Shown here: piece after piece, positions 1 through 52,734 of the stretch
How the letters are laid out: each line of letters opens with the position of its first letter
Position numbering within the stretch: the stretch's first letter is position 1
Assembly: GCA_030536655.1 (NCBI GenBank)
Contig: JAUNPN010000004.1
Span: forward strand, 1 to 52,734
Source of the DNA: a bacterium
GTDB lineage: Bacteria; Bacillota; Clostridia; UBA1381
Direction of reading: 5' to 3'
Length of the DNA stretch: 52,734 nucleotides
The notes under the pieces: model-generated
What the model saw: only the letters and a program-made list of their open reading frames with translations
Databases searched by the model: none
Told to the model about the DNA's origin: nothing
Position numbers and translations under genes: made by a program

Positions 1-74
1 ATGATGGTTCTACGCCACGGTATGAGAATCCGAGAAAGAGTTCACATCATCATAAGGCAACCTCTAAAAACCCC

Positions 75-103
75 TGTACAAACAGAAAAAAATATGGTAT
101 AAT
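75..103 (+). promoter_or_regulatory. Promoter of the IS transposase
   Basis: TGTACA (75-80), 17 bp spacer, TATAAT (98-103). The start codon at 110 is only 6 bases past the -10 box, so the mRNA would be leaderless or nearly so; no ribosome binding site precedes it. The -35 box lies just inside the left inverted repeat, so transcription does not need an outside promoter. Confidence 0.55.
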
Positions 104-109
104 ATAGAC

Positions 110-1135
110 ATGAAAAAGCAAATAGGATTCTTTGATGAAGAAAATAGATTAGATAAAATAAGTAACTTGGGGGATCCTTTGGAAACCCTGAAAAGAACAA
201 TAAACTGGGAAATGTTTCGTGCCGTTCTGACCCATGCGTGTCGTAAGGAGAACACCGGAAGAGGCGGACGGCCGCCATATGATGTGGTAATGATGTTTAA
301 AATTATTGTATTGCAGCGGCTTTACAATTTATCCGATGATCAAACAGAATATCAAATTAACGACAGAATGAGCTTTATGAGATTTCTTGAGCTTAACCTT
401 TGCGATGCTGTTCCCGATGCGAAAACAATATGGAAGTTCAAGAACGACCTTGCGGAAGCGGGAGCGATGGAGGAATTATTCTGCCTGTTTGATAAGCAGC
501 TTGAAAACGAAGGTATTATTACCCACAGCGGCACAATTATTGATGCGACGTTTGTAGATGCTCCGCGTCAGAGAAATACTCGTGACGAGAACAAAAAGAT
601 CAAAGCCGGAGAAGTTCCGGAGGAATGGGAAAATCCCGAGAATGCGCATAAGTTGGCGCAGAAAGACACAGATGCGCGTTGGACTAAGAAGAACAACGAA
701 ACACATTACGGTTATAAGAACCATGTGAAATGTGATGCCGAGAGCAAAATTATCACAAATTACAGCGTAACGGATGCAGCTGTACATGACAGTCTCGAAT
801 GTGTAAATTTATTGGAAGAGACAGACAACGCGCTGTATGCGGACAGTGCTTATTCGGGTGCGCCCATAGCGGAAGCATTGCCTGAAGGCTGTGAAAATCA
901 CATCTGTGAGAAGGGCAGTCGAAATCATCCGTTGACAAGTGAGCAGAAAGAAAGCAATCGAAAAAAGTCAAAAATCAGATGTAGGATAGAGCATATATTC
1001 GGCTTTATGACGAGCAGTATGAAAGGAATTAGTATCAGGAGTGTTGGAATTACGAGAGCGTGGTTTAATATAGGACTTACAAATCTTGTTTATAACTTTT
1101 GCAGATACAAATTTTTAAAACGGAATTATGCGTGA
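110..1135 (+). CDS. IS5-family DDE transposase
   Basis: 341 residues, the usual length for IS5-group transposases. The N-terminal part (about 50-115) has the family pattern GRPPYDVVMMFKIIVLQ followed by LYNLSDDQTEYQINDRMSF. The catalytic triad can be placed at Asp145 (IIDATFVD), Asp245 (YADSAYSG) and Glu294 (RCRIEHIFG), with a basic insert between the first two. It would cut and join the element ends. It is the only gene in the element and lies 36 bp from the left inverted repeat. The frame is uninterrupted. It is a mobile passenger and says nothing about host metabolism. Confidence 0.93.
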   Translation: MKKQIGFFDEENRLDKISNLGDPLETLKRTINWEMFRAVLTHACRKENTGRGGRPPYDVVMMFKIIVLQRLYNLSDDQTEYQINDRMSFMRFLELNLCDAVPDAKTIWKFKNDLAEAGAMEELFCLFDKQLENEGIITHSGTIIDATFVDAPRQRNTRDENKKIKAGEVPEEWENPENAHKLAQKDTDARWTKKNNETHYGYKNHVKCDAESKIITNYSVTDAAVHDSLECVNLLEETDNALYADSAYSGAPIAEALPEGCENHICEKGSRNHPLTSEQKESNRKKSKIRCRIEHIFGFMTSSMKGISIRSVGITRAWFNIGLTNLVYNFCRYKFLKRNYA

Positions 1136-1316
1136 TACGGGATTTTTATACCCTTTTTTAGAAAAACAGGGCAAATCAGATGGATGGAATCAGTATAAAA
1201 TGGCTTATATCGCTCGTTTAAGGGGATTTTGGCGAGAATATGGACCATTTGCTCTAAAAATATGGGTTTTTAGAGGTTCCCATAATAAAAGACGAAATCT
1301 GTGATGCGCTTAAGTT

Positions 1317-1751
1317 GTGGATAGTGCATTTACAATAGTAAATGCAGAAAATATATCTGAAGGCGGCACAACTACACAAATGACATATAGAGTGGATGGC
1401 TCGTATATGGTCTACATACCGGAAATGATAGATATTACTTTTGATTATTATTTTGAGGCGGCAGAACTAAACATTCCGGACTTTAATCAAGTAAATGTAC
1501 GCATTACTAATTTGGTTGATGATGTTTTGACATTTAAAAATTCAAAAGATAATGAATTATCTGTAAAAATAATCAATGCAAGTACCGGAGAGATAATTCC
1601 TAATAATGCGAATGTGGCGGAATTTACAACATCAACAACTTCTAACTTTGGCATCAGAGGACAAATTGATTATTCATCCGCTGCAAAAGCCGGAGACTAT
1701 ACGGCAACCGCTGAATTTTGGATTGAATTAGGCGCAAGAGAAGATTATTAA
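1317..1751 (+). CDS. Small protein of unknown function, possible remnant of a surface protein
   Basis: 144 residues from a GTG start at 1317; an in-frame stop at 1311 precedes it, and no convincing ribosome binding site or signal peptide is seen. The sequence is acidic, rich in Thr/Asn/Ile, and predicted mostly beta: it ends with AGDYTATAEFWIELG, a pattern resembling the last strand of Ig-like or camelysin-like secreted domains. This suggests the C-terminal part of an extracellular protein whose 5' end was lost; the IS right end is 35 bp upstream and may be connected to the damage. The bases left of the IS do not restore a longer frame. A terminator-like hairpin follows at 1782. I do not recognise the family. 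Confidence 0.5.
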   Translation: MDSAFTIVNAENISEGGTTTQMTYRVDGSYMVYIPEMIDITFDYYFEAAELNIPDFNQVNVRITNLVDDVLTFKNSKDNELSVKIINASTGEIIPNNANVAEFTTSTTSNFGIRGQIDYSSAAKAGDYTATAEFWIELGAREDY

Positions 1752-1781
1752 TTTAATACACAAATACAAGAGAATATCAAA

Positions 1782-1824
1782 ATACGCTCCTACTTTGAAT
1801 GGTAAGAGCGTATTTATTTTGCTG
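1782..1824 (+). terminator. Terminator after the small unknown gene
   Basis: AAATACGCTC (1782-1791) pairs perfectly with GAGCGTATTT (1808-1817) across a 16 base loop, followed by ATTTTG. It could also serve the convergent lysS on the minus strand. Confidence 0.65.
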
Positions 1825-1910
1825 TATCATGGTTTTACTGTTTTTAAATTTGGTAAGTTTTTTTGGTAAATTATTGAGCCTATCCCTCAAAACCCTTGAT
1901 TTTACGCCAT

Positions 1911-3392
1911 TTATTTCTCCAGCGGCTTCATTGTCGGGAATAACAGCACATCGCGTATAGCGGGGGAATTCGTCAATAACATGCACATACGGTCAATACC
2001 AAAGCCTATTCCGCCTGTAGGAGGCATTCCAATCTCAAGCGCACGCATGAAGTCCTCGTCAGTTGTATTGGCTTCCTCGTCGCCCTGAGCAAGCAGTTCC
2101 TCCTGTGACTTGAAACGTGCTCTTTGGTCAATCGGATCGTTAAGCTCTGAATATGCATTCGCCATTTCCCAACCATTCATAAAGAACTCAAAGCGCTCAA
2201 CATATTCAGGATTTTCCGGCTTTTTCTTTGTAAGCGGTGAAATCTCAATAGGATGATCCATTACGAATGTCGGCTGAACGAGATGCTCCTCGGCATATTC
2301 CTCAAAGAACAGATTTAATATATCGCCTTTCTTATGTCGCTTTTCGTACTTTATATGATGCTCGTCAGCAACGGCCTTAGCCTCATCAAGCGTACTGATT
2401 TCATTGAAGTCTACACCTGAATATTTCTTTACCGCATCAACCATTGTAATACGCTCAAACGGTTTGCCTAAATCCATCTCAATGCCGTTGTATACAATCT
2501 TTGTTGTACCGAGAACCTCTTGTGCAACATGACGGTACAGATTCTCTGTAAGATCCATCATGCCGTGATAATCTGTATACGCCTGATAAAGCTCCATAAG
2601 AGTAAATTCCGGGTTATGTCTTGTATCGAGTCCTTCGTTGCGGAAAACTCTTCCGATTTCATAAACGCGGTCAAATCCGCCTACAATAAGACGCTTTAAA
2701 TAAAGCTCCAACGAAATACGAAGTTTGAAATCCTCATCAAGCGCATTGAAGTGAGTTTCAAACGGACGTGCCGCGGCGCCGCCCGCATTTGCAACAAGCA
2801 TGGGAGTTTCAACCTCAAGGAAATCACGGCTGTTAAGATAGCTGCGGATAGCTGCGATAATCCTTGATCTTGTAATAAAGGTATTCTTTACATCCTGATT
2901 CATGATTAAGTCAAGATATCTCTGGCGGTATCTTAAGTCTGTATCAGTCATGCCGTGGAACTTTTCCGGGAGCGGCTGAAGTGACTTTGATAAAAGAGTA
3001 CATTTAGCAACTCTTACCGATATTTCACCTGTCTGAGTTTTGAAAACTTCACCCTCTACACCGATAATGTCGCCTATATCAAGCTTTTTGAAGCGGTCAT
3101 ATTCCTCATCGCCAAGCTCGTCGCGTTTGAAAAAGACCTGAATCTGTCCGGTAATGTCGGCAAGGTGACCAAAGCCCACCTTACCCATACGTCTCTTTGA
3201 CATAAGGCGTCCCGCGATTGACACTGTTTTACCCTCATAATCTGCATAGTTATCCGTAATCTGCGCCGCCTTTGTATCGCGGTTATATTTTGTTATCTGA
3301 AACGGGTCAGTACCTGCGTTCTGAAGCTCGGTAAGCTTGTCGCGTCTGTTTTTTAAAATTTGAGCTAATCTTGCTGATTCTTCCTGTGCCAT
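1911..3392 (-). CDS. lysS: Lysyl-tRNA synthetase, class II
   Basis: Charges tRNA-Lys with lysine in the cytoplasm. 493 residues with the expected order: N-terminal helix, OB-fold anticodon-binding domain (about 50-160; GKTVSIAGRLMSKRRMGK), then the class II catalytic core. Motif 2 is seen in FRNEGLDTRHNPEFTLMEL and motif 3 in GGIGFGIDRMCML near the C-terminus. The start at 3392 (MAQEES) is chosen because GGAGG lies 8 bases upstream; an upstream in-frame ATG would include that ribosome binding site. It is transcribed from its own promoter at 3433-3461 and is separated from the upstream leuA by a palindromic repeat, so the two are probably not one operon. Confidence 0.97.
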   Translation of the reverse strand: MAQEESARLAQILKNRRDKLTELQNAGTDPFQITKYNRDTKAAQITDNYADYEGKTVSIAGRLMSKRRMGKVGFGHLADITGQIQVFFKRDELGDEEYDRFKKLDIGDIIGVEGEVFKTQTGEISVRVAKCTLLSKSLQPLPEKFHGMTDTDLRYRQRYLDLIMNQDVKNTFITRSRIIAAIRSYLNSRDFLEVETPMLVANAGGAAARPFETHFNALDEDFKLRISLELYLKRLIVGGFDRVYEIGRVFRNEGLDTRHNPEFTLMELYQAYTDYHGMMDLTENLYRHVAQEVLGTTKIVYNGIEMDLGKPFERITMVDAVKKYSGVDFNEISTLDEAKAVADEHHIKYEKRHKKGDILNLFFEEYAEEHLVQPTFVMDHPIEISPLTKKKPENPEYVERFEFFMNGWEMANAYSELNDPIDQRARFKSQEELLAQGDEEANTTDEDFMRALEIGMPPTGGIGFGIDRMCMLLTNSPAIRDVLLFPTMKPLEK

Positions 3393-3432
3393 TAAATTTT
3401 CCTCCATATTATTGTTATAAATAATCTCTATC

Positions 3433-3461
3433 ATTATATGCTATTTTTCGCAGGAATACAA
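3433..3461 (-). promoter_or_regulatory. Promoter of lysS
   Basis: On the minus strand TTGTAT (3461-3456), 17 bp, TATAAT (3438-3433), about 40 bases before the start codon. No T-box leader fits in this distance. Confidence 0.6.
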
Positions 3462-3512
3462 GAGAGGGTTCGTATTTCGTGAAATTTAGCAGTAAAATTA
3501 AATCTATTGCTT

Positions 3513-3702
3513 CAGAGTCTATCCGTAATTAAAGAAGTGCATACTGCGAAGTCGGATTGTTTCCTGCTATGACTTGTTTTGCAAATCATCCGGTCAGATT
3601 ATTCCAAAAATCCGACGCATACCGGCGTATGCCGGAAATTTTTGGGATAATATGACGAAAAATCAGCAAGCAAAATGTGCTTAATTTACGGATATGCTCT
3701 TG
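3513..3702. repeat. Palindromic intergenic element, AGAGCCTATC family (long form)
   Basis: About 190 bp between the 3' end of leuA and the lysS promoter. The ends form an inverted repeat (CAGAGTCTATCCGTAATTAA at the left; the right end, read in reverse, gives CAAGAGCATATCCGTAAATT). The centre is an imperfect hairpin built around GCATACCGGCGTATGC with AAAAATCC and TTTTTGG arms. It ends one base before the leuA stop codon (leuA is on the minus strand). Related copies lie at 35561-35662, 42618-42748 and 46879-46973. No coding capacity. This is what fills the 311 bp gap. Confidence 0.7.
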
Positions 3703-3703
3703 A

Positions 3704-5368
3704 TCAGTCTGTCATAAGCTTTCTGTTTACCGCGCTGATTAATGCGTATAATGAAGCTGTGCTGATGTTCACATCAACGCCGGAGCCCCAGTAAACTTTG
3801 CCGCAGCAGTCTGTGATGCTGATGTATGCGGCCGCCTTTGAGGTTGATGAACGAGTGAGCGCGTGTTCATGATATGCGCTTATCTCAAATTCCGCGCTGA
3901 GCAAGTTTCTGAGTGCGTTGCATAATGCATCAATCGGACCGTTGCCCTCGCCGGTGATTGTTTTTACTGAGCCGTTGTATTCTATCGTAGCGGAAATAAT
4001 TGTCGCGTTGTCTTCCGTATGCTGTATGCGGTAGAACTTCATCTTAATCGGCTCCGGAACATTTACATATGTGTCCTTGAATGCAACATGAATTTCGTGG
4101 TTGGTAAGGACTGTCTGTTTCTCATCGCTGAGCTTATTGATAAGGTCGGAAAATTCAACGAGCATTGACTTTGGAAGCGTATAACCGTACTTTGCTTCCA
4201 TGATGTAGCTGACGCCGCCCTTGCCCGACTGCGAATTTATGAGAATAGGCTCATACTTTCTGCCGATATCCTTCGGGTCGATTGTGAGGTAAGGATTAGC
4301 CCATGTTTTGGAGCCTTCCTGCTCAAATACATCAAAGCTCTTTTTAATAGCATCCTGATGCGAACCGGAGAATGCGACATATGCCATTTCTCCCGCATAC
4401 GGATGTCTCGGATGAATCGGGAGCTTGTTATATTTTTCAAATACGCTGATTGCTTCGTCTATGTTTGAAATGTCCAGCTGCGGGTCAATTCCCTGAGCAA
4501 ACATATTCAGCGCGACTGTAATAAGGTCGGTATTTCCCGTTCTTTCACCGTTACCGAATAAGGTGCCCTCAACTCTGTCCGCACCGGCCAAGAGTGCCAG
4601 CTCGCTTGAAGCAACGCCTGTGCCCCTGTCATTGTGTGCGTGAACACTGATTATGAGGTTTTCTCTGTTGTTAAGATGCTTGCACATATATTCAATCTGG
4701 TCAGCATATACGTTTGCTGTTGCAACCTCAATTGTTGAAGGGAGGTTTACGATAACTTTTCTGTCCGGCGAAGGCTCAAATACATCGAGAACCGCATTCG
4801 TTACCTCGGCGGCATACTCCGGCTCCGTGCAGGTGAAGCTTTCCGGTGAATATTCATAACGAATCTGCTCCGGCGTGAAGTTCGGGTCAACAAGGTCGCG
4901 TATAAGCTTTGCCCCGTCAACGGCAAGCTGCTTGATTTCCTCCTTGCTTTTCTTAAAAACCACCTTGCGCTGGAGCGTTGAGGTTGAATTGTAAAGGTGG
5001 ATGATTGCGTGCTTAACTCCCTTTAAGGATTCAACTGTTTTCTTTATAATATGCTCTCTTGCCTGTGTAAGTACCTGAATCGTAACATCGTCCGGAATCC
5101 TGTCCTCATCGATAAGGCGGCGGATAAAATCATACTCTGTTGCCGAGGCTGCCGGAAAGCCGACTTCAATTTCTTTAAAGCCGAGCTTTACCAGAAAGGC
5201 AAAGAATTCAAGCTTTTCATCAATAGTCATCGGTGAATAAAGAGCCTGGTTTCCGTCGCGAAGGTCAACGCTGCACCATATGGGGGCATGGGTAATTTCC
5301 TTTGTCGGCCATTCACGGTTGGTGAGAGGGACCGGATGATACATTTTTACATATTTCTTGTGATTCAT
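3704..5368 (-). CDS. leuA: 2-isopropylmalate synthase
   Basis: First committed step of leucine synthesis: acetyl-CoA plus 2-oxoisovalerate gives 2-isopropylmalate. 554 residues, the longer form of the family. The catalytic barrel occupies about 25-310, with the HMGL-like motif DLRDGNQAL (about 37-45) carrying the metal-binding Asp and general base region, and the metal ligands in VHAHNDRGTG (about 243-252). The C-terminal 120 residues form the leucine-sensing regulatory domain (GNGPIDALCNALRN). The ribosome binding site AGGAGG lies 12 bases upstream. No other leucine genes are adjacent, so it is a stand-alone unit. No T-box or leader peptide is visible in its short leader; regulation by feedback inhibition is inferred. 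Confidence 0.96.
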   Translation of the reverse strand: MNHKKYVKMYHPVPLTNREWPTKEITHAPIWCSVDLRDGNQALYSPMTIDEKLEFFAFLVKLGFKEIEVGFPAASATEYDFIRRLIDEDRIPDDVTIQVLTQAREHIIKKTVESLKGVKHAIIHLYNSTSTLQRKVVFKKSKEEIKQLAVDGAKLIRDLVDPNFTPEQIRYEYSPESFTCTEPEYAAEVTNAVLDVFEPSPDRKVIVNLPSTIEVATANVYADQIEYMCKHLNNRENLIISVHAHNDRGTGVASSELALLAGADRVEGTLFGNGERTGNTDLITVALNMFAQGIDPQLDISNIDEAISVFEKYNKLPIHPRHPYAGEMAYVAFSGSHQDAIKKSFDVFEQEGSKTWANPYLTIDPKDIGRKYEPILINSQSGKGGVSYIMEAKYGYTLPKSMLVEFSDLINKLSDEKQTVLTNHEIHVAFKDTYVNVPEPIKMKFYRIQHTEDNATIISATIEYNGSVKTITGEGNGPIDALCNALRNLLSAEFEISAYHEHALTRSSTSKAAAYISITDCCGKVYWGSGVDVNISTASLYALISAVNRKLMTD

Positions 5369-5408
5369 TATGTCGTTTTTCCTCCTATTTTAGTGTACAG
5401 ATAAATAT

Positions 5409-5437
5409 ATTTTACAATAAAAATTAAGGCTTGTCAA
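5409..5437 (-). promoter_or_regulatory. Promoter of leuA
   Basis: Minus-strand TTGACA (5437-5432), 17 bp, TAAAAT (5414-5409); the leader to the start codon is only about 35 bases. Confidence 0.65.
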
Positions 5438-5486
5438 CTTATTTTTAAAAGCGTGCAATTGTTTGTTGAAAATTTACATAATCGCA

Positions 5487-5515
5487 TTGTAATTGACTTT
5501 AGTTTATGATATAAT
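5487..5515 (+). promoter_or_regulatory. Probable promoter of the MATE gene
   Basis: TTGTAA (5487-5492), 17 bp, TATAAT (5510-5515). If used, the mRNA would carry a leader of about 225 bases that contains the 99 bp tandem hairpin repeat. The -10 box overlaps the first repeat unit (TTATGATATAAT); the equivalent points of the later units read TTATGATAAAAT and TTATGATAGAAT. Confidence 0.45.
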
Positions 5516-5709
5516 AATTGCAGTTAAGGAAGAAATCCATTCGGATTTCAAGGTTGCAATTATTGTATCGGAGTGAAGCAAAGTCGATTGGCGACTTTGC
5601 ACTTATGATAAAATAATTGCAGTTAAGGAAGAAATCCATTTGGATTTCAAGACTGCAATTATTGTATCGGAGTGAAGCAAAGCCGATTGGCGGCTTTGCA
5701 CTTATGATA
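5504..5709 (+). repeat. Tandem 99 bp hairpin repeat in the MATE leader
   Basis: Two full units (from 5504 and 5603) and the start of a third (5702). Each unit has two hairpins: ATAATTGCA ... TGCAATTAT enclosing GAAATCC/GGATTTC, and a second with 9 bp arms. The second hairpin reads GCAAAGTCG-attgg-CGACTTTGC in unit one (5578-5600) and GCAAAGCCG-attgg-CGGCTTTGC in unit two (5677-5699), a compensatory change. A reading frame across it on the minus strand is an artefact of the repeat. Confidence 0.85.
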
Positions 5710-5748
5710 GAATGTAGGGTAGTAATTACCGGAAAGGACTGATGAACA

Positions 5749-7113
5749 ATGAAAAATACAGACAAAACATATGCGCTTGCCAATGAGCCGATTGGCAGAC
5801 TTATATTTAGGCTTTCGATACCGACCGTGGCGGCGCAGCTTGTAAATCTGCTGTATAACATAGTAGACAGAATATATGTGGGAAGAATACCGGAAACAGG
5901 ATCGCTTTCGCTTGCTGGTCTGGGTGTGACCTTTCCGATAATATTGATGATTTCCGCAGTGGCGATGCTTTTTGGTACAGGCGGAGCGCCGAGGGCGGCG
6001 ATTGCGATGGGAAAGGGAGATAACGAAAAGGCGGAAAGAATACTCAATAACGCGGCGGTAATGCTTGTAATCGCCTCAATAGCGGTATCCGGAATATTTC
6101 TTCTGAGCAAGGATTGGATACTTATGCGCTTCGGCGCGAGTGAAAGCACCCTTCCTTACGCGTCAAGCTACATAACGATATATCTGTTCGGAACGATATT
6201 TATCCAGCTTACTCTCGGACTGAACAGCTTTATTACAAATCAGGGCTATACGGGTACAAGTATGGCAACTGTGTGTATCGGAGCGGTGATAAATATTATT
6301 CTTGATCCGATTTTTATTTTTGTGTTCGGGATGGGAGTACGCGGTGCGGCGCTTGCAACGGTAATAGCGCAGGGTGTTTCATGTGTTTGGGTGCTCTGTT
6401 TCCTGACCGGAAAGAAAACGACTCTGCGCCTGAGGATTTCTAAAATGAAGCTTGACCGGGAGATTATTCTGTCAATTGTATCACTGGGAATTTCGCCGTT
6501 TGTAATGCAGTCTACCGAGTGCCTTATACAGCTGACCTTTAACAACGGTATGCAGATTTACGGCAACGATATGTATGTTGCGCTGATGTCAATTCTGTTC
6601 TCGCTTACCCAGCTTATATGGATGCCTATGCAGGGCTTTCAGATGGGCGCGCAGCCGATTGTAAGCTACAACTACGGCGCGGGGAATTATGACAGGGTAA
6701 AAAAAGCATTCAGGATGCTGTTTATGATTTGTGTGATATTTTCCGTTTCGCTTATTGCTCTGATAGAGATAATTCCGGGAGTTTTTATTGGAATGTTCAC
6801 GCCCGATGCTGAGATCATAAGCATGGGAAAAACTCCTGTGCGTATTTTCCTGCTGGGAATGTCGGTTATGGGGGCGCAGGGAGCGTGCCAGCAGACTTTC
6901 CTTGCATTGGGCGAGGCAAAGGTTTCGATGTTTCTTGCTCTGCTGAGAAAGGTAATTCTGCTTTGGCCGCTTGCGCTTATTCTTCCGCACGCTGCGGGAC
7001 TGGGTATATGGGGATTGTTCCTTGCAGAGCCTATAAGCGATTTTATCGCGGCGGCGACGACAACGACAATGTTTGTCAGACGCAGTAAAAAGCTTTTCGG
7101 AGGTATATTTTAA
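5749..7113 (+). CDS. MATE family efflux transporter
   Basis: Membrane exporter, likely of drugs or toxic metabolites, driven by a Na+ or H+ gradient. 454 residues with about 12 hydrophobic segments. The N-terminus has the family pattern PIGRLIFRLSIPTVAAQLVNLLYNIVDRIYVG, and the second half repeats it around MPMQGFQMGAQPIVSYNYGAG. It is preceded by AAAGGA 11 bases upstream of the ATG. The stop codon overlaps the start of tadA (TAATG), so the two are co-transcribed. The substrate cannot be read from sequence. The structured tandem repeat in its leader is unusual and may control its expression. Confidence 0.93.
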   Translation: MKNTDKTYALANEPIGRLIFRLSIPTVAAQLVNLLYNIVDRIYVGRIPETGSLSLAGLGVTFPIILMISAVAMLFGTGGAPRAAIAMGKGDNEKAERILNNAAVMLVIASIAVSGIFLLSKDWILMRFGASESTLPYASSYITIYLFGTIFIQLTLGLNSFITNQGYTGTSMATVCIGAVINIILDPIFIFVFGMGVRGAALATVIAQGVSCVWVLCFLTGKKTTLRLRISKMKLDREIILSIVSLGISPFVMQSTECLIQLTFNNGMQIYGNDMYVALMSILFSLTQLIWMPMQGFQMGAQPIVSYNYGAGNYDRVKKAFRMLFMICVIFSVSLIALIEIIPGVFIGMFTPDAEIISMGKTPVRIFLLGMSVMGAQGACQQTFLALGEAKVSMFLALLRKVILLWPLALILPHAAGLGIWGLFLAEPISDFIAAATTTTMFVRRSKKLFGGIF

Positions 7114-7568
7114 TGGAAGAAAGGTTTATGCGCGAGGCAATAAAGCAGGCAAAGAAAGCGGCTAAGCTCGGAGAAACGCCGATTGGCGCGGTGCTTGTAA
7201 GAAACGGAGAAATTATTTCAAGGGGATATAATAAGCGCGAGATAAAAAAGAATGCGCTGCTTCATGCGGAGTGCATAGCGATTGACAGAGCGTGCAGAAA
7301 GCTCGGCGGCTGGCGGCTGCCCGGATGTGAGCTGTATGTGACGCTGGAGCCGTGTCCGATGTGCGCGGGAGCAATTCTGAATGCGCGGATTGAAAAGGTG
7401 TATTTCGGAGCATATGACAGAAAATCAGGCTGCGCCGGCTCGGCAGTGAATTTGTTCGGGATGAACCTGTGTAATTACACCTTGGAAGCGCAAGGCGGAA
7501 TTATGGAGAATGAATGTGCGGAACTGCTGAAAAACTTTTTCAGGCAGCTCAGAAAATTAAAGAATTAA
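7113..7568 (+). CDS. tadA: tRNA-specific adenosine deaminase
   Basis: Deaminates A34 of tRNA-Arg(ACG) to inosine for wobble decoding. 151 residues, normal for TadA. The zinc/catalytic motifs are HAE (about 52-54, with the proton-shuttling Glu) and PCPMC (about 80-84) in VTLEPCPMCAGAILNARI. It starts inside the MATE stop codon, so translation is probably coupled. A guanine deaminase-like cytidine deaminase relative is possible in principle, but the ETPIGAVLV and NARIEKVYFG segments are typical of TadA. No SRP RNA gene was found behind it, although this is a common neighbour in Firmicutes. Confidence 0.92.
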   Translation: MEERFMREAIKQAKKAAKLGETPIGAVLVRNGEIISRGYNKREIKKNALLHAECIAIDRACRKLGGWRLPGCELYVTLEPCPMCAGAILNARIEKVYFGAYDRKSGCAGSAVNLFGMNLCNYTLEAQGGIMENECAELLKNFFRQLRKLKN

Positions 7569-7590
7569 GTTTTACTTGATGGGAGACAAA

Positions 7591-7727
7591 TTTTGGAAAA
7601 GGATAAGCGGCGCATCTCGCTGTTATTCGGGGCTTGAAGTACAGCGTACGGCTGCGCCTCTCATAACGGCAATCTGCTTGCTTCTCTTTTCCCAAATGCA
7701 TTGATGAAAGGAGTTCAGATTATAAAA
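7591..7727 (+). repeat. Palindromic leader element (copy 1) with ribosome binding site tail
   Basis: Long imperfect hairpin from TTTTGGAAAAGGATAAGC (7591) to GCTTCTCTTTTCCCAAA (to 7696), followed by a conserved tail containing GATGAAAGGAGTTCAG and ending at the start codon at 7728. The GGAG in the tail is the ribosome binding site of the next gene. Copies of the same element precede the genes at 34524 and 52589. In this copy the apical stem reads GTAC-AGC-GTAC, against GTAT-AAAC-ATAC in the copies at 34.2 kb. Confidence 0.8.
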
Positions 7728-9293
7728 ATGAAGAAAAGATTATTAAGTATATTTGTTATTGCGGCTTTGTTATTTTCCTTTACGTCTGTTACAGCAGATA
7801 CGGGACTTCAGGGAAGCGGAACGCAGGCAAGTCCTTTTATTGCAAATGATGAAACAACGCTTCGTATGCTTGCTGATTTTCCTGACGCATACTGGAAACT
7901 GTCAAACGATATTGAACTTACCTCCGCGTGGGAGCCTATCAGCGAGTTTTCCGGAACTCTGGATGGAAACGGATATAAGGTAAGCGGAATATCGATTTCG
8001 GACGTTAAAGGCTCTTTCCTGAACGAGGCGGCATTTTTTAAAGTAAATAAGGGAACGATAAAGGATCTTATGCTTAACGGTGCGGTAGATTATTCATCAA
8101 GCCATTTGGGCGGTGCAATATTTGTATATGAAAACTACGGAACAGTGAGCGGCTGTTCGGTGAGCGGCACGGCAGAGCTGTTTTTATCCAATAAATATTC
8201 ACAGAATGGTTCACAGTTCGGCGGCTTCGTATCGCTGAATTACAGCGGCGGAGTGATTGAAAATTGCTACAGCCGCATAACGATAAAGGGATTGTACGGA
8301 GGCGGTTCCTTGAATAATCTTGCGGGCAGCATGGGTTTTATCGCTGCCAATAAGGAAGGGGGAGTTATCCGCAGCTGTTACACCGCATCCTCTAAGGCAT
8401 CCGGACAAATGTCGCAGACGATAAAAGCTGCCTTCTGCGACAGCAACAGCGGCAGCATTGAAGCCTGTTTTTACGATAAGGATCTGTGCGGATACATCGA
8501 TGAATATGATACTCACGGGCTTCCGAAAAGCACGGCAGCAATGAAAATGCCGCAAACCTACACCGGCTGGGATTTCAATAGCGTATGGGCAATTGACGAA
8601 AGTATAAATGACGGCTATCCGTATTTACAAGCAGAAAAATCTGCAACGGTGCATACAACAGGGGTTACTCTGGACAAAACCGCTGTCACAATTGCTGAGG
8701 GAGATACTGTCGCGTTGTATCCGATATTTACTCCGTCAAACACATCGAATAAGAATGTTGCATGGACTACAAGCAGCAGATATGTTGCCACAGTGGACGA
8801 AAACGGAGTTGTTGCGGGCGTTTCCGAGGGAACAGCGGTAATTACCGCAACAAGCGAGGACGGCGGCTATACAGCGGCTTGTACGGTGACTGTAACAGCA
8901 AATAGTCCGGTATTTACTCAAACGCCGGCTTCTACACAAGAGCCTGCAAATTATCCGTATAAAATAAACGAACTTATTATAAAATCGGAGAGCGGAGAGA
9001 TTTTAGATAAAGCTCCTGCGAATTCGGGATTTATCATAAATACAAAATTTACGAAGATAAAAGAACGGGATGCCGAGGATTATGTTTTTATAGCGGTATA
9101 TGATACAGATGGAGCGCTGTTAAATGTCGATTATATTCAGTCGAACCTGATTGAAAATCATACATACAGCGTGGGGTTCTATGTCCCAAAGCAGGAAAAA
9201 GCTATAGGAAGTGTAAAGGCTTTTGTTTGGAGCGGCTTTAATTCAACGGAACCGTTAGCGGGAGCTGAATTACTTTCTGTCAGCGAATTTTGA
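7728..9293 (+). CDS. Secreted protein with GLUG-like repeats and a Big2 (bacterial Ig-like) domain
   Basis: 521 residues. A signal peptide covers about 1-24 (KKRLLSIFVIAALLFSFTS). Residues 30-290 form short Gly/Asn/Ser-rich turns such as DGNGYKVSGISI and GTVSGCSVSGTAEL, like GLUG or beta-helix repeats of surface adhesins. Residues about 305-390 are a Big2 domain (VTLDKTAVTIAEGDTVALYP ... GTAVITATSEDGG). The last 100 residues end with VKAFVWSGFNSTEPLAGAEL, a motif shared with the end of the giant protein encoded at 9564-13025. It is probably a cell-surface or extracellular binding protein; no enzyme domain is seen. Its ribosome binding site comes from the palindromic leader element. The ATG at 7728 is chosen because upstream starts would overlap that site. 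Confidence 0.8.
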   Translation: MKKRLLSIFVIAALLFSFTSVTADTGLQGSGTQASPFIANDETTLRMLADFPDAYWKLSNDIELTSAWEPISEFSGTLDGNGYKVSGISISDVKGSFLNEAAFFKVNKGTIKDLMLNGAVDYSSSHLGGAIFVYENYGTVSGCSVSGTAELFLSNKYSQNGSQFGGFVSLNYSGGVIENCYSRITIKGLYGGGSLNNLAGSMGFIAANKEGGVIRSCYTASSKASGQMSQTIKAAFCDSNSGSIEACFYDKDLCGYIDEYDTHGLPKSTAAMKMPQTYTGWDFNSVWAIDESINDGYPYLQAEKSATVHTTGVTLDKTAVTIAEGDTVALYPIFTPSNTSNKNVAWTTSSRYVATVDENGVVAGVSEGTAVITATSEDGGYTAACTVTVTANSPVFTQTPASTQEPANYPYKINELIIKSESGEILDKAPANSGFIINTKFTKIKERDAEDYVFIAVYDTDGALLNVDYIQSNLIENHTYSVGFYVPKQEKAIGSVKAFVWSGFNSTEPLAGAELLSVSEF

Positions 9294-9312
9294 ATGATAA
9301 TATATGCATATG

Positions 9313-9349
9313 AAAAGCGGCGTTGCAATTAGGCGACAGCCGCTTTTTG
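9313..9349 (+). terminator. Terminator of the Big2 protein gene
   Basis: AAAAGCGGC (9313-9321) pairs with GCCGCTTTTT (9339-9348); the T run is part of the 3' arm. Confidence 0.75.
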
Positions 9350-9492
9350 ACACTGTGTTTGACTGCCTGTTTTTGCCGGGTGCAGGATTGAATCAGCGGC
9401 GTTTAAATAGTAGTTTTCTCTTGCAGAATACATAAGTTTTTATATTAATTTTTTGCGCATACATAAATAACATGAACAGTACAAAGCCGCAT

Positions 9493-9542
9493 AAAAAAAC
9501 ATCGCCGATACACTGCGGATCTTCCGCCGTATACCGACGATG
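9493..9542 (-). terminator. Terminator of the giant LRR protein gene
   Basis: On the minus strand CATCGTCGGTATACGGCGG (9542-9524) folds on CCGCAGTGTATCGGCGATG (9518-9500) with a 5 base loop, followed by seven T (9499-9493). Strong intrinsic terminator. Confidence 0.85.
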
Positions 9543-9563
9543 CGTTTAAAAAGGATTACGTAT

Positions 9564-12500
9564 CTATTGAATTGATATAACTTCGGGATCGCACAGGGGC
9601 TTCATGCTGTTGAGGCTTTCCCAGCAGAATACCTTAATCAGGGTTACGCCCTCAGCATTGATCGAGGCTGTACCGTCGTCTATGTCCGCAAGCTGTTCCA
9701 TGCCGTTGCCGCCGTATCCGGCAACAAACATTGCCGCACCGTCTGCGCCCTGAGCCTCGACGGATACTTCGATATTCTCGCCGTCGGAGGAGGCGGACGC
9801 TTTTACAATCCGGGTTTCAACTGTTTCAAGCTCCTCAAACGGAATGGAATTTTCCGAAGCATAGCTTTGAGCGGCGCTGCCCGGCATACCGTATACGGTG
9901 ACGTTGTCGCAGTATCTGAAAGCGTTCGCGCCTATAGTTTCCGCAGTTGCGGGAATAACAATTTTTTCAAGAGCCGTGCAGCTTGAAAAAGCGTTTCGTC
10001 CTATTTCTGTAACACCGGGCGTGAAGGTTACGGTTTTAAGCGCGTTGCAGCTGCTGAAGGCTATCGCTCCGACAGTCCGCAGACTCCTCGGCAGAGTAAT
10101 CTCTGTTAAGCTGCCGCAGATCGAAAACGCGCTTGCTCCGATCTCCTCAAGGTTCGACGAGAACGACAAAGCGGTAAGATTCCGCGAGAAGTAAAACGCG
10201 TAATCGCTGACCTTCTTTACCGAATCCGGCATTTTGTAAGAGGTCTGCGGATTCGATGCGGGATAAGCAACCAAAACGGTTTTATCCTTGCTGAACAAAA
10301 CTCCGTCAACAGCTGTAAACGCCGCGCTGCCCTCCTCTACCTCGAACTTCTTTGCGGCAACGTTGACATTGGTAAGAACACCCGGATCTATTTGAGTTAC
10401 CGTTGCGGGAAGAGTGTAGGAATCCGCTTCACTGAAATAATATACCGGTCTTGTTTTATTCTTGTCATACAGAACACTGCCCTCTACGGTGAAATACGGG
10501 TTATCCGAATCTACGGTTACTTCTGTGTTTGCAGGGAAAACATTCGTACCGATATTTTTTACGTTCTTGCCGAGATTAATCGAATCAAGTCTGTAAAGAG
10601 AGCTGAAAGCGTTGTTTCCGATGCTTTCGAGACTGTCGGGCAGAATCAGCGCGGTTGTTTGCTGAAGACCGCTAAAAGCTCTTGCTGGAAGTGAGGTCAC
10701 GCCCTCCGCAACGCGGATGATATTTATATCATCGGGGTATTCCAACCATCCGTTATCGGTGGAATCGCCGGTTACGGTAAGTACGCCGTTTTTAAGAGTC
10801 CAGCCATCGCCGGTGACGGAGCTGTCGGTATAGTCGGCGGTATCGGCATAGTTTATGCCGTTGTTTATTGCATAGGTCCTTGCCATTCCGGCATCACAAT
10901 AGATCGTAAGCTTATCGCAGTAGCTGAACGCAGCGTATCCGATATCTATAACGGTAATGGGAGCGATAAATGCGCGAAGGCTTGAGCAGTCCCAAAAGGC
11001 ATAGCTGCCGATCTTTGTGCCGGACCCGTTAGAGGGGATTTCGATCACAGACAGATTTTCACAGCCTGAGAAAGCGTTATCGCCGATAACGCTTATTCCG
11101 TCCGGGAATTCCACCTCCGTTACCGCACTGTACCTGAAGGCTCCGTCAGCGATTTCTTCAACGCCGTCGGGAACGACATACGTAAGCGAATGAGCTGCGG
11201 GAAAATACAGGAGCGTTTTCATGTCCGCGCTGAAAAGCACACCGTCAACATCCGTAAAAGCCGTATTGCCCTCGGCAACGGTTATGCTTTTCAGCTTCGT
11301 GCAGTTGGCAAAACGTCCCTCGGCGTTCGCGTCTATCGTCTCGAGCGTGGACGGAAGGCTTATGCTTTTGAGCTTTTCGCACGCGACCACGGCTCTGTCG
11401 CCCATTGCCTTTACGCCCTCCGAAACGGTAAGCTCGGTAAGATATGCGCAGCCGTAGAATGCAAAAGTGTCTATGCTCTCAACGGTTGACGGAGTTGTAT
11501 AGCTGCCGCCGCTCAAGCGGGCGGGATACTGCATAAGCCTCGTAAGCTCCTTATCAAAAAGCACGCCGCCGACATCTGTGTAGTGTTGGTTTTCACTGCT
11601 CACGTTTATTGCTTCAAGGTTCATACAGCTGCTGAAAGCCTCTGAGGCAATGCTCTCGACATTTTTTGGGATCGTTACGGTTTTAATAGCGTTGCATCCG
11701 CTGAAAGCCCATCTGCCCAGACTTTTGAGCGTTTCGGGGAAGGTAATGCCCGTAAGGTTATAGGCGGAGGAAAAAGCACTCTCGCCTATGGATTCAAGAC
11801 CTTCGGGAAGCGTAACCTCGGTGAGATTATTGCAGCCGTAGAATGAGTTGCTGCCTACAGAGGTCACACCCTCCTCGATAACGATGGATCGGATTAACGA
11901 CGTATATGTACTCCACGGACGACTGTCATCGATCATTTCACCCGTGCCGCTGACGGTCAGCGTGCCTGTGGCAAGATCGAGCTTCCATGTTAAATTATCG
12001 CCGAGCTGTCCGCCGAGATCGTACACAATACCATCGGCAATCTCGATGTTGTAAAAACGAACGTCCTTCCACGGCAGACTGCTCGTGCTGTAGGGCAGGA
12101 TCCCGCCCTTTTCGCTTGCAATCACGGAGTTTTCAAGCTCCAGATCAAAGCCCAGACGCAGGGTGAGGCCGTTTTCTCTTACCGCCTGCCAGGTTATGCC
12201 GTTAAGGCAGATTCCGTAATCCTCGGTGGTTTTGCCGTCCCAGACGTTGTTTTCAAATATACAGTCCTCGGTTATTACATTTTCCGAATTGGCGGCGTCC
12301 GCAAATGTGCGGCTTTCGTTGTTGAGGAATTTGCAGCCGCGGAATACCGCCGCAGAAGATGCGCTGACTGCGGGATACGTTCTTGCATAGCTTGTGTCGT
12401 AGGCGTTGCCGCTGATCACGCAGTTTTCAAAAAGAATATCCTCCGACGCAATGTCCGATGATGATGCGTAATCATAGACCGAATCGATTTTAGCTATGTA

Positions 12501-13025
12501 CTCCTTGCAGTCGCGAATCACGCAGCCGGACGCAGTAAAGCCGCGTACTCCCAGCAGTACTGCTCCGACTGTGCCGCAGCCGTAAAGGTCGCAGTTTGAT
12601 ACGGTGATGTTTTGGGAATTGCTGCTGTAGAATACATAGCCTGAGCTGTATTCGGTGTCGCCGCAGCCGTAGTCGTAGGTGATGCTGTCGTGACCCAATA
12701 TCATGCCCTCAAGGCTGATATTGCCGGAATTGTCCACGGTTACTACGGGATTGCCGCCGTCTGTGGAAAGGATCTCCGCTTTGCCGCTGTTCGCCGCCTT
12801 GATTGTAAGATTTTGCACATCGTAAATTTCCAATGTGCCTTCAAGCTCGTAAACTCCGTCGGCGAGAATGATCGACGAGTCAGAGCCGATCGCCTGCGTC
12901 AGCTCGGCGGACGAATCGACATATATCTCCGAAACTTCGCCGTCCTCCGCCGCTAAAGACGCGGCAGAGGATAACATCGTACACAGCGCGGTAAATGCCG
13001 CAAAAAAACGTTTTGGTATTTTCAT
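9564..13025 (-). CDS. Giant secreted protein: beta-helix region plus BspA-type leucine-rich repeats
   Basis: 1,153 residues. A signal peptide (about 1-25, ending SLAA) is followed by a right-handed beta-helix-like region (about 30-330) with repeated short strands such as NLTIKAANSGKAEI, NISLEGMILGHD and NITVSNCDLYGCG. From about 340 to 1060 come many BspA/LRR_5 repeats of about 23 residues (LTEVTLPEGLESIGESAFSS and similar), broken by DGVLF ... LLYFPA segments. The C-terminus ends in VFCWESLNSMKPLCDPEV, the same motif that ends the protein at 7728-9293. It is likely a surface or secreted adhesin or carbohydrate-binding protein; the pectate-lyase-like fold need not be catalytic, and no catalytic residues could be assigned. 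Ribosome binding site AAGGAGG 7 bases upstream; own promoter and terminator. Confidence 0.88.
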   Translation of the reverse strand: MKIPKRFFAAFTALCTMLSSAASLAAEDGEVSEIYVDSSAELTQAIGSDSSIILADGVYELEGTLEIYDVQNLTIKAANSGKAEILSTDGGNPVVTVDNSGNISLEGMILGHDSITYDYGCGDTEYSSGYVFYSSNSQNITVSNCDLYGCGTVGAVLLGVRGFTASGCVIRDCKEYIAKIDSVYDYASSSDIASEDILFENCVISGNAYDTSYARTYPAVSASSAAVFRGCKFLNNESRTFADAANSENVITEDCIFENNVWDGKTTEDYGICLNGITWQAVRENGLTLRLGFDLELENSVIASEKGGILPYSTSSLPWKDVRFYNIEIADGIVYDLGGQLGDNLTWKLDLATGTLTVSGTGEMIDDSRPWSTYTSLIRSIVIEEGVTSVGSNSFYGCNNLTEVTLPEGLESIGESAFSSAYNLTGITFPETLKSLGRWAFSGCNAIKTVTIPKNVESIASEAFSSCMNLEAINVSSENQHYTDVGGVLFDKELTRLMQYPARLSGGSYTTPSTVESIDTFAFYGCAYLTELTVSEGVKAMGDRAVVACEKLKSISLPSTLETIDANAEGRFANCTKLKSITVAEGNTAFTDVDGVLFSADMKTLLYFPAAHSLTYVVPDGVEEIADGAFRYSAVTEVEFPDGISVIGDNAFSGCENLSVIEIPSNGSGTKIGSYAFWDCSSLRAFIAPITVIDIGYAAFSYCDKLTIYCDAGMARTYAINNGINYADTADYTDSSVTGDGWTLKNGVLTVTGDSTDNGWLEYPDDINIIRVAEGVTSLPARAFSGLQQTTALILPDSLESIGNNAFSSLYRLDSINLGKNVKNIGTNVFPANTEVTVDSDNPYFTVEGSVLYDKNKTRPVYYFSEADSYTLPATVTQIDPGVLTNVNVAAKKFEVEEGSAAFTAVDGVLFSKDKTVLVAYPASNPQTSYKMPDSVKKVSDYAFYFSRNLTALSFSSNLEEIGASAFSICGSLTEITLPRSLRTVGAIAFSSCNALKTVTFTPGVTEIGRNAFSSCTALEKIVIPATAETIGANAFRYCDNVTVYGMPGSAAQSYASENSIPFEELETVETRIVKASASSDGENIEVSVEAQGADGAAMFVAGYGGNGMEQLADIDDGTASINAEGVTLIKVFCWESLNSMKPLCDPEVISIQ

Positions 13026-13100
13026 TGTTAACCTCCTTAGATGTTGTCATTACCGTCAATTGCAGAATATGGTTTTGCAGTCAACGGTTTTGTTATAATA

Positions 13101-13129
13101 ATTATACAACATTGTTTAAATTATGTCAA
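13101..13129 (-). promoter_or_regulatory. Promoter of the giant LRR protein gene
   Basis: Minus-strand TTGACA (13129-13124), 17 bp, TATAAT (13106-13101): consensus in both boxes, so strong housekeeping expression is expected. Confidence 0.8.
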
Positions 13130-13197
13130 TGTTTTTATCACGACGGCTGTCCGGAAAGCTGTAAAATAAAATAGCAAAAAAAAGACGGATTTTAGCA

Positions 13198-13226
13198 TTG
13201 ACAGTATATATTGGTTGTGATATAAT
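13198..13226 (+). promoter_or_regulatory. Promoter of the rodA operon
   Basis: TTGACA (13198-13203), 17 bp, TATAAT (13221-13226). It is divergent from the LRR promoter about 70 bp away. Transcription would begin near 13233, which rules out the earliest in-frame ATG at 13232. Confidence 0.8.
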
Positions 13227-13285
13227 TTAATATGTATAGGTATCTGATAAACAGATATATTATGAAAGGGCGTAATTGGTTTATA

Positions 13286-14416
13286 ATGAAGGTTAAAAAG
13301 AAACAAAGTGCCTATCCGACGGTTATGAGTATGGAATTCGACTGGACGCTGTTCCTGCTTGCGATAGGTATTTCAATATTCGGAATTTTAAATGTATATT
13401 CGGCAACGATAGACAGCGGTTCGTATTCAAATGTAATCGTCCAGTCGGCTGCGTGTTTTATCGGTATATTATGTATGCTTGCAATATCAAGGTTTGACTA
13501 TGAGCAGTTCAGGGGGCTTGCAAAACCAATATACGGCTTTGCGGTGTTTATACTTATTCTCGTACTGATTATAGGCGTTACCGAGGATTGGGGAGCGCGA
13601 AGCTGGATACGTCTCGGACCCATCGGAATACAGCCTGCCGAGCTGGCAAAGATTTGCTTTATACTAACGTTCTCGCACCATCTTGCGCTTGCGGAAAAAA
13701 AGATAAATAATCCGCTTATTCTTTTGGGGCTGTGCCTGCATTTGGGAGTTCTTGCCGGACTGATTATGATGCAGCCGGATGTGGGAAGTACGTTGGTATT
13801 CATCTTTATGTTTATCTGCCTGCTTTTTACGGCGAAAATTTCGTGGAAATATATCATTTCAGCCGGAGTTATATCGGCGGCGTCTTTGCCGCTTATATAT
13901 AAGTATTTGCTGAGCGAATATCAGCAGAAGCGTATTCAGGTATTCCTTAATCCGGATCTTGACCCGCTGTACCGCGGATATAATGTAATTCAGTCAAAAA
14001 TAGCCGTAGGCTCCGGCGGTCTTTGGGGCAGAGGATTTTTGCAGGGAGTTCAGAAGGATTATCTTCCCGCGAAAAGCACAGACTTTATCTTTTCCGTTGC
14101 TGCGGAGGAATGGGGATATATCGGGGCGCTGCTGCTTATTATTGCACTGTTTGCGCTTGTATACCGCTGTATTAAAATCGGAATGAAAGCGGACAACTCC
14201 TATGGCCGTTACATCTGTATCGGTGTGGCGTCGATGTTTCTTTTTCATATTTTTGAGAATGCGGGAATGTGCATTGGTCTTATGCCGGTTACGGGTATTC
14301 CGCTTCCGCTTGTCAGCTACGGCGGCACGTCAATGGCTGTAAATATGATTGCGCTGGGACTTGTGCTGAGCGTTAAATATCACAATAAACCGAGGACGGT
14401 TATGGAGGTATATTAA
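13286..14416 (+). CDS. rodA: RodA-type SEDS peptidoglycan glycosyltransferase
   Basis: Polymerises lipid II into glycan strands for side-wall growth, in the membrane with a class B PBP. 376 residues, about 10 membrane segments. SEDS hallmarks are WIRLGPIGIQPAELAKI (about 108-124), MMQPDVGSTLV, SGGLWGRGFLQGVQKDYLPAKSTDFIFSV in short conserved blocks, and PLPLVSYGGTSM near the end. The wording YNVIQSKIAVGSGGLWG fits RodA rather than FtsW. The start is uncertain: ATG at 13262 or 13286; 13286 gives the usual N-terminal length, but neither has a good ribosome binding site. It heads a plus-strand series; the next gene begins one base after its stop. Confidence 0.9.
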   Translation: MKVKKKQSAYPTVMSMEFDWTLFLLAIGISIFGILNVYSATIDSGSYSNVIVQSAACFIGILCMLAISRFDYEQFRGLAKPIYGFAVFILILVLIIGVTEDWGARSWIRLGPIGIQPAELAKICFILTFSHHLALAEKKINNPLILLGLCLHLGVLAGLIMMQPDVGSTLVFIFMFICLLFTAKISWKYIISAGVISAASLPLIYKYLLSEYQQKRIQVFLNPDLDPLYRGYNVIQSKIAVGSGGLWGRGFLQGVQKDYLPAKSTDFIFSVAAEEWGYIGALLLIIALFALVYRCIKIGMKADNSYGRYICIGVASMFLFHIFENAGMCIGLMPVTGIPLPLVSYGGTSMAVNMIALGLVLSVKYHNKPRTVMEVY

Positions 14417-15247
14417 TTGGTAAACCATAATAATCAGAATAAAATAATGCTCATTAATGATATTTCGGGCTTCGGCCGCTGCTCTGTGGCGGTTCAGCTT
14501 CCGATTATATCTCATCTCAAGGTTCAGTGCTGTCCGATTCCGACGTCGATTTTTTCAGAGCATACCGGCTTTGACCATTTTTATTTTGATGATTATACGG
14601 ATAAAATGGAGGAGTACGCTTCTCATTGGAAGCGGCTCGGTCTGGAATTTAAGGGCATATGCACGGGATTCCTTGGTTCGCATGAGCAGATAGATATTGT
14701 TGAACGTTTAATAAAGGAATTCAGGCTTAAAAATACGATAGTGACCATTGACCCGGTAATGGGCGATTACGGAAAAAAATACAGCATATATACAGATGAG
14801 ATGTGCGAAGGCTTGAAGCGCTTGACTTCATATGCAGATATTCTCACGCCGAACCTGACGGAAGCGTGTATTCTGACGGGCAGAGAGTACGACGAAACGG
14901 CGGCGACAGATGATTATCTGACGGAAATTGCGGCGGAGCTGTGCGAGACGGGTCCCTCAAGGGTTGTGATAACGGGAGTTCCGCAAGGAGAGTATCTAAG
15001 AAATTTGGTTTATGAAAGAGGAAAACCGCCCGCTGTAATCAGGGCAAGGAAAATAGGTGAAAGCCGTTCGGGAACGGGCGATGTATTCTCGGCGGTAATT
15101 GCCGCGGACGCGGTTAATAAGGTTCCGTTTGAAGCGTCGGTAAGAAAAGCGGTGAATTTTATATCGGAGTGCATCATACGGGCGGTGGATATGGAAATTC
15201 CGCTTACGGACGGAGTTCCGTTTGAGGAGGTTATATATAAGCTATAG
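14417..15247 (+). CDS. Pyridoxal/pyridoxamine kinase
   Basis: Phosphorylates vitamin B6 vitamers (PLP salvage). 276 residues of the ribokinase-like fold: N-terminal NDISGFGRCSVAVQLPI (substrate-binding Ser/Gly), DPVMGDYGK (about 115-123), TPNLTEACILTGREY (about 147-161) and the C-terminal anion hole/catalytic Asp in SRSGTGDVFSAVIA (about 216-229). The start is TTG at 14417, supported by GGAGG 8 bases upstream within the end of rodA. The wording matches the PdxY/PdxK-like group of Firmicutes more than ThiD; substrate choice between pyridoxal and hydroxymethylpyrimidine is not certain. Confidence 0.87.
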   Translation: MVNHNNQNKIMLINDISGFGRCSVAVQLPIISHLKVQCCPIPTSIFSEHTGFDHFYFDDYTDKMEEYASHWKRLGLEFKGICTGFLGSHEQIDIVERLIKEFRLKNTIVTIDPVMGDYGKKYSIYTDEMCEGLKRLTSYADILTPNLTEACILTGREYDETAATDDYLTEIAAELCETGPSRVVITGVPQGEYLRNLVYERGKPPAVIRARKIGESRSGTGDVFSAVIAADAVNKVPFEASVRKAVNFISECIIRAVDMEIPLTDGVPFEEVIYKL

Positions 15248-15256
15248 GAGGCAGCT

Positions 15257-16279
15257 ATGGATTACGTTACATTGGGAAGGACAGGCATAAGAGTACCGAA
15301 AAACGGCTTCGGCGCGCTTCCGGTGCAGAGAGTTGATTTTGAAGAGGCAAAGAAGATACTTCGGAGCGCTTACGAGGGAGGAATACGTTTCTTTGACACG
15401 GCACGTTTCTATACAGACAGTGAGGAAAAGATAGGCTATGCAATGTCGGATATACGGGACAGAATTTATATCGCAACAAAAACAGCTGCGCATAATGCGG
15501 CTGAGTTTTGGAGAGATTTAAGCATAAGCCTTAAAAATCTGAAAACGGATTACATAGATATTTATCAGTTTCATAATCCGGACTTCTGCCCGAAGCCGGG
15601 TGACGGTTCAGGCTTATATGAGGCGATGCTTGAAGCAAGGGCGCAGGGCAAAATCCGGTTCATAGGTATTACAAACCACCGTTTTGCAATCGTCGAGGAA
15701 GCAATTGATTCCGGACTGTATGATACGGTTCAGTTCCCGTTCTGCTATTTGGCAACGGATAAAGATTTGGAAATTGTTAAGAAATGCTCCGAGAATAATA
15801 TCGGCTTTATAGCAATGAAGGGACTTTCCGGCGGACTTATAACAAATTCCGCGGCAGCGTATGCATTTATGCGCCGGTTTGGCAATGTGCTTCCCATATG
15901 GGGCATACAGCGTATAAGCGAGCTTGAGGAGTTTCTGAGCTATCATGATAACCCGCCGTCAATGGACGGAGAGCTTGGGAAAATTATTGAAAAGGATAAG
16001 AAAATGCTTTCGGGAAGCTTCTGCCGCGGCTGCGGTTACTGTATGCCCTGCCCTGTAGGAATAGAGATAAATAACTGCGCGCGTATGTCGCTGCTGATAA
16101 GGCGCTCGCCGTCACAGCTGCAGCTTACTCCGGAGGTGCGGGAGAAGATGAAGAAGATAGAGAACTGCCTGCATTGTAATAAATGCAAGTCAAAATGTCC
16201 TTACGGACTTGATACACCAAAGCTTTTGGAGGAGAATTATAAGGATTACATGGAAATTCTGAACGGAAAGAAATTCTGA
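15257..16279 (+). CDS. Aldo/keto reductase with C-terminal [4Fe-4S] domain
   Basis: 340 residues. Residues 1-260 form the AKR barrel with FDTARFYTDSEEKIGYAM (catalytic Asp and Tyr), IYIATKTAAH (Lys) and DIYQFHNPD (His). The C-terminus has two ferredoxin-like Cys clusters: CRGCGYCMPCPVGIEI and CLHCNKCKSKCPYGL. Such fusions are common in anaerobes; the physiological substrate is unknown. Ribosome binding site GGAGG 7 bases upstream; 9 bp after the pyridoxal kinase, so likely the same transcript. Confidence 0.92.
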   Translation: MDYVTLGRTGIRVPKNGFGALPVQRVDFEEAKKILRSAYEGGIRFFDTARFYTDSEEKIGYAMSDIRDRIYIATKTAAHNAAEFWRDLSISLKNLKTDYIDIYQFHNPDFCPKPGDGSGLYEAMLEARAQGKIRFIGITNHRFAIVEEAIDSGLYDTVQFPFCYLATDKDLEIVKKCSENNIGFIAMKGLSGGLITNSAAAYAFMRRFGNVLPIWGIQRISELEEFLSYHDNPPSMDGELGKIIEKDKKMLSGSFCRGCGYCMPCPVGIEINNCARMSLLIRRSPSQLQLTPEVREKMKKIENCLHCNKCKSKCPYGLDTPKLLEENYKDYMEILNGKKF

Positions 16280-16306
16280 CACATATGCTTTGGGGGGCGG
16301 ACAGCA

Positions 16307-16816
16307 ATGAAAAAGGTTTTTAGGATTTTGGAAAGGCTTGCCGAAAATCCGCACATGGAGGAAATGGACAGGTATATTCAGCACGGTGATACCTCATGCC
16401 TGCTGCATACCGTTGCGGTTGCATATTACAGTATGAAGCTTGCCGAAAAGCTTCGGATACCGGTTCATAAGCGTGAATTGATACGCGGGGCGCTGCTTCA
16501 CGACTATTTCCTTTATGACTGGCATGACGGAAAGCCGGAACGGAAAATTCACGGCTTCACGCATCCGGCAACGGCGGCAAGGAATGCGGACAGAGATTTT
16601 AAGCTGAAAAGGCTTGAAATGGATATAATACAGAGGCATATGTTTCCGCTTACGCCTAAGCCTCCGGCGTCAAGGGAGGCGTGGCTTGTCTGCCTGGTGG
16701 ATAAGGGCTGCTCGCTGTATGAAACCTTCGGCAGAAAGAACTACAGAGGAATTGATGAGAAATGGAAGAAAGAATTCAGAAAATTGTATGAGGAGTTGAG
16801 GGACAATGTTGAATGA
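16307..16816 (+). CDS. HD domain phosphohydrolase
   Basis: 169 residues. Metal-binding HD motifs: His in CLLHTVAVAYYSMKLAEKL (about 31-49), HD in RGALLHDYFLYDWHD (about 60-75), and further His in THPATAARNA and DIIQRHMFPLT. This matches small uncharacterised HD hydrolases of Clostridia; the substrate, perhaps a nucleotide or phosphoester, is not predictable. A purine-rich GGGGGG element precedes the ATG. Its 3' end overlaps the next gene by 11 bases. Confidence 0.88.
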   Translation: MKKVFRILERLAENPHMEEMDRYIQHGDTSCLLHTVAVAYYSMKLAEKLRIPVHKRELIRGALLHDYFLYDWHDGKPERKIHGFTHPATAARNADRDFKLKRLEMDIIQRHMFPLTPKPPASREAWLVCLVDKGCSLYETFGRKNYRGIDEKWKKEFRKLYEELRDNVE

Positions 16817-17408
16817 GCTTTGCAGATATTTTATCTGCTTCATGGTATTCAGCTTTATAGGCTGGGTATATGAGTCTGTGTTTTACTCCGTACAGCTTAA
16901 GCGGTTTGTAAACAGCGGTTTTCTGCATGGCTGTATATGTCCGATTTACGGTCTGGGCGGAATGCTGCTTATGCCGTTTGCAGCTGTGAGAGCTGATTTG
17001 AGAGTGATATTCATTTTGGGAGCGGTGCTGTGTTCGGCGCTGGAATATTTTATTTCATGGCTGCTCGAATATCTTTTCGACACGCGCTGGTGGGATTATT
17101 CGGATTGGCCGATGAATCTGAACGGCAGAATATGCGCGGTATCGGTTGTTGGCTTCGGCTTTGCCGCCCTTATCGGCACACAGCTGATAATCCCGGCAGT
17201 GTTTGATACGGTATCGGCGATGAATAATACGCATCTGTATTCGCTTGCCGCGCTTATAGCGCTTGTGCTTGCGTTTGATTTGAATTATACGCTGAGGTCA
17301 ATTAATCGAAGCGGCAATGAGCCGTGGTTTGTTGAGGAGCATTCGCAGCTTATGGAAAAGCGTGTAAGTGAGCTGAACGAGAGATTAAAAAGATTTATAA
17401 GAAAATAA
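16806..17408 (+). CDS. CmpB-type membrane protein (putative ABC transporter permease)
   Basis: 200 residues with five or six hydrophobic segments. N-terminal pattern FSFIGWVYESVFYSV, then FLHGCICPIYGLGGMLL and WWDYSDWPMNLNGRICA are hallmarks of the ABC_trans_CmpB (PF06541) family. The function is not established; despite the family name there is no ATPase or binding protein here. It overlaps the HD hydrolase gene, so the two are translated together. A short coiled, charged tail (about 170-200) faces the cytoplasm. Confidence 0.85.
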   Translation: MLNELCRYFICFMVFSFIGWVYESVFYSVQLKRFVNSGFLHGCICPIYGLGGMLLMPFAAVRADLRVIFILGAVLCSALEYFISWLLEYLFDTRWWDYSDWPMNLNGRICAVSVVGFGFAALIGTQLIIPAVFDTVSAMNNTHLYSLAALIALVLAFDLNYTLRSINRSGNEPWFVEEHSQLMEKRVSELNERLKRFIRK

Positions 17409-17480
17409 AAAAGAGGAAGCCCCTTTGAGAATGCATTTGCTTTTTTTGAGGGAGCTTGCTGACGGAAAGGAAGTAAAGAA

Positions 17481-18017
17481 ATGGTATATGTATTTTTTGC
17501 TGACGGATTTGAAGAGGTTGAGGCAATTGAGCCTATCGATATTATGCGCCGCGCGGGAATAGAGGTTCTTACGGTGAGCCTTGGCGATGCGCCTGTAACC
17601 GGGGCGCACAATATCTGCGTGAAGGCGGATATTGTTATTGATGAGGTTAATAAGGATGATATAGAGGCGATTGTACTGCCGGGCGGCGGCAGAGGACATG
17701 AGAACCTTGACGCTTCAAACTCGGTTCATGCGCTTATCAGCTATGCGGTAGCTAACGGCAGATATGTCTGCGCGATTTGTGCGGCACCATCAATTCTCGG
17801 CAGAAGGCAGCTGCTTGACGGCAAAAAGGCAACCTGCTTTCCGGGCTTTGAGAAATATCTTTACGGTGCGGATTATGTGACCGATAAGGTGGTTAAGGAC
17901 GGCAGGTTTATCACTGCGCGCGGCGCGGGAGCAGCGGCTGAGTTCGGATTTGAGATTACAGCGGCGCTTAAGGGAAGGGAAACCGCAGAGGCAGTGAAGG
18001 CTCAGATGCAGTTCTGA
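17481..18017 (+). CDS. DJ-1/PfpI family protein (YajL-like)
   Basis: 178 residues, class I glutamine amidotransferase-like fold. The nucleophile elbow is Cys100 in VCAICAAPSILG, and the conserved acidic residue lies in FEEVEAIEP (Glu14). DJ-1 relatives act as chaperones, deglycases or glyoxalases in stress; the exact activity here is not predictable. GGAAAGGAAG precedes the ATG. It is joined to the next gene by a TGATG stop-start overlap. Confidence 0.9.
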   Translation: MVYVFFADGFEEVEAIEPIDIMRRAGIEVLTVSLGDAPVTGAHNICVKADIVIDEVNKDDIEAIVLPGGGRGHENLDASNSVHALISYAVANGRYVCAICAAPSILGRRQLLDGKKATCFPGFEKYLYGADYVTDKVVKDGRFITARGAGAAAEFGFEITAALKGRETAEAVKAQMQF

Positions 18018-18574
18018 TGAAAAAGGCGGAGCTTCGTGAGTATGTGAAGGGACTTCGGCGCACACTTGCGGAAGAGGAAATAAAAGCAAGGAGCGCGGAG
18101 ATTACGGAAGCGCTCTTTTCTCTTGAGGTCATGAACAATGCCGATACGGTGATGGTTTATATTTCGGCATTCAAAGAGGTTGATACAAGAGGTATAATAG
18201 AAAAGCTGTCGGCGGCGCACAGAAAAATCGTTGTTCCGGTAAGCAATACAGCCAACTGCACAATAACGCCGTCATATATTGACGGAATGAGCGGTCTGAA
18301 AAAAGGCGCTTACGGAATTTTGGAACCTGTCAATATACGGGAGGCGGAACTGTCAGACATTGACGTAATGCTTGTTCCCGGTATAGTTTTTGACGAGAGG
18401 TGCAGCCGCTGCGGCTTTGGAAAGGGATATTATGACAGGCTGCTTGACGGGTGCGGCGCGGTGAAGATTGGACTGTGCTATGATTTTCAGGTGGTTAAGG
18501 AAATAGAAACCGATGCAAACGATATACCGATGGATATGGTGGTTACCGAGAGGAGGATAATAAATGCTGTTTGA
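18017..18574 (+). CDS. 5-formyltetrahydrofolate cyclo-ligase
   Basis: Converts 5-formyl-THF to 5,10-methenyl-THF using ATP, returning stored folate to one-carbon metabolism. 185 residues, normal length. The ATP-binding signature is CGFGKGYYDRLL (about 134-145), and the N-terminus KAELREYVKGLRR is typical. It starts at the stop of the DJ-1 gene and overlaps the tatD start by 11 bases, so these three genes form a tightly coupled unit. Confidence 0.92.
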   Translation: MKKAELREYVKGLRRTLAEEEIKARSAEITEALFSLEVMNNADTVMVYISAFKEVDTRGIIEKLSAAHRKIVVPVSNTANCTITPSYIDGMSGLKKGAYGILEPVNIREAELSDIDVMLVPGIVFDERCSRCGFGKGYYDRLLDGCGAVKIGLCYDFQVVKEIETDANDIPMDMVVTERRIINAV

Positions 18575-19328
18575 CACGCATGCTCATTACAATGACGAGC
18601 AGTTTGATGAGGACAGGGACGCAGTGCTTTTATCGATGAATGAGAACAATGTGGGGCTTATCATGAATCCGGCGACAAAGGTAAGCGAGCTTAATGAGGT
18701 TATTGCGATATGTGAGAAATACCCGTTCGTATACGGCGCGGCGGGGCTTCATCCGGAGGAGGTTCATACCGCGGATGAAAGAACTCTTGATGCAATCAGA
18801 GAGGCGGCGCAGCATCCCAAGATAAAAGCTATAGGAGAGATAGGGCTTGACTATTATTGGGTAAAGGACAACAAAGAGGTTCAGAAGTACTGGCTCGGAG
18901 TGCAGGTTGACCTGGCGCGCGAGCTTAAGCTTCCGGTGATTATCCATGACAGGGACGCCCATGCGGATACACTGGCTGTTTTAAGAGAACACAGGGTCTG
19001 GGAATGCGGCGGCGTATTTCACTGTTACAGCGGCAGTGCGGAGATGCTTCCGGAGATACTGGACTGGGGAATGTATATCGGCTTCGGCGGTGCGCTGACG
19101 TTTAAGAAGGCGCATAAGCCTGCCGCGGCTGCTGCTGCGGTACCTATGGAAAGGCTTGTCATTGAAACGGACAGTCCGTACATGGCGCCGGTTCCGATGC
19201 GGGGCAGGCGCAACAGCTCGCTGTATGTGCATTACGTAGCGCAGAAGCTTGCGGAAATAAAGGGAATTAGCGAGGCTGAAACAGAGCGGATAACCTTTGA
19301 AAACGGAAAGAAATTATATGGTATATAA
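18564..19328 (+). CDS. TatD family deoxyribonuclease
   Basis: Metal-dependent hydrolase (3'-5' exonuclease activity known for E. coli TatD). 254 residues with the full motif set: DTHAHYNDEQFDEDRD at the N-terminus, GEIGLDYYW (about 92-100), HDRDAH (about 128-133), FHCYSG (about 152-157) and ETDSPYMAP (about 203-211). AGGAGG lies 7 bases upstream inside the previous gene. Ends the coupled DJ-1/cyclo-ligase/tatD unit; a palindromic element begins at its stop codon. Confidence 0.94.
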   Translation: MLFDTHAHYNDEQFDEDRDAVLLSMNENNVGLIMNPATKVSELNEVIAICEKYPFVYGAAGLHPEEVHTADERTLDAIREAAQHPKIKAIGEIGLDYYWVKDNKEVQKYWLGVQVDLARELKLPVIIHDRDAHADTLAVLREHRVWECGGVFHCYSGSAEMLPEILDWGMYIGFGGALTFKKAHKPAAAAAAVPMERLVIETDSPYMAPVPMRGRRNSSLYVHYVAQKLAEIKGISEAETERITFENGKKLYGI

Positions 19329-19508
19329 TTAAGAAACCACTGATTAATTAACGCCTAATGGCTTAGCACGCATTGAACTTGCATATTTTCTGTCATATCA
19401 TACAAAAATCTCTCGACATACGCAAGTATGCCTTCGAGCTTTTTGCATAATCTGACGAAAAATCTGACTGCATTCACTACGATCTATAATTAATCAGTGA
19501 TTCCTTAA
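19329..19508. repeat. 180 bp palindromic element with CACTGATTAATTA ends
   Basis: Terminal inverted repeats of 22 bp (19329-19350 and 19487-19508) match at 20 positions; their core is CACTGATTAATTA / TAATTAATCAGTG. The inside folds into a long imperfect hairpin around GACATACGCAAGTATGCC with AAAAATC and TTTTTG arms. The core is clearly related to the centre of the element at 3513-3702, but the ends differ. It begins just behind the tatD stop codon. A second small hairpin (CAAGGGGCGG/CCGTCCCTTG, 19510-19534) follows. No gene in this gap. Confidence 0.75.
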
Positions 19509-19621
19509 TCAAGGGGCGGAAGCTCCGTCCCTTGGTTGCGACAGGTACTTTTTTTAATAGTTCATACATAAAATAATAATGAGGTAAAAAACGGAAATAA
19601 TGACAAAAAGCAAAAAAACAG

Positions 19622-19649
19622 TTGAATATTTTTGAAAGTATGATATAAT
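19622..19649 (+). promoter_or_regulatory. Promoter of the VanZ-like gene
   Basis: TTGAAT (19622-19627), 16 bp, TATAAT (19644-19649), about 30 bases before the start codon. Confidence 0.55.
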
Positions 19650-19678
19650 TAAGGAAAGACAGAGTGAAAGGCATAGTG

Positions 19679-20158
19679 ATGAATAAAAAGGTTATGGCGG
19701 TATGCTTCACCGCGGCTACAATAGCAATAATGATTGTGATATTTTTGTTTTCTTCACAAAACAGCGAGGATTCTTCGGATTTATCCAGGGGATTTATACA
19801 GCGCGTGATTTCATATCTTCCGTTTTTGGAGCATATTACAATGGAGCAGAAGGAAGCTATTATCAAAAATGTTCATAATTTTGTACGAAAGACAGCGCAT
19901 TTTTCGATATATGCGGCGCTGGGATTTTCCGGTGCGGGAGTGTTCGGGCATTATTTTCCGGATAAGAAAAAGCGGTATGTGTATATCTGTGCGGTTATAT
20001 TGTGCTGTGCGTATGCTGTAACTGATGAATATCATCAGCTGTTCAGCAACGGGCGCAGCGGAGAGCTGAGGGATGTATGCATAGATACCGGAGGAGGAGC
20101 TGCGGGCGCAGCGGTATATATGTTGGTTCGGAAACTTGTGCACAGGATAAAGAGCTGA
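19679..20158 (+). CDS. VanZ-like membrane protein
   Basis: 159 residues, four hydrophobic segments. VanZ hallmarks: FLFSSQNSEDSS after the first helix, RKTAHFSIYAALGF in the middle, and DEYHQLFSNGRSGELRDVCIDTGG near the end. VanZ of Tn1546 gives low-level teicoplanin resistance, but most chromosomal homologues have no proven role. The ATG at 19679 is preferred (GAAAGG 7 bases upstream) over an upstream GTG. Probably co-transcribed with the phosphatase that starts 24 bp later. Confidence 0.9.
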   Translation: MNKKVMAVCFTAATIAIMIVIFLFSSQNSEDSSDLSRGFIQRVISYLPFLEHITMEQKEAIIKNVHNFVRKTAHFSIYAALGFSGAGVFGHYFPDKKKRYVYICAVILCCAYAVTDEYHQLFSNGRSGELRDVCIDTGGGAAGAAVYMLVRKLVHRIKS

Positions 20159-20182
20159 GCTTTTTGAGAGGAGGAAAACAGT

Positions 20183-20953
20183 ATGGTTGATGTACATTCG
20201 CATATTCTGCCGCATTTTGACGATGGTGCGGCGACGACGAAGATTTCTATGGAGATGCTCCGTGAAAGCAAAAGGCAGGGAGTTGACAAGATTATTTCGA
20301 CTTCACACTGCTATCCGAGAACCGGCAGGAGCATAAACGAGTTTATTTATGACAGGACAGAAAGCCTTGTGCATTTGAAATATGAAATTGAGAAAAGCGG
20401 GGAAGACCTGCCGAGGATTTATTCCGGCTGCGAACTTAATCTGAGCCGCGATATTTCGGATGACGCTCATCTTCGTGAGCTTTGTACGGAAGGGACAGAC
20501 TATCTCCTGCTGGAAATGCCCTACGCTCAGTGGCAGCCGTGGTGTATTGAAGCGGTTTATAAGGTAACGCTGAGAGGAATAACGCCGGTTATGGCGCATA
20601 TCGACAGATTTTTGTCACAGAAAAGGGATATGCTTAATTCGCTGTTCGAGCTTGACGTTTTGTATCAGGTAAATGCCGAAGCTTTTCTTGACAGGCGAAT
20701 GAGAAAAAACGTGGATATGCTTTTTGAAACAGGGAAAATTCATTTTATCGGTTCGGATATGCATAATATGGATATCCGGCGTCCGAATCTCGGCGAAGCA
20801 AGGGAGAGAATTCTGAAAAGCTACGGCGAGGACTATCTGCGGTATCTGGAGGAAAATAATGAGAGGCTTATCAGGAATGAAGAAATAGATACTGATGCGT
20901 ATAAAAGCTTGCAGAAAAGATCTTTTTTTGGAAAATTTTTTCACGCAAAGTAA
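20183..20953 (+). CDS. PHP-type tyrosine-protein phosphatase (CpsB/CapC family)
   Basis: 256 residues. Metal ligands of the PHP fold are seen in DVHSHILPHFDDGA (N-terminus), TSHCYP (about 40-45), MAHIDRF (about 136-142) and GSDMHN (about 191-196). CpsB/YwqE enzymes dephosphorylate BY-kinases that control capsule synthesis; no capsule genes or BY-kinase are next to it here, so its partner lies elsewhere. GAGAGGAGG 11 bases upstream gives strong translation initiation. Confidence 0.9.
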   Translation: MVDVHSHILPHFDDGAATTKISMEMLRESKRQGVDKIISTSHCYPRTGRSINEFIYDRTESLVHLKYEIEKSGEDLPRIYSGCELNLSRDISDDAHLRELCTEGTDYLLLEMPYAQWQPWCIEAVYKVTLRGITPVMAHIDRFLSQKRDMLNSLFELDVLYQVNAEAFLDRRMRKNVDMLFETGKIHFIGSDMHNMDIRRPNLGEARERILKSYGEDYLRYLEENNERLIRNEEIDTDAYKSLQKRSFFGKFFHAK

Positions 20954-20961
20954 AAAAAAGC

Positions 20962-20990
20962 TTGACATTCCTTGTAATTTGTATTATAAT
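20962..20990 (+). promoter_or_regulatory. Promoter of the SLH protein gene
   Basis: TTGACA (20962-20967), 17 bp, TATAAT (20985-20990). The boxes are perfect consensus. The leader is about 75 bases. Confidence 0.85.
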
Positions 20991-21072
20991 ATATTGTGAA
21001 GTTTAAAACTTGAGGGACGGCGATTCCGGGGGAAGGAATACCGACTTGATAGGATAAAATGGAGGTATTTAT

Positions 21073-23064
21073 ATGGAAAAAGTATTCAAAACAGTTGCTT
21101 CATCTGTAATTGCTGTTTCAATGCTTGCTTCTTTGGTACCTGCCGCTTTTGCTGACGGTGATGCATTCAACCGTGACAGCCTGCAGCAGGCAATCAAGGG
21201 ACATCTTGAGGAAAATCTCAAAGACAGTGATGTAAAGGTTACATATGAAATTACGGGTGAAGAAGGCAGCCAGAAGGGAACGGCAAAGGTTGTTCTCGAT
21301 GCTGATACCGATGTAAGAGAAAGCGGTAAAGGAGGAGATTATCAGGACGCTTATATATCTTCTCCTGCAACAAAAACATCTGACGTATCAAAGGAAACTC
21401 CGCTTTCACTGACGGGTGATTTTAAGTCAACGCTTTATATGGAGCCTGTCAGAAAGGCTTTTGAGGCTTTCCGCAGTGCGGCGGCTGACGAGGTTAAGGA
21501 AGGCAGCGCATTAAGTATGCTTCTTCCGACAGTTCCGGTAAAGGGCAATTTCACAATTGATGTTATTTATGATGAAGACATGCAGATTGCCGATAAGGAT
21601 AAGTTCCTTAAAGCAGGAACAATGGAAGGCTTTAATGAAACCGCAAAGGAAATCTTTACGGACGTTGCCCGCAGAGATGTTGGTTCGGACGTTGATTCGA
21701 CAGTTCCGGCAGGTTACAGAAAGTTCAGTGTAGACGTTGAGGTAAAAGCTCCGGCTACAAAAGAGCTTCAGGGTATAGAGCATAATGGTTCATGGGCGAA
21801 TACATTGGTATACGCCGACCTTGATAAGTCATATGAAACATTGCTTGCGGATATTTCGTTTGAGCTTCCGTCAGTAACTGTATCAACAACAGAGCTTAAC
21901 AGCAGTATTTATTACACAGAGTCGATTGAAATGACAGGCAGTATTACTATTGGTAATTCTCTCTCAACAATTGAATTTGCAACTCAGCAGTTAAAGGATA
22001 ATGCTAATAACTATGCAGGTGTAACAGATTGGCAGAAGATTTCGGCTACAATGGCTCTGCTTAGAAGGTCATCAAGTTCAACCGGAAGCAGCAGCGGTCC
22101 GAGTCATAATACAGCTTCTACACCGAAGCCAAATGTACCGACAGTTCCGCCGTTAGGAACACCGACGCCGAATCCGGACGGTTCGACGCCTGAACCGGGT
22201 TCAACATCAACACCGATTCCGGACGATTACGATCCGAACAATACACCGGCACCCGGCCCGTCAGGAGTTCCGAATGTACCGACACCGTCCACACCGAAGC
22301 CGTTTGTACCGACAAACTCAACAGTTCCGTCAGCATTAAACGGTGAGGATCATATGGTTTATGTAATCGGTTATCCGGAGGGTGACGTAAGACCGTTGCG
22401 TTCGATTACAAGAGAAGAAATTGCAACAATTTTCTACAGACTTTTAACAGACGAGAAGAGAGACAGCATTTATACTAAGGAGTCGGGCTTTGACGATGTT
22501 CTTAAGTCAAGATGGTCAAACAAGGCTATTGCAACAATGGCTAACGGCAAGTACATCTTAGGTGACGCAGGCACTGCAAACTTCAGACCGGCAGACGCTA
22601 TTACAAGAGCCGAGATGGCAGCTATTGTATCAAGATTCCTTGATACAACACCGGAGATTAAGGATTCGAGCGAAGACTTTAACGATATCAACGGACACTG
22701 GGCTGCAACAGCTATTAAGGAAGGCGTAGCGGCAGGCTGGCTGACAGGTTATGAGGACAACTCATTCAAGCCGGATCAGCTCATTACAAGAGCAGAGGCA
22801 ATGACGGTTATCAACCGTATGCTTGTTCGTTATGTAAATGCTGACGGTGTAGTTGACGGATACTATGTAGAGTGGCCGGATAACCCGAAGGATGCTTGGT
22901 ATTACTACAATGTAATCGAGGCTACATGCTCGCATGAGTATGAAGACAGAACATTTGCAACACCGGACGACTTCTATGAGAAGTGGACAGATGAGGTTGT
23001 AAACTGGATTTGGGGCGAGTTCAAGACTCAGTACGAGGATCCGGACGAGATTGATAAACAGTAA
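21073..23064 (+). CDS. Cell-surface protein with SLH domains
   Basis: 663 residues. A signal peptide (about 1-27, ending AAFA) is followed by a domain of about 300 residues that I do not recognise (beta-rich, charged). A Pro/Thr/Ser-rich linker lies at about 340-415 (TPKPNVPTVPPLGTPTPNPD). S-layer homology modules follow at about 420-600, with ITREEIATIFYRLL, ITRAEMAAIVSRFL and ITRAEAMTVINRML, which bind pyruvylated secondary wall polymer. The last 60 residues are acidic and aromatic. The SLH modules at the C-terminus anchor the protein while the N-terminal domain is displayed. Perfect promoter boxes, GGAGG ribosome binding site and uniform codon use suggest high expression; it may be an abundant envelope protein. 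Confidence 0.92.
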   Translation: MEKVFKTVASSVIAVSMLASLVPAAFADGDAFNRDSLQQAIKGHLEENLKDSDVKVTYEITGEEGSQKGTAKVVLDADTDVRESGKGGDYQDAYISSPATKTSDVSKETPLSLTGDFKSTLYMEPVRKAFEAFRSAAADEVKEGSALSMLLPTVPVKGNFTIDVIYDEDMQIADKDKFLKAGTMEGFNETAKEIFTDVARRDVGSDVDSTVPAGYRKFSVDVEVKAPATKELQGIEHNGSWANTLVYADLDKSYETLLADISFELPSVTVSTTELNSSIYYTESIEMTGSITIGNSLSTIEFATQQLKDNANNYAGVTDWQKISATMALLRRSSSSTGSSSGPSHNTASTPKPNVPTVPPLGTPTPNPDGSTPEPGSTSTPIPDDYDPNNTPAPGPSGVPNVPTPSTPKPFVPTNSTVPSALNGEDHMVYVIGYPEGDVRPLRSITREEIATIFYRLLTDEKRDSIYTKESGFDDVLKSRWSNKAIATMANGKYILGDAGTANFRPADAITRAEMAAIVSRFLDTTPEIKDSSEDFNDINGHWAATAIKEGVAAGWLTGYEDNSFKPDQLITRAEAMTVINRMLVRYVNADGVVDGYYVEWPDNPKDAWYYYNVIEATCSHEYEDRTFATPDDFYEKWTDEVVNWIWGEFKTQYEDPDEIDKQ

Positions 23065-23082
23065 TCTATCTCAGATATACAG

Positions 23083-23117
23083 AAACAGGCTGTGGGAAAC
23101 CGCAGTCTGTTTTTTTT
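23083..23117 (+). terminator. Terminator of the SLH protein gene
   Basis: AAACAGGCTGTGG (23083-23095) pairs with CCGCAGTCTGTTT (from 23100) across a GAAA loop, then a run of T. Confidence 0.9.
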
Positions 23118-23122
23118 AAATA

Positions 23123-23151
23123 TTGAAAAATAAAGCTGCATATGATATAAT
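23123..23151 (+). promoter_or_regulatory. Promoter of the YihY gene
   Basis: TTGAAA (23123-23128), 17 bp, TATAAT (23146-23151), directly behind the SLH terminator. Confidence 0.7.
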
Positions 23152-23201
23152 TATATTATGTTGGGACTTGCACTGAATATCATGAAAGTGAGGAAGATAA
23201 C

Positions 23202-24053
23202 GTGAAAAAAATATCAGCTTGGCTGCGCAGGGGCAGCACGTTTGTTTACAGATTAATGGAAACCGCCGCAGAGCATCGCGTCGGGCCATATGCCGCGCAG
23301 GCGTCGTTTTTTATAATATTATCGCTAGTGCCGTTCTTCATGTTTCTGCTTTCTTTGATTCGGCTCGTTCTTCCGTATTTTCTGCAGATTTCCGACGCCG
23401 ACCTTGTGCGTACGCTTAATGAGCTTTTTCCGTATCGTACCGCGCTTGTTATGGAGGATGTCGTTCACGATGTTTTCACGCGCTCCTCAGGAATTTCGGT
23501 AGTTACCGCGGGCATGGCGGTGTGGTTTTCATCGAGGGGATTAATGGCGATTAACCAGGGAGTGAATAACGTGCTTTCGGACGGTGAGCTTCAGAACTAT
23601 TTCTTCTGCCGGATAATGAGTGTGATTTATGTTTTTGTGTTTGCTCTGCTTGTCGCGCTTACCGTTATTCTGGGCGGATTCGGAAAATCTCTTGCGGGAT
23701 GGGCGGCGGCGCGTTTTTCGGTGTTTGACGGCGTAATTTATCGGATACTCAATTCAAGATATATAATAATGTTTCTGCTGCTGACTTTTTTCTTTACGCT
23801 GTTTTATAAGTTTATGCCGAAGCACAGGTGGCATGTGCGCGAGCTTGTTCCGGGTGCGGCGCTTGCCGCGGGCGGATGGATAGTATTTTCCAAAGGCTTT
23901 GGGATATATATAGGGCTTTCAAGAAGCTATGATTCAATCTATGGCAGTATTTCCTATATTATATTCGGAATGCTCTGGCTGTATTTCTGCCTTAATATTA
24001 TGCTTTTGGGCGCGGAATTTAACAGATTGCTTAAATTCGGAAAAAGAACTTGA
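23202..24053 (+). CDS. YihY/BrkB family membrane protein
   Basis: 283 residues, six hydrophobic segments. Family patterns: AAQASFFIILSLVPFFMFLLSL at the N-terminus, SRGLMAINQGVN, FTLFYKFMPKHRW, and SYDSIYGSISYIIFGMLWLYF at the end. Once called ribonuclease BN, the family is now regarded as membrane proteins of unknown, perhaps transport, function. The start is GTG at 23202 with GAGGAAG upstream. Confidence 0.92.
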   Translation: MKKISAWLRRGSTFVYRLMETAAEHRVGPYAAQASFFIILSLVPFFMFLLSLIRLVLPYFLQISDADLVRTLNELFPYRTALVMEDVVHDVFTRSSGISVVTAGMAVWFSSRGLMAINQGVNNVLSDGELQNYFFCRIMSVIYVFVFALLVALTVILGGFGKSLAGWAAARFSVFDGVIYRILNSRYIIMFLLLTFFFTLFYKFMPKHRWHVRELVPGAALAAGGWIVFSKGFGIYIGLSRSYDSIYGSISYIIFGMLWLYFCLNIMLLGAEFNRLLKFGKRT

Positions 24054-24078
24054 TTAAATTCAGTATATATGCTATAAT
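24050..24078 (+). promoter_or_regulatory. Promoter of the Ser-Phe repeat gene
   Basis: TTGATT (24050-24055), 17 bp, TATAAT (24073-24078). The leader of about 90 bases contains a small hairpin AAGATG-agttt-GCATCTT. No further promoter is evident before the flavin reductase region, so the genes from 24173 to 27004 may be one transcript. Confidence 0.6.
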
Positions 24079-24172
24079 ATAAATGTGTGATTTAATAATG
24101 TGAAAGATGAGTTTGCATCTTTTCAGCGCATAGCTTTACGGCGCCGCTGTGTGACGGCAGAATGGAGAGAAA

Positions 24173-24760
24173 ATGGATAAAATAGTGTTTGAACAGTCAC
24201 AGCTTGATGAATTGCTGCCGAATGGCACAATGACGGTTGTTCTTTGCGACAATAATTTTGTGATTCCGCTGTGCCGTGATGTTCGCTACAGTGCGATTGG
24301 GGATGTAAAGGCTGAAATTGCCTGTTCGCGGGCGGAGGCAGGAAAGCTTGGAATAGTGTTTGAAAATTTTTCGCCGGAATTTATTATTGATGATACGCTG
24401 GCTGATGAGCCGCCGATTTATGCAAATGTTCCGCATGGGATACATCCCGCTGTTCCCGGTAATACAGATTACGGGCTTCTGACCGCCGGGGCGTCGTTTG
24501 CATCGTCTTTCGCATCGTCATTTGCAATATCTTTTGTATCGTCGTTTGCGTCGTCATTTTCCGGCTCGTTTAATGGGTCGTTTTACGGAATGTATGAGTA
24601 TGAGTACGAGTATGAAGGCGGTTCGTTTCCTGGTTCGTTTTCATCTTCGTTCAGAGCGGGAATGTCATTTTTCGGTTCTTCCGCGTCAGTTATGCGGCTA
24701 AGGGAAAAATATGTTGTCAGGGAAATTGCCGTGAACGGCTACGGCTTAAACCTAATCTGA
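24173..24760 (+). CDS. Unrecognised protein with a strict four-residue Ser-Phe repeat
   Basis: 195 residues. Residues 1-105 form an ordinary globular-looking domain (VFEQSQLDELLPNG, then TVVLCDNNFVIPLCRDVRYS and AIGDVKAEIA). Residues 107-137 place Phe at every fourth position (109, 113, 117, 121, 125, 129, 133, 137), nearly always as Ser-Phe with small residues between. Then comes YEYEYEYE (141-148), then three more Ser-Phe steps at 152, 156 and 160. A basic C-terminal tail (VMRLREKYVVREIAVNGYG) ends the protein. No signal peptide or membrane segment. The Ser codons TCG, TCA and TCT are mixed across the repeat, so it is not a recent microsatellite expansion and the protein pattern seems selected. 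Ribosome binding site GGAGAG. The next gene begins 19 bases later. No function can be assigned. Confidence 0.85.
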   Translation: MDKIVFEQSQLDELLPNGTMTVVLCDNNFVIPLCRDVRYSAIGDVKAEIACSRAEAGKLGIVFENFSPEFIIDDTLADEPPIYANVPHGIHPAVPGNTDYGLLTAGASFASSFASSFAISFVSSFASSFSGSFNGSFYGMYEYEYEYEGGSFPGSFSSSFRAGMSFFGSSASVMRLREKYVVREIAVNGYGLNLI

Positions 24761-24779
24761 AAATCGGGAGCTGGTCATT

Positions 24780-25622
24780 ATGAATGCAGTACATATAAAT
24801 TGGACAAAGCCTTATTTTGAAAGGAATGACGGCGAATATCGGATTGAAGATTTTGAACTGCTTACTACTGTTCTTTCAGCCTTAAAGTGGCGGGAAAAGA
24901 ACGGAAGCATAAAAATGATAACTGATACTGCGGGTGCGGAATATTACCGAAGAAACGGTTTTGAAGAGCTTTGGGACGGAGGTATTCATATAGCTCTTGA
25001 CGGCATAAAAGAGGATGCCTATATGTTCTGGGCGGCGGGAAAGCTGCATGCGCTGAGAAACGAGAGGGTACCCGTTGCTGTGATTGACACGGATTTTATC
25101 GTATGGGAAGAAATTCTCTTTGACAGGCTGCCGGATTTAACCGTGATACATGACGAGGAGCTGTATCCCGACGTTTATCCTGATGTCAACGCATTCAGGA
25201 TGAAGGGAGTTTACCGTTTTGACCCGTCATGGGATTGGCGCATTAAAGCGCTTAATACGGCGTTTTATGTCATAAAGAACCGTGAGCTGCTTGATTTGTA
25301 TACAAAGGAAGCGGTATATTTTATGGAAAATGCGGAGCCGCAGGACGATCCCTTGAGATACATGGTATTTGCGGAGCAGAGACTGCTTCCGATGTGTGCG
25401 GCTAAAATAGGCTGCGAGGTAAGAACGTTTTCAACTCTGGAGCGTCTGTTCAGGCACGGCGAAGGCTGGTTTACACATATCTGGGGAATGAAGCAGCAGA
25501 TGCGTGATAATGCGGAGCTGAGAGAAGCGTTTTGCCGCCGCTGCGCGGAAAGGATTTGGAGAGATTTCCCGGATTGGGGAGAAAGGCTGAAAAAATCCGG
25601 ACCGATTTCGCGTTACTTTTAA
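24780..25622 (+). CDS. Uncharacterised protein, glycosyltransferase-like (resembles DUF6734)
   Basis: 280 residues, soluble, Trp/Tyr-rich. It starts NAVHINWTKPYFER, then has SIKMITDTAGAEYYRRNGF and, around 100-115, VPVAVIDTDFIVWEEILFD, which looks like the DxD-containing core of GT-A nucleotide-sugar enzymes. Further on are FDPSWDWRIKALNTAFYVIKN and RYMVFAEQRLLPM. From memory this resembles the DUF6734 family, but that assignment needs a profile search. It is 19 bp behind the Ser-Phe repeat gene, with GGGAG as ribosome binding site, so the two probably work together; a natural guess is that it modifies the repeat protein, but nothing proves it. Confidence 0.72.
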   Translation: MNAVHINWTKPYFERNDGEYRIEDFELLTTVLSALKWREKNGSIKMITDTAGAEYYRRNGFEELWDGGIHIALDGIKEDAYMFWAAGKLHALRNERVPVAVIDTDFIVWEEILFDRLPDLTVIHDEELYPDVYPDVNAFRMKGVYRFDPSWDWRIKALNTAFYVIKNRELLDLYTKEAVYFMENAEPQDDPLRYMVFAEQRLLPMCAAKIGCEVRTFSTLERLFRHGEGWFTHIWGMKQQMRDNAELREAFCRRCAERIWRDFPDWGERLKKSGPISRYF

Positions 25623-25644
25623 CAGTTAAGAAAGGATTGATTAA

Positions 25645-26019
25645 ATGACAGAAAAATACCTCCATGAACCGGAATGCGCCGGCTGCCGCTACAACAGGCA
25701 GGTTATGGAGCGCCTGAAAAACGAGCGGATTTCCGAAAGGGAAATTGAAGCGCTGTCAGATGTGTTCAAGGTTTTCGGAGACGGAACAAGGCTGAAAATT
25801 TTGTGGGCGCTGTTTGACAGGGAGCTTTGCGTTTTTGATATTTCGGAGAAGCTTGGTATGAGTCAGTCGGCGATAAGTCATCAGTTGCGTACTTTAAAGC
25901 AGGCAAGGCTGGTTAAGGCAAGGCGCGAGGGGAAAAACACATTTTATTCGTTGGATGATGAGCATGTAAAGAGAATAATAGAGCAGGTAATGATTCATGT
26001 TGAAGAGGAAATTCAGTGA
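25645..26019 (+). CDS. ArsR/SmtB family transcriptional regulator
   Basis: 124 residues. Winged helix: FKVFGDGTRLKILWALFDRE, then LCVFDISEKLGMSQSAISHQLRTLKQARLVKARREGKN in consecutive blocks. The ELCVFDI segment carries the Cys of the classical alpha-3 metal site (ELCVCD in ArsR/CadC), here with one Cys. Two more Cys lie in the N-terminal EPECAGCRYN, as in CadC-type sensors, so metal or thiol sensing is plausible. It overlaps hydE by 23 bases, an uncommon partner, and is 22 bp behind the preceding gene. Confidence 0.92.
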   Translation: MTEKYLHEPECAGCRYNRQVMERLKNERISEREIEALSDVFKVFGDGTRLKILWALFDRELCVFDISEKLGMSQSAISHQLRTLKQARLVKARREGKNTFYSLDDEHVKRIIEQVMIHVEEEIQ

Positions 26020-27004
26020 TGAGGAGCTAAGAGCTCTTATTGATACAGATGATACGGAGCCTCTTTTTAAAGAGGCTCTTAAAGTACGCCGTGAAAATTA
26101 CGGTGACGACGTGTATATACGCGGACTTATCGAGTTCACGAATTATTGCAGGAATAACTGCTATTACTGCGGTATACAGCGCGGCAATACAGGACTTTCG
26201 CGGTACAGACTTACTCATGATGATATTTTAGAATGTACTGAAGCGGGGTATGAGCTTGGGTTCCGCACATTTGTGCTTCAGGGCGGCGAGGATTTGACAT
26301 ACACTGATAAGGAAATCTGCGGAATAGTTCATGATATAAAGGCGGCGCACCCGGATTGTGCGGTTACGCTGTCCATCGGTGAAAAGGACAGGAAAAGCTA
26401 TGCCGTGTATAAAAGCGCGGGCGCGGACCGGTATTTGCTGCGGCATGAAACTGCCGAAGCCGCACATTATGCCATGCTGCATCCTGCTGAAATGAGCCTT
26501 GAAAACCGCAAGAGCTGCCTGTGGGCGTTGAAAGAGCTTGGATACCAGGTCGGCTCCGGTTTTATGGTGGGTTCGCCTTATCAGACGATAGATAATCTTG
26601 TGAGTGATTTGAGATTTTTGGAGGAGCTTGAGCCGGATATGATAGGCATAGGTCCGTTTCTGCCTCATGCGGATACTCCGTTTAGGGATAAGGAAAAGGG
26701 ATCTCTGAAAAGATGTGTGAATTTGATTGCTGTGTTAAGGCTGATGTTCCCTTATGCGCTGATACCATCCACAACTGCGCTCGGAACGATTCATCCGGAG
26801 GGCAGAGAAATGGGACTCCGGGCGGGCGCGAACGTTGTAATGCCGAATTTGTCGCCGCCGAAGGTCAGTAAGCTGTATACACTGTATGATAATAAGCTTT
26901 GTACGGGTGCGGAGGCGGCTCAGAATCTGAATGAACTGCGCGCAAAGGTTGAGGCGGCGGGCTTCCGTATCAGTATCGGCAAAGGAAATGTAAGAGAACA
27001 CTGA
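25997..27004 (+). CDS. hydE: [FeFe] hydrogenase maturase HydE (radical SAM)
   Basis: Radical SAM enzyme needed to build the 2Fe subcluster of the H-cluster; acts with HydF and HydG, which are not in this window. 335 residues. The SAM cluster motif is CRNNCYYC (about 51-58, CX3CX2C), followed by GYELGFRTFVLQGGEDL and, near the middle, GSGFMVGSPYQTIDNL and IGIGPFLPHADTPF. The C-terminal segment GREMGLRAGANVVMPNLSP is typical of HydE; PylB is the main alternative but reads differently. The start overlaps the ArsR gene, implying translational coupling and control by that regulator. Confidence 0.88.
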   Translation: MLKRKFSDEELRALIDTDDTEPLFKEALKVRRENYGDDVYIRGLIEFTNYCRNNCYYCGIQRGNTGLSRYRLTHDDILECTEAGYELGFRTFVLQGGEDLTYTDKEICGIVHDIKAAHPDCAVTLSIGEKDRKSYAVYKSAGADRYLLRHETAEAAHYAMLHPAEMSLENRKSCLWALKELGYQVGSGFMVGSPYQTIDNLVSDLRFLEELEPDMIGIGPFLPHADTPFRDKEKGSLKRCVNLIAVLRLMFPYALIPSTTALGTIHPEGREMGLRAGANVVMPNLSPPKVSKLYTLYDNKLCTGAEAAQNLNELRAKVEAAGFRISIGKGNVREH

Positions 27005-27060
27005 TAAAAGTGTTTGAATATGAATAAGATATATGGAAATAATTATGGGAGGAATTATTT

Positions 27061-27678
27061 ATGAAGGTTATTTTGGTAAACGGAAGTCCTCATGCGAACG
27101 GCTGTACATATACAGCACTGAATGAGGCGGCGCAGGCTCTTAACAGAGAAGGTATCGAAACGGAGATATTCCATATCGGGACAAAGCCGATTGCGGGCTG
27201 CATTGCCTGCGGAGCCTGTTCGGACGGTAAATGCTGTTTTGACGACTGTGTGAATGAGTTTGTGGAAAAGGCAAAGGACGCGGACGGATTTATATTCGGG
27301 TCTCCGGTGTATTACAGCGGTATGTCGGGACAGCTTGCGTCATTCATGGACAGAGCGTTTTATTTCGGCTCAAAGTACATGACCGGCAAGCCTGCGGCTT
27401 CGGTGGTAAGCTGCCGCCGCGGAGGGGCGTCGGCTGCGTTTGAGCAGATTAACAAGTACTTCATGATGACGTGTATGCCGGTTGCGACCTCGCAGTACTG
27501 GAATCAGGTACACGGCAGCAAGGCGGAGGACGTTTTGAAGGATGAGGAAGGTTTGCAGACGATGAGAACGCTTGCGCAGAATATGGCATGGCTGATAAAG
27601 TGCATTGAGGCGGGCAGAGCCGCCGGAATTGATAAGCCGGTACGCGAACCCGTTATACGCACGAATTTTATAAGATAA
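27061..27678 (+). CDS. NADPH-dependent FMN reductase-like flavoprotein with Cys motif
   Basis: 205 residues, flavodoxin-like fold. The phosphate loop is VNGSPHANGCTYTAL (FMN binding), and a Cys cluster CIACGACSDGKCCFDDC (about 47-63) resembles iron-sulfur flavoproteins of anaerobes. IFGSPVYYSGMSGQLASFMDR is the FMN-contacting loop. It probably transfers electrons or reduces quinones/nitro compounds; the partner is unknown. The C-terminus ending RTNFIR is normal for the family, so the stop at 27676 is genuine even though an open frame continues behind it. GGGAGG precedes the ATG; 56 bp after hydE. Confidence 0.9.
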   Translation: MKVILVNGSPHANGCTYTALNEAAQALNREGIETEIFHIGTKPIAGCIACGACSDGKCCFDDCVNEFVEKAKDADGFIFGSPVYYSGMSGQLASFMDRAFYFGSKYMTGKPAASVVSCRRGGASAAFEQINKYFMMTCMPVATSQYWNQVHGSKAEDVLKDEEGLQTMRTLAQNMAWLIKCIEAGRAAGIDKPVREPVIRTNFIR

Positions 27679-27813
27679 AAAACTTCAACGGCAACATATG
27701 CGGATAAGCTGATTCAGCATTATACCTTCGGAAATGACGGTCACGGAGACGGCGTGGGCGTCGGTTCGTCGATTTCGGTAAAACTGCAGGATATTCATAC
27801 TTTGCAAAATTAA
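27679..27813 (+). pseudogene. Possible short gene remnant
   Basis: Behind the flavin reductase stop, the same frame stays open for 44 codons, reading TYADKLIQHYTFGNDGHGDG then VGVGSSISVKLQDIHTLQN before TAA. There is no start codon and no resemblance to the end of flavin reductases. The Gly/Asp-rich text looks like the end of a secreted protein, so this may be a decayed fragment. Evidence is weak; it could be chance. Confidence 0.3.
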
Positions 27814-27815
27814 AG

Positions 27816-27852
27816 AAAGGTCAGGGAAAGCAGTGTGTTTTCCCTGACCTTT
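27816..27852 (+). terminator. Terminator after the flavin reductase region
   Basis: AAAGGTCAGGGAAA (27816-27829) pairs with TTTCCCTGACCTTT (27839-27852) across a short loop; symmetrical, so it may work on both strands. Confidence 0.8.
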
Positions 27853-27914
27853 GTCGGTAGAGGCAGAATAACAGAAATCCAAAAAATTCTGCCGCAGCCA
27901 TTTTTTGTCGATAG

Positions 27915-27943
27915 TTGACAAAAATAATTTTTTATGGTATACT
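27915..27943 (+). promoter_or_regulatory. Promoter of the OPT transporter
   Basis: TTGACA (27915-27920), 17 bp, TATACT (27938-27943). Confidence 0.75.
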
Positions 27944-27982
27944 TATTTAGTATAATACAAATGAAAGGAGAAGTGTTTTTCT

Positions 27983-29872
27983 ATGGACAAAAACAACTTC
28001 AAACCGTACATTCCGGCGGAAAAAATAACCCCGGAAATTACTGTTACATCTGTAGTTATGGGAATTATACTTGCAATCGTGTTCGGCGCGGCTAACGCAT
28101 ACCTTGGTCTGCGAGTAGGCATGACGGTCAGCGCGTCAATTCCGGCTGCGGTAATCTCTATGGGTGTAATAAGAAAAATTCTGAGAAAGAACTCCATTCT
28201 TGAAAGCAACATGGTTCAGACTATAGGCTCAGCGGGCGAGTCGCTTGCCGCCGGAGCAATCTTTACCATGCCGGCGCTCTTTCTCTGGGCGGAAGAAGGC
28301 CTGTGCGGAATGCCGAGCCTTTTTGAGATTACAGCTATCGCTTTCTGCGGCGGTATTCTGGGAGTGCTCTTCATGATTCCGCTCCGTAACGCTCTTATCG
28401 TTAAGGAACACGCGACACTGCTTTATCCGGAAGGCACAGCCTGTGCGGACGTGCTTTTGGCGGGCGAGGAAGGCGGTTCAAATGCTGTAACCGTATTCAG
28501 CGGTATGGGACTGGCTGCTGTATTTAAGTTTGTTATTGACGGACTTAAGATTGTTCCGGCTGATATTTCAAAGGTGTTCCGATCGCTCAAGGGTGAAATA
28601 GGCGTTGAGATTTATCCGGCTCTTTTGGGAGTGGGATATATTGTCGGACCGAAAATAGCCTCATATATGTTTGTCGGATCGCTTATGGGCTGGATGGTTA
28701 TTATTCCGGCTATAGCGCTGTTCGGCGCGGATACGGTAATGTATCCGGGTACGGTTCCGATTGCACAGATGATTGCCGAGGACGGACCTTCGGCTCTCTG
28801 GGGAAGTTATCTCCGATATATCGGTGCGGGTGCAATTGCTACAGGAGGCATTATTTCGCTCATTAAGTCGTTTCCTCTTATTGCAGCGACCTTCCGCGAT
28901 TCCATGAAGAGTCTTAAGGGCGGTTCAAAAAATGCCGATACGGCAAGAACGGCGCGCGATCTTCCGATGGCGGTTGTTGTAGGCGGAATTGTACTTATGG
29001 TATTTCTTATATGGGTTCTTCCGGCAATTCCGGTTAACCTCCTGGGCGCGCTTATAATCGTTGTATTCGGATTCTTCTTTGCAACGGTATCTTCAAGAAT
29101 GGTTGGTCTTGTGGGAAGCTCTAATAACCCCGTTTCGGGAATGTGTATAGCTACTCTGCTTATTGCAACAATGATATTCAAGGCTACCGGCAATACCGGC
29201 ATAGCGGGTATGACGGGTGCGATTGCCATCGGCTCTGTTATCTGTATTGTTGCAGCTATGGCGGGCGATACCTCGCAGGATCTTAAGACAGGCTATCTCC
29301 TCGGCGCTACTCCGATTAAGCAGCAGATTGGTGAAATTGTTGGTACAATCGCAGCGGCGTTTGCCATCGGTGGTGTTCTCTATCTCCTTAATAACGCTTG
29401 GGGCTACGGCTCTGCAGAGGTTCCGGCTCCGCAGGCTACCCTTATGAAGATGATAGTTGAGGGTATCATGGGCGGCGAGCTTCCGTGGGGACTGGTATTT
29501 ATCGGCGTATTCCTCGGAATTTGTATGGAAATTTTGCGTGTTCCGGTAATGCCGTTTGCTATCGGTCTGTATCTTCCGATTTATCTCAATGCCGGAATCA
29601 TGACGGGCGGAATTGTGCGCGGAATTATGGACAGACGTAAAAAGACGGATAAAAAGACAAAAGAGGAGCAGTCAACGCGCGGCACGCTTTACTGTGCGGG
29701 TATGATTGCGGGAGAAGGACTTGTAGGTATTCTGCTTGCGGTTTTTGCGGTGTTCAGTATAAATCCGGATATATCGGACAAACTGAATTTAGGTTCTGTA
29801 GGCGGTCTTGTACTGTTTGCGGTAATGATTGCTCTGTTGATTAAATTTGCGTTGGGTAAGAAAAATAAGTAA
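27983..29872 (+). CDS. Oligopeptide transporter, OPT family
   Basis: 629 residues with about 15 hydrophobic segments; imports peptides or metal chelates by a proton-coupled mechanism. N-terminal VVMGIILAIVFGAANAYLGL and VGMTVSASIPAAVISMGVI are family-typical, as are GSAGESLAAGAIFTMPAL and SSNNPVSGMCIATLL. This is the prokaryotic branch (YSL/OPT-like). AAAGGAG lies 11 bases upstream of the ATG. The PqqD-like gene begins one base after its stop, so they are co-transcribed. Confidence 0.93.
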   Translation: MDKNNFKPYIPAEKITPEITVTSVVMGIILAIVFGAANAYLGLRVGMTVSASIPAAVISMGVIRKILRKNSILESNMVQTIGSAGESLAAGAIFTMPALFLWAEEGLCGMPSLFEITAIAFCGGILGVLFMIPLRNALIVKEHATLLYPEGTACADVLLAGEEGGSNAVTVFSGMGLAAVFKFVIDGLKIVPADISKVFRSLKGEIGVEIYPALLGVGYIVGPKIASYMFVGSLMGWMVIIPAIALFGADTVMYPGTVPIAQMIAEDGPSALWGSYLRYIGAGAIATGGIISLIKSFPLIAATFRDSMKSLKGGSKNADTARTARDLPMAVVVGGIVLMVFLIWVLPAIPVNLLGALIIVVFGFFFATVSSRMVGLVGSSNNPVSGMCIATLLIATMIFKATGNTGIAGMTGAIAIGSVICIVAAMAGDTSQDLKTGYLLGATPIKQQIGEIVGTIAAAFAIGGVLYLLNNAWGYGSAEVPAPQATLMKMIVEGIMGGELPWGLVFIGVFLGICMEILRVPVMPFAIGLYLPIYLNAGIMTGGIVRGIMDRRKKTDKKTKEEQSTRGTLYCAGMIAGEGLVGILLAVFAVFSINPDISDKLNLGSVGGLVLFAVMIALLIKFALGKKNK

Positions 29873-29873
29873 A

Positions 29874-30218
29874 ATGAAAAAGAAATCCGCAAAGAATTAT
29901 CTTGATTTGATACCTGAAAGGAATCCGGATATAGCTTCGGAAAACGATGAAAACGGGCTGCTGGTTCTTCTTGTGGAGAACAGGGGAATCTTTAATAAAA
30001 TAGCTCAGAAGATATTCAAAAAACCGCGTGTCTCAAGGATTCATCTTGACGAACAGGGAAGCTATATCTGGCCCCTGATTGACGGCGGACTTAATGTTAT
30101 GCAGCTTGCGGAGCGGCAGAAAAAACAGTTCGGAGAAGCTGTGGAGCCGCTTTATCCGAGGTTCGTGAAGTATATGCAGATTATGGAAAGCTATGGATTC
30201 ATAAAATTTAAGCAGTAA
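29874..30218 (+). CDS. PqqD family protein
   Basis: 114 residues. PqqD folds are peptide-binding chaperones for RiPP enzymes. Visible features are FKKPRVSRIHLDEQGSYIWP, DGGLNVMQLAERQKKQFGEA and FVKYMQIMESYGFIKF, the standard pattern (strand, then winged helix). The first 45 residues (NYLDLIPERNPDIASENDENG) match the domain start. No radical SAM or precursor peptide is adjacent; instead it is paired one base behind an OPT transporter. Its role in that pair is unknown. Confidence 0.87.
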   Translation: MKKKSAKNYLDLIPERNPDIASENDENGLLVLLVENRGIFNKIAQKIFKKPRVSRIHLDEQGSYIWPLIDGGLNVMQLAERQKKQFGEAVEPLYPRFVKYMQIMESYGFIKFKQ

Positions 30219-30267
30219 AACAGCTGCCGCCGTAAATCACAGTTTTGCGGCGGCGGCTGTTTTTTTG
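30219..30267 (+). terminator. Terminator of the OPT-PqqD operon
   Basis: AACAGCTGCCGCCG (from 30219) pairs with CGGCGGCGGCTGTT, followed by TTTTTTTG. Confidence 0.88.
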
Positions 30268-30333
30268 TATGTGTTTTGGTGGTATAAAGCAAAAATCATA
30301 ATCATAGAATGTATTGAATAGGAGGAATGTTTT

Positions 30334-30615
30334 ATGACAGAACACAAAAAAACAATATCTTCACAGACGCATGGAATAAGCGTGGATAACAGAAGCAAAA
30401 TGACCGTTACAGGTGTAGCGGACGTGGCGGGATTTTCGGAGGAAAAGGTGGAAATTCAGACTGTAATGGGTAAGCTTATCGTGAAGGGGAAGAAGCTTAA
30501 TGTAAATACCTTGAACACAGATACCGGAGAGCTTAAGCTTACGGGGGAGATAAAATCCATGGACTACAGCGATACGCGCAGAGGCGGCGGCTTGTTTGCG
30601 GGACTGTTTAACTGA
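30334..30615 (+). CDS. yabP: Sporulation protein YabP
   Basis: 93 residues. YabP is a small beta-rich protein needed for spore cortex formation in Bacillus. The sequence shows SQTHGISVDNRSKMTVTGV, then DVAGFSEEKVEIQTVMGKL and LIVKGKKLNV, the YabP/YqfC family pattern. Ribosome binding site GGAGG. The stop overlaps the yabQ start (TGATG). The order yabP-yabQ-divIC-yabR is the same as in B. subtilis, which firmly supports the call. Its sporulation sigma-factor control is inferred, not visible. Confidence 0.93.
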   Translation: MTEHKKTISSQTHGISVDNRSKMTVTGVADVAGFSEEKVEIQTVMGKLIVKGKKLNVNTLNTDTGELKLTGEIKSMDYSDTRRGGGLFAGLFN

Positions 30616-31043
30616 TGCGGGGCGCGGCGGAGGTTCTTGCGCTTGCCTGCGCCGGTGCGGCGGGGGTCTGCGCGTCGGATATTATCCGCGCGCTGCGGTG
30701 CGGCAGCCGTGCGGAGGGGATTATCGGCGGCGTTCTTGACTTCGCTTCGGTTGCCGCCGGAGGCGCCGCGCTCTGGCTTGCGTTTTTGTTTATCGCCCGG
30801 GGAGAGATGCGCCTGTATTGGATTATGTGTGTGGGTATTGGAGCGGCTCTGTATGTTTTTACTATAAAATCGGCAATGTATAGGCTTTTTTGCGTCATAT
30901 TTCAAAATATTTTTAAATTTTTATATTTTATTTTGAAAATACTCTTGACACCGGCTCGTTTTTTGTATAAAATGATATATGTAGGTTTGTATACACATAC
31001 TCATAACAAAAAAGGAGATGATACGGATGTTCAAAAGGCTTGA
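30615..31043 (+). CDS. yabQ: Sporulation membrane protein YabQ
   Basis: 142 residues with four or five hydrophobic segments and a basic, His-rich tail (LYTHTHNKKGDD). In Bacillus YabQ sits in the forespore membrane and is required for cortex formation. The first third is unusually GC-rich in the DNA (codons GCG, GCC, CGC), unlike the AT-rich end. Start overlaps the yabP stop; the 3' end overlaps the start region of divIC. The family is poorly conserved, so position is the main argument. Confidence 0.82.
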   Translation: MRGAAEVLALACAGAAGVCASDIIRALRCGSRAEGIIGGVLDFASVAAGGAALWLAFLFIARGEMRLYWIMCVGIGAALYVFTIKSAMYRLFCVIFQNIFKFLYFILKILLTPARFLYKMIYVGLYTHTHNKKGDDTDVQKA

Positions 31044-31383
31044 CGCTTATTTCGGCGAGCTTCTTACCAAAAGAATCAACAAGAGAAGAAACGGAGAAAA
31101 AAGCTTTTTTGAAAGGAATATCCGGAAGCTTACTGCTTGCGCCGTTGTCCTTTTTTCCTTTGCTATGATTTTTAAGGGACTTATGCAGATTCCTCAGATC
31201 AGAAAAAGCGAAGCGTATATTAAGGAACTCAATGACCGTATAGAGTATGAGGGCATACGTCAGAAGGAAATAGACGAGTTAAAGGACAAGGTTGATACGG
31301 ACGAGTACATTGAGAAAATTGCCGGTGAGAAGCTTGGGCTGGTTAAAAACAATGCCAGAATTTTTATTGACGTGTCCGAATAA
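31027..31383 (+). CDS. divIC: Septum formation initiator protein (DivIC/FtsB family)
   Basis: 118 residues: a basic cytoplasmic part (about 1-38), one membrane helix (LTACAVVLFSFAMIFKGLM), then a coiled coil (RKSEAYIKELNDRIEYEG onwards to about 95) and the family end DTDEYIEKIAGEKLGLVKNN. Works with FtsL and DivIB in the divisome. The ATG at 31027 is chosen because GGAG is 9 bases upstream; an ATG at 31018 overlaps that site. Its start lies inside the end of yabQ. Confidence 0.92.
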   Translation: MFKRLDAYFGELLTKRINKRRNGEKSFFERNIRKLTACAVVLFSFAMIFKGLMQIPQIRKSEAYIKELNDRIEYEGIRQKEIDELKDKVDTDEYIEKIAGEKLGLVKNNARIFIDVSE

Positions 31384-31410
31384 ACAGAAAGGATTTCGGG
31401 GATACATTGT

Positions 31411-31920
31411 ATGAAGGAAGAAGGAAAAGCAGCAGGAGGTCTTGCTGAGGGTGCGGTTATGCGCGGCAAGGTTGTCCGCATTATGCCGTTTGGGGCGTTT
31501 GTTGAGTTTGGCGGCGGACAGTCGGGACTGGTACATATTTCGGAAATATCGGAGGATTATGTTAAGAATGTTACGGATCATGTCCGAATCGGCGACATGG
31601 TTACGGTAAAGGTTCTCGGAACTGATGAAAAGGGCAGAGTCAGCCTTTCCATCAAGCAGGCGGCAGGTGAAATTCCCCGAAAAACAAAGGAAAATAAGGA
31701 AAGTAAACGAGAAAAAAGAAGAGCTGCGGCGGAGGCTGCGGCAAAGAAGCCTGTGCGTCCCGCAGAGGTGGACTTCTTCGGCGTCCGTGACAGCGGGCTT
31801 TCCTTTGAGGATAAGCTTTCGCGCTTTAAGCAGGTCAGTGATGAAAATATCCAGGTGCTTAAACGCAGCGCCGAATCAAAGCGTTCCGGAGGATACAGCA
31901 GAAGGAACGGAAATAGATGA
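31411..31920 (+). CDS. yabR: S1 domain RNA-binding protein (YabR-like)
   Basis: 169 residues. One S1 domain (about 10-85): GAVMRGKVVRIMPFGAFVEF, GLVHISEISEDYVKNV and VTVKVLGTDEKGRVSLSIKQ. Then a Lys/Arg/Glu-rich coiled stretch and the C-terminal FEDKLSRFKQVSDENIQVLKR, as in B. subtilis YabR. Binds RNA or ribosomes (general stress protein 13 relatives); exact role open. It completes the yabPQ-divIC-yabR cluster; spoIIE, the usual next gene in Bacillus, is absent here. Confidence 0.92.
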   Translation: MKEEGKAAGGLAEGAVMRGKVVRIMPFGAFVEFGGGQSGLVHISEISEDYVKNVTDHVRIGDMVTVKVLGTDEKGRVSLSIKQAAGEIPRKTKENKESKREKRRAAAEAAAKKPVRPAEVDFFGVRDSGLSFEDKLSRFKQVSDENIQVLKRSAESKRSGGYSRRNGNR

Positions 31921-32067
31921 TATAATTTGGATTTATGCATATCGGCTTATGTGGAAAATGAGACTGCTTCTTTTTCCTTATATGGATGTATGTGTTTTTC
32001 CGGTGTATCTGAAAGTAAGGGGGTGGCGCTTTGCGGCATCCCTTAATTTGAGTTTTGGAGTGATTTT

Positions 32068-34143
32068 TTGTATAAGACAAGCTGGAAGGATAGAATTTAT
32101 CCTGTAATCGGCGCTGTAATGGTCGCCGTTCTGAGCTTTTTTGTCCTCTATGCCGGCGATAATGTAGGACTTTCCGATAACGGAGATTTCAGGCGTGTAT
32201 TGCTTGCGAATAATCTTGAATATGAGGACGAAAGCGATTATTATTATTTGTTCAAGCAGGATTACCGTATGACTGTTGAGGGGAGCAATCCTGTGACAAA
32301 GGCTTTTTCGGTGCTTAGAACAAATAAAGACTGGGATATATATTCCTCGCCGCATTTCTTTTTTATAAAGCTTTCAAAGCTGCTTAATTTATTTGCCAAC
32401 TGGAATGCGGGGAGGGAGGAAACTGCCTACAATATAGGCTGGCTCGCGGGAATATATATTTTCCTTTTTGCGTGCGCGGCATGGGGGATATTTACCTTCT
32501 TTGCCGGAATGAGGCTGCGGCTGAAGACAGCCGTTCTTGTGATATTCCTGCTGGTATTCTGCGATGCGGGATATTTGCTTTACTTTAATTCGTTTTACGG
32601 TGAACCGCTGCAGTATGTTGCGCTGATGATGCTTTTATCAGTGGGACTCATGATTTACAAGAATCCGACAATTCCGAAGGTGGTATATTTCTATATATCC
32701 CTGTATTTCTTTGCCGGCTCAAAGCTCGCAAATGTGCCGTTTTCAATAATAATAAGCCTTATGGCGGCAGTTATTATTATTCTGAGGAAGGACAAGCGCT
32801 TTAAGCGGTGGGTGCTCGGCTCTGCGGCAGTGTCGGTTATTATGATGATTGGGCTGTATGCGTCTATACCCGAATGGATGCAGCAGGACACGACTTATCA
32901 GTCTGTGTTCTTCGGTATAGTGAAGGAAAGCGATACTGTGAACGAGGATCTGGAGGAGCTTGGGGTTGACGCGAAATATTCGGTTCTTGCAAATACGAAC
33001 GCATATATGGACGAGTCGGAGTATCCGATAGACGTTCACAGCGATGAGTTTAAGCGGGATTTCTATGACAGGGTTTCGAAGCTTGATTTGGTTATGTTTT
33101 ATTTTAATCATCCGGGCAGACTGTTCGGCAAGCTCAGCACCGCAATTAAGAATACCGCTTATATTCGCCCGCCGAATCTCGGTAATATGCCTGATGTAAA
33201 AATGACGCTGACCGATAAATACAGCACATGGAGCAAGCTTAGAGTAATGCTTAGGTTCATGTACAGTCCACTTATTATCTTTTCAATATTTGCGCTGCTG
33301 TCGCTGTATATTATTTTTCTTGATATATTCTATATCAGGAACCGGCGGCTTGAGGATCCGAAACGAATGTATATGATGATTGGCATTAACGTGCTTATTG
33401 CCGGACTGTGGATAAATCTGATATTGCCTATGGTTGCGAACGGCGAAGCGGATTTGCAGAAGCATATGTTCCTTTTTATCCACTGCAACGATATTATGCT
33501 TATGACGCTTATTATCGGAATGTTTTCTATGACGCGCAGGCAGGTTCTTATCTCAGTGTCTGCGGTTGGAGTTCTGACTGCGGCGTTCTATGTGCGGCTG
33601 CCTATGCGTACCGTTACGTTCGGAACCTTTGAAGGAAAACCGGTCGCATGGAATGTTATTCAGACATATGAGGACGGTTCCCGGCTTCTTGTTTCAAAAA
33701 ATAATATTACGGAAATGGCGTTTGATGATAAAAATAACAGGTGGGAAACCTCGGATATAAGAATATGGCTTAACCGTGACTTTTTGAGAGAGTTTACCGA
33801 TGATGAGAAAGAGAAAATCGTTCCTGTTGAGAATGAGCTTCTTCTGTCGGCGGAGGATAAGGATATGGCGTCAGGCGGAAGTCACACGCATTTCTGGAAC
33901 TTTACGCCGGAACAGGTGGGAAATCTTGCTGAGAGCGCATACCATTACTATCTTGAGGACAGGGTATTTTTGCCGACGCTCGATATTCTGGACGACGTGC
34001 GCGCGCGGGGAAAGAGCTGGATTTTATGTCCGTATGCGGCAAACAGCTATATGCAGAGATATATTAATAACGATGGTTTTATTCTCCATACCGATGTTAC
34101 AAACAAGATTGGAGTAAGAGCTGTTGTAAAAGTAAAAGAATGA
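32068..34143 (+). CDS. Multi-spanning membrane protein with DUF6273-like C-terminal domain
   Basis: 691 residues. Residues 1-515 contain about 11 hydrophobic segments with an acidic motif early in the first loop (VGLSDNGDFRRVLLANN), which resembles GT-C glycosyltransferases that use lipid-linked sugars. Residues about 520-691 are soluble: GTFEGKPVAWNVIQTYEDGS, SDIRIWLNRDFLREFTDDEK and KIGVRAVVKVKE match the DUF6273 pattern. The fusion is unusual. Start TTG at 32068 with GGAG 7 bases upstream. It is 147 bp behind yabR. Substrate and function are unknown; a cell-surface glycan polymer enzyme is a guess. Confidence 0.75.
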   Translation: MYKTSWKDRIYPVIGAVMVAVLSFFVLYAGDNVGLSDNGDFRRVLLANNLEYEDESDYYYLFKQDYRMTVEGSNPVTKAFSVLRTNKDWDIYSSPHFFFIKLSKLLNLFANWNAGREETAYNIGWLAGIYIFLFACAAWGIFTFFAGMRLRLKTAVLVIFLLVFCDAGYLLYFNSFYGEPLQYVALMMLLSVGLMIYKNPTIPKVVYFYISLYFFAGSKLANVPFSIIISLMAAVIIILRKDKRFKRWVLGSAAVSVIMMIGLYASIPEWMQQDTTYQSVFFGIVKESDTVNEDLEELGVDAKYSVLANTNAYMDESEYPIDVHSDEFKRDFYDRVSKLDLVMFYFNHPGRLFGKLSTAIKNTAYIRPPNLGNMPDVKMTLTDKYSTWSKLRVMLRFMYSPLIIFSIFALLSLYIIFLDIFYIRNRRLEDPKRMYMMIGINVLIAGLWINLILPMVANGEADLQKHMFLFIHCNDIMLMTLIIGMFSMTRRQVLISVSAVGVLTAAFYVRLPMRTVTFGTFEGKPVAWNVIQTYEDGSRLLVSKNNITEMAFDDKNNRWETSDIRIWLNRDFLREFTDDEKEKIVPVENELLLSAEDKDMASGGSHTHFWNFTPEQVGNLAESAYHYYLEDRVFLPTLDILDDVRARGKSWILCPYAANSYMQRYINNDGFILHTDVTNKIGVRAVVKVKE

Positions 34144-34149
34144 GATGGG

Positions 34150-34255
34150 TTTGGAAAAAGATAAGCGGCGCATCTTGCCGCCCTCAGCGGCTTGAAGTAT
34201 AAACATACGTCGGCACCGCTTCTGACGGCAATCTGCTTGCTTCTCTTTTCCCAAA
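34150..34255 (+). repeat. Palindromic leader element (copy 2)
   Basis: Imperfect hairpin from TTTGGAAAAAGATAAGC to GCTTCTCTTTTCCCAAA. Nested stems: TTGCCG/CGGCAA, GCGG/CCGC and apical GTAT-AAAC-ATAC. It begins 6 bases past the stop of the membrane protein gene and is followed directly by another copy. Confidence 0.8.
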
Positions 34256-34263
34256 TGGGAAAG

Positions 34264-34399
34264 GAGTAAAGATAAGCGGCGCATCTTGCCGCCCTCAGCG
34301 GCTTGAAGTATAAACATACGTCGGCACCGCTTCTGACGGCAATCTGCTTGCTTTTCTTTCACCAAACGGCATTGGTGAAAGAAGTTCAAATTATAAGTG
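34264..34399 (+). repeat. Palindromic leader element (copy 3) with tail
   Basis: Hairpin 34264-34366, almost identical inside to copy 2, followed by the tail containing GGTGAAAGAAGTTCAAATTA. The ribosome binding site is degenerate here (AAGAAG instead of AAGGAG), as expected if this tail no longer drives a gene. Confidence 0.8.
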
Positions 34400-34523
34400 T
34401 GAAAGAAATGCTTGCTGCATCCCGCGCCTTTCGCAGGGCTTACAGTTTCGCGGACCGAAAAATGCGGACAATTCAGAGCATTTCTCTCAAACGGCATTGG
34501 TGAAAGGAGTTCAGATTATAACA
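34400..34523 (+). repeat. Related hairpin with intact ribosome binding site tail
   Basis: A different hairpin (GAAAGAAATGCT at 34401 pairing with AGCATTTCTCTC to 34488) is followed by the same tail, GGTGAAAGGAGTTCAG, ending one base before the sua5 start codon region. The tail supplies the sua5 ribosome binding site. With copies 2 and 3 it fills the whole 380 bp gap. Confidence 0.7.
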
Positions 34524-35561
34524 ATGATTACAAAGCTTATAAGGATAAATCCTGAAAATATAAATCCGGAGGATTTGAAAGAGGCTGCGGAAATAATTAA
34601 GTCGGGCGGTCTTGCGGCAATGCCGACAGAAACGGTTTACGGCCTCGGAGGAAACGCGCTTGACGCTGAGGCTGCCGGGAAGATTTATGCGGCAAAGGGG
34701 CGCCCGTCGGATAATCCCCTGATTATCCATGTTTGTTCCTATGAGCAGATTTTTGAGTACACAAGAGATGTTCCCGAATATGCAAAAAAGCTTATTAAGG
34801 CGTTTATGCCCGGACCGTTCACGATAATTTTGAAAAAAGCGGATATAATTCCCGATACGGTTACAGCAGGGCTTGACAGTGTGGCAGTAAGATTTCCGAG
34901 CCACCCTGTCGCGCAGGAGCTGATCAGGCTTTCGGGGGTGCCGATTGCCGCGCCGAGCGCGAATCTTTCCGGAAAACCCAGTCCGACAACGGCAGAGCAC
35001 GTTATTGACGATATGATGGATAAAATTGATTGTATCATTGACGGCGGCAGCTGCGAGGTCGGCGTCGAGTCAACAATAGTTGACGCAACCGGGGAAAGTC
35101 CGGAAATACTCAGACCCGGAGGAGTAACGCTTGAAATGCTCCGGGAAGTATGCTCTGACACGGAGGTTGACAGGAATGTTCTGAGCTTGACCACGCCGAA
35201 CGAAAAGCCGAAATGCCCGGGAACAAAGTATAAGCATTATGCGCCGGACGCCGAGGTGACTGTGGTTGAGGGCAGCAGGGACAGCGTTCGCACAAAGATT
35301 AAGGAGCTTATTGCCGCAAACAGGGGAAAGATTATCGGCGTGCTGACCATGTATGAAAGCGCGTATGACGATGCGGTAATTATAAGCACGAGCAGCACAA
35401 ACAAGGGCTATGCAAGAGATTTGTTCGGTGCGCTGAGAGAATTTGACAAGCTTGGCTGTGAACTTGTGTTTGCGGAGTTCTGTGAGAATGACGGAGTGGG
35501 TCTGGCGGTTAAAAACCGGCTGTATAAGAGCGCCGGAGGAAGAGTTTTGCATACGGATTAA
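34524..35561 (+). CDS. sua5: L-threonylcarbamoyladenylate synthase (Sua5 type)
   Basis: Makes threonylcarbamoyl-AMP for t6A37 modification of ANN-decoding tRNAs. 345 residues: the YrdC domain (about 15-205) with GLAAMPTETVYGLGGNAL, AKGRPSDNPLIIHV and PSANLSGKPSPT, then a linker with PGTKYKHYAP and the C-terminal Sua5 domain (about 230-345). This is the two-domain form. The ATG at 34524 is chosen because the GGAG of the leader element is 12-15 bases upstream and earlier starts would include it. A palindromic repeat starts within its stop codon. Confidence 0.95.
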   Translation: MITKLIRINPENINPEDLKEAAEIIKSGGLAAMPTETVYGLGGNALDAEAAGKIYAAKGRPSDNPLIIHVCSYEQIFEYTRDVPEYAKKLIKAFMPGPFTIILKKADIIPDTVTAGLDSVAVRFPSHPVAQELIRLSGVPIAAPSANLSGKPSPTTAEHVIDDMMDKIDCIIDGGSCEVGVESTIVDATGESPEILRPGGVTLEMLREVCSDTEVDRNVLSLTTPNEKPKCPGTKYKHYAPDAEVTVVEGSRDSVRTKIKELIAANRGKIIGVLTMYESAYDDAVIISTSSTNKGYARDLFGALREFDKLGCELVFAEFCENDGVGLAVKNRLYKSAGGRVLHTD

Positions 35562-35662
35562 GAGCCTATCGGTAAATCAGGCGCATCTTGCCTGCGGTTT
35601 TTTCGTTATATTGCCAAAAATCCGGCTTCGTATTATGCGCTTCTTTAATTGCGTATAGGCTC
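35561..35662. repeat. Palindromic element, AGAGCCTATC family (medium form)
   Basis: Starts AGAGCCTATCGGTAAATC, overlapping the last base of the sua5 stop codon, and ends TTTAATTGCGTATAGGCTC. The interior GCGCATCTTGCCTGC and GCCAAAAATCCGGC shows it is a shortened relative of the element at 3513-3702. Confidence 0.75.
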
Positions 35663-35688
35663 CGAATGCAAATATCGATAAGATTTAT

Positions 35689-35721
35689 AGGAGCGTCCGA
35701 AAGGAAACGCTCCTACTTTTT
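35689..35721 (+). terminator. Terminator before the pectin-use genes
   Basis: AGGAGCGT (35689-35696) pairs with ACGCTCCT (35707-35714), then ACTTTTT. Confidence 0.75.
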
Positions 35722-35743
35722 CAAAAATTTTACTATAAATTGA

Positions 35744-35772
35744 TTGACTTTTTGAGGTCGATATTATATAAT
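35744..35772 (+). promoter_or_regulatory. Promoter of the GH105-type gene
   Basis: TTGACT (35744-35749), 17 bp, TATAAT (35767-35772), about 55 bases before the start codon. Confidence 0.75.
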
Positions 35773-35830
35773 ATAACTAATAGTATAAAGAGCGTTGGAA
35801 AACGCCAAAAGAAAAGGAGAGAAACTAACT

Positions 35831-37978
35831 ATGGGTTACTATTTCGATGATACCAAAAGCATAAACGCTTATGAGGGTACAAATCCGAAAGCGATTATCT
35901 CGTGTCTTGCCAACCGCTACATGGGGCAGAATCTCAAGCATGATTACTACTACCGCGCGTATACAAACAACGGTATTACCCGCGTTGCGGACTATCGTTA
36001 CAGAGTGGATTTCAATGAAATCTTCCCGGAAAGCAAGTCGCGTGACTGCGTATGGGGCTTCACAAAGTTCTACAGCGGCGGTAAGGCTAATTTCGGCTGG
36101 GACGTAAACTGCTTCGGACCTATGACAATCTATGTAAATGGCGAGGTTGTTTATAAGTCAGACATATTTAAGGAGAGATATTCGGAAAATTCAACTAGAA
36201 TATTCTTTGACGTTAAGCCGGGATGGAATGACATCCGCGTAAAGTGGCAGAAAACAAAGGCGGGCTTCGGCGGTCAGTTTGGTACATGGATAGGTAAGTG
36301 GGATTTCTATTCACTCATGCCTACAAAAGAACGTGACGGTCAGGAGGGCTTTGTGTTCACTGAGCTTGTTTCTCCGGATTATGAGCCGGAATTTGAACTT
36401 GGAATGAGCGAGGCTGATTTTGCAAAGAAGCTTTATCCGGTTAAGGACTGGAGCGCGGAGGAAGCTGCAAAGGGTCAGATGGCAAGAATGTACGGTACAC
36501 CGGCGGGAAAGTATGCGGTAGGCCGCGCAAAGGGATTCTTTGATAACGTGGGAAATGCTGAATACAGCTTTAATATTGACGCAAAGAACAAAACTGTTGT
36601 ATATGTTGATGATAAAGAGGTTTATACAACGGACGGCGGAAAGGATACCTTCAAGGTATCGCTCCATTTCGGCGAGCATCAGATTTTTGTAAAGAGTATT
36701 TGCGACGGTTCGGACTGGGGATATACTCTTGATATTGATGGAGTGATGCTTGAAAGCGCGGCAAATGTAAAGGGCGCGCCGGATGCATGGATGTACATAG
36801 GACCGTTTGACTGCTCGTATGAATTTGAGTGCGGGAAGGCTTGCTCGATGCACTACGTAATCGGCGAGCCGAAAACCTACTGGAGGGTTGACGCGCCAGA
36901 TACATTTATCCGTCCGTATATCGAAAATTCACTGTTTGCGCGCTGGAATTATCCTCTCGGCGTTACAATGTACGGTCTGCTTCATGCTGCTATTATTATG
37001 GACAATGATGAAATCAAGCAGTATATCAAGGATCACGTTCAGCTCTGTGTCGATACGCTTGAATATGCTCTTTGGGATAAGGAGCAGTACGGCGGCGCTA
37101 CTTCAATCCATAACCTTCTCACAAGCATTGATTCGCTCGATGACTGCGGTTCGTTCGCGTCAATGATGCTTGAGGTTCATAAGTATCTCGGTATTGATAA
37201 TGTCAAGGAGGTTGCGGATTATGTAGGAGACTATATCTTCAATCATCAGACGCGTCTTGAGGACGGAACCTTCTTCCGTAAGGCGCAGCTTCATTCCTTC
37301 CATAATATGACCCTGTGGGCGGATGATCTGTACATGAGCGTGCCTTTCCTTTCAAGATACTATCAGTTTACAGGCGATATAAAGTATGCCGATGACGCGG
37401 CAAATCAGTTCTTCGGCTTTAAAAAGAGGCTGTATATGCCGGAGGAAGGCTATATGTCGCACGTATACGACTTTAAGTATGATACAAAGACGGGTGTTCC
37501 GTGGGGCAGAGGCAACGGATGGGTAGTGTTCTCAATGACGGAGCTTCTTGCGGTTCTGCCGGATGACCATCCGAAGAAAGCGGCTCTTATTGAGTTCCTT
37601 AACGAGCTTTGCGAGGATTACCTGAAGCTTCAGGATGAGGACGGCATGTGGCATCAGGTTCTTAATGACTGGGAGTCATATCCGGAAAGCTCGTGTACAT
37701 CGATGTTTATCTATGCGTTCTCGCGCGGTGTGCGCTACGGCTGGCTGAAGAACCCGGAGAAATATGTTAAGGCCTGCTTCAAGGGCTGGAAGGCTCTGTC
37801 AAAGACTTCGGTTGACGCTGACGGAAATGTATACGGAGTATGCCGCGGCTCGGAGTTCTCATTCATTCCGGATTACTATAAGTATGAACTGGGCTGGAAC
37901 CTGAATGATACTCACGGAACGGGAATTGTAATGCTTGCGGGAATTGAGATTATCAGACTTTCGGATTATCTTAAGTAA
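35831..37978 (+). CDS. Unsaturated rhamnogalacturonyl hydrolase-like protein (GH105 type) with extra N-terminal domain
   Basis: 715 residues, no signal peptide, so cytoplasmic. The C-terminal half (about 340-715) is an (alpha/alpha)6 barrel of the GH105/GH88 kind: LWADDLYMSVPFLSRYY (about 491-507, with the presumed catalytic Asp), GVPWGRGNGWVVFSMTELL (about 555-573) and DEDGMWHQVLNDWESYPESS. Such enzymes remove the unsaturated uronic acid left by pectin lyases. The first 340 residues are beta-rich and not seen in YteR-like enzymes of about 370 residues; they may bind carbohydrate. AAGGAGA lies 12 bases before the ATG. Own promoter and terminator; an oligosaccharide importer follows, giving a coherent uptake and cleavage module. 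Confidence 0.88.
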   Translation: MGYYFDDTKSINAYEGTNPKAIISCLANRYMGQNLKHDYYYRAYTNNGITRVADYRYRVDFNEIFPESKSRDCVWGFTKFYSGGKANFGWDVNCFGPMTIYVNGEVVYKSDIFKERYSENSTRIFFDVKPGWNDIRVKWQKTKAGFGGQFGTWIGKWDFYSLMPTKERDGQEGFVFTELVSPDYEPEFELGMSEADFAKKLYPVKDWSAEEAAKGQMARMYGTPAGKYAVGRAKGFFDNVGNAEYSFNIDAKNKTVVYVDDKEVYTTDGGKDTFKVSLHFGEHQIFVKSICDGSDWGYTLDIDGVMLESAANVKGAPDAWMYIGPFDCSYEFECGKACSMHYVIGEPKTYWRVDAPDTFIRPYIENSLFARWNYPLGVTMYGLLHAAIIMDNDEIKQYIKDHVQLCVDTLEYALWDKEQYGGATSIHNLLTSIDSLDDCGSFASMMLEVHKYLGIDNVKEVADYVGDYIFNHQTRLEDGTFFRKAQLHSFHNMTLWADDLYMSVPFLSRYYQFTGDIKYADDAANQFFGFKKRLYMPEEGYMSHVYDFKYDTKTGVPWGRGNGWVVFSMTELLAVLPDDHPKKAALIEFLNELCEDYLKLQDEDGMWHQVLNDWESYPESSCTSMFIYAFSRGVRYGWLKNPEKYVKACFKGWKALSKTSVDADGNVYGVCRGSEFSFIPDYYKYELGWNLNDTHGTGIVMLAGIEIIRLSDYLK

Positions 37979-37987
37979 TTTATATGG

Positions 37988-38028
37988 TAAACAGTAACGG
38001 CAAAATAAAATTTAACCGTTACTGTTTA
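37988..38028 (+). terminator. Terminator of the GH105-type gene
   Basis: TAAACAGTAACGG (37988-38000) pairs with CCGTTACTGTTTA (38016-38028), followed by TTTATTTG. The 326 bp gap to the next gene otherwise holds AT-rich sequence and the ABC operon promoter. Confidence 0.82.
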
Positions 38029-38193
38029 TTTATTTGTAAAATTTGACGAAGCATAAAAATGCAAATATTAAGAATTGTAATATTTGCACATGATTTTTGT
38101 ATAAAAAACATTACATAAATGTTTCAGAACGTTTAAAATTCATATAATGTACAAAAATAATTTAAATTTTTTAAAAAAATTCACAAAAAGTAC

Positions 38194-38222
38194 TTGCAAA
38201 ATTGAACAGATTGTACTATAAT
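38194..38222 (+). promoter_or_regulatory. Promoter of the sugar ABC importer operon
   Basis: TTGCAA (38194-38199), 17 bp, TATAAT (38217-38222). The leader is about 75 bases. No clear catabolite (cre) operator was identified. Confidence 0.72.
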
Positions 38223-38304
38223 AGATATATAATATTTATGCAATATGTATTTGTGCAAAGTGTGGGGCAGATACATTGGCATTAATCTTTAGGGAGGTTT
38301 TATA

Positions 38305-39276
38305 ATGGCAAAAGCACAAAGCGCTGCAGCTGCCGGCGGGCAGGCTGTAGCAAAGCAGAAAACCAAGAATAATATTTGGCGTAACAGATGGATGTATGCG
38401 CTTCTTGTTCCGGGATTTCTGTTTTTCGTAATTTTCAAAATCTTACCGTTATGGGGAATTCTCATAGGATTTAAGGCTTACTATGCGGGCCTTAGTTTCC
38501 TGAATTCGGAATGTGTAGGATTCCAGAACTTTATCGACTTCTTTGCAGGCTCGGACTTCTGGAGATTATTTAAAAACACTATGATAATCTCGTTCATGAA
38601 CTTGATTTTCTTCTTCCCGCTGCCGATTATTCTTTCGTTATTGCTTAACGAAATTAAGGTTCAGTGGTATAAGAGTGTGTTACAGACATTTGTATACGTT
38701 CCGCACTTCGTATCAATGGTTGTCATCGCATCAATCACATTCATGATTTTAAAGACCCCGGCTATGGAAGGTCAGGCAGGCGGTGCGCTCTATACAATTC
38801 TTCACTCCATTACGGGTAAGAATATTGACGTACTTCAGAGCCCGTCGTCGATTTACTGGGTATTGCTCTTCCAGGCAATCTGGAAGGAAACAGGCTGGGG
38901 AACGGTTATCTTCCTCGCAGCTCTTGCAGGCGTTGATGTTGAGCAGTATGAGGCTGCTATCGTTGACGGTGCGAACAGATGGCAGCAGTTAATCTATATT
39001 ACAGTACCTTCAATCTTAGGAACAATCGTAACAATGTTTATCTTAAGAATGGGTTCGGTACTTGATACAGGTTTCGAGCAGATCATCCTTATGCAGAACA
39101 CATTAAACAAGTCAAATTCTGAAACATTTGATACATACGTTTATAACTATGGTAGAGTCGGAGGCGACTACGGTCATACCACAGCTGTCAGCTTGTTCAA
39201 ATCTATAGTCAGCTTGACATGTATCCAGTTAGCTAACCGTGCAGCCAAGGCTGTAGGTCAGGCAGGATTATTCTAA
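38305..39276 (+). CDS. CUT1 carbohydrate ABC transporter permease (LplB/YteP-like)
   Basis: 323 residues, six membrane segments. The EAA loop that docks the ATPase is EQYEAAIVDGANRWQQLIYI (about 213-232). The N-terminus up to residue 30 is an Ala/Gln/Lys-rich cytoplasmic tail. It belongs to the YteP/LplB group, which in Bacillus imports rhamnogalacturonan fragments. GGGAGG ribosome binding site. First of three genes (two permeases and the binding protein); the ATPase, probably a shared MsmX-like protein, is elsewhere. Confidence 0.93.
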   Translation: MAKAQSAAAAGGQAVAKQKTKNNIWRNRWMYALLVPGFLFFVIFKILPLWGILIGFKAYYAGLSFLNSECVGFQNFIDFFAGSDFWRLFKNTMIISFMNLIFFFPLPIILSLLLNEIKVQWYKSVLQTFVYVPHFVSMVVIASITFMILKTPAMEGQAGGALYTILHSITGKNIDVLQSPSSIYWVLLFQAIWKETGWGTVIFLAALAGVDVEQYEAAIVDGANRWQQLIYITVPSILGTIVTMFILRMGSVLDTGFEQIILMQNTLNKSNSETFDTYVYNYGRVGGDYGHTTAVSLFKSIVSLTCIQLANRAAKAVGQAGLF

Positions 39277-39299
39277 CAGAAGGGAGATAAGCAAAAAAA

Positions 39300-40178
39300 A
39301 TGATTAGTATTAAAAGAAGAAGCGTAGGCGATATGCTCGGCGAGATTATTATTTATGTAGTTCTTACATTGCTCGCTATATTAATGGTTATTCCGTTCAT
39401 CTACGTTATCGCAGCATCATTCGCTACTGACGCGGACATTCAGTCAAAGCCGCTGTTTATTTTCCCGCCTACTCCGACAATAAAGGCTTACGAGCAGGTA
39501 TTTGATATGAACCAGTATGGTGCAACGGTTATCCGTTCACTTGTTGTATCGATTCTTGTAACCGTTGTCGGTACAATTACAAACTTGTTCTTTACAGCAA
39601 CAATGGCTTACGGTCTTTCAAGAAGTGACTTAAAGGGTAAGAAGTTCGTTCTGAACATGGTTCTTTTTACCATGGTATTTGGCGGCGGTATGATTCCGAC
39701 ATTCTTACTTGTAAAGGGCTTGGGTATGTATGATTCATATGCGGCACTCATTTTGCCGGGTGCTATCTCAGCATATAATATGCTTATCGTAAGAAACTTC
39801 TTCATGGAGCTCCCCGGATCACTGGAAGAAGCGGCTTCAATCGACGGCTGCTCGGATATCGGAATTTTCGTAAAGATTGCACTTCCGTTATCGCTTCCGT
39901 GTCTTGCAACCTTCGGTCTTTTCTATGCCGTTGGTCACTGGAACAACTACTTCGGCGCCCTCCTTTATTTGGATGACCAGAAAAAGTATCCGTTCCAGCT
40001 CGTATTAAGAAACTTGGTAATGCAGTCACAGGATAACAGTGACCCGAACGTTGAACCGCCGGGCGATGCATTAAAGATGGCTGTTATCGTTATCGGTACT
40101 GTTCCGATTCTCTGCGTATATCCGTTCTTACAGAAGTACTTCGCAGCCGGCGTTATGGTTGGCGCTGTTAAGGGTTGA
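39300..40178 (+). CDS. CUT1 carbohydrate ABC transporter permease (YtcP-like)
   Basis: 292 residues, six membrane segments. EAA loop: PGSLEEAASIDGCSDIGIFV (about 170-189). N-terminal IYVVLTLLAILMVIPFIYVI and the periplasmic-side KPLFIFPPTPTIKAYEQVF are typical of the YtcP/LplC group. It forms the membrane channel with the preceding permease; GGGAG precedes the ATG, 23 bp after the first permease gene. Confidence 0.93.
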   Translation: MISIKRRSVGDMLGEIIIYVVLTLLAILMVIPFIYVIAASFATDADIQSKPLFIFPPTPTIKAYEQVFDMNQYGATVIRSLVVSILVTVVGTITNLFFTATMAYGLSRSDLKGKKFVLNMVLFTMVFGGGMIPTFLLVKGLGMYDSYAALILPGAISAYNMLIVRNFFMELPGSLEEAASIDGCSDIGIFVKIALPLSLPCLATFGLFYAVGHWNNYFGALLYLDDQKKYPFQLVLRNLVMQSQDNSDPNVEPPGDALKMAVIVIGTVPILCVYPFLQKYFAAGVMVGAVKG

Positions 40179-40203
40179 TTTGAGAGGAGGATATTAAAAT
40201 ATT

Positions 40204-41781
40204 ATGTGGAAAAAAATAACGTTAGCTGCAATGACTGCGGCTCTCCTCACAGGAAGCCTTGCAGGCTGCGGTCAGTCGTCAGATGAGATTACTACAACTC
40301 AGGACGGAAAGAGAACAATTTCGATTATGACCTCTAACTATTCACCGGCTGCTGCATCGGACGATGCGGCGGAAAACCCGATTATTGCAGAGGTTGAGGA
40401 GAAATTAGGCGTAGATATAAGGCTTAGATTTGCCGCTTCATCAAACTACGGCGAAAAGGTAACGGCTGCAATGGCTGCCGATACATATCCGAATATTATG
40501 AAGCTTCCGTCAAGAACAGCTGCTATCATTCAGAACTGCCGTCACGGCACATTCTGGGATGTAACAGATAAGCTTAAAGAAAAGAATCCGGACGGAACAT
40601 ATAAGTTCCCGAATCTTGCACAGTCAAATGAAGAAACTCTTCATAATATGTCAATCGACGGACGCGTTTACGGTGTTTACTCATCGCGTGCGCTCGGACG
40701 TAACGGTGTAACAATCCGTAAGGATTGGCTGGAGAATATCGGATATGACCATTATCCGGAAACGCTTGACGAGTTCTATGACGTATGTTATAAGTTTACT
40801 CATAATGACCCGGACGGCAACGGTAAGGATGATACCTTCGGTATGATTCTTACATCTCTTGCAACCCCGATTCAGGTTATGACAATCTGGGCGGGCGCTC
40901 CGAATACCTACGGTATAAAGGATGGACAGCTTCAGCCGGCATTCTATTTTGATGAATATCTTGAAGGCTTGAAGTATGTTAAGAAGCTTAATGACGAAGG
41001 CCTTGTAAACCAGAGCTGGGCAACATATGACCCTGAGCGCTGGAATGAAATGATGATTTCGGGTCAGGGCGGTATCATTATCGATGTTTGCGACCGTGCA
41101 AGACGTGTACAGAACAATATGCCGGATGCGAGGATCGGTGTATTCGGTGCTATTGCTCCGTCAGCGGGTGAAAAGAAGAGAACTCTCCCGACAATTGGTT
41201 ATAACGGTTTCTTTGCATTCCCGAAGGCTTCTGTTAAAGATGAGGCTGAGCTTGATGAGTGCTTAAGACTGTTGGATAAGTTTGAGGACGCTGATATTTC
41301 AGACCTTATGAACAAGGGTATTGAAGGCAGACATTATGAGATAGTAGACGGAAATTATCAGAAGTTTAAGGATGAAAATGGCAAGGATGTAACAAAGTAT
41401 GATAAAGAATTTGCTGACCTTAACCAGTGCTTGCCGCTTATCACGGGTAACACAAACTTAAACGTTCCGTTTGCAACAGAATGTGCGGCAGAGGTTGACG
41501 CTGTTCAGGAGGAAAACGAGAACTATACAGTTCCGAACCCGGCAGAGCCTTATGTTTCAAACACAGCAGCTTTAATGGGTACAGCTCTTGACGATATTAT
41601 GACAGAAGCTAACACAAAGTTTATTCTTGGAAATATTGACGAGAACGGCTGGAGAGATGCTGTTGAACAGTGGAAGAAGAAGGGCGGCGAGAAGGTTATC
41701 GCTGAGCTTAATGAAGCATTCCTTGCTGATGATTCAGTTGACCACGAAACAGGTTTACCGCTTCCTAAGGGTGAAGAATAA
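40204..41781 (+). CDS. Extracellular solute-binding lipoprotein of the CUT1 importer
   Basis: 525 residues. Lipoprotein signal: hydrophobic stretch then LAGC with the lipidated Cys22. The body is a large family 1 binding protein with MIISGQGGIIIDVCDRARRV and TFGMILTSLATPIQVMTIW, and a calcium-site-like loop DPDGNGKDD (about 201-209). Length and wording are like YtcQ/LipO, which bind oligosaccharides, here most likely unsaturated pectin fragments given the GH105 neighbour. GAGAGGAGG ribosome binding site; 25 bp after the second permease; terminator at 41824. Confidence 0.92.
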   Translation: MWKKITLAAMTAALLTGSLAGCGQSSDEITTTQDGKRTISIMTSNYSPAAASDDAAENPIIAEVEEKLGVDIRLRFAASSNYGEKVTAAMAADTYPNIMKLPSRTAAIIQNCRHGTFWDVTDKLKEKNPDGTYKFPNLAQSNEETLHNMSIDGRVYGVYSSRALGRNGVTIRKDWLENIGYDHYPETLDEFYDVCYKFTHNDPDGNGKDDTFGMILTSLATPIQVMTIWAGAPNTYGIKDGQLQPAFYFDEYLEGLKYVKKLNDEGLVNQSWATYDPERWNEMMISGQGGIIIDVCDRARRVQNNMPDARIGVFGAIAPSAGEKKRTLPTIGYNGFFAFPKASVKDEAELDECLRLLDKFEDADISDLMNKGIEGRHYEIVDGNYQKFKDENGKDVTKYDKEFADLNQCLPLITGNTNLNVPFATECAAEVDAVQEENENYTVPNPAEPYVSNTAALMGTALDDIMTEANTKFILGNIDENGWRDAVEQWKKKGGEKVIAELNEAFLADDSVDHETGLPLPKGEE

Positions 41782-41823
41782 TTTGCTTTTGCCAATTAAA
41801 AAAGTGAAATTTATAAGCAAAAA

Positions 41824-41866
41824 GAAACCGCTGCAAAACAAAGTTTTGCAGCGGTTTCTCTTTATC
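41824..41866. terminator. Bidirectional terminator between the ABC operon and a minus-strand pair
   Basis: GAAACCGCTGCAAAAC (41824-41839) pairs perfectly with GTTTTGCAGCGGTTTC (41843-41858) across AAA, then TCTTTAT. Almost the same stem-loop core occurs at 50265-50295. Confidence 0.88.
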
Positions 41867-41895
41867 TGCATATATTTTGTATAGGTAAAATCCGG

Positions 41896-42312
41896 TTAAT
41901 ATTTTCTGCTTATTATGTGGTAGCATACAAAGTATATCAAAGTAATCGTGCATATTGCATAAGCAACAATCTGAGCCGCGAACGCCTTATTTAATAAGTA
42001 CAGCACAACCATCGTAATTCCGGCAAGCATTATGTAAATCGAAAATGTAAGGCTTCTCGCTTTTGTCATCAGCATTACGTTTCGCTCGTCCGTTTCCACT
42101 ATTTCGCGGTCGCGAAGGGACGCTTCGTCTTTTGTAATCCTTATATGCTGAACAATTCTTGCTATTCCCATCACGATGAATACGGCTCCGAATGCGGAAA
42201 GCATCTCATTCTCCGCAGCTCCGAAAAAGCTTATAATAATCAGCACTGCACCAATTGCGGTATATCCCACAGCCGCGTACAATCTTAATTTTAATTTCTT
42301 TCTAAACTCCAT
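41896..42312 (-). CDS. Small four-helix membrane protein of unknown function
   Basis: 138 residues with four hydrophobic segments in two pairs (about 12-30, 36-52, 87-105, 111-130) separated by a charged loop IRITKDEASLRDREIVETDERN. This layout is like the DUF2178-type proteins that commonly follow small HTH regulators. It starts 2 bp behind the regulator gene, with GGAGG as ribosome binding site, so they form an operon. Function unknown; a sensor or target of the regulator is possible. Confidence 0.82.
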   Translation of the reverse strand: MEFRKKLKLRLYAAVGYTAIGAVLIIISFFGAAENEMLSAFGAVFIVMGIARIVQHIRITKDEASLRDREIVETDERNVMLMTKARSLTFSIYIMLAGITMVVLYLLNKAFAAQIVAYAICTITLIYFVCYHIISRKY

Positions 42313-42314
42313 TT

Positions 42315-42512
42315 TTATTCCTCCTTAAATATAAATAAATCCTCAATATAAACATCGAAAAATTTTGATAAATTATATGCCAGCTGTAGCGAAGCGTTAT
42401 ATTTCCCGTTTTCGAGAGAAATGATAGTCTGGCGAGTCACATTAACTGCTTTTGCCAGTTCGTCCTGAGTAATTTTGCGATGTTTCCTGAATTCCCTTAT
42501 TCTGTTGTTCAA
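42315..42512 (-). CDS. Small XRE-type HTH regulator
   Basis: 65 residues, essentially only the DNA-binding domain: IREFRKHRKITQDELAKAVN, VTRQTIISLENGKYNASLQL, then AYNLSKFFDVYIEDLF. Such minimal XRE proteins with a membrane protein partner are widespread in Firmicutes. GAAAGGAG lies upstream of the ATG. Two 13 bp direct repeats flank its promoter (42542-42554 and 42588-42600), which points to autoregulation. Confidence 0.93.
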   Translation of the reverse strand: MNNRIREFRKHRKITQDELAKAVNVTRQTIISLENGKYNASLQLAYNLSKFFDVYIEDLFIFKEE

Positions 42513-42541
42513 AGGCAGCTTCTCCTTTCTAAAAATATATA

Positions 42542-42600
42542 GTCGACTTTACATTTTTATTGTACCATATGATTAAGAAAATGTCAAGTTGATTTTACAT
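42542..42600 (-). promoter_or_regulatory. Promoter with flanking direct-repeat operators
   Basis: Minus-strand TTGACA (42587-42582), 17 bp, TACAAT (42564-42559). The repeat ATGTAAAATCAAC (42600-42588) abuts the -35 box and ATGTAAAGTCGAC (42554-42542) covers the start point. The two 13-mers differ at two positions and are 46 bp apart. Confidence 0.72.
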
Positions 42601-42617
42601 TTTTTTTTGAGAAATTA

Positions 42618-42748
42618 AGAGTCTATCATTAGAGCCTATCCTTAAATAAAGCACATCTTGCTTGCTGAATTTCCGAATAGGCTCTTAATAATGCCGTTGT
42701 TTTTCTTGAATTGCCTTTTTGCCGGTTCCATTTACGAATAGGTTCTGA
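42618..42748. repeat. Nested palindromic elements, AGAGCCTATC family
   Basis: An inner 55 bp element (42631-42685) has ends AGAGCCTATC and GAATAGGCTCT with GCACATCTTGC inside. It is flanked by AAGAGTCTATCATT (42618) on the left and TTTACGAATAGGTTCTGA (to 42748) on the right, which look like the ends of another copy. It appears to be one element within another or a rearranged pair. Confidence 0.6.
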
Positions 42749-42752
42749 ATAA

Positions 42753-42792
42753 CAGGAACTGCCGCAAAGCATTAGCTTTGCGGCAGTTCCTG
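42753..42792 (-). terminator. Terminator overlapping the end of ldh
   Basis: Perfect 18 bp stem: CAGGAACTGCCGCAAAGC (42753-42770) and its complement (42775-42792) with a 4 base loop. On the minus strand TTATT follows. The ldh stop codon lies in the loop and the last codons are in the stem. Confidence 0.82.
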
Positions 42793-43704
42793 TATAATTG
42801 TTTTCATTGTGTCTGCGCTGTTTTTAAGTCCTTCAAGCTCGTCGGCGGCGAAGCTGATTTCAGGAATCCATTCTATTCCGCTGCCGGACAGCTTTGACGG
42901 AACGCTTAATGCCGTTCCCGATATACCATATTCGCCCTCAAGTACTGCGGATACGGTGAGGATAGAATTTTCTTCACCGGCAATGCAGGCGCATATTCTT
43001 GAAGCGGCAAGAGCAATTGCGTAATAGGTCGCTCCCTTTTTGTCGATAATGTCATAGGCTGCGCGGACTACCTCGCGGCGCATATCGTCAAAGGCTTTTT
43101 CGTCCATGCCTTCAAAGCTCCGTATGGGGATACCGGCAATGTTTGTAAGGCTCCATGTCGGGACCTCGCTGTCACCGTGTTCGCCTATGATATAGGTGTG
43201 GCAGTTGCGGGTGTCAACGAAAAGCCGGCGGCTCAGGACATATTTAAGGCGCGAGGTGTCAAGTACCGTTCCCGAACCGATAACCTGACGCTTGGGCAGA
43301 CCTGAAAGCTTCCAGGTAACGTAGGTGAGAATATCGACAGGGTTTGAAACAACAAGGAGAATAACGTCTTTGGGAGCGTATTTCATAATTTGTGATACGA
43401 TATTTTGCAATATCCCGGCATTGCGGCTGACAAGCGAAAGCCGTGTGTCGCCCGGCTTCTGAGGCGCTCCGGCTGTGATTATTATGATGTCCGCATCTCG
43501 GCAGTCCTCGTAGCTGCCGCTTGATATATTTACCGGTTTTACAAAAGAAACACCGTGCGCCATATCGAGAGCGTCCCCATCAGCCTTGTCATGGTTAATG
43601 TCAATAAGGACAATATCGTTGAATAAGCCCCCGCACATGATGGTATAAGCGGTAGTAGAGCCGACAGCTCCGGCGCCGATAATTACAATTTTTCCGCGAA
43701 ACAT
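42772..43704 (-). CDS. ldh: L-lactate dehydrogenase
   Basis: Reduces pyruvate to L-lactate with NADH during fermentation. 310 residues, family length. NAD-binding GAGAVGSTTAYTIM at the N-terminus, VLLVVSNPVDILTYVTWK, GSGTVLDTSRLKYVLS (Arg for substrate) and the catalytic His in IIGEHGDSEVPTWS (about 171-184). Malate dehydrogenase is less likely because of the EHGDSEVP wording and the overall LDH pattern. The start at 43704 is chosen because AAAGGAGG lies 6 bases upstream; longer frames include that site. Confidence 0.95.
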   Translation of the reverse strand: MFRGKIVIIGAGAVGSTTAYTIMCGGLFNDIVLIDINHDKADGDALDMAHGVSFVKPVNISSGSYEDCRDADIIIITAGAPQKPGDTRLSLVSRNAGILQNIVSQIMKYAPKDVILLVVSNPVDILTYVTWKLSGLPKRQVIGSGTVLDTSRLKYVLSRRLFVDTRNCHTYIIGEHGDSEVPTWSLTNIAGIPIRSFEGMDEKAFDDMRREVVRAAYDIIDKKGATYYAIALAASRICACIAGEENSILTVSAVLEGEYGISGTALSVPSKLSGSGIEWIPEISFAADELEGLKNSADTMKTIIQELPQS

Positions 43705-43811
43705 AAAAAGCCTCCTTTTATAGAATATGTACTTATTATTTCCGGCGAAAAAAAATATATTCACAAACAGCTGCGTGAAAACATATTATATCGTGAAAGG
43801 AGCTGAAAGCT

Positions 43812-43988
43812 ATGAATTTGTTTGGAAACTGCGGGAATGACTCAGGTTCAAATCTGTGGATTTGGATACTTATCATTATTGTGCTGATATGCTGCACGGA
43901 CTGCAATATTTTCGGCGGAGGCAATAACAATAACTGCTGCTGTGAAAAGCCGTGTATTCCGCCGCCATGCGAGCCGGAATGCTGCTAA
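43812..43988 (+). CDS. Cysteine-rich miniprotein with one membrane helix
   Basis: 58 residues with 11 Cys. A hydrophobic helix (LWIWILIIIVLICC, 15-28) is followed by a Gly/Asn linker (FGGGNNNN) and a Cys/Pro tail CCCEKPCIPPPCEPECC. AAAGGAG is 9 bases before the ATG and a strong terminator follows 8 bases after the stop, so it is a real single-gene unit. Similar small WIW-containing Cys-rich proteins occur in Clostridia and are thought to be spore- or envelope-related, but I know no proven function. Metal binding or disulfide cross-linking is conceivable. Confidence 0.82.
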   Translation: MNLFGNCGNDSGSNLWIWILIIIVLICCTDCNIFGGGNNNNCCCEKPCIPPPCEPECC

Positions 43989-43996
43989 TCAAAGGC

Positions 43997-44036
43997 GGCT
44001 GTATCAAAACTCAATGAGTTTTGATACAGCCCTTTT
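43997..44036 (+). terminator. Terminator of the Cys-rich miniprotein gene
   Basis: GGCTGTATCAAAACTC pairs perfectly with GAGTTTTGATACAGCC across AAT (43997-44031), then CTTTT. Behind it, 44037-44200 has no gene but a 16 bp direct repeat ACATGCGGTGCGCTGA (about 44059 and 44090). Confidence 0.88.
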
Positions 44037-44203
44037 CCGCATAAAATAATTGTACGTAACATGCGGTGCGCTGAAGGACGGTGAAAATACATGCGGTGCG
44101 CTGATATTTTCCCCGATAACCCCCCGTTTGGATTCCGAAGCCCGGAAAAGACGGTTTTGTTTCGGCTTTACCGAAAAAGCAGTAAAATATTGTCGGAATT
44201 TGC

Positions 44204-44232
44204 TTGACAATGAGTTTACAATATGTTAACAT
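44204..44232 (+). promoter_or_regulatory. Promoter of the NhaC gene
   Basis: TTGACA (44204-44209), 17 bp, TAACAT (44227-44232). Confidence 0.7.
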
Positions 44233-44265
44233 ATAATTAATAAAATAATTATATGGAGGTTAAAG

Positions 44266-45882
44266 ATGAGGATTTTTAACAAAAGAAGCATTTTCGCAAT
44301 TTCGGCGGCAGCGCTTGTTTTCTGTACACTGTCATTGACTGCGCTTGCGGCAGGGGAAGAAGCTGCGGAAAATGTTAGCCGTTTCTATTCGACGTTCTGG
44401 GCATTGGTGCCGCCGCTTGTAGCTATTGGGCTTGCTCTTATAACAAAGGAAGTATATTCATCGCTGTTTATCGGAATTGTTCTGGGCGGTTTGTTTTCCG
44501 CCGATATGAAGCCGGTTACTGCACTGGACAACCTGCTTAACGAGGGTATAATATCAGCTGTTTCCGGAACTGCGGGAATATTTGTTTTTCTCGTAATACT
44601 CGGTGCGATGGTAGCGCTTGTAAATAAGGCGGGCGGCTCAGCCGCATTCGGACGCTGGGCTGAGGTGCATATTAAGTCGCGCGCGGGCGCTGCGCTTGCT
44701 ACGTTTATTCTCGGCGTGCTTATATTTATTGACGACTACTTCAACTGTCTTACCGTGGGAAGCGTTATGCGCCCCGTTACCGACAGACACAAGATTTCAC
44801 GCGCAAAGCTTGCTTTCCTTATAGATGCAACTGCCGCGCCTGTCTGCATGATAGCTCCGGTTTCGTCATGGGCAGCGGCTGTTTCGGAATTTACAAAGGG
44901 TACGGGTTATTCGGGAATTCAGCTGTTTGTTCGTGCTATTCCGTATAATTTTTATTCTCTGTTAATGCTTGTTTTTATTATTGCTATTACATTAATGAAT
45001 TTTGATTACGGCCCTATGAAGCTTCATGAACGCAATGCGATTGAAAAGGGAGATTTATTTACGAGAGGCAAAGACAACATCTCGGACGAGGAAGCTATTG
45101 ACGCTAATCCGAAGGGAAGGGTAATTGATTTGATTCTGCCTGTAGTGGTTCTTGTTATTTCAGCGGTTCTCGGACTTATTTATGTGGGAGGATTTTTCTC
45201 AGGCTCTGATTTTATCACTGCTTTCGGAGATACAGACGCGACTGTAGGTCTGCCGTGGGGAGCCGTAATTGCGCTGATTTTCACGATTATTTATCTTATG
45301 GCAAGAAGAATTGTGACCTTCAAGGAGGCTTTGGAGTGCATTCCAAAGGGCTTTACAGCAATGGTGCCGGCGATATTGATTCTTACATTTGCAACCGCGC
45401 TGAAGAATATGACAGGGCTTTTGGGCGCCGCCGAATTCGTTGAGGGACTTATGAATTCAGCTGCTGCGGGACTTGCGAATTTCCTTCCGGCAATCATATT
45501 CATAGTTGCGGCTGTACTCGCATTCTCAACAGGTACGTCATGGGGAACCTTCGGGATTCTTATCCCGATAGTTACCGCTATTTTTGACCCGTCGAGCGAG
45601 CTTTTGATTATAGGCGTATCAGCCTGCCTTGCCGGCGCTGTATGCGGTGACCACTGCTCTCCGATTTCCGACACGACAATTATGTCGTCGGCGGGAAGCC
45701 AGTCGAACCATATGAATCATGTTTCAACGCAGCTGCCTTATGCCGTTACGATTGCGCTGATTTCGTTTGCGGTATATGTTCTCGCGGCGTTTATACAGAA
45801 CGCGTTTATTCTGCTTCCGATAGGCATCGCGCTCACAATTGCTGTATTGTTCGCCATAAAGTATATAACACGGAATTCATAA
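44266..45882 (+). CDS. Na+/H+ antiporter, NhaC family
   Basis: 538 residues, about 12 membrane segments after an N-terminal signal-like helix. Family blocks: GAMVALVNKAGGSAAFGRWA, FIDDYFNCLTVGSVMRPVTD (acidic pair in the membrane core), IDATAAPVCMIAPVSSWAA and AGAVCGDHCSPISDTTIMSS near the end. Exchanges Na+ for H+, or, in some members, organic acid pairs such as malate/lactate; the neighbouring ldh makes the latter conceivable but not shown. GGAGG ribosome binding site. Confidence 0.93.
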   Translation: MRIFNKRSIFAISAAALVFCTLSLTALAAGEEAAENVSRFYSTFWALVPPLVAIGLALITKEVYSSLFIGIVLGGLFSADMKPVTALDNLLNEGIISAVSGTAGIFVFLVILGAMVALVNKAGGSAAFGRWAEVHIKSRAGAALATFILGVLIFIDDYFNCLTVGSVMRPVTDRHKISRAKLAFLIDATAAPVCMIAPVSSWAAAVSEFTKGTGYSGIQLFVRAIPYNFYSLLMLVFIIAITLMNFDYGPMKLHERNAIEKGDLFTRGKDNISDEEAIDANPKGRVIDLILPVVVLVISAVLGLIYVGGFFSGSDFITAFGDTDATVGLPWGAVIALIFTIIYLMARRIVTFKEALECIPKGFTAMVPAILILTFATALKNMTGLLGAAEFVEGLMNSAAAGLANFLPAIIFIVAAVLAFSTGTSWGTFGILIPIVTAIFDPSSELLIIGVSACLAGAVCGDHCSPISDTTIMSSAGSQSNHMNHVSTQLPYAVTIALISFAVYVLAAFIQNAFILLPIGIALTIAVLFAIKYITRNS

Positions 45883-45931
45883 AAGAGTTTGTTTACTCAT
45901 GCAAAAAACGTGCAAAAATTGCGGAAAAGTA

Positions 45932-45960
45932 TTGATAAAAAAATAAATTTATGATACAAT
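45932..45960 (+). promoter_or_regulatory. Promoter of the Rpn-type gene
   Basis: TTGATA (45932-45937), 17 bp, TACAAT (45955-45960), about 40 bases before the start codon. Confidence 0.65.
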
Positions 45961-45998
45961 TAATATATAAAGGATATAAATTTATTGGGAGAAATGAT

Positions 45999-46814
45999 AT
46001 GTCAAAAGAGATAGTTAAGCCGAAAATAGATATTATATTTAGAATGATTTTCGGGGATATAAAGAACAGAGATATGTTGAAGCGGTTTATATCGGATGTA
46101 TTAAGCATACCATATGATGATATTGTAGATTTAGAGATACTGAATGTTGAAATACCGCCGGATACAGTAGACGGGAAGCTTAGCCGAATGGATATACGTC
46201 TTTCGTTGAAGTATCATGTGGTTGATATTGAGATACAGCTGAGGAACAACGGAGATACGGAGGAGAGGTTTCTGTTCTATTGGGCGAGAAATTATTCGGA
46301 AGATTTAAAACGAGGAGATACGTATTCGCAGATAAGAAAAGGGATAGTGTTAAGTATACTTAATTACAATCTGTTTGATGGTACGGAAGAATACCATTCA
46401 AAATTTGTGCCGATGGAGGAAAACAGACATACAATTCTTACAGATAAAATGGAAATCCATATATGTGAACTGCCGAAGGTAAGGACAAGTAAAGATGAGG
46501 GAGATCCAAAAAAGTTATGGATGCAGTTTATTGACGCAGAAAGTGAGGAGGAGTTGGATATGTTGGCAAATGTACAGGTTCCGGAGATCCAAAAGGGGAT
46601 AGAGATAGTAAAGACATTAAGCTCAGACAAGCTTGTAAGGGAGCGTGCAAGGGCGCGTGAGGACGCAATAAGAGATTATAACAGTGCGATAGAATTTGCT
46701 ACCAGAAAAGGAATGGAAAAAGGCAGGACTGATATACTTGACGCGTTACGGAAAATGGGAATTGATGAATCCGCTTTGCGCGCGGCGGAGGAAGCGGTAA
46801 TTAAGGCGGCATAA
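45999..46814 (+). CDS. Rpn-family nuclease / PD-(D/E)XK putative transposase
   Basis: 271 residues. N-terminal KPKIDIIFRMIFGDIKNRDM is the classic start of the family. The nuclease core has RMDIRLSLKYHVVDIEIQLR (about 67-86) with Asp and Glu-x-Gln of the PD-(D/E)XK site, then RFLFYWARNYSEDLKRGDTY. The charged C-terminus is helical (RERARAREDAIRDYNS). Relatives promote RecA-independent recombination in E. coli and may move between strains. The ATG at 45999 is chosen (GGGAG 8 bases upstream). AT-rich and monocistronic, with repeats on its 3' side. Confidence 0.9.
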   Translation: MSKEIVKPKIDIIFRMIFGDIKNRDMLKRFISDVLSIPYDDIVDLEILNVEIPPDTVDGKLSRMDIRLSLKYHVVDIEIQLRNNGDTEERFLFYWARNYSEDLKRGDTYSQIRKGIVLSILNYNLFDGTEEYHSKFVPMEENRHTILTDKMEIHICELPKVRTSKDEGDPKKLWMQFIDAESEEELDMLANVQVPEIQKGIEIVKTLSSDKLVRERARAREDAIRDYNSAIEFATRKGMEKGRTDILDALRKMGIDESALRAAEEAVIKAA

Positions 46815-46878
46815 CTGAAACACCACAGACCGTTTAAAGGGAAATTATCACTGCTGCGTGCTGCTGTTCAGATATTCT

Positions 46879-46973
46879 TATAGACTATACGTAATTAAAG
46901 AAGGGCATATTGCGAAGCCAGATTTTAGGGGCAATGCGGCGGAAATTAATTTACGGATAGGCTTTTAATATTA
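46879..46973. repeat. Palindromic element, AGAGCCTATC family (short form, divergent)
   Basis: TATAGACTATACGTAATTAA at the left pairs with TTAATTTACGGATAGGCTTT at the right; interior GGGCATATTGCGAAGCC matches the element at 3513-3702. Confidence 0.65.
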
Positions 46974-47033
46974 ACGGAATACCCGAACAGCAGCCGGGAA
47001 GCAGTTTATATAAGATTTTCCAATTAAAAACTA

Positions 47034-47062
47034 TTGACTTATTGAATTATATAGGATAAATA
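47034..47062 (+). promoter_or_regulatory. Promoter of the agrA-agrC operon
   Basis: TTGACT (47034-47039), 17 bp, TAAATA (47057-47062). The 22 bp-spaced direct repeats of the two other agr-region promoters are absent here, so agrA-agrC is probably expressed constitutively. Confidence 0.6.
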
Positions 47063-47089
47063 TATTTTCAGTGAAAGCGAGATGATAAA

Positions 47090-47812
47090 ATGCCTCTGAA
47101 CATAGCTTTGTGCGATGATGAAATGTTGGATATTGAGAGGGAGAAGGAACTTATTGAGAGTGTTTTGACAGCATGGCCTCACAGTATAAACTGGGGAATT
47201 GATGTATTTACATCATCGGAGGATATGTTAAAATCGAATAAAACATATAACATGGTATTTCTGGACGTAGAGATGTGCGGAATGAATGGTATTGAAACAG
47301 CGGAAGCTTTGCATAAAAAGAGTCCTGTCAGTTTAATATTTTTTGTAACGCATCATGAGGACTATATGGACGAAGCACTGAATAAGCATGCATTTAGATT
47401 CTGGACAAAGCCTATTAACAGGGCAAGATTGATTTACGGTATTCAGTCGGCGGTGAAGGAAATTAAAATATGTGAGAAAATAGTAAATGTAATGTCTGAT
47501 AGAAAAATGATTCAGATACCCCTGAGGGATATTCTGTATATTTATCACATCGGAAGGCATACTTGTATAGTTACAGCAGACGGGACTTATACAACGACTG
47601 ATACATTCAAGAATGTGGCAGGACAATTGACGGACGTCTGCTTTTTTGAAACGCACGCGAGCTGTTATGTGAATCTGAATTATGTATCGGATTACAGCAA
47701 AACAGGAATAACTTGCAGTTATAACGGAAAGAAGTATAATGCGCTTATTTCTACGAGAAAATATGCAGCTTTTAATAAAAGGTTTAAGGAATGGAGCTGT
47801 GGTTTGCGGTGA
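47090..47812 (+). CDS. agrA: AgrA-type response regulator with LytTR DNA-binding domain
   Basis: 240 residues. Receiver domain 1-120: acidic pocket Asp9/Asp10 (IALCDDEMLD), phospho-acceptor Asp59 (VFLDVEMCGMNGIE), Lys107 (FWTKPI). LytTR domain about 130-238: KMIQIPLRDILYIYHIGRHT and FFETHASCYVNLNYVSDYSK. LytTR regulators bind pairs of direct repeats one or two helical turns apart, which is just what precedes agrD and the candidate RNA. It is translationally coupled to the sensor gene: its stop overlaps a possible agrC start. It is expected to be phosphorylated by AgrC. Confidence 0.93.
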   Translation: MPLNIALCDDEMLDIEREKELIESVLTAWPHSINWGIDVFTSSEDMLKSNKTYNMVFLDVEMCGMNGIETAEALHKKSPVSLIFFVTHHEDYMDEALNKHAFRFWTKPINRARLIYGIQSAVKEIKICEKIVNVMSDRKMIQIPLRDILYIYHIGRHTCIVTADGTYTTTDTFKNVAGQLTDVCFFETHASCYVNLNYVSDYSKTGITCSYNGKKYNALISTRKYAAFNKRFKEWSCGLR

Positions 47813-49050
47813 TGACTTATATTGGATACATATTAGGGCATCTTGGTGAATTTATATTGTTTATATATTATGCAAACACAAGCTTTTATCCAAGAAAAAG
47901 TTATTTAACAAGTAGCCTTATATCATTGTGCGGATATATTGTTCTTTTCGGGATAGGGCTTTGTCAAAATGTGTCTTTATCTATATTAGCATTCTTTATT
48001 GTCAATACTGTGTTATTATTATGTGCATATAATATTAAACTGAAGAGCGCAGTGTTTTACGGTCTTATTTTGGATGTATTATCTGTTATAGGCGAATATG
48101 TAGCGGTATATTTATGGGGTGTAAGTTATAGTGTCGTATGGGAATTTATAGATTCATATCAAGTTTTAGCGTTGTTTGCGGTAAGCAAATTGATATATTT
48201 TATTAGTATTATTGTTTTTAAAAGATTTGAAAATACAACATATGATAATGAATTGCAAACGATGTTGGCAATTATTCCATGTTTGACAATAGTATGCTTG
48301 ACAATAGTAATGAAGAAGGAAATAGATTCTTTATTATTTTTATTAATTTGTGGTGTATTTTTAGTATTCAATATTATAACCTTTTATACAAATACGGGGT
48401 TTAATGAGAAAAATAAAGTTTTAAGAAGTTTACAGGAGGAATTGTTGGAATATCAGCTGTTATCGGAGAAGTATGAGAACACAAAAATAATGAGGCATGA
48501 TTTTCATAAGCAATTAAATGTATTGAAGGGACTGATCGCAGAGGACAATGTTAAGGCAAAGGAATATATGAGGCAGATTCAATTTTCGCAAAGAGAACTG
48601 GACTATGTACAATATACTGATAATAAGATTCTGAATATTCTTTTGGTACAGAAAATAAAAGAGTGTCATGAATACGGAATAGAAATGCATATACATTCAT
48701 CATCACCTAAAATGTCATTTATATCTGATATTGATACTGTTGCGATATTTTCAAATCTGATTGATAATGCCATGGAGGCTTGTATGCAGTCAACGGAAAA
48801 AGAAATTTATGTGGATATGTACACTGTGAATAATTCATATTCCGCTGTAAAGGTTGAGAATAACGCTGATAAAGAACCGTTTGTGATTGACGGCTTGCTG
48901 AGAACCCAAAAGAACAGGAAGGATATACATGGGATTGGAGTTCGAAGTATTAATAATGCTTTGAAAAAATACAACAGTGAGCTGGATTGGTCATATGATA
49001 AAGAAAATAAATTGTTTACTTCAATGATTTTAATTCATATACCGGAATAA
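47791..49050 (+). CDS. agrC: AgrC-type membrane sensor histidine kinase
   Basis: 419 residues. Six or seven membrane helices (about 1-200) form the peptide sensor; then a coiled linker (KNKVLRSLQEELLEYQLLSEKYENTK) in short order, the phospho-acceptor His236 in IMRHDFHKQLNVLKG, the N box FSNLIDNAMEAC (Asn326) and the G box HGIGVRSI (about 380-387). This is the HPK10 layout of peptide-sensing kinases. Two starts are possible: 47791, inside agrA, and ATG at 47812, which overlaps the agrA stop as TGATG. The longer one is listed. AT-rich compared with its neighbours. Confidence 0.93.
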   Translation: MELWFAVMTYIGYILGHLGEFILFIYYANTSFYPRKSYLTSSLISLCGYIVLFGIGLCQNVSLSILAFFIVNTVLLLCAYNIKLKSAVFYGLILDVLSVIGEYVAVYLWGVSYSVVWEFIDSYQVLALFAVSKLIYFISIIVFKRFENTTYDNELQTMLAIIPCLTIVCLTIVMKKEIDSLLFLLICGVFLVFNIITFYTNTGFNEKNKVLRSLQEELLEYQLLSEKYENTKIMRHDFHKQLNVLKGLIAEDNVKAKEYMRQIQFSQRELDYVQYTDNKILNILLVQKIKECHEYGIEMHIHSSSPKMSFISDIDTVAIFSNLIDNAMEACMQSTEKEIYVDMYTVNNSYSAVKVENNADKEPFVIDGLLRTQKNRKDIHGIGVRSINNALKKYNSELDWSYDKENKLFTSMILIHIPE

Positions 49051-49053
49051 AAA

Positions 49054-49125
49054 ACAGCATTTAAACGTTTTTGCGACAGCATTTGAACAATAATACTTGC
49101 AAAAATAGATGGAATATGTTATACT
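49054..49125 (+). promoter_or_regulatory. agrDB promoter with twin direct-repeat operator
   Basis: ACAGCATTTAAAC (49054-49066) and ACAGCATTTGAAC (49076-49088) lie 22 bp apart; 8 bp later TTGCAA (49097-49102), 17 bp, TATACT (49120-49125). Repeat spacing and position are as expected for a LytTR activator such as AgrA. The same arrangement recurs at 50002-50073. Confidence 0.85.
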
Positions 49126-49151
49126 GTAAACAAAAAAAAGGGGTGATAAAA

Positions 49152-49307
49152 ATGAAAAATTGTTTAAGAAAGATAGCTGCGGCAGCAGTTTCTGTTATAC
49201 CTGCTATGGCGGCTATTGCTATGACAATCAGTGCGAATAATATCGCAAGTCCTTTTATAGGACAGCCGGTTCCGCCTGAAAGCTTAAAAAAGTACAGGAA
49301 GTTTTAA
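49152..49307 (+). CDS. agrD: AgrD-type autoinducer peptide precursor, serine-lactone candidate
   Basis: 51 residues: amphipathic N-terminal leader (KNCLRKIAAAAVSVIPAMAA), then IASPFIGQPVPPESLKKYRKF as signal core plus charged C-terminal recognition tail. The QPVPPESL block corresponds to the conserved PxxP...L region after the ring in known AgrD proteins. There is no Cys in the signal region; Ser33 in ASPFIG is the only nucleophile that can close a ring, so a lactone SPFIG or SPFI is predicted. The only Cys (Cys4) is in the leader. GGGGTG is the ribosome binding site. It lies 3 bp before agrB. The mature peptide and its exact N-terminus cannot be read from sequence. Confidence 0.85.
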   Translation: MKNCLRKIAAAAVSVIPAMAAIAMTISANNIASPFIGQPVPPESLKKYRKF

Positions 49308-49310
49308 AAA

Positions 49311-49892
49311 ATGTTTCACGCATTTTCGGAACGAATTATTGCGTATGCAGTGAAAAACGGTTTGCTGGATAGTGAGAAAGCAGAAGAATACATATATGGA
49401 TTAGAGCTGAGTATATCCGTATCAGCGAGTTATATTTCTGTTCTGTTAATAGGTTTTATAATGGGAATGCTGCCCGAAGCGGCGCTGTTCCTTTTCCTAT
49501 ATGTGACAATCAGGCGTTTTGCCGGGGGATTTCATTTTGAATCTCAGGTAGTTTGTTTTTTATCTATGTATATTATCAGTCCGTTGACATTTTTGATCAT
49601 AAGACACGGAGGAGATAGTATTCAGCTTTGGTCCATAGTGATGGCAGCATCAGTACTGACAATACTTCTGCTTTCGCCGGTTCCTGCGGTAGAAAAACCG
49701 ATAGATACGAAAGAAAACGTTATTTACGGAAGGATTTCAAGGGCGATAAGTATTATTGTTAGTATTATCTATGTTGTGTTATGCTTTTCACAGCATATAT
49801 ACATTGCAAAGATTATATCATCTACAATGTGTGTTGTAGCAATACTTGAGATTTTGGGAAAAATCAAATATATACTGCATAATCGTTTATAG
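49311..49892 (+). CDS. agrB: AgrB-type peptide-processing membrane endopeptidase
   Basis: 193 residues, five or six hydrophobic segments. The catalytic block is TIRRFAGGFHFESQVVC with Arg68, His75 and Cys82; the His-to-Cys spacing of 7 is the same as in S. aureus AgrB (His77, Cys84). AgrB cuts the AgrD tail and joins the new C-terminus to the ring nucleophile. It follows agrD by 3 bases, so the two proteins are made together. A strong terminator follows at 49894. Confidence 0.95.
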   Translation: MFHAFSERIIAYAVKNGLLDSEKAEEYIYGLELSISVSASYISVLLIGFIMGMLPEAALFLFLYVTIRRFAGGFHFESQVVCFLSMYIISPLTFLIIRHGGDSIQLWSIVMAASVLTILLLSPVPAVEKPIDTKENVIYGRISRAISIIVSIIYVVLCFSQHIYIAKIISSTMCVVAILEILGKIKYILHNRL

Positions 49893-49893
49893 G

Positions 49894-49939
49894 AATATAG
49901 GGAAGTGTCAGTCACTGATGCTGTCCCTATATTTTTTTT
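49894..49939 (+). terminator. Terminator of agrDB
   Basis: AATATAGGGA (49894-49903) pairs with TCCCTATATT (49924-49933), with an extra TCAGT-c-ACTGA hairpin in the loop and eight T at the end. Confidence 0.88.
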
Positions 49940-49956
49940 GAAAAGGTTAATATTGA

Positions 49957-49991
49957 AACGCTTCTCAGGAATGCAGGAGAAGCGTTATTTT
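49957..49991 (+). terminator. Second hairpin between agrB and the next promoter
   Basis: AACGCTTCTC (49957-49966) pairs with GAGAAGCGTT (49977-49986), then ATTTTG. Either a back-up terminator or an insulator before the next agr-type promoter. Confidence 0.65.
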
Positions 49992-50001
49992 GTACCAAAG
50001 T

Positions 50002-50073
50002 TCAGCATTTGAACAAGAATACGACAGCATTTGAGCAAGGTGTATTGCAAAATAAAAAATAATATGCTATAAT
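50002..50073 (+). promoter_or_regulatory. Second agr-type promoter with twin direct-repeat operator
   Basis: TCAGCATTTGAAC (50002-50014) and ACAGCATTTGAGC (50024-50036), 22 bp apart; then 8 bp, TTGCAA (50045-50050), 17 bp, TATAAT (50068-50073). Each distance equals that of the agrDB promoter. The arrangement recalls P2/P3 of the S. aureus agr locus. Confidence 0.85.
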
Positions 50074-50079
50074 TTATCA

Positions 50080-50298
50080 AGAACAGAGAAAATTTATAGA
50101 TTTCCGGAGTAATGTATACGGAGATTTATATTTAATATTGCTGCCTTCATACAAAAATATTTTATATCCCGTGTAAGCTGTGGTGCGGAAAAGCACCGCA
50201 CCACAGCCGATGTCCCTTTTGCGGGCATGAAGCCGACATAAATATTTCTGCTTTAAATAAGAAGGGCTGCTGCAAAACAAAGTTTTGCGGCAGCCTTT
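50080..50298 (+). ncRNA. Candidate agr-controlled effector RNA (RNAIII-like in position)
   Basis: The transcript from the second agr-type promoter would start near 50080 and end at the hairpin at 50265-50295, about 218 bases. No frame longer than about 12 codons with a plausible ribosome binding site exists in it. It contains a perfect 12 bp hairpin (GCTGTGGTGCGG, 50177-50188, with CCGCACCACAGC, 50196-50207) and a smaller one (ATGTCCC/GGGCAT, 50210-50228). No plus-strand gene follows, so the transcript has no coding target; reading through the terminator it would be antisense to the GltD-like gene. Existence and function are inferred from promoter and terminator alone. Confidence 0.6.
50265..50298. 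terminator. Bidirectional terminator (candidate RNA and GltD-like gene)
   Basis: GGCTGCTGCAAAAC (50265-50278) pairs with GTTTTGCGGCAGCC (50282-50295) across AAA. TTT follows on the plus strand and CTTCTTATTT on the minus strand. Confidence 0.82.
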
Positions 50299-50302
50299 AA
50301 AT

Positions 50303-51538
50303 TTATTTGATTTCGTCCAGCGGAAGTCCCTGCATGTACTCATGCATTACTTCTGCAACCTGTTTAGAGTACTTAACTGCTTCAACAACAGTTTTTGCAC
50401 CTCTTACAACATCGCCCGAAGCAAAGATTCCGTCGCGCGTTGTTTCGCCAAACTTGTTTGTCACAAGCAGTCCGCGGTCATTTACTTTAAGACCGGTTGT
50501 ATTGGAAACGATACGCGAATTCGGTCCCTGGCTGATTGCGATAATTGTTGAGTCAGCCTCGTAAAGCTTCTCTGTACCTAAGATTGCGTCGAGATGACCG
50601 TAGCCGTCGCATTCAAGCTCGCTCATGATAACGCCCTTGTCTACAATTTCAATCGGTTCAACGTGAGTTACAAATTCAACACCGTCAATTGCCGCATATT
50701 CAACCTCGCGGGGTGACGCTGCAAGGTGGTCGTTACGCGAAAATACGGTTACCTTTTCACAGCCGTGTCTTAGCGCTGTACGCGCAACGTCCATTGCCGC
50801 GTTGCCGGCGCCGATAATATTCAGGCTCTTGCCGAGGTTGTACGCGTCCGGGTTGACCAGGTAATTTATCGCAAAGTGAACATTACCGAGTGTCTCGCCC
50901 TTAATATGCAGCATATTCGGCTTCCATACGCCGGTGCCGATAAAGATAGCCTTGTAGCCGTCGCGGAACATATCATCAATGGTTATTGTTGTTCCGATTG
51001 CTGTGTTCGGACGGATTTTGATTCCAAGACTCTCCATTTTATCGCGGTACTTGTCAATAATGGTTTTCGGAAGTCTGAACTCCGGAATACCGTAGCGGAG
51101 TACTCCTCCTATCTTTTCTTTTGACTCGAAAAGCGTTATGTCATAACCCTTCTGGGCAAGAATAATTGCGATTGTGATTCCTGCCGGACCCGCGCCGATA
51201 ATGCCTGCCTTGATACCGTTCTTCTCAATTTCACCGAACTTAAGCTTGTCAAAATAGTTCGATGAAATATAATTCTCAATACTTGAAAACTGAACCGGAG
51301 CACCCTTTCTGTTCATAACACAGTGACCTTCACACTGATTTTCGTGGTTGCATATGAGCGAACAGATGATTGAAAGCGGGTTGTTTTCAAACAATGTCTT
51401 TCCGGCTTCATTTATCTCGCCGCGAAGAAACATCTGAATAACTTCCGGAATAGATGTGTTTATCGGACAGCCGGTGCGGCAGAGCGGTTTTTTACAGTTA
51501 AGACATCTTTTTGCCTCGTTAATTACATTAAGTGCCAT
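50303..51538 (-). CDS. GltD-like FAD/NADPH oxidoreductase with Fe-S N-terminus
   Basis: 411 residues. N-terminal Cys clusters CLNCKKPLCRTGCP and CNHENQCEGHC bind [4Fe-4S] centres. FAD site: AGIIGAGPAGITIAI (about 110-124). NADPH site: SLNIIGAGNAAMDVARTALR (about 243-262). The C-terminal FASGDVVRGAKTVVEAVKYSKQV is the second FAD motif. Relatives include the glutamate synthase small subunit, NfnB-like transhydrogenase and other electron-transfer subunits. No large glutamate synthase gene is adjacent, so the partner is open; electron transfer from NAD(P)H is the safe statement. It follows the KdgK-like gene by 22 bp and probably shares its transcript. Confidence 0.9.
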   Translation of the reverse strand: MALNVINEAKRCLNCKKPLCRTGCPINTSIPEVIQMFLRGEINEAGKTLFENNPLSIICSLICNHENQCEGHCVMNRKGAPVQFSSIENYISSNYFDKLKFGEIEKNGIKAGIIGAGPAGITIAIILAQKGYDITLFESKEKIGGVLRYGIPEFRLPKTIIDKYRDKMESLGIKIRPNTAIGTTITIDDMFRDGYKAIFIGTGVWKPNMLHIKGETLGNVHFAINYLVNPDAYNLGKSLNIIGAGNAAMDVARTALRHGCEKVTVFSRNDHLAASPREVEYAAIDGVEFVTHVEPIEIVDKGVIMSELECDGYGHLDAILGTEKLYEADSTIIAISQGPNSRIVSNTTGLKVNDRGLLVTNKFGETTRDGIFASGDVVRGAKTVVEAVKYSKQVAEVMHEYMQGLPLDEIK

Positions 51539-51560
51539 GTATTTATATTAATCCTTTCTT

Positions 51561-52589
51561 TTATCTAACCATCTCGTCCTGATGACCTGTCGCCTTGTGT
51601 GAGTTGATTACAGCTCTTATTTCATCAATGGAGCTTGCCGACATATCACCGTTTACAGTATTCTTTACTGCGGACAGAGCGTTTCCGACCTCAAGAGCTC
51701 TTGTGATGTCCTTGTCTTTGATAAGACCGTAGAGAACGCCTGCAAGATATGCGTCGCCGGAGCCGATTCTGTCAATAACCTCAATTTCCTTATACGGCGC
51801 TTCCTCATAGAACTTGCCGTCATAATAAATCTTTGAATTAAAGTTGTGTCTTGTCGGGCTTACAACCTCGCGTCTTGTTGTCGCAACAAGAAGACAGCCG
51901 TAATCATCAGCATAACCCTTCATAATTTCTTCGAGAGTTCCTGTTCTCTGGAGCATACGTCTTGATGTTTCCTCGGAAACGAAGAGAAGATCTATGTACG
52001 GGAAAATTGACTCTATAACGCCTCTTGCTTCCTCCTCGCTCCATAATGCGGCGCGGTAGTTTACATCAAAGGAGATAAGCGCGCCCTGTTCATGGAATCT
52101 CTTTATCATTTCAAGTGCAACCTCTCTTAAATGCGGGTCAAGCGCAAGAGTGATTGATGAAATATGGAAAATCTTTGTCTTTCCGTAAATGGACGGGTCA
52201 ATTTCGGATATATCAAGAGAACACATCGAGGAGTCTGCTCTGTCATAAATAACCGATGACTTACGCGGATAAACACCGCTTTCGTAGTAGTAAATACCGA
52301 GACGTTTTGAGTTTGAATAGTCATAGATAAGGTAATCATCGCTTACGTTTCCGTAACGAACCTTGTTGCGTATAAAGTGACCCATTTTGTTTTTGGGGAT
52401 TTTTGTAACAATTGCGCTTCTTAATCCGAGCATAGCCGCACCTGATACAACATTAAGTTCACTTCCGCCCGCATTTTTCTCAAAGGTTTCGCTTTGTGAA
52501 ATCTTCTCCTTGTTCGGAGGTGAAAGTCTTAACATGACCTCGCCCATACCGATGAGATCAAAATCCGTGTTTTCCTTAAACTTGAACAT
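51561..52589 (-). CDS. kdgK: PfkB family sugar kinase, probably 2-keto-3-deoxygluconate kinase
   Basis: 342 residues. N-terminal IGMGEVMLRLSPPNKEKI and GGSELNVVSGAAMLGLRSAI are typical of KdgK-like proteins. VDVNYR-like substrate loop ISFDVNYRAALWSEEEA (about 172-188) and the anion hole/catalytic Asp in DRIGSGDAYLAGVLYGL (about 271-287, PfkB signature 2). It would phosphorylate KDG, the end product of pectin breakdown, in keeping with the GH105 and importer genes at 36-42 kb. A related sugar such as fructose remains possible. AAGGAGG ribosome binding site 7 bases upstream. A palindromic leader element lies in front of it, running to the window edge. Confidence 0.85.
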   Translation of the reverse strand: MFKFKENTDFDLIGMGEVMLRLSPPNKEKISQSETFEKNAGGSELNVVSGAAMLGLRSAIVTKIPKNKMGHFIRNKVRYGNVSDDYLIYDYSNSKRLGIYYYESGVYPRKSSVIYDRADSSMCSLDISEIDPSIYGKTKIFHISSITLALDPHLREVALEMIKRFHEQGALISFDVNYRAALWSEEEARGVIESIFPYIDLLFVSEETSRRMLQRTGTLEEIMKGYADDYGCLLVATTRREVVSPTRHNFNSKIYYDGKFYEEAPYKEIEVIDRIGSGDAYLAGVLYGLIKDKDITRALEVGNALSAVKNTVNGDMSASSIDEIRAVINSHKATGHQDEMVR

Positions 52590-52619
52590 AATAATGCCTC
52601 CTTATAATTTAAATTAATA

Positions 52620-52734
52620 CTTAATAATCCGAATTCCTTTAACCAATGCGTTTGGGAAAAGAGAAGCAAGCAGATTGCAGTCAGAAGCGACGCCGACGTA
52701 TGTTTATACTTCAAGTCGCTGAGGGCGGCAAGAT
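52620..52734 (-). repeat. Palindromic leader element (copy 4), cut by the window end
   Basis: Minus-strand copy of the element at 7591 and 34150. The 3' arm GCTTCTCTTTTCCCAAA (ending 52651) and the tail TTAAAGGAATTCGGATTAT (to about 52620) are complete; the 5' part runs out of the window. The inner stem reads GCGAC/GTCGC where copy 2 has GCGGC/ACCGC, a compensatory change. Confidence 0.78.

What the first reader, a model, noticed from the sequence alone, without database searches (positions are those of the whole stretch)
7591..7727. Palindromic element that supplies the ribosome binding site of the following gene
A roughly 105 bp hairpin plus a conserved tail ending in GAAAGGAGTTCAG stands directly before start codons at 7728, 34524 and (more diverged) 52589, always in the direction of the gene. 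Differences between copies are compensatory: apical stem GTAC/GTAC versus GTAT/ATAC, inner stem GCGGC/ACCGC versus GCGAC/GTCGC, outer arm CTGTTAT/ATAACGG versus a different pair. That indicates selection on RNA or DNA structure. The genes served (surface protein, Sua5, KdgK-like) are unrelated, so this is either a mobile leader cassette or a general regulatory RNA motif.
Basis: partly seen in the sequence, partly recalled or inferred. Interest (0 to 1): 0.72.

Follow-up and report, generated by a model that had tools for sequence, protein, structure and literature searches.

The report
Mobile hairpin carrying a ribosome-binding site
A short hairpin-forming DNA repeat, present about 130 times in this uncultured Clostridia genome and spread through its relatives, sits exactly between the native ribosome-binding site and the start codon of unrelated genes and brings a replacement ribosome-binding site with it, which would let a genomic parasite land on gene starts without silencing them.

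Summary
The 7591-7725 element is one of about 134 copies in this 3.49 Mb Clostridia genome. In an independent genus, 19 of 19 readable copies abut a start codon. Left flanks end in AA and often still carry the native Shine-Dalgarno (SD) at correct spacing once the element is removed in silico (20/43 and 15/18). glyA and speD orthologs show the ordinary SD-start arrangement. Hence these are insertions between SD and start codon that supply a new SD (AAAGGAG) in their 28-nt tail. Kin with different outer stems and tails, in the same place, occur in 54 of 70 genomes of the family; 21 of 30 stem pairs show compensatory changes. Served genes are unrelated. No Rfam match; no Y1 or IS110 transposase in this genome, so the mobilising enzyme is unknown. 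Best reading: a non-autonomous, MITE-like mobile element specialised for translation-initiation sites. Correction: the 52589 gene has its own SD, 31 nt after the tail.

The parts
7591..7697 (+). hairpin of the focal element (subfamily I, GTTTGG...CCAAAC type), about 107 nt
   Evidence: R1 and R2 covariance hits; fold -40.1 kcal/mol for the whole element
7698..7725 (+). conserved tail GCATTGATGAAAGGAGTTCAGATTATAA; SD AAAGGAG at 7707-7713; right end TTATAA
7581..7590 (+). left flank GGGAGACAAA: putative relic of the native SD; removing the element gives GGGAGACAAAAA-ATG
7728..9293 (+). served gene: secreted protein with Ig-like (Big_2) domain, start codon 2 nt after the element
34149..34259 (+). 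tandem unit 1 (111-nt unit without full tail)
34260..34396 (+). tandem unit 2 (subfamily I with full tail ending TTATAA)
34397..34521 (+). unit 3: subfamily II (GTGTGAAAGAAATGC...GAGCATTTCTCTCAAAC) with the same tail; ends TTATAA, then CA, then ATG 34524
34524..35561 (+). served gene: Sua5/YrdC threonylcarbamoyl-AMP synthase
52621..52734 (-). subfamily I copy cut by the contig end; tail ends 31 nt before the ATG at 52589, which has its own SD (52603-52597)

Best explanation
A non-autonomous mobile DNA element (MITE-like, about 135 nt, with a 67-nt apical-deletion form) inserts in one orientation at sites of the form AA|NN-ATG, that is, between a gene's SD and its start codon. Its right-hand 28 nt carry a replacement SD (AAAGGAG, 14 nt before the start codon), so the interrupted gene should keep being translated; the hairpin becomes part of the 5' UTR. 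The hairpin is probably the shape recognised by an unidentified recombinase acting in trans; AA at both junctions suggests a dinucleotide crossover or duplication. Shown: copy number, orientation, exact +2 register, relic SDs, orthologs without the element, covariation. Inferred: mobility, SD use, the enzyme and its reaction.
For: 134 copies. Array ends: downstream gene same strand 76, opposite 12, binomial p=1.6e-12; first ATG within 12 nt lies at +2 in 39, elsewhere in 5. Second genus (G006): 17 of 19 at +2 with ORF, the other two also abut an ATG. Left flank -2,-1 = AA in 53/56 and 51/56, 19/20 in G006. SD of at least 4 nt at canonical spacing after in-silico removal: 20/43 against 4/43 upstream control and 7.3 in shuffles; G006 15/18 against 5.3. 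speD: seven orthologs with SD directly before the same ATG and no element; glyA: nearly all of 30 loci with no element, most with the same start codon. Available AA-NN-WTG intergenic sites in the window are 8 starts to 56 non-starts, whereas non-tandem junctions are 46 starts to 50 others, p=2.8e-6. Served genes unrelated by Pfam: NusB, FolD, SHMT, SpeD, isopropylmalate-type dehydrogenase, Sua5, UDG, MATE, sporulation, holin. Another subfamily with different stem and tail in the same position in several genera. Hairpin covariation 0.451 against 0.167 in shuffles.
Against: No autonomous partner or transposase was found; no strain pair shows an actual empty site at DNA level. About half of array ends in G000 are not at start codons (19 followed by NN-TTG, mostly GTTTG, and 31 other). 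The element's SD-ATG spacing (14 nt) is longer than usual, and the SD is not predicted to be more accessible than with a shuffled hairpin. Gene calls are from a home-made codon-usage caller.
Confidence: 0.8

Rival explanations
1. It is a cis-regulatory leader RNA (riboswitch-like or protein-binding) shared by a regulon.
For: Transcribed position just upstream of start codons, covarying stems and nearly invariant internal-loop sequence GCAT...GGCAATCTGC.
Against: Served genes have no common function, including phage-like genes; tandem arrays; orthologs mostly lack it; G.U pairs only 16 against 49 A.C mismatches in 39 non-redundant hairpins, opposite to what a sense-strand RNA structure predicts (column-wise 14 against 8, not significant); no Rfam match; about half of G000 array ends are not at starts.
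Confidence: 0.1
2. It is an ordinary MITE/small interspersed repeat that lands anywhere; only insertions that happen to fit a start codon survive, so the position is all selection.
For: Insertions inside genes would be lost; the SD tail makes this one position tolerable.
Against: Spacing is almost fixed at +2, although a selected SD-start spacing would be expected to scatter by a few nt; neutral intergenic antisense positions are rare; 19/19 at starts in G006; AA and NNWTG at the junctions point to target specificity. Selection probably contributes.
Confidence: 0.25
3. REP/RAYT-type element mobilised by a Y1 (HUH) transposase, or IS110/bridge-RNA-type element.
For: Hairpin DNA, oriented insertion, no long target duplication; AA at both junctions resembles a dinucleotide core.
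Against: The genome with most copies has no Y1_Tnp hit and no IS110 DEDD hit; genomes rich in copies such as G011, G023 and G066 have no Y1 hit either.
Confidence: 0.05

Closest known systems
MITEs and small interspersed repeats of bacteria (BOX, RUP, SPRITE of pneumococcus; PMC3049150)
   Same: Short, palindromic, dispersed, high copy, no coding capacity, modular and tandem variants, no autonomous partner inside.
   Different: Pneumococcal repeats are over-represented between convergent genes (PMC3049150); these lie sense-oriented 2 nt before start codons and carry an SD. No target-site duplication beyond AA could be shown.
Rickettsia palindromic elements (review PMC10969869)
   Same: Palindromic mobile repeats tolerated by the genes they enter.
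   Different: RPEs insert in frame inside coding sequence; these insert before the start codon and replace the SD.
REP/BIME elements with RAYT
   Same: Oriented hairpin units, tandem arrays (own knowledge).
   Different: No Y1 transposase in the carrier genome; larger hairpin; start-codon position.
Integron attC sites
   Same: Imperfect hairpins with conserved structure and poorly conserved stem sequence (own knowledge).
   Different: No cassette arrays; end motif order differs (GTTTGG...CCAAAC rather than RYYYAAC...GTTRRRY); integron integrase not tested.

Membership tests
MITE | short, non-coding, multi-copy, terminal inverted repeats forming a hairpin | tested here: met
   135 nt, 134 copies, outer stem GTTTGG/CCAAAC
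MITE | target-site duplication | tested here: inconclusive
   No TSD above shuffles; AA at both junctions could be a 2-bp duplication but is nearly invariant
MITE | ends shared with an autonomous transposon in the host | tested here: inconclusive
   Solo left ends and solo tails inspected, only decayed or contig-end copies found; the lists were truncated and the hosts' whole IS content was not surveyed
REP/RAYT | Y1 REP-associated transposase in the genome | tested here: not met
   PF01797: 0 in G000
IS110 (bridge RNA) element | DEDD IS110 recombinase available | tested here: not met
   PF01548: 0 in G000
Rfam cis-regulatory RNA | match to a known covariance model | tested here: not met
   No match in the window at gathering cutoffs; only two hits below cutoff, both away from the elements, in six relatives' loci
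cis-regulatory RNA in general | functionally coherent set of genes | tested here: not met
integron attC | integron integrase and cassette arrays | not tested
   end-motif order compared by eye only

The most novel reading that the evidence does not exclude
A mobile-element system whose recombination target is the translation-initiation site itself (AA|NN-start codon), with the element's own left end (AA-GT-TTG, or AA-C-GTG in another subfamily) mimicking the target, so that it homes to gene starts, stacks head-to-tail on itself, and pays its way by bringing an SD; the folded single DNA strand is the recombination substrate.
Probability: 0.35. Interest if true: 0.85.

Novelty: new variant of a known kind. 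Interest (0 to 1): 0.7.

Why it matters
Selfish DNA usually avoids or damages gene starts. A family of small repeats that lands there by rule and carries its own ribosome-binding site would show how a parasite can occupy the most sensitive part of an operon at low cost, would rewire the 5' UTRs of dozens of genes per genome, and would make target choice at translation-initiation sites experimentally testable. The literature searched here gave no description of it; that library lacks most subscription papers.

Tried and rejected
Rfam search (no family). Target-site duplication scan with left/right shuffles (nothing beyond AA). Search for an autonomous copy through unpaired left ends and unpaired tails (only truncated, mini or contig-end copies). 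Y1 and IS110 transposases as mobilisers (absent in G000). Phage, plasmid and viral collections (no match). Idea that the hairpin keeps the SD open: mean unpaired probability 0.41 against 0.39 with shuffled hairpin, rejected as unsupported. A first cross-genus alignment (A2) contained a few letters typed wrongly by me and was replaced by A3, built from references only; A2 is not used. The glyA anchor failed and was redone.

Full report
Observation. The element at 7591-7725 consists of a long imperfect hairpin, GTTTGG-type outer stem to CCAAAC, followed by the tail GCATTGATGAAAGGAGTTCAGATTATAA, two bases and the ATG at 7728. The window holds further copies at 34149-34259, 34260-34396 and, cut by the contig end, on the minus strand down to 52621. 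The unit that touches the ATG at 34524 is a different subfamily with the same tail (34397-34521).

Genome-wide. The genome (3.49 Mb, 266 contigs, 98% complete) has 117 hits of the core 16-mer against 2 for the reversed control and 134 hits of a covariance model built from 27 copies. There are full copies (about 135 nt), 67-nt copies that lack the apical half, and head-to-tail arrays with a 111-nt unit. The tail is the same whatever the left flank, so it belongs to the element.

Position and orientation. Counting only the last unit of each array, the next gene is on the same strand in 76 cases and on the other in 12 (p=1.6e-12), and the first ATG within 12 nt is exactly at +2 in 39 cases and elsewhere in 5. 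Junction classes of 127 copies: NN-ATG 39, NN-GTG 4, ATG at 1 or 3 nt 3, followed by another element 31, NN-TTG 19 (mostly GTTTG, which equals the element's own left end), other 31. At least some of the 'GTTTG' cases are simply the left end of a subfamily II element that in turn ends NN before an ATG, as at folD and in this window. The flank before the element ends in AA in over 90%.

Insertion into existing gene starts. If the element is taken out in silico, an SD of at least 4 nt stands at normal distance from the start codon in 20 of 43 arrays (4 of 43 in a control stretch further upstream, 7.3 in shuffles). In another genus of the family (G006) I fetched 20 copies: 19 readable ones all abut a start codon, 17 at +2, and 15 of 18 scored show the relic SD (5.3 in shuffles). 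Orthologs agree: speD in seven genomes of genus g15 has SD-spacer-ATG with no element (for example CGGAGGTAATCGG-ATG) where G000 has CGGAGAATAGA, element, AA, ATG; for glyA nearly all orthologs have no element and most use the same start codon with a GAAAGGA-type SD. The window offers 8 start-codon sites and 56 other intergenic sites of the form AA-NN-WTG, while the non-tandem junctions are 46 to 50 (p=2.8e-6), so either target choice or survival strongly favours start codons. This control rests on one window and is approximate.

Genes served. Ig-like secreted protein, Sua5, NusB, FolD, serine hydroxymethyltransferase, AdoMet decarboxylase, isopropylmalate-type dehydrogenase, DprA, UDG, MATE, V-type ATPase subunit, sporulation and germination proteins, response regulator, holin. 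No regulon is apparent.

Relatives. A model from 25 hairpins of many genera (A3/R2) finds kin in 54 of 70 genomes and 13 of 17 genera of the family, and in 11 genomes of other families among 391 genomes of the class. Named records are uncultured Clostridia. A further subfamily (ATAACGTGAAAAAT...CACGTTAT, tail with a second small hairpin and GGAATGGAGGATTAA-N-ATG) sits in the same place, with native SDs on the left, in several genera; 44 of 78 sampled copies are followed by SD, start and ORF. Thus position and SD supply are conserved while stem and tail sequences changed.

Structure. On A3, 91.7% of cells pair, 21 of 30 pairs have compensatory changes, and the covariation score is 0.451 against 0.167 in shuffles and at most 0.142 when slid. 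G.U pairs are rare: 16 against 49 A.C mismatches in 39 non-redundant hairpins. A folded sense-strand RNA should tolerate G.U more than A.C, so I lean to a DNA-level role (hairpin or cruciform recognised by a recombinase); column-wise the difference is not significant (14 against 8) and relatedness inflates the counts.

Mechanism. Best-supported: a non-autonomous mobile element inserted, in one orientation, between SD and start codon, with its tail replacing the SD. AA at both junctions and the resemblance of the right flank (NNWTG) to the element's left end (GTTTG) suggest that the circle junction or left end and the target are recognised by the same activity; this also explains head-to-tail arrays, since the left end of a resident copy is itself a target. 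The enzyme is unknown: no Y1 and no IS110 recombinase in G000, no autonomous copy seen. The SD spacing of 14 nt and the unchanged predicted accessibility mean that SD use is an inference.

Known or new. It works like a MITE or small interspersed repeat, but the link to an autonomous element was not found and target duplication is unresolved. Pneumococcal BOX, RUP and SPRITE are enriched between convergent genes (PMC3049150), and Rickettsia palindromic elements enter coding sequence in frame (PMC10969869). I found no description of a repeat that systematically separates SD and start codon and replaces the SD, within the limits of the library.

Noticed in passing
window 5504-5701: Two head-to-tail copies of a 99-nt repeat (94% identical) with internal palindromes, upstream of the gene at 5749; unrelated to the element studied.
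   Followed up: no
window 3516-3558 and 46882-46924: A 43-nt direct repeat (86% identical), AGTCTATCCGTAATTAAAGAAG..., possibly a second dispersed repeat family.
   Followed up: no
G000 contig ends, e.g. L003, L037, L045, L046, L051, L165, L169-L172: Many contigs break inside a copy of the element, so the true copy number is probably higher than 134.
   Followed up: partly
L007 (C92), L031 (C7), L055 (C98), L120 (C243): Arrays of 2-4 hairpins with a 111-nt period in which the tail is replaced by GGGAAAGGAGTAAAGATAAGC-like sequence; only the last unit keeps the full tail before the gene.
   Followed up: partly
L018 (C176:26673): The flank before the element already ends in TATG and the junction after it gives TATATG-TTTGAAATT, so the start codon seems rebuilt across the insertion; the clearest single junction for working out the reaction.
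   Followed up: partly
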